Source: Prochlorococcus sp. AG-363-G03 (GTDB lineage Bacteria > Cyanobacteriota > Cyanobacteriia > PCC-6307 > Cyanobiaceae). From it: DNA of 34,747 bases. The notes beneath the pieces are model-generated. The model had not been told where the DNA came from. It saw only the letters and a list, made by a program, of their open reading frames with translations, and made no database searches. The position numbers and the translations under genes are program-made. The stretch spans positions 1-34,747 of the forward strand of contig QCFJ01000013.1 in the NCBI GenBank assembly GCA_003280265.1. Direction: 5' to 3'. This document shows, in pieces, positions 1 through 34,747 of this stretch (positions within the stretch are counted from its first letter, which is position 1; each line of letters starts with the position of its first letter).

Positions 1-132
1 ATCAAATCAAATTGGATTAATACAGGGAATACAGTTACTTTAACAGAAAAATTAAAATTAATATCCTCAAATCTTTGGAGTATTAAATACAAAAAATATG
101 AAGGAATAATGTTTGATGACTTAATAAATTAA
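1..132 (+). CDS. C-terminal end of an unidentified protein (partial)
   Basis: The frame starting at base 1 is open for 43 codons and ends at a TAA at 130-132. The visible tail ends in FDDLIN and is rich in Lys, Ile and Asn, as expected of coding DNA in this AT-rich genome. The start lies outside the window. No motif is visible in so short a piece, so I do not assign a family. The gene ends just before the end of a small gene on the opposite strand (137-265), so the two are convergent. Confidence 0.55.
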   Translation: MKSNWINTGNTVTLTEKLKLISSNLWSIKYKKYEGIMFDDLIN

Positions 133-136
133 TAAA

Positions 137-265
137 TTATCCAGAGATTTTTGATTGAGCTTTTTCAGCCTTACGAATAATTTTCCGAGCTTTATCACGA
201 GACAAGCAAGACTCGGCTTTAGTTTGCAACTTTATTAGTTTTGCGTGCTGCTTTTCCAAATTCAT
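137..265 (-). CDS. Small basic hypothetical protein (42 aa)
   Basis: Reading the minus strand from the ATG at 263-265 gives an uninterrupted 42-residue protein that starts MNLEKQHAKL and ends AQSKISG before TAA at 137-139. It is dominated by Lys, Ala, Arg, Glu and Gln and would form one long charged helix; there is no membrane segment. A weak purine-rich stretch (TTAGG) lies a few bases upstream of the ATG. Codon use resembles neighbouring genes. The function is unknown. The lack of frame breaks and its place between two gene ends make it a probable real small gene, but a chance ORF cannot be excluded. Confidence 0.5.
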   Translation of the reverse strand: MNLEKQHAKLIKLQTKAESCLSRDKARKIIRKAEKAQSKISG

Positions 266-368
266 AACCTAATTCTAATATTTTAATAATGAATTTAACT
301 ATAACATGCTTTAGTAAGATTGCAAACAAATAAGTAATCAAAGTCTAACTATTACAGTTATTCTCCTC

Positions 369-1226
369 TTATTTTTTAATTAATGAGATATATCTATGAA
401 GAACAGCAACATCAAGTTCACCTAGACCGATTTGAATTAGCATTTGCTCCATTTCTTTCACTCTAGATGCAATTGGTAGATCAATATTTATAGACTTAGC
501 TAGATCAATAGCAATAGATAGATCTTTATTATGCAGCTCTAATTTAAATCCCAAGGGATGTTTATCAATCAACATTGCTTTTGATCTATTTTCTAATGGC
601 CATGAATTAGCTGCTCCAACTTTTAAAGCATCAATTACATCATCCATTGGCAAATCAAGCAATTTGCCTAATTCCATTGCTTCAGCAACTGCTGCATATG
701 TTCCTGCAACCAGTATCTGATTAAGAGCTTTCACTTGTTGACCTTTACCAACGCCATTAAAGTAATTTATTGATTTACCTAGCACTTGAAATATATGTTC
801 AAAAGATAAACATTCTTCTTTACTTGCACCAATAAACAAAGACAATGAACCTTCAGAAGCTCCCTCTGTACCACCAGAAACAGGGCAGTCAACATAAAAA
901 ATATTTTGATGAGCTAGTCTTTTATGTATTGAGATAGACTTATTAGGACTTATTGTAGAGAAATCGATAACAAATGAATTAGGCTTTAGTGAGCCTGATA
1001 TACCATTAGAGCCAAATAGGACAGATTCAACTGCATCGTCATCAGTAACGCAAATCAAAAGGCCATCACAGTCAATAACAGCTTCTATGGGATCAATAAA
1101 ATATTTTCTTTCATCGTCATTATTAATTTTTTTTCTCTGATATAAATTCAAATCATAGCCGTTATTAATTAGGAGCTGAGACATGGGCCTCCCAATAGAT
1201 CCAAGACCAATAAAAGCTAGTTTCAT
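369..1226 (-). CDS. 3-hydroxyisobutyrate dehydrogenase / beta-hydroxyacid dehydrogenase family protein
   Basis: This is an NAD(P)-dependent oxidoreductase of the 3-hydroxyisobutyrate / tartronate-semialdehyde / 6-phosphogluconate dehydrogenase-like family. The Rossmann fingerprint GLGSIGRPM is at the N-terminus, the substrate-binding motif DCPVSGGTEGA near residue 115, and the helix with the catalytic lysine (GKGQQVKALNQ) near residue 165; the all-alpha C-terminal domain follows. At 285 residues it has the usual family length. I chose the ATG at 1224-1226; a TTG one codon earlier is also in frame. The physiological substrate cannot be told from sequence: 3-hydroxyisobutyrate, glyoxylate, succinic semialdehyde or tartronate semialdehyde are all handled by members. 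It is transcribed alone, divergent from the small gene at 1363. Confidence 0.88.
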   Translation of the reverse strand: MKLAFIGLGSIGRPMSQLLINNGYDLNLYQRKKINNDDERKYFIDPIEAVIDCDGLLICVTDDDAVESVLFGSNGISGSLKPNSFVIDFSTISPNKSISIHKRLAHQNIFYVDCPVSGGTEGASEGSLSLFIGASKEECLSFEHIFQVLGKSINYFNGVGKGQQVKALNQILVAGTYAAVAEAMELGKLLDLPMDDVIDALKVGAANSWPLENRSKAMLIDKHPLGFKLELHNKDLSIAIDLAKSINIDLPIASRVKEMEQMLIQIGLGELDVAVLHRYISLIKK

Positions 1227-1362
1227 CAAAATCAGATTTTCATATAAAACGAACTAAGAGTAATAATTACGACAAAGGTTTGAACTATTACTATAAAAAA
1301 TTAATATGATGCCAAATTAAGAAAATATGATGCGATAATCAATTCATTGAATACTTAAGAAA

Positions 1363-1581
1363 TTGACTGATTTTACAGATTCCAAGAATGCGACTCATCA
1401 TTGGTATCCATTCTTGAAGTATCAAGAGGAATGTGAAGCCGCTGGGAAGGAAGCTAGTGTAAATGATTGGATGAGATCTTCAGGGCAACTACAAAACAGA
1501 ATTGATTTTGAAGAAGCAAAAAAAGCAGCTGAAGCTGAAGCTCTTAAAGCGAAGGCTGAGGCACCTAAAAAAGAGGCTTAA
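1363..1581 (+). CDS. Small hypothetical protein with Ala/Lys/Glu-rich tail (72 aa)
   Basis: The start is a TTG at 1363; there is no in-frame ATG before codon 37, and the residues right after the TTG (TDFTDSKN) look coding. The N-terminal half (HHWYPFLKYQEECEAAG, then VNDWMRSSGQ) looks like a folded segment. The last 25 residues are almost only Glu, Ala and Lys, suggesting a charged helix or flexible tail. No membrane segment or known motif is visible. It stands alone between divergent and downstream genes. The function is unknown; the good frame and non-random composition support a real gene. Confidence 0.65.
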   Translation: MTDFTDSKNATHHWYPFLKYQEECEAAGKEASVNDWMRSSGQLQNRIDFEEAKKAAEAEALKAKAEAPKKEA

Positions 1582-1773
1582 ATAATTAATTATCAATTAA
1601 GGAATTATATTTACTTCTTATAAATAATTTGAAAACTAATTAAAGGAAACAAAGAAATGTTGTGAAGATCTATCAAACCATTTGCATCAATGTAAGTCAT
1701 TTTACTAAAGTTATTTAATTAAGGTCCTAGGAAATACATAACCTAAGATCAAACTTTTTCTGATCCTTAATAA

Positions 1774-2109
1774 ATGTCAGAGACCAAAGCCCTAAACGTA
1801 CTACTTGCACCAGAGGGGCAATTGCAGGGCAATGGACAACTAAGAGAATCTTTTCATGAGAGAAGGGATCGCAAAGGATCTGATTATCCTATGTGGTTTT
1901 TAAATTCATCATTGGTTATTAAATTTAATATCTCAGACAAAGAAGGATATGAGGCTGTTGTTGCAGAAGAATCATCAACAATAGCTTGGCTAAAGCTTCG
2001 TTTTGGTGGAGAGAAGTTCACAAAAACACTTGATACTGAAGAGCTTTGGGAATATGCAAGCTTGCCACCTGAACCACCAGAAATAAAAGACATATCGACA
2101 CAAGAGTAA
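1774..2109 (+). CDS. Conserved-type hypothetical protein (111 aa)
   Basis: A soluble 111-residue protein with no signal peptide, membrane segment or metal-binding motif that I can recognise. It contains charged and proline-rich stretches (LPPEPPEIKD near the end). It ends 8 bases before the ferredoxin-like gene at 2118 on the same strand, so the two are probably cotranscribed and translationally close. That linkage is the only functional hint, perhaps a role beside the ferredoxin. I do not recognise the family. Confidence 0.7.
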   Translation: MSETKALNVLLAPEGQLQGNGQLRESFHERRDRKGSDYPMWFLNSSLVIKFNISDKEGYEAVVAEESSTIAWLKLRFGGEKFTKTLDTEELWEYASLPPEPPEIKDISTQE

Positions 2110-2117
2110 ATATTTTT

Positions 2118-2504
2118 ATGAAACCAATTCACAAAATAACAATTCACCATAAGCAAGAAGGTAAAACATATACCTTTGAGGTTCCAGAAGGACAATATAT
2201 TTTGAGAAATTTCGAGTCAAAAGATGAAAATGGTCAAATAATCGGTGATAAACTCCCATTCTCATGCCGAAACGGTTGTTGCTCAGAATGCGCAGTTAAA
2301 ATAATTTCAGGTAAAATGGATCAAAAAGCTTGCATTGGATTGTCAAAAGAGCTACGAGAGAAGGGATTTGGATTATTATGCGTTTCCAAAGCAATAGGTC
2401 CATTGGAATGCGAAACTCAAGAAGAGGACGAAGTTTATAACGCTCAATTTGGTAAATACTTCAAAGGATTGGATACACAAGCAGGAAATCCCTTTGATAT
2501 TTAA
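2118..2504 (+). CDS. C-terminally extended plant-type [2Fe-2S] ferredoxin (FdC2-like)
   Basis: The protein is a plant-type ferredoxin, a soluble electron carrier. The cluster ligands are C50, C55 and C58 (SCRNGCCSEC, the C-x4-C-x2-C pattern) and C88 (GLLCVS). After the ferredoxin fold comes an extra tail of about 30 residues that ordinary photosynthetic ferredoxins (about 97 aa) lack; this is typical of the FdC group of plants and cyanobacteria. The gene directly follows a small hypothetical gene and faces acsF with only 15 bases between the stop codons. Work on plant FdC2 links it to the Mg-protoporphyrin monomethyl ester cyclase step, so the adjacency is suggestive, but a role as electron donor to AcsF here is inference. 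Confidence 0.88.
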   Translation: MKPIHKITIHHKQEGKTYTFEVPEGQYILRNFESKDENGQIIGDKLPFSCRNGCCSECAVKIISGKMDQKACIGLSKELREKGFGLLCVSKAIGPLECETQEEDEVYNAQFGKYFKGLDTQAGNPFDI

Positions 2505-2519
2505 ATTCCCAAAAAAATC

Positions 2520-3281
2520 TTATTTATCAGTCCAGAAATTCAAAATATCACCACCAGTAAATTGAACATCCTTGTCATATCTCAATGCATTAGTTTTTTC
2601 CATCGGCAATGCAAATTGCTTAAAAATTAAAGATACAAATTTCATTAACTTAACTGGCTTTGTTAATCCTTTTGTCGACACAAATGCCCTAAAAGATTCA
2701 ATAATTTTGTTTCTCAAGTCCCAAAACTTGTCGTCTTCAAGATTAAATACCCAAGGGAAAGCATTCTTAGACGTGTGATTTGTTCTTCTGATAACTTCCT
2801 CATCAAATTCTTTAGGCTCAATACCCAATAATTCATAAAATTCTCCTCTCTCGCAAACTGTCAAAGTATGAGTTAGAAATACACTCCAAAGGAAAAAACG
2901 ACTTAACAACTTGCCTCTCCAACCTTTAGTAATTCCAGGCCAACACCTCATCATTACAGTAAAACAGTCTCCATGCCTGTTCTCGTCTTGACACCATGGT
3001 TCGAAGAAGTCAAACAAAGGAGCAAAGGCTTCTCCTGGATTAGCTTTAAGGTGCCTATCCATCAAGATATATCTCCAATAACCAATTTTTTCTGACAGGT
3101 ATACAGAATAAATAACCCAACTTATTGGGAACCAAGTTGCTGCTCTTTTCCCACCTAAATGAGGTAGATCAACCTCAATCCCCTCAGCGACAAGAGCTCT
3201 ACTGAGAAATCCTGCATGCCTAGCTTCATCTCTGGCTAAAAACTGAAATAGTTTTCCAAGATCTCTATTTCCTTCTTTCAT
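2520..3281 (-). pseudogene. acsF: acsF, C-terminal part (Mg-protoporphyrin IX monomethyl ester cyclase), cut off from its N-terminus
   Basis: This 253-codon frame carries most of AcsF, the aerobic cyclase that makes ring E of chlorophyll using a di-iron centre. The ligand motifs DEARH (near residue 19) and DENRH (near 102) are present, as is SEKIGYWR between them. The ATG at 3279-3281 is probably only fortuitous: the true gene should run on from the N-terminal frame (3265-3549), which overlaps it by 17 bases in another phase. About 25 residues usual in the family, including the E-F-S-G-F-L-L segment with the first di-iron glutamate, are missing at the junction. As it stands the fragment could not form a complete di-iron site. 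It faces the extended ferredoxin gene. A real mutation and an assembly error are both possible. Confidence 0.85.
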
Positions 3282-3549
3282 AGACCTCTTTTGACTTCTG
3301 AGGTAATTCTTGCAGCCTATCTAAACTTGCTTTTCTATCGAAATGAGTGCAATTATAATCAGCCTTCATCTCTGAAAGCATCGCTTCAAACTCTTCTCTA
3401 GCATCAGTTAATTCTGTCTTGGCAGCTTTCTTAAATTCGGTTACATAAAAACGAGGTGTTAAAAGGTTCTCATCTAAATGCGGCGGCAACTCGTTAGTTC
3501 CGCGTGTATCAACTCTTAGTTTTGGGGAAGAAGAAGCTGTAGCGGTCAT
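3265..3549 (-). pseudogene. acsF: acsF, N-terminal part, ending in a frameshift
   Basis: The first 94 codons match the start of cyanobacterial AcsF: a leader (MTATASSS), then NELPPHLDENLLTPRFY and ADYNCTHFDRKASLDRL. Homology continues through KSKEVYE, after which three foreign codons and a TAG at 3265-3267 follow. The downstream frame resumes one base out of phase at KEGNRDLGK, which normally lies about 25 residues further on. The deletion is therefore of a length not divisible by three, with a short shared A-rich stretch (GAAA/AAAG) at the join, compatible with slippage. The start ATG at 3549 fits the family N-terminus. Ring-E closure is essential for divinyl-chlorophyll synthesis, so a functional second copy elsewhere, or a sequence error here, is expected. 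Confidence 0.82.
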
Positions 3550-3773
3550 TCAAATTATCAAGCAAGAAGATAATTGTATGTCTTAATTAGAAAAAAAGGT
3601 GAATTTTTAATGAGGTAGTAATAGAGCTTTGCGTAAAACGACAAAAAAAGGAACTAAAAAAATATATACAAATTTACTATTTAAGGATTTACAGAAAAAA
3701 AATCAACAGAGTTAATAATATTTAGAATAGAAATATTACTATTAATTCAATAACCTTTCTAGCGAAATATCGC

Positions 3774-6700
3774 TTAGGAATGAATATCTTGTAAAGCTGA
3801 AACTGATAAGACTTGATTCTGCAATGCCTCAATTCCCTTCACTGCAGCACTAGCTCCTTTTAAGGTCGTCAAAGTTGGAACTGAATAGTCAAGAGCTGCT
3901 TTCCTAAGATATTTGTCATCATAAATTGCTTGACGTCCAATCGGAGTATTTATTACCAACTGAACCTTTCCAGATCGAATCATATCCTCAATATTTGGTC
4001 TTCCTTCATGAACCTTAAGAACCCTCTCAACCTTTAAATCAAATTTCTCGAGATACTTGGAAGTGCCAGATGTTGCCAAAAGTGAAAAACCTAATTCAAT
4101 TAATTTTTTTGCTACTGGAACCAATGCTGGTTTGTCTCGATCATGAGTAGATAAGAAAACAAAACCAGAAGTAGGTAATCCCTCACCGGCGGCGAGTTCG
4201 GATTTCGCATAGGCCATTCCAAAAGTATTTGCAGATCCCATCACCTCACCTGTTGAACGCATTTCTGGTCCTAAAACACTGTCTGAGCCAGGAAAACGTC
4301 TAAAAGGCATAACCGCCTCTTTTATTGCTTGAAGAGGTGGAATTGGTTCTTGATTTAAACCAATATCCTTAAGGTTTTTACTCAAAAGCAGCTGAGTAGC
4401 AATTTTTGCAAGAGGGATTCCAGTAGCTTTAGAAACGAAAGGAACAGTTCTTGAAGCCCTTGGATTAGCCTCAATAATGTAAACAATCTCATTACCTTCA
4501 TCACCTCTTTTAACAGCAAATTGAAGATTAATTAGACCTACGACATCTAGCTCAGTAGCTAAAGATTTTGTCCAACGTTTGATTGTTTTAATTGAGTCAC
4601 TAGATAGCGTTATAGAGGGGAGGCAGCAGGCTGAATCGCCAGAATGAATTCCAGCAGGCTCAATATGCTCCATCAATCCTCCAATCACAACATCCTTGCT
4701 GACATCACACAAAGCATCAACATCGACCTCAATGGCATTCTCTAAATATTGATCAATAAGGATTGGATGATCAGGTTCAACGTTTACTGCTTCCTTGATG
4801 TATCTTTCCAATTCATCTTGCTCATAAACAATTTCCATAGCTCTACCACCTAGAACATATGAGGGCCTAACGACTAAGGGATAGCCAACTTTATTAGCGA
4901 CATCCAAAGATTCTTCGAAAGTTCTAGCGATTCCATTTTTAGGTTGCCTAATATTCAATGTTCTCAAAACCTTGTCAAATTGCTCTCTATCTTCAGCCAA
5001 GTCAATTGAAAACGGGGATGTTCCTAATACTTTTGTTCTTAACTTTCTGTTTTCGGGTTTCTTCAACCAATTGACTATTGGCAAAGAAAGCTTCAAAGGG
5101 GTTTGTCCTCCAAATTGAACAACTATCCCATAGGGTTCCTCAAATTCAATAACATTCAGAACATCTTCTAGAGTTAAAGGTTCAAAATAAAGTATGTCGC
5201 TTGTGTCATAATCAGTTGAGACCGTTTCGGGGTTACTATTTATCATTATTGTTGTATATTCTTCCTCTTGAGCTTGATAAGAAGCATGGCAACAACAATA
5301 ATCAAATTCAATGCCTTGACCAATACGATTTGGTCCTCCACCCAAAATTAAAATTTTATTTTTATTATCTTTTTTAATTTCACTCAGATTAAGATTTTTG
5401 ATTATATTTTCATCTTTATCAATCGTGCGAACTGGTCTTTCATATGTAGAATAATGATATGGAGTTTTTGAAGAAAATTCAGAGGCGCATGTGTCAACTG
5501 TTTTATATACAGGTAATATTTTAAGAGAAGTTCTTATAGATCTAATTGATAATTCATCAGTATTTAGAGCAAATGCAATCTGACGATCAGAGAAACCAAT
5601 TTGTTTAAGTTTGAATAAGAAATTAGGCTCTAAATCCTTAATATTTTTATACTTAAGTAATTTTTCCTCTGCATTTACTATATTCCTCAATTTTGACAAA
5701 AACCAAGGATCTATTTTAGAAAAATAAAATATATCATTATCACTACGACCGTTCTTCATGGCTAATCGTACATACATTATTCTTTCAGGAGAAGGGGTCC
5801 TCAATTGTCTTTCTAAGTCAACAGAGGAAATCTTTTCATCATCACGATCACAGCCCCAGCCACTAAATCCAGTCTCCAGAGATCTTATTGCCTTTTGAAA
5901 AGATTCTTCAAAACATCTTCCTATTGCCATAGCCTCTCCAACTGACTTCATCGATGTAGTAAGTATTGAGGAACTTCCTGAGAATTTTTCGAATGCAAAA
6001 CGAGGAATTTTAGTAACCACATAATCAATTGATGGTTCAAAACATGCGGGAGTTTTACCGGTAATATCATTAATAATCTCATCTAATCTATAACCAACGG
6101 CCAAAAGAGCAGCAATTTTTGCTATTGGAAAACCTGTAGCTTTACTTGCCAAAGCAGACGATCTGCTAACACGAGGGTTCATTTCAATTACTATAATTTC
6201 ACCATCAATTGGATTGATTGCAAATTGGATATTGCTTCCACCAGTAGCAACACCAATTTCTCTAATTATTGAGATTGAATAATCTCTTAAACGTTGATAT
6301 TCTCTGTCAGTTAGAGTTTGAGCAGGAGCTACTGTAATAGAATCTCCAGTATGAACTCCCATAGGATCAACATTCTCAATACTGCATATAATCACAACAT
6401 TATCTGATAAATCTCTCATAACTTCCAGCTCAAATTCTTTCCAACCTAAAAGAGATTTTTCAATAAGTATTTGAGAAACAGGACTAGCATCTAAACCTGT
6501 TTTGCATAATTCTAAAAATTCATCCTGGTTATAAGCAATACCTCCTCCACTTCCGCCTAATGTGAAAGCAGGTCTAATAATTTTGGGAAATGAAGAAATT
6601 TTATTTCCTACTATTTGAGCTTCTTGAAGATCAGAAGCAATGCCAGATGGGCATACGTTAACACCAATATTATTCATCGCTATTTTAAATAAATTCCTAT

Positions 6701-7082
6701 CCTCCGCTTTCTTAATTGCATTTAAATCTGCACCAATTAATTCAATGTTGTACTTATCTAAAATTCCATACTCTGCCAATTCAACTGAAATATTCAATGC
6801 AGTTTGCCCTCCCATAGTGGGCAAAAGAGCATCAGGTCGTTCTTTTTCTATGATTTGTTCAACAACTGAAGCTGTAAGAGGTTCTACGTATGTCCTATTT
6901 GCCGTTTCGGGGTCGGTCATTATTGAAGCTGGATTTGAATTAACTAAAATGACTTCAAAGCCCTCGCTTCTAAGCGCTTTACATGCCTGGGTACCGGAAT
7001 AATCGAATTCACAGGCCTGACCAATAACAATAGGTCCAGACCCTAGTATCAAAATCCGACGTATATCTTTACGCCGTGGCAT
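3774..7082 (-). CDS. carB: Carbamoyl-phosphate synthase large subunit
   Basis: CarB makes carbamoyl phosphate from bicarbonate, ammonia (delivered by CarA) and two ATP, feeding arginine and pyrimidine synthesis in the cytoplasm. The 1102-residue length is normal. Two homologous halves are evident. The first opens with [17 protein letters not shown] and contains an ATP-grasp domain (about 130-340, with [18 protein letters not shown]). The second opens with [17 protein letters not shown] near 580 and has its own ATP-grasp (about 700-900, with [18 protein letters not shown]). A C-terminal MGS-like allosteric domain (about 960-1090, with [12 protein letters not shown]) follows. The ATG at 7082 precedes the conserved [15 protein letters not shown]. 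No carA is in the window. It is divergent from the DUF3318 gene across 120 bases. Confidence 0.98.
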
Positions 7083-7202
7083 TTGAATCTCTTGTAAACT
7101 TCATTTATGTCACGCATTCTAGGTATCTATTTATCATCTACTGTCTAGATCGGCAAACTACCATTAAAGTTTAACTAACTATCCGAACAAGAAACAAAGA
7201 GT

Positions 7203-7838
7203 ATGAGCGAACTACAGCGCCTTAAAGGGCTGCTGCCACCAGAGAACCAAAGCTGGGTATTTATTGAAGCCGCGGCAGCAATAGATCCTCCCTTAATCAC
7301 GCTCGAAGAAATTGGGCGAGATGAAGTGGAAATTCAAGTTGATCTCGAGCAATGGGATTACTTAGCTCAAGATCATAGAAATTTATTGTTTTGGCATGAG
7401 GTGGGACGCATTCAGAATGACACCATCCCTAGAGATGGTTGGGAAATGGCAGCTCTCGCAATAGGTTTAGGTGGTGCAATTGGAGAATTATGGGTGCAAG
7501 ATGGACTACTGCTTCTAATGGCTCTTGGATTGTCAGGGTTTGCGGGCTACAGATTGTATTTAAAAAACAATTCAGAGAAACGTTTACAAGACGCAATCGC
7601 AGCAGATGAAAGAGCTATTGATTTAGCTTGTCGATTCGGGTATAGCGTTCCAAATGCTTATAAAAGTCTTGGTGGTGCATTAAAAGATTTAGTCGAAAAA
7701 TCTAGAAAGAAAAAAAAGAGAACATTTTACGAAGACAGATTAGAAGCCTTGAGGAAAAGTGCTGAAAGAGCAAGAGCAGAAATGGCATCTCAAGAAGGTT
7801 CTAAAAAATCAGTTACAAGTGAAAATGTTTATGGATAA
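7203..7838 (+). CDS. DUF3318-family membrane protein
   Basis: This 211-residue protein resembles the cyanobacteria-specific DUF3318 family. The N-terminal domain (SELQRLKGLLPPENQSW) is followed by a segment with a His-Glu pair (LFWHEVGRIQND). A hydrophobic region at about residues 90-120 (IGLGGAIGELWVQDGLLLLM, then LGLSGFAGYRLYL) probably forms one or two membrane helices. The tail is strongly basic and helical (KSRKKKKRTFYEDRLEALRKS). The biochemical role of the family is not known. It is the first gene of a tightly overlapping run with rsfS and the CGLD27-like gene, its stop lying inside the next start (ATGGATAA). Confidence 0.85.
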   Translation: MSELQRLKGLLPPENQSWVFIEAAAAIDPPLITLEEIGRDEVEIQVDLEQWDYLAQDHRNLLFWHEVGRIQNDTIPRDGWEMAALAIGLGGAIGELWVQDGLLLLMALGLSGFAGYRLYLKNNSEKRLQDAIAADERAIDLACRFGYSVPNAYKSLGGALKDLVEKSRKKKKRTFYEDRLEALRKSAERARAEMASQEGSKKSVTSENVYG

Positions 7839-8205
7839 TAGTAGGTTAATTGAACTAGCTGCAGGAGCTTGCGATGATAGAAAAGCTGGGGATATAAAAC
7901 TTTTAAAGGTTGATCAAGTTTCTAGTATTGCCGATTGGATATTAATTACAGAAGGTCTTTCCGACGTTCAAGTAAGGGCAATAGTTAAGAATGTGGAAAA
8001 GACTTTAAAAGAAGAAGCAGATCTACTCCCTCTCAGAAAGGAGGGAATTAATGAAGCAAAATGGGCATTATTAGATTACGGAGATCTGATAATTAATGTT
8101 TTTCAACCTTATGAAAGAAAATTCTATGATTTAGAATCATTTTGGAGCAATGGAATCTTTCATGATTTTACTAATAATAAATTGATAGTATTAAAAGATG
8201 GATAA
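7831..8205 (+). CDS. rsfS: Ribosomal silencing factor RsfS (Iojap family)
   Basis: RsfS binds ribosomal protein uL14 on the 50S subunit and blocks subunit joining when nutrients are scarce. The Iojap domain fills the protein: ELAAGACDDRKAGDIKLLKV, DWILITEGLSDVQVRAI, and the end motif WALLDYGDLIINVFQPYERKF with YDLESFW. At about 124 residues it is the family's usual length. I chose the ATG at 7831 because the protein then begins MDNSRLIELA as homologues do; a longer frame open from 7759 lies wholly inside the upstream gene. The start overlaps the stop of the DUF3318 gene by 8 bases, implying coupled translation. Confidence 0.94.
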   Translation: MDNSRLIELAAGACDDRKAGDIKLLKVDQVSSIADWILITEGLSDVQVRAIVKNVEKTLKEEADLLPLRKEGINEAKWALLDYGDLIINVFQPYERKFYDLESFWSNGIFHDFTNNKLIVLKDG

Positions 8206-8695
8206 TACAATATGTCCTGTTCCTTCAAATCAAAGGCCATTAAATGAATTTAATAGTATTAGAAATTATTGGATAATCTCCTGGCCTTTATTAAAAAGAA
8301 GTATTTTCTATAGGAAACTAGTACTTAGTTGGTTTTTCTTTTCACCAATTAGCTTTATAATAGCTTATGGAAGCGATTACCTGAAAAATAATATTTTTGA
8401 CCTTACTTTTATAAGTTTCACTGCCTCTCTTCTTTTCCCTATATTATTATTAATTAGGCAATGGTTGAGTTGGATATATATATATAATCGACTAAATTCT
8501 GAAACTATTGAATATGAAGAATCTGGTTGGTATGATGGTCAAATTTGGGAAAAACCAATTGAGTGGAGATCGAAGGATTTACTTATAGCTCAGCACCAAG
8601 TTAAACCTATCCTAAATCATCTAGAAATAATAATAATAATACTCTTCTCAATTATTTTATTTTTATTGTTATTTATAGTTTTAGAAATGAATTAA
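8198..8695 (+). CDS. CGLD27 (DUF1230) family membrane protein
   Basis: The N-terminal motif CPVPSNQRPLNEF is the hallmark of the CGLD27/DUF1230 family, shared by cyanobacteria and green plastids (CGLD27 was named as conserved in the green lineage and diatoms). Two hydrophobic segments near residues 40-58 and 70-85 and a very hydrophobic C-terminal helix (LEIIIIILFSIILFLLLFIV) suggest a membrane protein, probably in the thylakoid. The central part includes YEESGWYDGQIWEKP, also typical. In plants the family has been connected with plastid iron handling or photosynthesis, but no mechanism is established. It overlaps the stop of rsfS by 8 bases. Confidence 0.9.
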   Translation: MDNTICPVPSNQRPLNEFNSIRNYWIISWPLLKRSIFYRKLVLSWFFFSPISFIIAYGSDYLKNNIFDLTFISFTASLLFPILLLIRQWLSWIYIYNRLNSETIEYEESGWYDGQIWEKPIEWRSKDLLIAQHQVKPILNHLEIIIIILFSIILFLLLFIVLEMN

Positions 8696-8698
8696 CAC

Positions 8699-9661
8699 AT
8701 GAATATACAAAGCAAATTAGAAAGTAACAACTTAAATTCTATGAAAGTCCTCGTAAAAAGAGGTTCAAGCATTGAATCAATTCATAGAGCTCACGCCTCA
8801 ATTTGTGATACGAAAGGTAGGACATTAATGAAAGCAGGCTCGAGTGAATATGAAACTTTTATAAGGTCAGCATTGAAACCATTCCAGGCATTGCCATTTA
8901 TTACGAGTGGAACTTCAGAAAAATTCAATTTAGACAATAGAACCTTGGCTCTGGCATGTGGTTCACATTGTGGCTCTGCGAATCAAGCTAGAACAGCTTT
9001 CAAACTATTATGGAATGCTGACATAGATATAGAAAAACTCAAATGTCCCTTCCCTCAAGATAAAGAAAGTAGGCTTCAACACAACTGTTCAGGGAAACAT
9101 TCGGCATTTCTGGCAACTTGCAAGAAAATGAACTGGGATCTAGATAGCTATTTAATGGGACATCATCCCCTTCAGAAAGAAATATTCAGAAGAGTTTCTG
9201 ATTTATTGAAAATACCAGTTGAGGAATTAATTGCCGAAAGAGATGATTGTGGAGCGCCAACACTACTTTTGCGTTTATCACAGATGGCTATTTTATACGC
9301 ACATTTATCCAGATCAGACCAGCCAGAATTTGAAAAAATAACTCGCGCAATGACTGAGCACCCAGACCTAGTAGCTGGGGAAGGGTATTTTGATTCTGAA
9401 TTAATAAAAAGAGGTCATAAGCGAATAATAAGCAAAGGAGGGAGTGAAGGTATTCAATGCATAGGCCTATTGGGTGAAGGAGTTGGACTCTCAATAAAGG
9501 TAGAAGATGGATCGAAAAGAGCAAAGCATGCAGTAGCCATTCATCTCCTTCGTCAGCTTGAATGGATCACCCCATCAGCTATAGAGGAACTTGATGAGAT
9601 CACTCTCCAAAAAAAACCTGGAATCTATTTCGAAGTTGAAGGAAAATTAAAGATCCCTTAA
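8699..9661 (+). CDS. L-asparaginase II-type protein (PF06089 family)
   Basis: This 320-residue protein belongs to the AnsA-like family of bacterial L-asparaginase II, distinct from the two classical asparaginase types. Visible family blocks are RSALKPFQALPFITSG (near 57), ALACGSHCGS (near 83), HNCSGKHSAFLATC (near 128) and a GCP-like ERDDCGAPT block (near 180). The expected reaction is hydrolysis of asparagine to aspartate and ammonia, but the family is little studied and substrates are inferred. It follows the CGLD27-like gene by 3 bases. A second ATG at 8741, just before KVLVKRGSS, could be the true start because family homology begins there. The initiator tRNA gene follows. Confidence 0.88.
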   Translation: MNIQSKLESNNLNSMKVLVKRGSSIESIHRAHASICDTKGRTLMKAGSSEYETFIRSALKPFQALPFITSGTSEKFNLDNRTLALACGSHCGSANQARTAFKLLWNADIDIEKLKCPFPQDKESRLQHNCSGKHSAFLATCKKMNWDLDSYLMGHHPLQKEIFRRVSDLLKIPVEELIAERDDCGAPTLLLRLSQMAILYAHLSRSDQPEFEKITRAMTEHPDLVAGEGYFDSELIKRGHKRIISKGGSEGIQCIGLLGEGVGLSIKVEDGSKRAKHAVAIHLLRQLEWITPSAIEELDEITLQKKPGIYFEVEGKLKIP

Positions 9662-9713
9662 CTCAAACAAATCAATCTTTTTAGTCGCATAAAGATGTAT
9701 GCTTTATATGCTA

Positions 9714-9790
<77 letters not shown>

Positions 9791-9798
9791 AATTTAGA

Positions 9799-9822
9799 AG
9801 CCAGTCTTTGACTGGCTTTTTT
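9799..9822 (+). terminator. Rho-independent terminator of the tRNA-fMet gene
   Basis: A perfect 7-bp stem (GCCAGTC at 9800-9806, GACTGGC at 9810-9816) with a TTT loop is followed by six T, and A-T pairs extend the foot. It starts 9 bases after the tRNA 3' end. Confidence 0.9.
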
Positions 9823-10629
9823 AATTCTATTTTTTATGCTTAATAAGAAAATATTATTAAAGTGAAGTAAACCGAAGATTGTAGTTATAGCTTAATTCTT
9901 GTTTATAGTCCAAACACACTCGAGCATACTTTCAAACACACTTTTTATAACTTAAGGACCTTCGGTCTACGAACTCGAAGGCCTAAAAGCTAAAAAGCCA
10001 ACGCTTATTAACGAATATACTAATTGAAATTTACAGATAGCGTTTCAGATAGAATTGACTAGATTAACTAGCAAGAACAGAGTTGAAATACATAGATATA
10101 ATACAGAACTATTATCATGATTTACGGATTTTCATTAAAAGCAAATTAAAATCATCAAGGAATCAAATATAAAGAAAAGTAATAAGTCATACAGAAGTGT
10201 TAAATAAAATATCATGAAATAATTACCTGCCAAAAAATACTATTAAGGCAGGCAACTCTTTTAAAACAAAGGGATATGACTTATCTTTTTATTGGCTGTA
10301 AATACAATTAAAAAGATAAAAAAAATATCTAATTAAAAATTTTAAAAATTTTTATTAATCGTTTATTAAGACATTTTATGATTTCGTGAAAATAAATTAG
10401 ACAAGATTTGAAAAATGATTCTTATAATTTTCAATAGATTATTAGATAAAATTTTTTATTTTTTAATTTTAGAATCAAAAATTATTCTTCTTAATAAACT
10501 ATAAATAATATATATTCAATGACAGGATTATATATATATTTATTTTTGATAAATTTATATATAAAGTTAACAATCAATCAGAAAAAGAACTTACTATAAT
10601 ATAAATAAGTCTAAACCCAAGCTAAATGT
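9823..10629. other. About 800-base AT-rich gap without a credible gene
   Basis: Both strands are full of stop codons and I find no protein gene here. Structures seen: a region at 9957-9981 where the segment CCTTCG (9959-9964) can pair with CGAAGG (9976-9981) or, alternatively, GACC (9957-9960) with GGTC (9964-9967); a 6-bp hairpin CCTGCC/GGCAGG at 10226-10231 and 10247-10252; and long runs of A and T around 10330-10560. A small RNA could be hidden here, but no known family is recognisable. The stretch follows a tRNA and precedes accessory-looking genes, which fits a former insertion site, although no integrase or repeated tRNA end is visible. Confidence 0.6.
10595..10600 (+). promoter_or_regulatory. 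Possible -10 box upstream of the 56-aa ORF
   Basis: A perfect TATAAT lies 29 bases before the ATG at 10630. No convincing -35 hexamer stands at the usual distance; a TTAACA is present but too far upstream. In such AT-rich DNA a chance match is quite likely. Confidence 0.25.
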
Positions 10630-10800
10630 ATGAAAAAAGATAATCTAAAGAGAATCATCATACAGCTCGAAAACTTGCTAGAAGAATTAAAAAGTGAGGT
10701 GTACTCAGACAAAGATTCATATGTTCATCCGTGGGATGAACATATGAAAAACACCCCTAGAATTATCAACACAGAAGACGACGACGGTTACGCCGATTAG
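10630..10800 (+). CDS. Small acidic hypothetical protein (56 aa) containing a palindrome
   Basis: From the ATG at 10630 a 56-codon frame runs to TAG at 10798-10800. The first half (KRIIIQLENLLEELKSEVY) is amphipathic and helical; the end is acidic (TEDDDGYAD). The contrast between halves and the ordered pattern of hydrophobic residues argue for a genuine protein. Between the halves, codons for SYVHPWDEHMK lie within a perfect 15-bp inverted repeat (10716-10748). No known motif is found. It is followed 102 bases later by another small ORF on the same strand. The function is unknown. Confidence 0.6.
   Translation: MKKDNLKRIIIQLENLLEELKSEVYSDKDSYVHPWDEHMKNTPRIINTEDDDGYAD
10716..10748. repeat. 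Perfect 15-bp inverted repeat with 3-base loop inside the small ORF
   Basis: The left arm (10716-10730, TTCATATGTTCATCC) and the right arm (10734-10748, GGATGAACATATGAA) are exact reverse complements separated by GTG. The flanking bases no longer pair. There is no T-run after it, so it is not a standard terminator. It lies wholly within codons of the 10630-10800 gene. Confidence 0.95.
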
Positions 10801-10901
10801 TCGCAACAAACAGGCAAAAATAAAAAAACCATAAAGAATAATCCGTTTCCCCTTTTTTAGTACAACTACCTATTGCTCTAGAGGAATTTCAAAAGCAAAT
10901 T

Positions 10902-11114
10902 ATGGGAAAGAATGAAAATTTTATGCCTAATTTACCTCAACTTGTAAAAGCCACACCACAGGGAGGCACTATTCATAAATATCAACTTACTGGCGGAAAA
11001 ACCTCTTTCATGAGATATCTAGGTTGCTACCTTGGCACATGTAAATTTTGCAATGATATTGAAGAAGCATCTGAATTTGTATCAAGCATAGAGCTTTCTC
11101 CAAAAATCCCTTGA
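10902..11114 (+). CDS. Hypothetical small cysteine-containing protein (70 aa)
   Basis: The frame begins at ATG 10902; an internal ATG at 10923 (MPNLPQLVK) is an alternative start. The central part reads LGCYLGTCKFCND, a C-x4-C-x2-C cluster that could bind a metal or iron-sulphur cluster, but three cysteines in a 70-residue protein are weak evidence. There is no membrane segment. A clear terminator follows 42 bases after the stop, so this gene ends a transcript that may begin before the 56-aa ORF. The family is not recognised. Confidence 0.65.
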   Translation: MGKNENFMPNLPQLVKATPQGGTIHKYQLTGGKTSFMRYLGCYLGTCKFCNDIEEASEFVSSIELSPKIP

Positions 11115-11156
11115 GCAATAGATTTTTATAAAGCAGAAAAGACCCAACCTTACATG

Positions 11157-11188
11157 CTTGAACGTTGAAAATACGTTCAAGTTTTTTT
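11157..11188 (+). terminator. Rho-independent terminator after the 70-aa ORF
   Basis: A 9-bp perfect stem, CTTGAACGT (11157-11165) and ACGTTCAAG (11173-11181), with a 7-base loop is followed by seven T. Confidence 0.9.
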
Positions 11189-11307
11189 ATGTAAATTTAA
11201 TCGATACTCGAAGGCATTAGGTGCTATTTTTTTTGAGTCTTTAACTACATAAGGAGAATACTCTTTTAATGAGACAATTTTCATCTCACTAGAAGATCTA
11301 CTCGGTT

Positions 11308-12642
11308 ATGAAAGAAGAAAAAGGAAAAGATAATAATTCATTTGAATATGAGACTAATAATCTCATTAGATCTAGTTTGAATGAGCAAGAAAATGTTAAT
11401 GAATTAGAAAATATTGCTTCAAAACCTTCCAATCAATTAACGAATGGGCTTTTAGGTTGGTATTCAGTATCTAGTAGCAAGTCGATAAAAGATGGAAAAT
11501 TAAATCACTTCACGATTTATAACGAGCCACTCGTTTTGTATCGTGATAGAGAGGGTATTGTCAGATGTGTAAAGGATGTATGCCCTCACAGAGGAGCTTC
11601 TTTTTTAGGCGGTGAAGTTATAAACGGTCAACTTGTATGCCCTTATCATGGTGCTAGATTCTCATCTCAAGGGAGTTGTACAAATTTAGACAGAATAACT
11701 TGTCAGCATATTATTGATTCTAATTATGATAACTATGCCAAAAGCATAAAACTTTTTCAATATCCTTGTGTAGAAAAAGAAGGCTATATCTACATTTATT
11801 ATTCTGGAACACCACTTGCAAACATTGAAGACTTCGAAATAAAATATTCAATAAATAGCTTACTTCCTGATTCTTATGGATTTCCTTCTTTGGAATATGA
11901 ATATGAAGAGGTATATGTAGATTTTAAAGCGGATTGGGCTAGAATTATTGAGAATCACTTAGATATATTACATGTATTCTGGATGCACGGAGACACAATC
12001 CCCGACAAAAATGTAAACAGAAATACTATAACAAGTTTTAATCAAAAAATTAAACGAGATAATAGGCAAATAGAAAGTATCTATTCATATAAAACAAACG
12101 GTAAAGAAGAATTTATAAGAATAAAGTTTGTGCCTCCAGGGAGAATTTTTATATATAAGGGCTCACCAGAAAGCACAAGATATATTCAAGTTCTTGATCA
12201 TATTCCTCTAGGAAACAATAAAGCGAGAGTGATAGTTAGACATTACAGGAAATTTTTAAAAAACAAATTATTCACAAACTTAGTTTTATTTAGCAATCTA
12301 CAAAGAAGGACATTTTATAAGATTTTTTCAGAAGATTATCTAGTATTGAAAACCCAAACTTTTAATGAGCAAATGGGTTATATACAAAAAGATAATGTTA
12401 AGTTATTAGGTGAAGATAAGATGGTTCAATATTACTGGGATTGGCTACAAAATGCATTAAACAAGGAAAAGCCATGGGATTTACATCCAACTAATTCATT
12501 AACTAATTCAGTCCATGAAGACAGAGGCATGCTATATCCACCAGAAAATCCTAATATGGCTATAAAGAATAATAGAAAAATAATTATCAAGCTTTTAACT
12601 AGATTATTATTCCCAATAAGTTTTATACTGTTATTCATTTAA
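11308..12642 (+). CDS. Rieske non-haem iron oxygenase (PaO/Lls1/Tic55-like)
   Basis: The 444-residue protein is a Rieske-type oxygenase. The [2Fe-2S] ligands are C92-P-H94 (CPHRGASFLGG) and C111-P-Y-H114 (CPYHGARF). The mononuclear iron site is N216/D219/H222/H227 in ENHLDILHVFWMH. The C-terminus ends in a hydrophobic helix (KLLTRLLFPISFILLFI), which suggests membrane anchoring as in the pheophorbide a oxygenase / Lls1 / Tic55 group of cyanobacteria and plastids. Chlorophyll-type or other lipophilic substrates are typical of that group, but the substrate here is not known. The first 45 residues are polar and probably disordered. The gene is followed after 33 bases by an ABC ATPase on the same strand, perhaps one operon. 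Confidence 0.9.
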   Translation: MKEEKGKDNNSFEYETNNLIRSSLNEQENVNELENIASKPSNQLTNGLLGWYSVSSSKSIKDGKLNHFTIYNEPLVLYRDREGIVRCVKDVCPHRGASFLGGEVINGQLVCPYHGARFSSQGSCTNLDRITCQHIIDSNYDNYAKSIKLFQYPCVEKEGYIYIYYSGTPLANIEDFEIKYSINSLLPDSYGFPSLEYEYEEVYVDFKADWARIIENHLDILHVFWMHGDTIPDKNVNRNTITSFNQKIKRDNRQIESIYSYKTNGKEEFIRIKFVPPGRIFIYKGSPESTRYIQVLDHIPLGNNKARVIVRHYRKFLKNKLFTNLVLFSNLQRRTFYKIFSEDYLVLKTQTFNEQMGYIQKDNVKLLGEDKMVQYYWDWLQNALNKEKPWDLHPTNSLTNSVHEDRGMLYPPENPNMAIKNNRKIIIKLLTRLLFPISFILLFI

Positions 12643-12675
12643 TAGATTTCAATTATAAATTTAAATACTATCTAT

Positions 12676-13488
12676 ATGAGAGTTGATTCTCAGAAAAATT
12701 TATTAGCCTGGGCTAGTTTTAAAAATATAAATGTAAATATTGATCAGACAGAAATACTGTCGAATATAAATATAAATCTAAACTATGGTGAAAATACACT
12801 AATCTTAGGGCCAAATGGGTCCGGTAAATCAACTTTTTTAAAGTTATTAAATAGATCCATTTATCCAATTTCTAGAAAAGATAGCTCATTAAAACTTTTC
12901 AACATGGAAAACATAAATATTTGGGATGTAAGAAAAAAAATTGGATTTCTATTCAAAGAAATGGAGCAAAGAGTAAATAATGGAGTTAATCTTTATGATT
13001 TAATCATATCAGGATTTTCTGGTACATTTAATTCTAGATATTCCAAGTTTCTTACAGAAACACAAAGAATTAAAGTAGAAAATCTAATAAATGAATGGGA
13101 ACTAGATAAGATTATTAACAATGATTTTCATACATTATCTGATGGACAGAAAAGAAGGGCTTTACTTGCTAGAGCTCTTGTTTACGAACCAAATATATTA
13201 GTTCTAGATGAGCCATTTTGCAATTTAGATATAAAGTCAAATTTCATATTAAATAAAAACTTAAATAAATTAATCAACAACTCATTAAATATAGTTTATG
13301 TGACACATAACTTAGAATCAATCCTACCTAAAACTAATAGAGTTATTCTAATAAAAAAAGGAAAGATCATAAAAGAAGGTGAGCCAAATGACATAATAAA
13401 TTCAAAAATAATTAGTGATCTTTTTGATATATCAATAAATATAGTAAAACAAAATGGATACTGGAGAGGTATTCCTCTAGATAATTAA
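12676..13488 (+). CDS. ABC transporter ATP-binding protein without an adjacent permease
   Basis: This is a 270-residue ATPase subunit. The Walker A motif is GPNGSGKST (near residue 44), the signature LSDGQKRRALLARAL (near 155), Walker B ILVLDEPF (near 175) and the switch histidine VTHN (near 210). The signature has D for the usual second G. The Q-loop region reads FLFKEMEQRV, which is atypical. There is no membrane domain or binding protein nearby, so the transported substrate is unknown; short single ATPases of this look are often annotated as molybdate- or cofactor-type. It is downstream of the Rieske oxygenase with 33 bases between, and its stop overlaps the end of the opposite zinc-ribbon gene by 4 bases. 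Confidence 0.87.
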   Translation: MRVDSQKNLLAWASFKNINVNIDQTEILSNININLNYGENTLILGPNGSGKSTFLKLLNRSIYPISRKDSSLKLFNMENINIWDVRKKIGFLFKEMEQRVNNGVNLYDLIISGFSGTFNSRYSKFLTETQRIKVENLINEWELDKIINNDFHTLSDGQKRRALLARALVYEPNILVLDEPFCNLDIKSNFILNKNLNKLINNSLNIVYVTHNLESILPKTNRVILIKKGKIIKEGEPNDIINSKIISDLFDISINIVKQNGYWRGIPLDN

Positions 13489-13700
13489 ATTATAACAAGA
13501 ATAACAGAAACAATTAATATGCAAACAAAGAAAAAATATTTATTTTTAAACAAAGAAATATCAAAATTATTTATTTTATTATTTCCTGATCTTCTAACAC
13601 CAAAGGGTGTTCCACATGAATTACATACCAATCTTCCAGACAATGAACGGTCAGCCCTTAAATTATAGCTTCCACAAACCAAGCATTTATTTGAAATCAT
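13485..13700 (-). CDS. Small zinc-ribbon protein with a C-terminal membrane helix (71 aa)
   Basis: Two CxxC pairs (CLVCGSYNLRAD, then CNSCGTPFG) form a classic zinc ribbon in the first 33 residues. The last 20 residues (FFVCILIVSVILVII) are one hydrophobic helix with a basic/polar stretch before it, so the ribbon probably faces the cytoplasm. The start is ATG at 13700. The role is unknown; it might be a nucleic-acid- or protein-binding membrane tag. It is followed upstream by the peroxiredoxin-like gene (10 bases apart, same strand), so the two may be cotranscribed. Confidence 0.8.
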   Translation of the reverse strand: MISNKCLVCGSYNLRADRSLSGRLVCNSCGTPFGVRRSGNNKINNFDISLFKNKYFFFVCILIVSVILVII

Positions 13701-13710
13701 TAGAGTTTAA

Positions 13711-14436
13711 TTAAATAAAATTTTCTTCTAAGAATGATAATGGTGAAGTCATATTACTTGAGTAACCTAATAAATTGTCAGGCATAAAGTTATATAAAAC
13801 CTCGTCTTTTTCATTAAAAAGTATTGTCGCCCCTCTCTGTGTTAAAAAAGATGCATCAGGAACATATATATTCCAATTGGAAAGAATTTCAACCATATTC
13901 ATAAGTCGCCTGGTAGCAAGCTCAAAAGGACGTAAATTTTGTTTTTTAGAAAAAATATCAAACATTTTGCCTTTAAATAAAGAAAAAGGTCCTATTTTTA
14001 TATCCTCATCATAATCAAATAAGTTCTTAGAATTTCTATCCCCCAAGTAACCTCTTAAAACCTCATTAATTGTACCTCTGGAATTTATACCAGCGCACAT
14101 GATCAATAAATTAATTATTGATGGAAGTTGCGAGACAAATCCAACATTGAGATTTAGTTTTTTATGAAGGTCTGCATTCCTTAAGGCAATAACATTTTCA
14201 ATATCTATTTTATTGAACCTACAAAAAAACTCTTTAGACATTTCACTACCAATACCAACCAACATTAAATCGACCGAATTCTCATTCAGTCTCTTTACTT
14301 GACCAGATAATTGTTGCGCATATTCAAAACTGTCAAAATCAGCAAAAGAGCCTAACAAAACTATAAGGGTTTTTCTTTTATCGAGAAAAATATTTTCACT
14401 TCCAAGAAACTCTTCGATGATATTTTTGTAATCCAT
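13711..14436 (-). CDS. Peroxiredoxin-like (AhpC/TSA-related) protein lacking the peroxidatic cysteine
   Basis: The sequence VLLGSFADFDSFEYAQQL, then LVGIGSEMSKEFFCRF and LIMCAGINSRGTINEVLRGYLGD, matches a thioredoxin-fold family in cyanobacteria that is annotated as AhpC/TSA antioxidant protein. At the place of the usual peroxidatic cysteine there is none; Cys occurs only at FFCRF and IMCAG. I put the start at the ATG at 14434-14436 (241 aa, MDYKNIIEEFLG). The frame stays open to a TTG at 14598, but the extra 54 codons look unlike family N-termini and would occupy the pcb promoter region. It is divergent from pcb and ten bases upstream of the zinc-ribbon gene. Its function remains a guess. 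Confidence 0.75.
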   Translation of the reverse strand: MDYKNIIEEFLGSENIFLDKRKTLIVLLGSFADFDSFEYAQQLSGQVKRLNENSVDLMLVGIGSEMSKEFFCRFNKIDIENVIALRNADLHKKLNLNVGFVSQLPSIINLLIMCAGINSRGTINEVLRGYLGDRNSKNLFDYDEDIKIGPFSLFKGKMFDIFSKKQNLRPFELATRRLMNMVEILSNWNIYVPDASFLTQRGATILFNEKDEVLYNFMPDNLLGYSSNMTSPLSFLEENFI

Positions 14437-14685
14437 AGATTTGTCTTTGTTTTCAAAATAACAAAGTTTGAAGGTGAAACATGAAATTTTATCTTCACTA
14501 TAGGCAAACATCATAGTGACTCTAGGGATTTTGCATACAAAATCAACCCATAACACGAAGATCATGTTAAGTAGCAGATGTTCTTGAAATATGTACAAAA
14601 CCTACAATTTCAATAAGCAATGTGAAGGGATATGGAACTTAAAGGCCTATAAATATATCCTCTTACTGTTCTTTGTTTATTTCTC

Positions 14686-15744
14686 GTGCAGACCTACGGG
14701 AATCCTAGCGTTACCTATGACTGGTACGCGGGTAATTCAGGGACGGCCAATCGCTCCGGAAAATTCATCGCTGCGCATGCTGCCCATGCTGGTTTGATGA
14801 TGTTCTGGGCAGGTGCGTTCACTTTATTTGAGCTAGCTCGTTATGACTCATCCGTCGCGATGGGTAATCAAAACTTGATTTGCTTGCCTCACCTTGCACA
14901 ACTTGGAATAGGTGGAATCGAAAACGGAGTAATAACTGAGCCTTATGGTTGCACAGTTATTGCTGTACTTCACCTAATTTTCTCTGGTGTTCTTGGTGCT
15001 GGTGGAATTCTTCACTCAACAAGATATGACGGTGATTTAGGAAATTATCCTGAAGGAAGTCGTCCTAAAAAGTTTGACTTCGAGTGGGATGATCCAGACA
15101 AACTTACATTTATTCTTGGTCACCACCTTATTTTCCTAGGTTTGGCAAACATTCAATTCGTTGAATGGGCTCAATATCATGGTATTTGGGATACTGCTTT
15201 AGGAGCTACTCGTACAGTTTCTTACAACCTAGATTTAGGTATGATTTGGAATCACCAAGCTGATTTCCTTCAAATCAATAGTCTAGAAGATGTTATGGGT
15301 GGCCATGCTTTCCTAGCATTTTTCCAAATAATTGGTGGTGCATTCCACATCATCACTAAGCAATTTGGTGAGTACACAGAATTCAAAGGTAAAGGACTTC
15401 TTTCAGCAGAAGCGGTTCTTTCTTACTCACTAGCTGGAGTTGGCTACTGTGCTCTTGTTGCAGCTTTCTGGAGTTCAACAAACACTACAGTTTATTCAAC
15501 AGAATTTTTTGGAGATGTACTTCAACTGAAGTTTGATTTCGCACCTTATTTTGTTGACACCGACGCATCACTTGCAACTGGGGCTCATACAGCAAGAGCT
15601 TGGTTGGCAAACGTTCACTTCTATCTTGGCTTCTTCTTCATACAGGGTCATCTCTGGCATGCATTAAGAGCTATGGGATTTGACTTCAGACGTGTTGGTA
15701 AAGCGTTCGACAATATGGAAAACGCAAAAATCACTAATGGTTAA
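14686..15744 (+). CDS. pcb: Divinyl-chlorophyll a/b-binding light-harvesting protein Pcb
   Basis: Pcb is the membrane antenna of Prochlorococcus, related to CP43 and IsiA, binding divinyl chlorophyll a and b around the photosystems. The 352 residues begin QTYGNPSVTYDWYAGNSG and contain six hydrophobic helices with conserved His and Gln ligands (AAHAAHAG, HHLIFLGLANIQFVEWAQYH, NHQADFLQINSLEDVMGGHAF, HFYLGFFFIQGHLWHALRAMGFDFRR). There is no large loop like that of CP43, as expected for Pcb. The start is GTG at 14686, the only position that gives the conserved N-terminus. I see no Shine-Dalgarno sequence. The gene is monocistronic, with a strong terminator. Which pcb paralogue it is cannot be read directly; its place beside ferritin and an iron-type ATPase suggests an iron-responsive copy. 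Confidence 0.96.
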   Translation: MQTYGNPSVTYDWYAGNSGTANRSGKFIAAHAAHAGLMMFWAGAFTLFELARYDSSVAMGNQNLICLPHLAQLGIGGIENGVITEPYGCTVIAVLHLIFSGVLGAGGILHSTRYDGDLGNYPEGSRPKKFDFEWDDPDKLTFILGHHLIFLGLANIQFVEWAQYHGIWDTALGATRTVSYNLDLGMIWNHQADFLQINSLEDVMGGHAFLAFFQIIGGAFHIITKQFGEYTEFKGKGLLSAEAVLSYSLAGVGYCALVAAFWSSTNTTVYSTEFFGDVLQLKFDFAPYFVDTDASLATGAHTARAWLANVHFYLGFFFIQGHLWHALRAMGFDFRRVGKAFDNMENAKITNG

Positions 15745-15768
15745 TCATTAATTTGATTTCATTAATCA

Positions 15769-15798
15769 GAAAAAAGACCCGCTTGCGGGTCTTTTTTT
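15769..15798 (+). terminator. Rho-independent terminator of pcb
   Basis: The stem GACCCGC/GCGGGTC (15776-15782 and 15785-15791) with a two-base loop is flanked by six A before and seven T after. It ends the pcb transcript 25 bases after the stop codon. Confidence 0.93.
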
Positions 15799-16017
15799 AT
15801 GCAATCTGGTAGTAGAAATAAATACAAGCCTCATCACACTTATGTCACAAATACCAAACTCAAAACCAAAAAGTGAAAGATAAACTTCGTTTTAATGTGA
15901 TTTTTTATACATACAGTCACAAAAACTCGCAAGAGCTTGTTGCTATTGAGAATCGGTTGCAAAAAGCATCTTTTACTGTGTAAGTTAGGAATCAATTCAA
16001 GCTCCTTTAAAAATTCA

Positions 16018-16614
16018 ATGAGCTTTAGAAGCTACTCAGAGCCACATTCATCAGCGGTTAGGATGGCTACCGGTCAATCGGTGCTTATAGACCCATCCTC
16101 AAGAAGTGGAGATACATGCCTAGAAGTTATAGATGGCATAGCTCGTGTTTACTGTCCTTGCGAAGAGACAGAAGGAATGACACTGGCTTTCTTGCAGTCA
16201 GGTGACCAATTAAGAACTGACCGTTTATGCAGTGAAGGAGTATGCGTGGAAGCTTTAACCCCTCTTTGCTTTATTAGTGACGCTGAAACATCAACAGAAT
16301 CAGGAGGTTATGATCCAGTTAATGAGTGGACTCTGCAACTACTCAGAATTAGACACTTAGGTAATGCTGAACAAAGACTTCAAGCCTTGTTTGCTTTACT
16401 AGTTAATCGACTAGGAAGAAGATGTGGAGACTGGTGCAAATTACCTTTCAGGCTTACACATGAAAGAATTGGAGAATTAATTGGATCTACTAGAGTCACT
16501 TCTACTCGTTTAATCTCAAGACTGAGAACTGCTGAATTACTAAAAGCGCCATCAGGTGATCCAACACTAAGTCTTTCACCAGAGTTTATTGAGACAGCAC
16601 CTTTAACTGCTTAG
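16018..16614 (+). CDS. Crp/Fnr-family transcription regulator
   Basis: The protein (199 aa from ATG 16018) has the two-part form of Crp/Fnr regulators. The N-terminal cupin-like sensor has LEVIDGIARVYCP, EGMTLAFLQSGDQL and LSEG-like blocks in degenerate form. The C-terminal winged helix includes RCGDWCKLPFRLTHERIGELIGSTRVTSTRLISRLR, with the recognition helix GSTRVTSTRLISRL. The usual cAMP-contacting residues are not clear, so the ligand is unknown. The frame is open 27 codons further upstream, but those residues do not look like the family. It is probably cotranscribed with the ORF at 16620 and sits beside ferritin, so a part in iron control is plausible. Confidence 0.88.
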   Translation: MSFRSYSEPHSSAVRMATGQSVLIDPSSRSGDTCLEVIDGIARVYCPCEETEGMTLAFLQSGDQLRTDRLCSEGVCVEALTPLCFISDAETSTESGGYDPVNEWTLQLLRIRHLGNAEQRLQALFALLVNRLGRRCGDWCKLPFRLTHERIGELIGSTRVTSTRLISRLRTAELLKAPSGDPTLSLSPEFIETAPLTA

Positions 16615-16619
16615 ATATA

Positions 16620-16901
16620 ATGAATCAATATATATACTCTTATTCTGAATCTATTGTTCTATCACTTTGCAAAGAGATAGAGTATATCAGAAGTAGATCA
16701 AAGAATATCAACAACTCTCTAAAAACTTGTCACAACAAAATTCTCTCAAGAAGGTTAATATTGGAACTTGAAAAGTTGAACAAAAATAGATTAAAAATTT
16801 TAAAAATTTCTGAAAATATGTTCAAAAAAAATTCAAATGATTTATCTTTTGAATTTTTTTTAGAAATAACAAAAAGGTCAAATTTGATTCAACAAATATA
16901 A
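16620..16901 (+). CDS. Hypothetical coiled protein (93 aa)
   Basis: Five bases separate the Crp stop from this ATG, so the two genes are almost certainly cotranscribed. The protein is helical, rich in Lys, Asn, Leu and Ile (SRRLILELEKLNKNRLKILK), with no membrane segment or cysteine cluster. It ends 20 bases from the end of the convergent ferritin gene. No family is recognised; the context of regulator plus ferritin hints at an iron-linked role, but that is inference only. Confidence 0.65.
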   Translation: MNQYIYSYSESIVLSLCKEIEYIRSRSKNINNSLKTCHNKILSRRLILELEKLNKNRLKILKISENMFKKNSNDLSFEFFLEITKRSNLIQQI

Positions 16902-16921
16902 AATTATAAGATAGGTTTTAT

Positions 16922-17473
16922 TTATTTTATATTTAATTCATTATCAATAATGAACAATGCAGAAGGATCATTATTAGCAAATTTGACTTTACCTAACAAA
17001 TAAGCCATTTCATCTTCTGATTTAATTTGCTCGTCGATTACAGGATCAAGGAATACAGTTGTACGAGTATCATTAGACCTCTCAGCTAAAGAATAAAGTT
17101 GTTGAACTGAGGTCGTCACGTCAGCCTCCATTTGGAAAGACAAAGTTACTAATTCTTTAACAGTGTTCCATTCTTGTATTGGTTTAGTCACTTCTTCAAG
17201 TTCAACAGTTTGACCACGAGCAATCATATATTTCGCAAAGTTAAATCCATGCTCTTGCTCAGATAGAGACTCTCTTTTAAAAAATGAAGCAAACCCTCTC
17301 AGTTCTCTCTCAAGGAACCAAAGGGACATAGCAAGATATTGAGCACTTGAAACCCTTTCAAGAGAAGTATGTTGACATAGTGCCTCAAGAAGATCAACAT
17401 CCATTGGCTGCGCAATGGCTCGACCTGAAGGACCCACGCGAAGATCTACTGAACTGGATGTAGCTGATTGCAT
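16922..17473 (-). CDS. Ferritin
   Basis: Ferritins oxidise and store Fe(II) in a hollow protein shell. The 183-residue protein has the four-helix bundle and carboxylate pattern: TSLERVSSAQY (first helix, E and Y), SLSEQEHGFNFAKYM (E-x-x-H), FQMEADVTTSVQQLY and IDEQIKSEDEMAYLLGKV. The N-terminal 20 residues are a variable leader. The gene could start at GTG 17476 or ATG 17473; I chose the ATG. In cyanobacteria ferritin supplies iron under limitation and protects from excess. It stands between the Crp-family regulator/ORF unit and an iron-type ABC ATPase gene, and a Fur-box-like sequence lies about 110 bases upstream. Confidence 0.95.
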   Translation of the reverse strand: MQSATSSSVDLRVGPSGRAIAQPMDVDLLEALCQHTSLERVSSAQYLAMSLWFLERELRGFASFFKRESLSEQEHGFNFAKYMIARGQTVELEEVTKPIQEWNTVKELVTLSFQMEADVTTSVQQLYSLAERSNDTRTTVFLDPVIDEQIKSEDEMAYLLGKVKFANNDPSALFIIDNELNIK

Positions 17474-17579
17474 CACAAAAAAGCTAAGTCAGATAAAAAA
17501 AGTAATTTTCTCAAATAAATAATAGCCCCTTTTGTATCATTTTGTTGTCACCAAACTAAAATTTAATTTTTTTTTATTT

Positions 17580-17598
17580 GATAATGAATCTCAATTGC
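17580..17598. promoter_or_regulatory. Candidate Fur box upstream of ferritin
   Basis: The 19 bases starting GATAATGA at 17580 agree with the classical Fur consensus (GATAATGATAATCATTATC) at 13 of 19 positions by eye, including the whole first 8 bases. It lies in the 165-base space between ferritin (start 17473) and the end of the ABC ATPase gene (17639). Six mismatches in AT-rich DNA leave room for coincidence. Confidence 0.35.
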
Positions 17599-17638
17599 GA
17601 AATAAGATTGAATTTAATCGTCCTAATATTAAATCTAT

Positions 17639-18700
17639 TTAGAAATTAGATTTAATTTTTTCTGGAAGAATTAAAAAATTTTTTTCAGGAATTGTTTCAA
17701 CTTTGCATTTGTCTCCAATAGATAAAAATACATCCAAGCTCATTTCCGACCTTAACTTTAGACCATTACTAATTACAGTATAGACAAAACAATTGATACG
17801 ATATTCTCTAGATATAACAGTAAAAATACCATTGATACAAGCTTTAATTCTGATAGAATTTTGATCGAACATACAAACTGATTTTATTGAAATCGATGTA
17901 TCTGAAGGAAAATTCAATTTACCAATACATGTAAAATAGGAATCATCAAAGTATCGAATTGGCAAGATATTTTTTTGCAATACAAATTGTGCTACAAAAT
18001 CATTTGATGGGCTTGAAACCATCTCAAGGGGTGTTGCGTATTGTTGAATTTCACCAGTTCTTAATACAGCAACACGATCACAAATAGCCAATGCTTCATG
18101 TGGGTCATGAGTTACTAAAAGCGCAGATGCTGAGCAGGATTTTAAAACAGAAGATAGTTCTGACCTCAATCTAGATCTAACTTCAACATCTAAAGAACAA
18201 AAAGGTTCATCCAACAAAACCAACGAGGTACCTGGAGCTAGGGCACGAGCCAACGCAACTCTTTGACTCTGACCACCAGAGAGTTCGTGTGGATATCTTT
18301 TTTTAAACTCATAAATATCCAATAAATTTAATAGCCAGTTTGCCCTTTTTATAGATTGTTCCTTCTTGTTAATGCCAAAGCAAACATTATCCCAAACATT
18401 CAAATGAGGGAAAAGCGCATAGTCTTGAAAAACCATACCTATTTGTCTTCTCTCAGGAGAAAGGACATAATGGTTATTTGAGATTGTTTGCCCATTTTTT
18501 TTTATTAATCCGCGCCTAGGCTTATCAAAACCTGCTATCAATCTAAGAAGGGTGGTTTTTCCACAACCCGAGGGACCTAACAATCCAACCAATTCTCCAG
18601 GTCTTAGAGATAAATTAATATCTTTTAAAACCCAATTATCATTTTTATTAGGTTTAAACTCATGCCATAAATTTTGAATTTCTAATTCAGTATTCACCAA
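17639..18700 (-). CDS. Iron(III)-type ABC transporter ATP-binding protein (FutC/AfuC-like)
   Basis: This 353-residue ATPase probably drives iron uptake. It has Walker A GPSGCGKTT (near residue 43), the Q-loop QDYALFPHLNV (near 90), the signature LSGGQSQRVALARAL (near 142), Walker B LVLLDEPF and switch VTHD. After about residue 230 a TOBE-like regulatory extension follows. Among the large family of spermidine/iron/maltose-type ATPases, the length and the RPGELVGLLGPSGCGKTTLLRLIAGF block fit the FbpC/FutC branch, and the ferritin neighbour supports that. No permease (futB) or binding protein (futA) is adjacent, so the complex would be assembled from distant genes. The substrate remains inferred. 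Confidence 0.85.
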   Translation of the reverse strand: MVNTELEIQNLWHEFKPNKNDNWVLKDINLSLRPGELVGLLGPSGCGKTTLLRLIAGFDKPRRGLIKKNGQTISNNHYVLSPERRQIGMVFQDYALFPHLNVWDNVCFGINKKEQSIKRANWLLNLLDIYEFKKRYPHELSGGQSQRVALARALAPGTSLVLLDEPFCSLDVEVRSRLRSELSSVLKSCSASALLVTHDPHEALAICDRVAVLRTGEIQQYATPLEMVSSPSNDFVAQFVLQKNILPIRYFDDSYFTCIGKLNFPSDTSISIKSVCMFDQNSIRIKACINGIFTVISREYRINCFVYTVISNGLKLRSEMSLDVFLSIGDKCKVETIPEKNFLILPEKIKSNF

Positions 18701-18888
18701 AACTATTTTCTTCTATTCTATTGATAAGAAATCCATTAAAAACAAACTAACCACAAAAGGAAAAAATATTGAACAAAAATCACAGGAATAGGTATAAAAT
18801 GATACTCATCTTTTCTTGCCTAAATCTGCAACTTCTATTCAAAGGTTTTTAATTAGTTAACTTTAAACACAATTTTATTAATACTGCT

Positions 18889-19542
18889 ATGAGAAAAGAT
18901 CAAAGGGTAAAAATAATAATTAAGAGACTTGAAGAATTATATCCTGAAACGCCTATACCCTTAGATCATCGAAATGATTTTACACTTCTCGTAGCAGTTG
19001 TATTAAGTGCACAATCAACCGACAAGAAAGTTAATGAATTAACTAAAGATCTTTTCAAAGTTGCCAGCTCTGCTGAAGAAATGTATAAATTAGGTGAGCA
19101 GAAAATATATAATTATATAAAACAACTAGGTCTTGCAAAAACCAAAGCAAAAAATACTTATAACTTATCTAAGATTATTTATGAAAACTTCAATAATAGA
19201 GTTCCAAATTCATTTCAGGAGCTTGAGTCACTTCCTGGAGTCGGTCATAAGACAGCTAGTGTTGTTATGTCTCAAGTCTTTAATGTCCCATCATTTCCTG
19301 TCGATACACATATACACAGATTATCTCAGCGCTGGGGATTAACCTCAGGTAAAAATGTTCTCCAGACAGAAATGGATCTTAAAAAATTATTTCCAAAGAA
19401 TCTTTGGAATAAGTTACATTTACAAATTATATTTTACGGAAGAGAATATTGCTCAGCGAGAGGATGTAACGGTAAAATCTGTAACCTGTGCAGGGAACTT
19501 TACCCAAATAGAAAGAATCCAATTATTTGTTCAAAGGCTTAA
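18889..19542 (+). CDS. nth: Endonuclease III (DNA glycosylase/AP lyase)
   Basis: Nth removes oxidised pyrimidines in base-excision repair and cuts the strand by beta-elimination. The helix-hairpin-helix motif with the catalytic lysine is LPGVGHKTA (K121), and the catalytic aspartate lies in PVDTHIHR (D139). The C-terminal cysteines, C188, C193, C198 and C201 (YCSARGCNGKICNLC), are presumably the [4Fe-4S] ligands but their spacing (C-x4-C-x4-C-x2-C) differs from the classical C-x6-C-x2-C-x5-C. At 217 residues the length is normal. The gene is divergent from the ABC ATPase and 77 bases ahead of an SDR gene. Confidence 0.95.
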   Translation: MRKDQRVKIIIKRLEELYPETPIPLDHRNDFTLLVAVVLSAQSTDKKVNELTKDLFKVASSAEEMYKLGEQKIYNYIKQLGLAKTKAKNTYNLSKIIYENFNNRVPNSFQELESLPGVGHKTASVVMSQVFNVPSFPVDTHIHRLSQRWGLTSGKNVLQTEMDLKKLFPKNLWNKLHLQIIFYGREYCSARGCNGKICNLCRELYPNRKNPIICSKA

Positions 19543-19619
19543 TAATTATCTATTAATTTTACTATCTCAACAAAAAGGACTATTTCTTGCTAGAAACATA
19601 TCAAAGGAATTCAATTCAA

Positions 19620-20288
19620 ATGAAATTAGCCATAACCGGAGCTTCAGGGAAAACAGGTTTTAGAGTGGCAGAGGAAGCAATATCATCTGGATATGAGGTG
19701 AGATTAATAGTTAGATCTAAATCTGAGATACCTGAATCAATAAAAGGTTTTGAAAGGTATGTTTTATCTGACACTAATGGAACCACACTTGATTATGCAT
19801 TACAAGGTTGTGAAAGTCTTGTTATCGCAACAGGCGCGAGGCCGTCTATAGATTTAACAGGGCCAGCAAAAGTAGACTACTTAAATATCAAAAAACAAAT
19901 TGAAAGCTGCAAGAGGCAAAAGGTAAGACGGGTTGTTCTTGTTAGTTCACTTTGTGCCGGCAAATTGATACACCCCCTAAATTTATTTGGTCTCATACTT
20001 ATATGGAAAAAATTAGGAGAGAGATCTCTACAAAAAAGTGGTCTAGATTGGACTGTTATACGACCTGGAGGTTTGAATGAGAATGAAACTAATTTAAAAA
20101 AACAGAACATTTTGTTTTCTGGTGAAAAAACTCAAGAAGAAGGCTCGATTCCTAGAAGACTTGTTGCCAAAGCATGTATTGAAGCTTTAAAAACAAAAGA
20201 TTCAATAGAAAAAATCATAGAAATTACTAGTAGCGAAGAAAATCCCAAAACAAATATGAGTAAGGCAATAAAGACGTTTAATATTTGA
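19620..20288 (+). CDS. NAD(P)-binding SDR-like protein (atypical short-chain dehydrogenase)
   Basis: The ATG at 19620 begins MKLAITGASGKTGFRVAEEA, with the Rossmann motif TGASGKTG; AAAGGA at 19602 is a plausible ribosome site. Later blocks are CESLVIATGARPS, VRRVVLVSSLCAGK and DWTVIRPGGLNEN, as in atypical SDRs (NmrA-like, plastid YCF39/TIC62-like). The usual YxxxK catalytic pair is absent, so a binding or regulatory role, or a reductase of unusual substrate, is likely. At 222 aa it is a common cyanobacterial size. A longer frame open from 19587 has no coding support. Confidence 0.85.
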   Translation: MKLAITGASGKTGFRVAEEAISSGYEVRLIVRSKSEIPESIKGFERYVLSDTNGTTLDYALQGCESLVIATGARPSIDLTGPAKVDYLNIKKQIESCKRQKVRRVVLVSSLCAGKLIHPLNLFGLILIWKKLGERSLQKSGLDWTVIRPGGLNENETNLKKQNILFSGEKTQEEGSIPRRLVAKACIEALKTKDSIEKIIEITSSEENPKTNMSKAIKTFNI

Positions 20289-20309
20289 CTATAAAAACCT
20301 AAATTCACC

Positions 20310-20510
20310 ATGAACACCAACGCTAAAATTGACGCGTTGCAGCTAATGCTTACTGATCTGAGAACAAGAAACGAATCAATAAGACATAAAGCTGCTTTCA
20401 GAGGATGCCAACCAGAATTCCAATCATTAGTTACGGCACTTATTGATCAATTGGAAACACAATTGAATGAAGAGAAGCAAATTTACAGAGGAAAATCAAA
20501 TACTATTTGA
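20310..20510 (+). CDS. Small hypothetical protein (66 aa)
   Basis: A 66-residue soluble protein: NAKIDALQLMLTDLRTRNES, then FRGCQPEFQSLVTALIDQLE and a charged tail. Two amphipathic helices linked by a short loop are likely. It begins 21 bases after the SDR stop on the same strand and may share its transcript. No family is recognised, but the regular leucine spacing and good frame suggest a real gene. Confidence 0.7.
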   Translation: MNTNAKIDALQLMLTDLRTRNESIRHKAAFRGCQPEFQSLVTALIDQLETQLNEEKQIYRGKSNTI

Positions 20511-20521
20511 TAAAAAAAGTC

Positions 20522-21409
20522 TTAACCTAACTCCAAACAAGCCAAACCATATACATCGCTCATTGAAACAGGAGGTTGAGAACCTCTATACATCCTGTAA
20601 GTTTCAGATTCTGATTTAAAACCTAATTTTTCAAAGACTTCAGAAGCTGACTTATTTAGGCCAGGAGAATCGATAATTACTAAACCAGGATGACTCTCTA
20701 TTAATTTCTTCAACAGAATTTTTAAAAGGTCAGGAGTATCAGCCATTAAAGGACCAATTCTCCATCCATCTCCATTTTGCAAAAGACATGGTCTGATTCG
20801 ACCAAAACCATGACATTGTTTTTCTTTATCAATAACTGCTATTACTTTTCCAGCTGGATGATTAAGCCAATTTGATAAAAAATGAGGTCGAGGAGTTGTT
20901 TCTCTTTTTTCGTCAAATTTCTCTACGGCATATTGTGGTATTGAGGAACCTTCAACAAAACTAAAATGATCTAAATCACCATGCCAATAACTATCTTGAA
21001 GTAATTTGCCGTCTCCCAACCATTGCCATCTTGTTGTTTTGGATGAAATTGTAAAGCCCCATTTTGAGTAATCAGCGATTCTCTCTGGAGCCGCCTCTAA
21101 ACCAACACAAGGTAAATCACTTAAATGACTTAAAGCCTTTTTCCAAAGCTGGACACCAAAACCTCTACCCCTATACTTCTCAATTACCAAAAACAATCCA
21201 AGGAATCCATAATCCTGATTATATCGAATACCAGCAATGCACCCAATAGGATTGCCATTCAACCAACCAACCCAAAGTCCCTGCTTGTCTGTATTTTGAT
21301 AAATACCTAAATCACCAACTCCTGGTGCAAAACCTTCCTTTCTAGATATTTCAGTAACAAAATCAATATCTGAATTACATAAAGGTTTAATAGATAAAAG
21401 ATCATCCAT
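20522..21409 (-). CDS. GNAT-family N-acetyltransferase with a second acetyltransferase-like domain
   Basis: The N-terminal 140 residues are a GNAT domain: FLGLFLVIEKYRGRGFGVQL contains the acetyl-CoA loop (R-G-x-G-x-G/V) and a following AAPERIADYSKWGF shows the end motif. The C-terminal half (FLSNWLNHPAGKVIAVIDKE, then GFGRIRPCL and WRIGPLMAD) resembles the second domain of bacterial YitH-type proteins. The acceptor substrate is unknown. The gene is convergent with the small ORF at 20310; its start is ATG at 21409. An AT-rich gap of 166 bases follows upstream with no feature. Confidence 0.85.
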   Translation of the reverse strand: MDDLLSIKPLCNSDIDFVTEISRKEGFAPGVGDLGIYQNTDKQGLWVGWLNGNPIGCIAGIRYNQDYGFLGLFLVIEKYRGRGFGVQLWKKALSHLSDLPCVGLEAAPERIADYSKWGFTISSKTTRWQWLGDGKLLQDSYWHGDLDHFSFVEGSSIPQYAVEKFDEKRETTPRPHFLSNWLNHPAGKVIAVIDKEKQCHGFGRIRPCLLQNGDGWRIGPLMADTPDLLKILLKKLIESHPGLVIIDSPGLNKSASEVFEKLGFKSESETYRMYRGSQPPVSMSDVYGLACLELG

Positions 21410-21575
21410 AAAATATATTTTTTTATAATAAATCTAATAAAAATAGATAATAAATCTATAAATATGAGCAAAAAAACATCTAATTAGAAATATATATAAT
21501 ATCTATAAATAAAAAAATCTTTAATATAATAAAAAAATTGAATAGGAATTTACAATAAAAATTAGGAAATAGTTT

Positions 21576-22172
21576 TTACAAATCGCCTCTTAAAGACATA
21601 TTTGAAAGTTCTGAATAACCACCAATAAACTTATTATCTATAAATATTTGTGGAAAAGTTGAAATAGATGTTTTATTATTAATATTTTTGTATTGTTCAT
21701 CGTTGGTAATTACATAAGAGTTGTATTTTATATTAGAAGAGTCTAGAAGCTTAAGAGCTCTCTTTGACCAAGGACAATCAGGAAGGACATAAATATCGAC
21801 CCTTGCAGGATTATATTTTGAACTACTAATTGATGTCTTGCCAAGATCAGATATGCCCCCAATTAAGACATCTAAAGATTTAAGAACAATTGTTCCAGAA
21901 AGAAGGTGCCCACCAAATACACTACAATTTTCATCAGATACACTTATATGAAGATGTGACTCGGATGATCCTACATAACCACTTAAAGTTATTATCTCTA
22001 ACTTCTTTTCAAAAATCACCGGTTTATCATTTAAAGGACATTTGAATGAAACTCTTGAAAGATCACCAACAGCGCTTATTAAAAAGAATGTATGATTATG
22101 TCTTCTATGCAACTCAATTAATGAATTATAAATATCTACTCCTTGAGAAAAATTATAAAAATAATGTTCCAT
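21576..22172 (-). CDS. PPC/DUF296 domain fused to a glutaredoxin
   Basis: Residues about 5-110 are a PPC (DUF296) domain: LISAVGDLSRVSFKCP, ITLSGYVGSSESHLHISVSD and VFGGHLLSGTIV, the core known from plant AT-hook proteins and bacterial relatives. From about residue 124 comes a glutaredoxin fold: VDIYVLPDCPWSKRALKLL, TFPQIFIDNKFIGGYSEL. The active site is CPWS (C133), a monothiol form rather than CPYC. Such a two-domain fusion is uncommon in general. Monothiol glutaredoxins often carry or sense iron-sulphur clusters; what the PPC part binds is unknown. The start is ATG at 22172. Confidence 0.88.
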   Translation of the reverse strand: MEHYFYNFSQGVDIYNSLIELHRRHNHTFFLISAVGDLSRVSFKCPLNDKPVIFEKKLEIITLSGYVGSSESHLHISVSDENCSVFGGHLLSGTIVLKSLDVLIGGISDLGKTSISSSKYNPARVDIYVLPDCPWSKRALKLLDSSNIKYNSYVITNDEQYKNINNKTSISTFPQIFIDNKFIGGYSELSNMSLRGDL

Positions 22173-22206
22173 AATATTAATGTTATTATTAACTAAAATA
22201 TTTATG

Positions 22207-22287
22207 TTATTCTTGATCTAATTTTCTCACGATAAATGCCATTGCTCCTAATGAAAAGAAAAACATGAAAATAAGAAATGTAGTCAT
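22207..22287 (-). CDS. Candidate 26-residue single-pass membrane peptide
   Basis: The frame from ATG at 22285-22287 to TAA at 22207-22209 encodes 26 residues: MTTFLIFMFFFSLGAMAF, then IVRKLDQE. One strongly hydrophobic helix and a charged C-terminus give the form of the small subunits of photosystems, cytochrome b6f or NDH-1, but it matches none that I can recall (PsbM, PsbT, PetM, PetN, PetL, Ycf12). A TATTAT box lies about 35 bases upstream. Such short ORFs can arise by chance, and this is a proposal. Confidence 0.4.
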   Translation of the reverse strand: MTTFLIFMFFFSLGAMAFIVRKLDQE

Positions 22288-22385
22288 GACTTTACTCTAT
22301 TGATAGTCAGTATAATATAATAGATTCTAAGCAGTCTATACTTAAAGATTTTTAAATAAACTTAATTCCCAATATTCAAAATATA

Positions 22386-22958
22386 ATGAACAATAAAATT
22401 ATTAATTCCAAAAGATTTATCACTTGGCCAATAATCATAAATGGACTGACAATTTCGAGGATATTGATAGGATTACCAATAATTATTTCACTTAAAAGTG
22501 GTAACAATTATATCTTTATTCTTCTAATTCTTATAGCGGGTCTTACTGATTTTCTTGACGGTTATTTTGCACGTAAATATGATCACAAATCTGCCTTTGG
22601 CGCGAAGTTAGATCCTCTAGCAGACAAGATACTTCTAATTGGACCAATGATATGGTTGGTCCATGAGGATCTAGTACCATTATGGACTATATGGTTAATA
22701 ATATCTAGAGAACTCTTAATAACTAGTTGGCGTTCCGACAAAACCTCAGGTGCTCCAGCCTCAATTCAAGGTAAATATAAAACCACTTTTCAATTTACCA
22801 GTATAATTCTATTACTATGGCCAAAAAGTTGGGGTACAGATTATATCTTATATATTATTAATACAATTGGCTATATTTCATTTTGGATAGCATTATTTCT
22901 TACTTTAAGCTCTGCCATAAAGTATGTGTTCAATCAAAAAGAAGCTCATCAGAACTAA
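22386..22958 (+). CDS. pgsA: CDP-diacylglycerol-glycerol-3-phosphate 3-phosphatidyltransferase
   Basis: PgsA makes phosphatidylglycerophosphate, the precursor of phosphatidylglycerol, a lipid needed in thylakoids. The CDP-alcohol phosphotransferase signature is complete: GLTDFLDGYFARKYDHKSAFGAKLDPLADK (positions about 54-83; D, DG, AR, G, D, D in the required spacing). Several hydrophobic helices span the protein (IIISLKSG..., WLIISRELLI, IALFLTLSS). The 190-residue length is usual. It overlaps the convergent CSP41-like gene by 29 bases at the 3' ends. Confidence 0.95.
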   Translation: MNNKIINSKRFITWPIIINGLTISRILIGLPIIISLKSGNNYIFILLILIAGLTDFLDGYFARKYDHKSAFGAKLDPLADKILLIGPMIWLVHEDLVPLWTIWLIISRELLITSWRSDKTSGAPASIQGKYKTTFQFTSIILLLWPKSWGTDYILYIINTIGYISFWIALFLTLSSAIKYVFNQKEAHQN

Positions 22959-23847
22959 AATCAACTTTTTCATGATTAGCTAATAGATAATCATTCTTAT
23001 AGCTATCAATTAAACCATTTAACAAATCGAATTTAGGCTCCCAAGATAAATCTTTTTCTATTTTAGAAGTGTCCGTAAAGAAATTAGTTAATCTTAGAGG
23101 AAAAAGTTTTCTAGCCTTAGGATCAAGTTTTGAAGGATCAAAAGAACGTAAATGAAAATCATCGACTTTATTTCCGGTAGCTATAATTGCTGTTTCAATT
23201 AAACCTTTGAAAGTTACGGCCTTACTTCCTGAACAATTATAAATTTGATTAATCGCTTTATCTGTCTCAAGAGATTTAGAAATAGCTTCCGCCAAATCAG
23301 AAACATGTCCTAATTGCGTGATGGTTTGACCATCAAAAGGAAGAGGAATATATCGGCCATTAGTTATACGATCAAAAAACCATTTTTCAATAGGGTTGTA
23401 GTTACCCGGACCATATATATATGTTGGACGAAAACTCGTAAAAGGAATACCTTCCGCCTTAAGCCAATGTTCTGTTTTTGCTTTACCTATATGACGGCTT
23501 TCAAGATCTATTGAACTCTCTTCACTAACAGGAAATAATTGTGTGTTGTCATATACTCCTGCAGAACTTATATAGATAAATCTAAAACTAGGCAGGCCAG
23601 AAAATTTAAGAAATCTTTGTGTATCCTCTAACTTACGTCCAGAACTGTCAACAATAAGGTCAAAAGAATGACCAGATAGTTTTTTTAAATCCTCATCATC
23701 TGACCTGTCCCCTTTTACGTGATTTATATTTTTTGGTACTGGTAGATTTCCACGCGTAAAAACAAATATCTCATGTCCTTTTGATAGCAGGCTAGAGACA
23801 AGAGCTTTTCCAACAAACCTAGTTCCACCGAAAAAAAGAACTTTCAA
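22930..23847 (-). CDS. NAD-dependent epimerase/CSP41-like SDR protein
   Basis: The Rossmann motif FFGGTRFVG at the N-terminus is followed by IVDSSGRK and YISSAGVYDN, as in extended SDRs. The usual YxxxK is replaced here by HIGKAKTE, so epimerase activity is doubtful. Together with the C-terminal blocks RPTYIYGPGNYNPIEKWFFDR and IYNCSGSKAVTFKGL, this fits the CSP41 branch (plastid stem-loop RNA-binding proteins and their cyanobacterial homologues), which is linked to RNA stability and ribosome work. The start is a TTG at 23845-23847, since the fingerprint begins at once (KVLFFGG). The gene's 3' end overlaps pgsA. Confidence 0.85.
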   Translation of the reverse strand: MKVLFFGGTRFVGKALVSSLLSKGHEIFVFTRGNLPVPKNINHVKGDRSDDEDLKKLSGHSFDLIVDSSGRKLEDTQRFLKFSGLPSFRFIYISSAGVYDNTQLFPVSEESSIDLESRHIGKAKTEHWLKAEGIPFTSFRPTYIYGPGNYNPIEKWFFDRITNGRYIPLPFDGQTITQLGHVSDLAEAISKSLETDKAINQIYNCSGSKAVTFKGLIETAIIATGNKVDDFHLRSFDPSKLDPKARKLFPLRLTNFFTDTSKIEKDLSWEPKFDLLNGLIDSYKNDYLLANHEKVDFSSDELLFD

Positions 23848-23940
23848 GATACTTTATTAAAAAAATTATATTAAAGCCTATAGATAATCTCCCAGAGCTA
23901 CATAAATGATGTTAGATGAATAGTAATAATTTTATTCTTG

Positions 23941-24711
23941 ATGGAAATCATACCTGCAATTGATCTACTGAATGGAAAATGTGTTCGGCTAAATCAAGGA
24001 AATTACAATCAAGTTACTAAGTTCAATAGCGATCCAGTAAAACAAGCTCAGGATTGGGAAAGCCAGGGAGCAAAACGACTACATCTTGTAGATCTTGATG
24101 GGGCAAGGACTGGTGAACCCATTAATGATCGAACAATAAAAGAAATAAAAAAATCCATTACGATACCCATTCAGCTTGGTGGCGGTATCAGAAGCATAAA
24201 TAGAGCAAAAGAATTATTTGGGATAGGAATAGACAGAGTTATTTTAGGTACAATTGCAATAGAGAATCTGAAATTAGTTAAAGATCTATCTAGAGAATAT
24301 CCAAAAAGAGTTGCAGTAGGGATTGATGCTAAAGAGGGAATGGTAGCTACTCGAGGTTGGTTAAAACAAAGCGAAATATCTTCTTTACACTTAGCTAAAC
24401 AACTTAACGATCTTGAATTAGCCGCAATCATATCAACCGATATTGCAACTGATGGCACTCTAGAAGGGCCAAATCTAAAAGCCTTAAGGGAAGTAGCTGA
24501 GGCAAGTATTAATCCAGTAATTGCCTCAGGAGGGGTAGGTTCAATAAGTGATTTGATTTCCCTTGCAGATTTAGAGAATGAAGGTATTGAAGGAATAATC
24601 GTAGGCAGAGCCCTATATGACGGCTCAATAGATTTAAAAGAGGCAATATTAACATTAAAAAATCTTCTTATTCAAGATTCATTAAATGATAAAGATAAAT
24701 TTCTTGTCTAA
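23941..24711 (+). CDS. hisA: Phosphoribosylformimino-5-aminoimidazole carboxamide ribotide isomerase
   Basis: HisA performs the Amadori rearrangement in histidine synthesis. The TIM-barrel halves show paired signatures: EIIPAIDLLNGKCVRL (catalytic Asp), HLVDLDGA, IQLGGGIRS and, in the second half, VAVGIDAKEGMVATRGW, IISTDIATDGTLEGPN and VIASGGVGS. At 256 residues the length is normal. I chose the ATG at 23941; a TTG one codon earlier is in frame. It is divergent from the CSP41-like gene. Other his genes are not in the window. Confidence 0.96.
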   Translation: MEIIPAIDLLNGKCVRLNQGNYNQVTKFNSDPVKQAQDWESQGAKRLHLVDLDGARTGEPINDRTIKEIKKSITIPIQLGGGIRSINRAKELFGIGIDRVILGTIAIENLKLVKDLSREYPKRVAVGIDAKEGMVATRGWLKQSEISSLHLAKQLNDLELAAIISTDIATDGTLEGPNLKALREVAEASINPVIASGGVGSISDLISLADLENEGIEGIIVGRALYDGSIDLKEAILTLKNLLIQDSLNDKDKFLV

Positions 24712-24723
24712 ACATAAAAAAAA

Positions 24724-24813
24724 ATGATTGGTCCTTTAGATTTATTGAATAGGACTGGAACTATTCTTAAATCAAGTTATCTTAAAAAAGATAGTTTCTT
24801 AAATTTAAATTGA
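24724..24813 (+). CDS. Candidate 29-residue ORF coupled to the DUF3685 gene
   Basis: An ATG at 24724 opens a 29-codon frame (MIGPLDLLNRTGTILK, ending SFLNLN) whose TGA (24811-24813) overlaps the TTG start of the next gene as TTGA. The composition looks coding. It would explain how a gene with a weak TTG start is translated, through coupling. It may equally be chance in a 98-base gap. Confidence 0.35.
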   Translation: MIGPLDLLNRTGTILKSSYLKKDSFLNLN

Positions 24814-26441
24814 TCGAAGGAAGACCAAAACAAATTTTAATGATAGCGCCTTCACTTCTGGGCGAATCTTTGGCTTTGCAACTAACATCGCAGGATAATA
24901 ATTTAGAAATAATCCTAGACAAAAAAAATATAATTGGATTCCCAAAACTTATTCTATTTTGCCTTGAAGAAGTAGAAATATCTAACTCAATCAAACTAGA
25001 AATCTTTAAGTTAAAAGAAAAATGGGATCAAGCTCCTATTTTAATTGTAATACCAAAAAGCATTAAACTATCATCTGCAGATTTGATGACTTTTGGTAGT
25101 GAAGGAATTATTCAAGATCCTACTATTGAACTTTTAAGAGATACAATCAATATTTTACTTGGAGGAGGCAGAGTATTTAAAATCAATAATGAATCGAATT
25201 ACAATGCTGACTCAATGTCCAATTCATATGGATTAGGACATTGGTTATTAACTAGTGGTATATCACAAATAAATAAAGATCTACACACGATAAACCATAT
25301 TATAGCTAAGAAATCAATAAATACATTTTATCTTTTAATATTAATAGGTAGAAGAAGGGAACTATTAACAGCGAAGAAATTAATCATCTGGTTATGGGGG
25401 CCTCTAGAGGTATTAATAGAGTCTCCAATTAAAACTAATAACAAGAAAAATATAAATCTAATTAACAAATATAGTACTGACATAACAATAAAAAACCCCT
25501 CAACGAATGAGTTATGGAATGCAATACACAAGCGGGTAAAGGAGAGACTTCAAGATGACCTGACTAATTCTACAGATGAACTAAAAGCTCTTTATTCGTT
25601 AAATAAAAGCAAAAGAAATAATCTCTTGAAAACTCTTTTACAAGAATTTTCAATTGTTATCAAAAAACTTGATTCTAAAAATAATCGCAAAGAAGAACTT
25701 GAAGAGATTTTAGAATCTATCAATCCTGAATTACGCTCCAATACATTACGCAATTTCATAGATTCATACGATCGTCTTCAAAAGAATGGTGATGATGTTT
25801 TCATTTCAGACTTTCTAGTAAATAATGCAGAGCTTGGAATACTTGATGATGAACTACCTTCAATTGCTTTAATAATAGATCCAATATTAAATAATAAGCC
25901 GGTCCTCATCGATGGAGAGTATTTATCAATAGAGGACCCTCGATCTATTATTCAACTAGAAACTTTGATTCTAAATTGGATATTCAGGACAGCTGAAATA
26001 GTTAGTGAAGAAATTATATCTTCATGTTCTGAATGGCCAGAATTGCGTAAATACTTTCTAAATAAAGAATTGGTTTCTACAAGAGAACTTGAACGTAAAA
26101 GAAATCATATCAATACAAATAATCAACTTCAAAATCTATTCAAAAAACCAGTTAGATTATACGAAAGCAAAAGATTATATTATACAGTAAAAAATAATAA
26201 AATTGAAAAGATTATCATCCTTGAACCTAGAGATGATGAATTAAAGAAATTAGACTGGGCCCAGAGACAAATAGCATTTATAATAGAGTTAAGAGATGCA
26301 TTGGCTCCACAAGTACAAGCAATAATTCAATACTTAGGTGATTTAATAGTTCTAATTCTCACAAAAGTTGTTGGAAGATCTATTGGATTAATCGGTAGAG
26401 GTATAGCTCAAGGTATGGGGAGAAACCTATCTAAAGGATAA
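24810..26441 (+). CDS. DUF3685 (Ycf55-like) protein
   Basis: The 543-residue protein resembles the DUF3685/Ycf55 family of cyanobacteria and red-lineage plastids. Its N-terminal 120 residues look like a response-regulator receiver fold that has lost its acidic pocket (ILMIAPSLLGESLALQLTSQ, then FGSEGIIQDPTIELLRDTIN). A long helical middle follows, and the C-terminus is conserved (ELKKLDWAQRQIAFIIELRDALAPQVQAI) with a hydrophobic stretch near the end (DLIVLILTKVVGRSIGLIGRG). The function is not known. The start is the TTG at 24810, as the first ATG (24840) would remove the first beta strand. It overlaps a short upstream ORF. Confidence 0.8.
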   Translation: MIEGRPKQILMIAPSLLGESLALQLTSQDNNLEIILDKKNIIGFPKLILFCLEEVEISNSIKLEIFKLKEKWDQAPILIVIPKSIKLSSADLMTFGSEGIIQDPTIELLRDTINILLGGGRVFKINNESNYNADSMSNSYGLGHWLLTSGISQINKDLHTINHIIAKKSINTFYLLILIGRRRELLTAKKLIIWLWGPLEVLIESPIKTNNKKNINLINKYSTDITIKNPSTNELWNAIHKRVKERLQDDLTNSTDELKALYSLNKSKRNNLLKTLLQEFSIVIKKLDSKNNRKEELEEILESINPELRSNTLRNFIDSYDRLQKNGDDVFISDFLVNNAELGILDDELPSIALIIDPILNNKPVLIDGEYLSIEDPRSIIQLETLILNWIFRTAEIVSEEIISSCSEWPELRKYFLNKELVSTRELERKRNHINTNNQLQNLFKKPVRLYESKRLYYTVKNNKIEKIIILEPRDDELKKLDWAQRQIAFIIELRDALAPQVQAIIQYLGDLIVLILTKVVGRSIGLIGRGIAQGMGRNLSKG

Positions 26442-26515
26442 TTTATTTATTAATAAATATAGCTAGATTAGCTTTAAGACTTTAGAATTTAAATAAATAG
26501 TACTTTGCATTTACT

Positions 26516-27067
26516 TTGTTAAGAATATTCTACTCACTACTAATACTTTTTTTTCTATTTGTAAATCCAGTATATTCTGCGAGGGATACTGATAGTTATG
26601 ATGGAAATATATATCCAATTTATGCTGGTAACGGATCATTAGTTCCACCATCAAGCACATTATCAGAATCATTAAAGAACGAAAGAACCAGTGTTCTAGT
26701 TTTCTATCTAGACGATAGTGCTGTTAGTAAACAATATGCACCAGTAGTCTCAGGTATTAAATTATTGTGGAGTTCTTCTGTTGATTTAATTCCTCTATCA
26801 ATTGACGAATTAGACAATGATGATCAAAAAACTTTTAAAGATCCTGGTTATTACTGGCATGGGAAGATACCTCAAACAGTGATTATTGACGGAAAAGGTA
26901 ATGTCCTCCTAGACGAAGAAGGGCAAGTTTCGTTCGAAGACATTAACGATGCAATAACCAGAGGGACAGGTCTAAAGAAACCTGATTTTGATCTAACGGT
27001 CAAAAGCTTTAACGAATATAATAGTGAGCCTTCTAAAGATGGATACACCAGTCCTAGAGGCAGCTAA
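26516..27067 (+). CDS. Exported thioredoxin-fold protein without CxxC
   Basis: The N-terminus is a signal peptide (LRIFYSLLILFFLFVNPVYSA) from a TTG at 26516, predicting a lumenal or periplasmic product. The mature part starts RDTDSYDGNIYPIYAGNGSLVPP and has a thioredoxin-like core (SVLVFYLDDSAVSKQYAPVV, IPQTVIIDGKGNVLLDEEGQ). At the place of the CxxC the sequence reads DDSAVSKQ, so it cannot act as a dithiol oxidoreductase. The same arrangement is, to my recollection, found in marine Synechococcus. The IPQTVIID strand keeps the cis-proline. A chaperone or binding role is likely. Its function is otherwise unknown. Confidence 0.82.
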   Translation: MLRIFYSLLILFFLFVNPVYSARDTDSYDGNIYPIYAGNGSLVPPSSTLSESLKNERTSVLVFYLDDSAVSKQYAPVVSGIKLLWSSSVDLIPLSIDELDNDDQKTFKDPGYYWHGKIPQTVIIDGKGNVLLDEEGQVSFEDINDAITRGTGLKKPDFDLTVKSFNEYNSEPSKDGYTSPRGS

Positions 27068-27110
27068 AATGCAATAGGAGAACTAAATTATCAAATATCT
27101 TTCTTAAAAA

Positions 27111-28277
27111 ATGTTATCAAACTATCTTTTTCTCATAATAATAACGTTTCTTTTGATCGAAATAAATCATTATTTTAGACAAAATTCGCCCTTAGTTCTG
27201 AAGCCCAAAGAATTCAAAAGAATCATCCAATCATCTACACAGAAATATATTGCCTTGGTTGAGATTAAGAATTTGCATAAAAGAATGGAGGTTATGATTC
27301 CTTCTTTAAAAGTTAATCCTAAGTTAATAGGTATCTTAAAAAACGAAATACTAAAGATTAATACAAATATCACACCTCTTCACCCTGATGAAGAAGAAGA
27401 GCAAAAAAATGACTACTGGTCTGCATATATAATAAAAAGTCAAAAATCAACATTTATCAGAATTGAAGTTGAATTTGAAATTGAGGATTCTGCAATAGAT
27501 AATCTCAAATGTTTATGGATTGATATTGAATGGGGTAATTATGGACCATTCGGATTTTTTAAAAAATTTGATGGTTTCGTCTTACCTAATTATATAGACT
27601 CACATAAAGAAATTTCCTCTAATACTAATTTAGTTGATCCAATTAAAACTCATATTCTTGGTACTTTAGATGATCCTATTAGCATATTAAAATCCTATAT
27701 ACCTAAAAATTACCTAGCTACAGATATTCTTACAATTGGAGAATCACCCTTAGCGATTATGCAGGGGGAATATATAGACTATAGGAACGTAAATGCAAGT
27801 CTGCTTTCAAAGTTACTTTGCAAAGGATTTCATCCAACTAGCAGCTTAGCAAGTGCATGCGGAATGCAAACCCTAATAAATATTTCTAGTCCAACTCGGA
27901 TAATAATTTCATGGTTAATAGGAGGAATATTAAAACTTTTTGGCGTTAAAGGTATGTTTTATCGTTTAGCAGGTGAACAAGCAAGATTGATTGATGACAT
28001 TACTGGTACTACACCACCCTATGATAAAAGTATAGTTTTAGGACCTAAAGATACAAAGACCTTTTGTATCGAAGCCTCAAAAGAATTATGCATTGATGTG
28101 GCTGTTGTAGATGTAAATGATCTAGGAAGAGTTAAAATCTTATCAACAAATAATATTGAAAATACTAACATAATCAAAAAAGCACTAACATCCAACCCAG
28201 CTGGCAATGCTAACCAACAAACTCCAATAGTCATGATCAGAACAGAAAAAATAATTTCGAAGTCACATGATAAGTAA
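27111..28277 (+). CDS. CofE-like (F420-0:gamma-glutamyl ligase domain) membrane-anchored protein
   Basis: The N-terminus has a hydrophobic anchor (LFLIIITFLLIEINHYF). A variable region covers residues about 35-160. The C-terminal half carries the ligase-like fold: ITIGESPLAIMQGEYIDYRNV, GFHPTSSLASACGMQTLI and GMFYRLAGEQARLIDDITGTTPPYDKSIVLGPKD, a pattern seen in proteins annotated as F420-0:gamma-glutamyl ligase in cyanobacteria. Coenzyme F420 is not known as a standard Prochlorococcus cofactor, so the substrate may differ (another amino-acid ligation). The gene follows the thioredoxin-like gene by 43 bases and precedes a GNAT gene by 20, suggesting one transcript. Confidence 0.82.
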   Translation: MLSNYLFLIIITFLLIEINHYFRQNSPLVLKPKEFKRIIQSSTQKYIALVEIKNLHKRMEVMIPSLKVNPKLIGILKNEILKINTNITPLHPDEEEEQKNDYWSAYIIKSQKSTFIRIEVEFEIEDSAIDNLKCLWIDIEWGNYGPFGFFKKFDGFVLPNYIDSHKEISSNTNLVDPIKTHILGTLDDPISILKSYIPKNYLATDILTIGESPLAIMQGEYIDYRNVNASLLSKLLCKGFHPTSSLASACGMQTLINISSPTRIIISWLIGGILKLFGVKGMFYRLAGEQARLIDDITGTTPPYDKSIVLGPKDTKTFCIEASKELCIDVAVVDVNDLGRVKILSTNNIENTNIIKKALTSNPAGNANQQTPIVMIRTEKIISKSHDK

Positions 28278-28297
28278 AAATATAATAAAATAGCTAA

Positions 28298-29335
28298 ATG
28301 CAAAAAGATGAAACTATACCTTCAGATTTATTAATCGAGCCACTTCAGCTCAAGCATTTATCAATGCTTAAGACAGAAAATAATTCTAAGTACCTCGGTG
28401 TATTTCAAATACTATTGTGCAAAAAATGGTTTTCTTCATTAGAATCAAATCTCACAAATTTAATACCAACTAGAAACTCAAAATGCATTGTGGCAGTTGA
28501 AAGGAACAATATAATTGCATATATTTTAGCCACTCCAATCAACAGAAGAGGTACATGTTGGTCTATTTCAGAACCATACTTTATCGGAGAATCAATATCA
28601 TATAGCCGTTATAATTTATTGCAGAATCTACTACGAAAAGTTCTCTATGAAAGCAATATTAATACACAAAGTTTTTTAATTTCTATAAATACGAATGACA
28701 ATCAGAATTTATCAGTAATAAGACAATCGGGATTTCAGCCCTTAAGAATAATAAATTATTGGAAGAAAAAAGAAAGTATAAAATACCAAAAGGTCGAAAC
28801 TAAAGATAATTATATCTGGGAAAAACTAACAGAAGAGAATAGTCAACAAATATGGAGGATTGAACAAGCTAGAGAGTCAATCAACTTTCGTTCAATATTT
28901 GATAGGCAATGGCAAGATATTTACGAAAAAAGGAATATTTTAACTGGTGTTATTAAGTCTAAAGAAAATAATGTTATTGCGGGATTAATACCATCTATTT
29001 GCCCTAAATATGAATACACACTAGAATTGATTAGAGGTTTGGCATGGGATGAAAGACTCAATCAATCAATTCCACAAAGAATTAATAACATAAAGATTGG
29101 CAAAAATAAATGTTATATAGAAACAACTAGTGAAGATAAAAAATTAATTGAAATATTAAGTAGAAGCAATTGGGAAATAACAGAAGAGCGAGTCCTTCTT
29201 GGAAGAAGTGTATGGAAAAGACAAAATGAATACAAATTAAAGTCTCTAGAAACTGAGCTAATAAATAGTCTTGTCGGAAATTTACAACAACAACCTGAAC
29301 TACCTTCAACCATTCAAATTGGAAAAAACAAATGA
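28298..29335 (+). CDS. GNAT-like acetyltransferase-family protein
   Basis: The 345-residue protein has two GNAT-like halves. Block one includes [19 protein letters not shown] and [20 protein letters not shown], the latter resembling the C-terminal GNAT motif in which a neighbour-number clause precedes the phenylalanine. Block two ([19 protein letters not shown]) is weaker. The classical R-x-x-G-x-G/A acetyl-CoA loop is not plain, so activity is uncertain. Its stop overlaps the YqgF start (ATGA, 29332-29335), so the two are translated together. Confidence 0.75.
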
Positions 29336-29766
29336 TTCAACCAAATCCTTGTTCGGTTTTAAGTCTTGATATTGGAAATAAAAGAATAGGTGTTGCGGGT
29401 TGTGATTCACTTGGGATATCAATAACTCACCTACCTGCAATTTTCAGAAGAAGCTTTGAAGAAGATCTTAGAGAATTCTCGAAGATATGCTCATCCCGAA
29501 AAGTTGAAGGTCTCATTATTGGGAATCCTCTTGATATGCACGGCAAAGAGACTAATCAATCTTATCGATGTAAAAAATATGGGATTAAATTAGCGAAATG
29601 CCTAAAACTTCCTGTGGCTTTTATAAATGAACATTGCTCAACCGTCGAGGCTAAAGAGAAATTCTCTATAAAATCAGACAAGACTGGGAGAATAGACAGT
29701 GCTGCTGCCGCTATACTTTTACAACAATGGCTTATTGAGGGACCTGATCTAGATGACTCAAATTAA
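29332..29766 (+). CDS. YqgF/RuvX family putative Holliday-junction resolvase-like nuclease
   Basis: The RNase H-like fold appears as [16 protein letters not shown] (first catalytic Asp), [16 protein letters not shown] and [12 protein letters not shown], then [14 protein letters not shown] (final Asp). In most homologues the third block reads DERLTT; here it is NEHCST, so the Asp is Asn. YqgF acts in 16S rRNA 5'-end processing in E. coli and was proposed to be a resolvase. The 144-residue length is normal. It overlaps the upstream GNAT gene by 4 bases. Confidence 0.9.
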
Positions 29767-29831
29767 ATTTTGAATATGATGTAAAAAACACTATCAAATA
29801 AAACTAGATACTGACTAATAAAAACTCACCT

Positions 29832-30368
29832 ATGTCAACAACAAATAAAAACGACGAAGTACCTACACTTTTAGTTAAAGATTCTCAAGGTTCGGATCTC
29901 TTATGTTTTCTTGAACAAGTAGTTCCTCTAGAAGGTAATGAATATGCCCTATTAACACCTGTAGACACTCCTGTATCTCTGTTTCAGTTAATTGATGATC
30001 AAGATCCAAAGCTAATCGAGACAATTGAAAAGAATGAACCAATACTCGAGGTTGCTGATGTTGTCCTTCAAGAACATGATCTTAGACTTGTTCGCTCAGC
30101 TATCACTCTTACAGTCTCAGGCGAACTAGATGAACCAGAACCAGAAGAAATTGAAGAAGAGGACATTGATGATGAGTCAGAAACCTATGAACTTCTTGTA
30201 AATTTTAGAGTGGACAACAATGAATATGGTCTATACATACCGCTTGATCCTTTCTTCATAGTTGGGAAACTAGAAGATGGTGAAATAAAGCTTGTTGAAG
30301 GCGAAGAGTTTGACAAGATACAATCTGGAATTGAAGCTGAACTTGAGGAGAGGGGATTATCAGAATAA
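29832..30368 (+). CDS. DUF3727-family acidic protein
   Basis: The protein (178 aa) has two repeated DUF1292/DUF3727-type beta modules: TLLVKDSQGSDLLCFLEQVVPLEGNEYALLTPVDTPV in the first half and YELLVNFRVDNNEYGLYIPLDPFFIVGKLEDGEIKLVEGEEF in the second, joined by an acidic linker (EPEPEEIEEEDIDDESE). It is cyanobacteria/plastid type and its function is not known. Its adjacency to YqgF, YqeG and ProB agrees with the order I recall in related cyanobacteria. Its 3' end overlaps the apparent start region of yqeG. Confidence 0.85.
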   Translation: MSTTNKNDEVPTLLVKDSQGSDLLCFLEQVVPLEGNEYALLTPVDTPVSLFQLIDDQDPKLIETIEKNEPILEVADVVLQEHDLRLVRSAITLTVSGELDEPEPEEIEEEDIDDESETYELLVNFRVDNNEYGLYIPLDPFFIVGKLEDGEIKLVEGEEFDKIQSGIEAELEERGLSE

Positions 30369-30877
30369 ACATACAAAAATTACTTAAACCCCATTGGAAA
30401 GTAAACGATAAAATTTCAAAGATTTCGATAAATGAATTATTATCGAAAAATGTAAAAGCATTAATACTTGATGTAGATGGAACATTAACTTCTGGGAAAA
30501 AGCCAGTAATTTCAAATGATATTAAAAATTGGGTGATCAACTCTAAGAAATTCTTTTATACGTATTTATTCAGCAATAACCCCTCTAGAAGTAGAATAAA
30601 ACAAATTGCGGATCAATTAGATTTAGAATACACATATTCAGGAGGAAAACCAAGTAAAAAAAGATTAAAGAAGATATTAGATAAAATTCCTTATTCAACA
30701 AATGAAATAGCAATTATTGGAGATAGAGTTTTTACAGATATTTTGGTAGGCAACAGATTAGGAATGTATACAATATTAGTAGATTCAGTAGATTATTATG
30801 GAAAAAAAATTGAAAGAAATAAATTTCAATCAATAGAAAGATTTTTGGCTAAAATTATAACTGGAGATTTGATATGA
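30356..30877 (+). CDS. YqeG-family HAD phosphatase, apparently with a non-ATG start
   Basis: HAD motifs run in order: [10 protein letters not shown] (DxDGT, bases about 30461-30490), [11 protein letters not shown] (motif II), [13 protein letters not shown] (motif III lysine) and [20 protein letters not shown] (GDxxxTD). This is the YqeG / HAD-IIIA branch, related to phosphatidylglycerophosphatases. The first standard start in frame is GTG at 30533, which lies after the catalytic DxDGT and cannot be right. The frame is open back to a TGA at 30344-30346; ATT at 30356, ATC at 30359 or ATA at 30365 are the possible starts, with GAGGAG just ahead. It would overlap the DUF3727 end and be coupled to it. 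About 173 residues. Confidence 0.8.
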
Positions 30878-31956
30878 CAACTTGGGTAATAAAAATTGGC
30901 ACAAGCCTTTTGAGAGGAGGCAATAAATATACAACTTTTGATATCATTAATGATTATTGTTCCTACATATCAAGAGCACAAAAAAATGGGGATAAAATTA
31001 TATTGGTCTCCAGTGGTGCCGTAGGTCTGGGATGTCATAAAATGAACTTCAAGTTAAGACCTAAAGAAATTATTTCTCTGCAGGCTTCTGCAGCAATAGG
31101 ACAACTTCATTTAATGGCTTTGTATGAAAAGGCCATGAGTAGGGTTGGATATAAAGTTGCACAAATACTATTAACCAGGTCAGAATTAGGTTCAAGAAAT
31201 AGTTATAAATCTGCCTCGCAGACACTAAAAAAATTGATTGAATGGGATGTTATACCAATAGTAAATGAAAATGATATTACCTCAGATGAAGAATTAAAAT
31301 ATGGAGATAATGACACTTTATCTGCATTAGTTGCAACAGCGATATCTGCCGATCAACTAATATTGTTAACTGATATCGATCATCTTTACTCCTCTGATCC
31401 AAAAACAAATAGCAAAGCCAAGCCTATTAAAGATATTAATAATTCAATTGAATTAAATAAATTAGAACTAGCAAATGTTCAAACATCTTGGGGAACCGGA
31501 GGAATAAAAACCAAACTAACTGCTGCAAAAATAGCCACTGAAAGCGGGATAAAAGTTCAATTAGCAGATGGTAGAGATCCAAAAACATTAGGTGAATTAC
31601 TTAATGGAAAAAAAATAGGAACTGTTTTCCATCCTCATCCCAATCCAATAGGAAATAGAAAAAGTTGGTTATCACATGCGATCAAACCAGTAGGGGAAAT
31701 TCATCTAGATGATGGTGCAAGTGAAGCCATCAAAAATAAAGGAGCTTCACTATTACTAGTTGGAGTAAAAAAAGTTACTGGGAATTTTATTTCTAATCAA
31801 CCTGTAAAAGTTATCAACACCAAAGGAGAAGAAATTGCTAAGGGGATTTGCTCAATGAGCAGTGATGCTATAAAAATAGGAATCAAATCTAAATCCATCG
31901 CAACAGGGTCTCCCCTTGTTATTCACAGAGATGTTCTGGTTCTGACCAGTGAATAA
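30874..31956 (+). CDS. proB: Glutamate 5-kinase
   Basis: ProB phosphorylates glutamate in the first step of proline synthesis. The amino-acid-kinase fold carries [10 protein letters not shown] at the start, [10 protein letters not shown] (near 46), NENDITS and [29 protein letters not shown], and the end [20 protein letters not shown]-terminal PUA domain (about 275-355) completes the 360-residue protein, as in other bacteria. It overlaps yqeG at ATGA (30874-30877). It is followed 39 bases later by lpxD. Confidence 0.96.
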
Positions 31957-31995
31957 CTCAAATAAAAATAGTAACTTTCACTTCCCAATTAAATC

Positions 31996-33048
31996 ATGCA
32001 ATTCAAGGAAATTGTCGAAAATCTGAAACAAGGTCAATCCGGTGTGGTTGACTTTAAGATTCAAAACAATCCAGTTATTTTAACTGCAGCTTCTTTAGAA
32101 AAAGCCGAGAAAAATGAAATCAGTTTTCTAGACAACAATAGTCCAATAAACATGAGAAATCTCATCAAGACTTCAAAAGCTTCTGCTCTATTACTACCAG
32201 CAAACGATACTTATATTGTTGAAATAGCAAAGAAGATTTCAGTTGATTGGATAATACTTAAAGAGCCCAAGATTGCTTTTGCTGAAACATTAGACTTTCT
32301 TTATCCTTCTGAGATAAAAAGTGAAGGCATACATCAAAGTGCAATCATCGGAGAGAATGTAAAAATCGGTGTTGGTGTTTCAATCGGAGCTAATACTTAC
32401 ATTGGAGATAATACAGAAATTGGGGACGAGACTTTTATTCATCCGGGCGTTGTTGTTTATAAAAATGTAAGCATTGGTGCTAAGAATTTAATTCACGCAA
32501 ATAGTGTTATTCATTCTGGATCTAAAATTGAAAACGAATGTGTAATTAATGCTAATGCCGTTATTGGTGGTGAAGGTTTTGGATTCGTGCCAACATCAAA
32601 TGGATGGAAAAAAATGCCTCAAGTGGGAATAGTTATTTTAAGAAATAAAGTAGAAGTTGGTAGTGGGTCAACAATTGATAGACCTTCAGTAGGAGAAACA
32701 ATAATTGGTGAAGATACAAAAATTGATAACCTAGTTCAAATTGGTCACGGAGTATCAACCGGTAAGGGATGTGCAATGGCAGCTCAAGTAGGTATTGCTG
32801 GAGGAGCTCAGATTGGAGACTCAGTAATCCTTGCTGGACAAGTAGGAATAGGTAATAAAGTCAAAATCGGAGATAGAGTTATAGCCAGCTCAAAAACAGG
32901 AATCGTATCTGATATTGAGACTGGAAAAGTTGTTAGTGGATTCCCAGCTATTCCCAATAAACTATGGCTAAGGTGCTCTGCTAATTTCAAAAAACTACCT
33001 GAGATAGCAAAAACCATTCGTAAATTAGATCGAAAAAACTCCAGGTAA
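31996..33048 (+). CDS. lpxD: UDP-3-O-(acyl)glucosamine N-acyltransferase
   Basis: LpxD adds the second (N-linked) acyl chain in lipid A synthesis at the inner membrane. After an N-terminal LpxD domain (KNEISFLDN near 45) come many hexapeptide repeats forming the left-handed beta helix (IGENVKIGVGVSIGANTYIG from about 115 to 320). The conserved IGHGVSTGKGC holds the catalytic His. The C-terminus is a helical tail (RCSANFKKLPEIAKTIRKLD). The length of 350 is normal. It is followed by leuB after 26 bases. Confidence 0.95.
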   Translation: MQFKEIVENLKQGQSGVVDFKIQNNPVILTAASLEKAEKNEISFLDNNSPINMRNLIKTSKASALLLPANDTYIVEIAKKISVDWIILKEPKIAFAETLDFLYPSEIKSEGIHQSAIIGENVKIGVGVSIGANTYIGDNTEIGDETFIHPGVVVYKNVSIGAKNLIHANSVIHSGSKIENECVINANAVIGGEGFGFVPTSNGWKKMPQVGIVILRNKVEVGSGSTIDRPSVGETIIGEDTKIDNLVQIGHGVSTGKGCAMAAQVGIAGGAQIGDSVILAGQVGIGNKVKIGDRVIASSKTGIVSDIETGKVVSGFPAIPNKLWLRCSANFKKLPEIAKTIRKLDRKNSR

Positions 33049-33074
33049 GTTTTTCCTTTAATTAACATGAAAAA

Positions 33075-34154
33075 ATGAAGTCTTACAAAATAACATTATT
33101 GCCAGGCGATGGAATTGGTCCAGAGATAACAAACGTCACTCATAAAATCCTTGACCTTGTCTCAAGGAAATTTGGGTTTGAGCTCAAATTCAAAGAAATG
33201 CCTTTTGGCGGATCGGCTATAAGTTCAGAGGGTGTGCCCTTTCCAGATAGAACCCTTCAAGAATGTAAAAACTCTGATGCTGTTTTGTTAGCAGCTATAG
33301 GAGACCCAAAGTATGACAAATTGCCCAGGGAGAAAAGACCTGAGACAGGGTTACTTAGTCTCAGATCTTCTTTAGATCTTTTCGCAAATATAAGACCAGT
33401 AAAAATAATCCCCTCCTTAACAAAAGCAAGTAGCTTAAAAGAGGAGTTTGTTAAAGAAGTTGATTTAGTAGTAGTTAGAGAACTTACCAGCGGGATTTAC
33501 TTTGGTGAACCAAAAGGAAGGATAAAAACAGAAAAGGGAGAAAGGGCATTTAATACGATGACCTACACCTCAGAGGAGGTCAATCGAATAGCAGAAATTG
33601 CTTTTAAATTGGCCAAACAAAGAAATTACAAAGTTTGCTCAGTCGATAAAGCTAATGTTCTAGATGTAAGTCAGTTATGGAGAGATGAAACAATATTGGT
33701 ATCTAAAAATTACAGAGAAATAGAGCTAACTCATCAATATGTTGATAATGCCGCGATGCAACTTGTTAGAAATCCAAGCCAATTTGATGTGATACTTACA
33801 AGCAATTTATTTGGAGATATTCTTAGCGACATTGCAGCCATGCTTACGGGATCAATTGGTATGCTTCCCTCTGCGTCGTTAACCACTAATGGTCCAGGTG
33901 TCTTTGAACCTGTTCATGGTTCAGCTCCTGACATAGCAGGGAAAGACATAGCTAATCCAACAGCTATGCTTTTATCTGCTGCAATGATGTTAAAAATTGC
34001 CTTTAATGAAACACAAGCAGGGAATTATTTAGAAAATGCAATTAACGAGCTTCTGACTGAGGGTTATAGAACTTCAGACTTGATGAGCAGTGAGACAGCA
34101 AAACAGGTTAGTTGTTCCCAAATGGGGGAACTTTTAGCAAAAAAATTAAAATAA
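33075..34154 (+). CDS. leuB: 3-isopropylmalate dehydrogenase
   Basis: LeuB oxidatively decarboxylates 3-isopropylmalate in leucine synthesis using NAD+. Visible family blocks are LLPGDGIGPE at the start, LLSLRSSLDLFANIRPVK (substrate arginines), RELTSGIYFGEPKG, the lysine and aspartates of SVDKANVLDVSQLWRD and NLFGDILSDIAAMLTGSIGMLPSASL, and GPGVFEPVHGSAPDIAGKDIANP with NAD specificity. The length of 359 is usual. It follows lpxD and precedes prk on the same strand, with 88 bases before the prk start. Confidence 0.97.
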   Translation: MKSYKITLLPGDGIGPEITNVTHKILDLVSRKFGFELKFKEMPFGGSAISSEGVPFPDRTLQECKNSDAVLLAAIGDPKYDKLPREKRPETGLLSLRSSLDLFANIRPVKIIPSLTKASSLKEEFVKEVDLVVVRELTSGIYFGEPKGRIKTEKGERAFNTMTYTSEEVNRIAEIAFKLAKQRNYKVCSVDKANVLDVSQLWRDETILVSKNYREIELTHQYVDNAAMQLVRNPSQFDVILTSNLFGDILSDIAAMLTGSIGMLPSASLTTNGPGVFEPVHGSAPDIAGKDIANPTAMLLSAAMMLKIAFNETQAGNYLENAINELLTEGYRTSDLMSSETAKQVSCSQMGELLAKKLK

Positions 34155-34242
34155 TTAATTCACAAATTTAAAAACTCTTTGAATAGATTCCCTTTGATGG
34201 TCAGTCGACCTGTAAAAATAAAAAGTCAATACATAAGCGTCG

Positions 34243-34747
34243 ATGTCAAAGCTTCACCCAGTAGTAGCTGTAACTGGTTCATCAGGTGCAGGAACAAGCA
34301 CAGTTAAAAGAGCTTTTGAGCATATCTTTGCTCGCGAAAAAATTGTTCCTGCAGTTGTTGAAGGAGATAGTTATCACCGTTTCGAAAGAATGCCTATGAA
34401 GAAGGCAATGTCTGAGGCACTTTCAAGAGGTGAAAACTTTTCACATTTTGGACCAGAGGCAAATTTATTCGATAAATTGGAAGACCTTTTTAGTCAATAT
34501 GGAAAAACTGGTGGGGGCCAAAAAAGATATTATTTGCATAGTCCTGAAGAAGCAGAAGAACATAACACTCGTTTAGGAACAAAATTAGATCCAGGCCAAT
34601 TCACTCCCTGGGAAGACATTCCAACAGGAACAGACCTATTGTTTTATGAGGGTCTCCATGGTGGCGTTGTAGGAAAAGATTATGACGTAGCATCATATGC
34701 TGATTTACTTGTTGGTGTAGTACCAATTACAAATCTAGAATGGATAC
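34243..34747 (+). CDS. prk: Phosphoribulokinase, proteobacterial type (partial, cut by the window end)
   Basis: Phosphoribulokinase makes ribulose 1,5-bisphosphate for Rubisco in the Calvin cycle. From the ATG at 34243 (SKLHPVVAVTGSSGAGTSTV) the P-loop reads GSSGAGTS, then VVEGDSYHRFERMPMKKAM, NFSHFGPEANLFDKLEDLF, RYYLHSPEEAEEHN and LLFYEGLHGGV. This is the CbbP-like class I type found in the alpha-cyanobacteria rather than the class II enzyme of other cyanobacteria. About 168 residues are present, with roughly the second half lying beyond the window. It is separated from leuB by 88 bases with no clear terminator. Confidence 0.96.
   Translation, partial: MSKLHPVVAVTGSSGAGTSTVKRAFEHIFAREKIVPAVVEGDSYHRFERMPMKKAMSEALSRGENFSHFGPEANLFDKLEDLFSQYGKTGGGQKRYYLHSPEEAEEHNTRLGTKLDPGQFTPWEDIPTGTDLLFYEGLHGGVVGKDYDVASYADLLVGVVPITNLEWI

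What the first reader, a model, noticed from the sequence alone, without database searches (positions are those of the whole stretch)
2520..3549. acsF, needed for chlorophyll ring E, is split by a deletion plus frameshift
The N-terminal frame (3265-3549) and the C-terminal frame (2520-3281) are both clearly AcsF and sit in different phases, with about 25 family-typical residues missing where they meet, including the first di-iron glutamate segment (EFSGFLL). In a chlorophyll-dependent phototroph this should be lethal unless there is another copy or an alternative cyclase. The join shows short A-rich microhomology (GAAA / AAAG), as in slippage deletion. It is either a striking natural loss in this lineage or an assembly or single-cell artefact.
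Basis: partly seen in the sequence, partly recalled or inferred. Interest (0 to 1): 0.75.

Follow-up and report, generated by a model that had tools for sequence, protein, structure and literature searches.

The report
Broken acsF is probably an artefact
A chlorophyll-synthesis gene looks broken in one incomplete Prochlorococcus genome, but the break most likely arose while that genome was copied or assembled; the more interesting thing beside it is an unrecognised relative of the enzyme's helper protein Ycf54.

Summary
acsF (minus strand, 3549-2520) lacks 77 bp relative to 29 of 29 intact relatives compared. As 77 = 3x25+2, one deletion makes both the gap and the frameshift, and the first di-iron glutamate segment is lost.

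I judge it an amplification or assembly artefact (0.85), not a natural loss. G000 looks like a single-amplified genome: 57% complete, 61 contigs, shortest 2,094 bp. acsF is found in 34 of 40 other genus members, always full length; the junction is in 1 of 41. Both fragments evolve as functional sequence (omega about 0.03, as in intact pairs). No second acsF or true BchE was found. One other frame break turned up among 260 genes. Reads were not available.

Off target but firmer: ORF 1774-2109, two genes from acsF, is a divergent Ycf54. A sequence profile and a predicted fold each rank the five solved Ycf54 entries first. In 21 of 21 near-complete genomes whose only AcsF is the window's type, canonical Ycf54 is undetected and this variant sits within 0.7 kb of acsF.

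The parts
3265..3549 (-). N-terminal fragment of acsF (94 aa; last residues out of frame)
2520..3281 (-). C-terminal fragment of acsF (253 aa); its ATG is made by the join; keeps DEARH and DENRH
3275..3279 (-). junction, GAAAG, where 77 bp present in relatives are absent
2118..2504 (+). [2Fe-2S] plant-type ferredoxin (128 aa) with about 20 residues beyond the core; convergent neighbour of acsF, kept in 61 of 62 loci L031-L092
1774..2109 (+). divergent Ycf54-like protein (111 aa), next to the ferredoxin; linked to this AcsF type

Best explanation
The split acsF is an error product, not biology. The sampled cell most likely carried an intact type-II acsF (inferred). During whole-genome amplification by a phi29-type polymerase, or during assembly, 77 bp between two short A-rich repeats were skipped (inferred), and the product became the assembled sequence because a single-cell amplification starts from one or two template molecules. 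Shown: the deletion, its private occurrence, the functional-type evolution of both fragments, and the intact homologue elsewhere. Inferred: that G000 is a single-amplified genome and that the skip happened in vitro.
For: G000 is 56.93% complete, 1.21 Mb in 61 contigs, 0.54% contamination. Its shortest contig is 2,094 bp, fitting the 2,000-bp cut of the Prochlorococcus single-cell set PMC6122165 (passages), and its closest acsF relatives are single-cell genomes of that set (AG-311, AG-402). That workflow's benchmark is 1.5 misassemblies and 3.0 indels per 100 kbp, i.e. about 0.5 and 1.0 expected in this 34.7-kb window. acsF is detected in 34 of 40 other genus genomes, all with 369-389 aa open frames and no stops. 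The junction (up to 3 mismatches) is in 1 of 41. Omega of window against intact relatives has median 0.030, versus 0.028 for 385 intact pairs; 2 private amino acids against 11 private synonymous codons. A second frame break, a 4-bp deletion in an rsmD-like gene (name recalled) on contig C9, is in the same assembly. Cyanobacteria of that set were sorted by pigment autofluorescence, so such a cell held chlorophyll.
Against: No reads were seen, and the single-cell origin is inferred. In one MDA study direct-orientation joins under 10 kb were only 11 of 475 chimeras (PMC1855051 passages), so a 77-bp direct deletion is not the typical chimera. P. marinus single-cell assemblies had the fewest misassemblies and indels among the benchmark strains (PMC5519541 passages). 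The assembly is fairly clean: acsF and one other gene broken among 260 compared, and acsF alone among 39 matched ORFs in the window. No strong hairpin at the site (DNA-fold z -1.9, -1.4, -1.0 and +1.0). ChlG and ChlL (only a 23-bit hit) are also not found in G000, which incompleteness explains but does not prove.
Confidence: 0.85

Rival explanations
1. Genuine, very recent deletion by replication slippage in the sampled cell or its near ancestors; the cell lived on inherited chlorophyll or on a second, intact chromosome copy.
For: Short direct repeats at the join fit replication slippage. Lack of sequence decay cannot exclude a loss only generations old.
Against: Private to one incomplete genome. 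No other cyclase: one acsF and no BchE over cut-off in 41 genomes (G000 47.8 bits, cut-off 481.35). A lethal mutation caught in a random cell is a priori far rarer than published assembly error rates. The pcb antenna gene in the same window is intact, 99.7% identical to G034.
Confidence: 0.08
2. Stable natural loss of acsF in a lineage, with chlorophyll made by a cyclase missing from the 43% not assembled.
For: G000 is only 57% complete, so a second gene could be unseen.
Against: Near-complete genus genomes have exactly one acsF match each and none has BchE over cut-off. Selection on both fragments looks unrelaxed. In PMC4500134 (passages; table header not seen) BchE is stated for only two Cyanothece species.
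Confidence: 0.03
3. Functional split enzyme: the two overlapping ORFs make two chains that assemble.
For: The C piece begins with an ATG preceded by AGAGG, and the two ORFs overlap by 17 nt.
Against: The published di-iron signature E-xn-ExxH-xn-E-xn-ExxH (PMC7319587 passage) loses its first glutamate with the deletion, and the first 22 or so positions of the Rubrerythrin profile are gone. No relative has the split.
Confidence: 0.02

Closest known systems
[quoted passage not shown]
   Same: Both fragments match AcsF models; the intact relative scores over the cut-off of both; single copy per genus genome.
   Different: 77 bp missing, frame broken, first glutamate segment lost.
Ycf54 (PF10674), auxiliary subunit of the cyclase in oxygenic phototrophs
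   Different: The window protein itself has no Pfam match at E<=1 and about 20% identity to solved Ycf54; F13, D39 and F40 fall on Q16, P39 and M40; encoded beside acsF and co-distributed with type-II AcsF only.
FdC2 / VirK, C-type ferredoxin that donates electrons to barley cyclase (PMC8408499, passages)
   Same: The ferredoxin beside acsF also extends beyond the plant-type core (core match 6-107 of 128).
   Different: Orthology to FdC2 was not tested.

Membership tests
AcsF (TIGR02029 / NF010172) | full-length match over the curated cut-off | tested here: not met
   Neither piece covers the model: C piece profile 101-301 of 337 and 116-350 of 361, N piece 8-62 and 8-90. The C piece passes the TIGR02029 cut-off alone (240.6 against 192.5) but not NF010172 (313.7 against 391). 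The intact relative L031 passes both.
AcsF (TIGR02029 / NF010172) | complete di-iron motif E-xn-ExxH-xn-E-xn-ExxH | tested here: not met
   The first E segment (EFSGFLL of relatives) lies in the 77-bp gap; EARH and ENRH are present. Motif from PMC7319587 passage.
Ycf54 (ORF 1774-2109) | sequence homology to Ycf54 | tested here: met
   Profile A1 to PDB Ycf54 E 8.7e-5; hhalign probability 85.5, E 5.7e-6 over 69 columns; A1 hits canonical Ycf54 genes in 11 genomes. But 21 of 37 members hit PF10674 only at E<=1 (best 5.4e-4), and the window member does not.
Ycf54 (ORF 1774-2109) | Ycf54 fold | tested here: met
Ycf54 (ORF 1774-2109) | seven conserved residues A9 F13 E22 E26 D39 F40 R82 (PMC5317394 passages) | tested here: inconclusive
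   4 of 7 kept, 3 not, by hand mapping on the alignment with a chain offset of 3 that I inferred.
Ycf54 (ORF 1774-2109) | required for or bound to the cyclase | not testable with these tools
   Needs pull-down or knock-out.
FdC2 ferredoxin (ORF 2118-2504) | FdC2 clade with C-terminal extension | tested here: inconclusive
   Extension seen; no tree with FdC2 references was made.
BchE anaerobic cyclase as backup | TIGR02026 over its cut-off | tested here: not met
   0 of 41 genus genomes; G000 47.8 bits against 481.35; control genomes ring equally weakly, 11 of 14.

The most novel reading that the evidence does not exclude
Type-II AcsF cyclases of picocyanobacteria have their own auxiliary subunit, a divergent Ycf54 encoded beside them. 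Low-light Prochlorococcus has lost the AcsF-I/Ycf54 pair and makes all its chlorophyll with AcsF-II, this Ycf54 variant and probably the adjacent ferredoxin: a compact acsF-ferredoxin-ycf54-like module that has gone unrecognised because the helper falls below family cut-offs.
Probability: 0.7. Interest if true: 0.5.

Novelty: not a real feature. Interest (0 to 1): 0.22.

Why it matters
Read as biology, a Prochlorococcus without its only cyclase would overturn an essential step of chlorophyll synthesis; read as an artefact it is a reminder that single-cell assemblies carry private frame breaks in essential genes. The neighbourhood matters more. Ycf54 is described as an auxiliary subunit required by the cyclase of oxygenic phototrophs (PMC13297055 passage), yet low-light Prochlorococcus has no detectable canonical copy; the divergent, acsF-linked homologue found here would fill that gap and gives a natural partner-swap system for testing what Ycf54 does.

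Tried and rejected
Second acsF copy: one place in G000; the TIGR02029 model gives two matches, both pieces of this gene. BchE: none over cut-off. Phage origin of the locus: no match in 50,697 phage records. Hairpin-driven deletion: weak folds only. Inverted-repeat chimera signs in the window: 26 short imperfect pairs, the 25 shown 18-37 nt long, nothing decisive. Direct PDB search for AcsF ligands: only weak Symerythrin hits, E 0.05. A near-complete relative (G085) that seemed to lack acsF: its gene is cut by a contig end, as in G354, so no natural loss there. 246 of 251 near-complete family genomes matched; I did not resolve all five misses. In the 260-gene comparison 8 rows were flagged: acsF and the rsmD-like gene are real breaks. 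Of the other six, three have stops only upstream of the likely start, one a stop in the last residues, one lacks only its first 38 residues (all), and one is a second, similar gene beside the first, judged from coordinates. Canonical-Ycf54 alignment A2 held two rows on the wrong strand and was discarded for A3. Foldseek against PDB could not be run, machine busy; the VIA-align second look was used (repeated reading).

Full report
What is there. On the minus strand, ORFs 3549-3265 and 3281-2520 are the two ends of one acsF gene in different frames. Its nearest acsF relatives are Prochlorococcus single-cell genomes AG-311 and AG-402 at 94-96% amino-acid identity. The window is collinear with closed relative G034.

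The lesion. Compared with L032 the gene lacks 77 bp, and the anchor spacing is the same in 29 of 29 relatives. 77 is 25 codons plus 2, so a single deletion removes about 25 residues and shifts the frame. The join is GAAAG; 4 of 29 relatives carry GAAAG at both ends of the stretch and 22 of 29 carry GAGAG on the left. The stretch holds the EFSGFLL segment. The published di-iron signature is E-xn-ExxH-xn-E-xn-ExxH (PMC7319587, passage), so the first glutamate goes. The C piece has an ATG created by the join with AGAGG before it, but the protein would lack the first helix of the bundle; I take it as dead.

Who else has it. The junction with up to 3 mismatches occurs in 1 of 41 genus genomes, G000 itself. 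In the same 41, 34 of the 40 others give an AcsF match, all with open frames of 369-389 aa and no stops. The six without a match are 54-76% complete, and in one of them (G354) the gene is cut by a contig end 11 nt before the deletion point. Contig ends inside acsF also occur in G085; by a rough estimate of mine that is no more than chance. No genus genome has a second acsF or BchE over its cut-off.

Old or new. Over 337 codons the window against 29 relatives has omega with median 0.030 (lowest 0.021); 385 intact pairs (those with dS over 0.2, of 406) have median 0.028 and range 0.003-0.069. The window has 2 private amino-acid states and 11 private synonymous codons, a functional pattern. The gene was under purifying selection until at most very recently.

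How dirty is the assembly. I compared 375 kb of G000 (window included) with ORFs of at least 80 aa from 1.28 Mb of G034: 260 of 1,152 had a homologue of at least 60% identity, and two of these are truly broken: acsF and an rsmD-like gene (name recalled) on C9 with a 4-bp deletion. Within the window 39 of 40 reference ORFs matched and only acsF is broken. The published benchmark of the single-cell workflow used for the relatives is 1.5 misassemblies and 3.0 indels per 100 kbp (PMC6122165, passages), so a lesion of this kind is expected somewhere. G000's shortest contig, 2,094 bp, fits that workflow's 2,000-bp cut. Against this: typical MDA chimeras are inversions, direct joins under 10 kb being 11 of 475 (PMC1855051, passages), and P. 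marinus assemblies were the cleanest of the benchmark strains (PMC5519541, passages), although the same passage notes slightly more deletions in WGA-X reads. In the published set, cyanobacteria were sorted on pigment autofluorescence (PMC6122165 section 6). I also note that ChlG is not found in G000 (not checked in relatives) and ChlL only as a 23-bit hit, while ChlL is over cut-off in 30 of 41 genus genomes; at 57% completeness I do not read this as pathway loss. The pcb antenna gene 14686-15744 is intact.

Verdict on the finding. Artefact of amplification or assembly, 0.85; genuine fresh deletion in that cell, 0.08; stable loss with an unseen substitute, 0.03; working split enzyme, 0.02.

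Co-distribution. In 121 family genomes (G000 plus 120 at least 95% complete) canonical Ycf54 is over cut-off in 96. A1 matches 63: 11 of these are canonical Ycf54 genes, which is itself evidence of homology, and 52 are the variant. The 52 are G000, 21 genomes whose only AcsF match is the window's type (one match, E<=1e-117) and 30 genomes with two AcsF matches. In the 21, canonical Ycf54 over cut-off is 0 of 21, the variant 21 of 21, always within 0.7 kb of acsF (my reading of coordinates). In the 30, the variant lies within 3 kb of the type-II AcsF in 19, 4-12 kb in 4, on another contig in 2, and in 5 the AcsF place was not listed. Not every genome with two AcsF has the variant at this limit (for example G064, G094, G113, G130, G134). 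The genomes are related, so 21 of 21 is not 21 independent events. That low-light strains have ChlAII and no ChlAI appears in table rows of PMC4500134 (I did not see the table header, and the text of the review calls ChlAI ubiquitous). I found no paper naming a Ycf54 variant in low-light Prochlorococcus in searches (listings; passages of four of the papers listed there).

Barley VirK (FdC2), a C-type ferredoxin, donates electrons to the cyclase in vitro (PMC8408499, passages). The ferredoxin beside acsF also has a C-terminal extension (core match ends at 107 of 128), so the three genes may encode catalytic subunit, electron donor and helper. That last step is inference.

Noticed in passing
window 1774-2109 (+): 111-aa ORF is a divergent Ycf54 homologue linked to type-II acsF; canonical Ycf54 is not detected in the genus.
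   Followed up: yes
window 2118-2504 (+): Ferredoxin with C-terminal extension between acsF and the Ycf54-like gene in 61 of 62 loci L031-L092; possibly FdC2-type, the cyclase electron donor.
   Followed up: partly
G000 contig C9, about 1,000-1,630 (L135): rsmD-like methyltransferase gene (name recalled) with a 4-bp deletion near its 3' end, the only other frame break among 260 genes compared.
   Followed up: partly
window 9823-10590: A 348-aa reference ORF of G034 has no counterpart here; looks like ordinary gene-content difference.
   Followed up: no
L225 (G354:C41 end) and L226 (G085:C10 end): Contigs of two other genomes end inside acsF, one 11 nt before the deletion point of G000; probably chance.
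   Followed up: partly
window 11308-12642 (+): Rieske-type oxygenase (PF00355, PF19112) near the pcb antenna gene; a pigment-modifying role is possible but untested.
   Followed up: no
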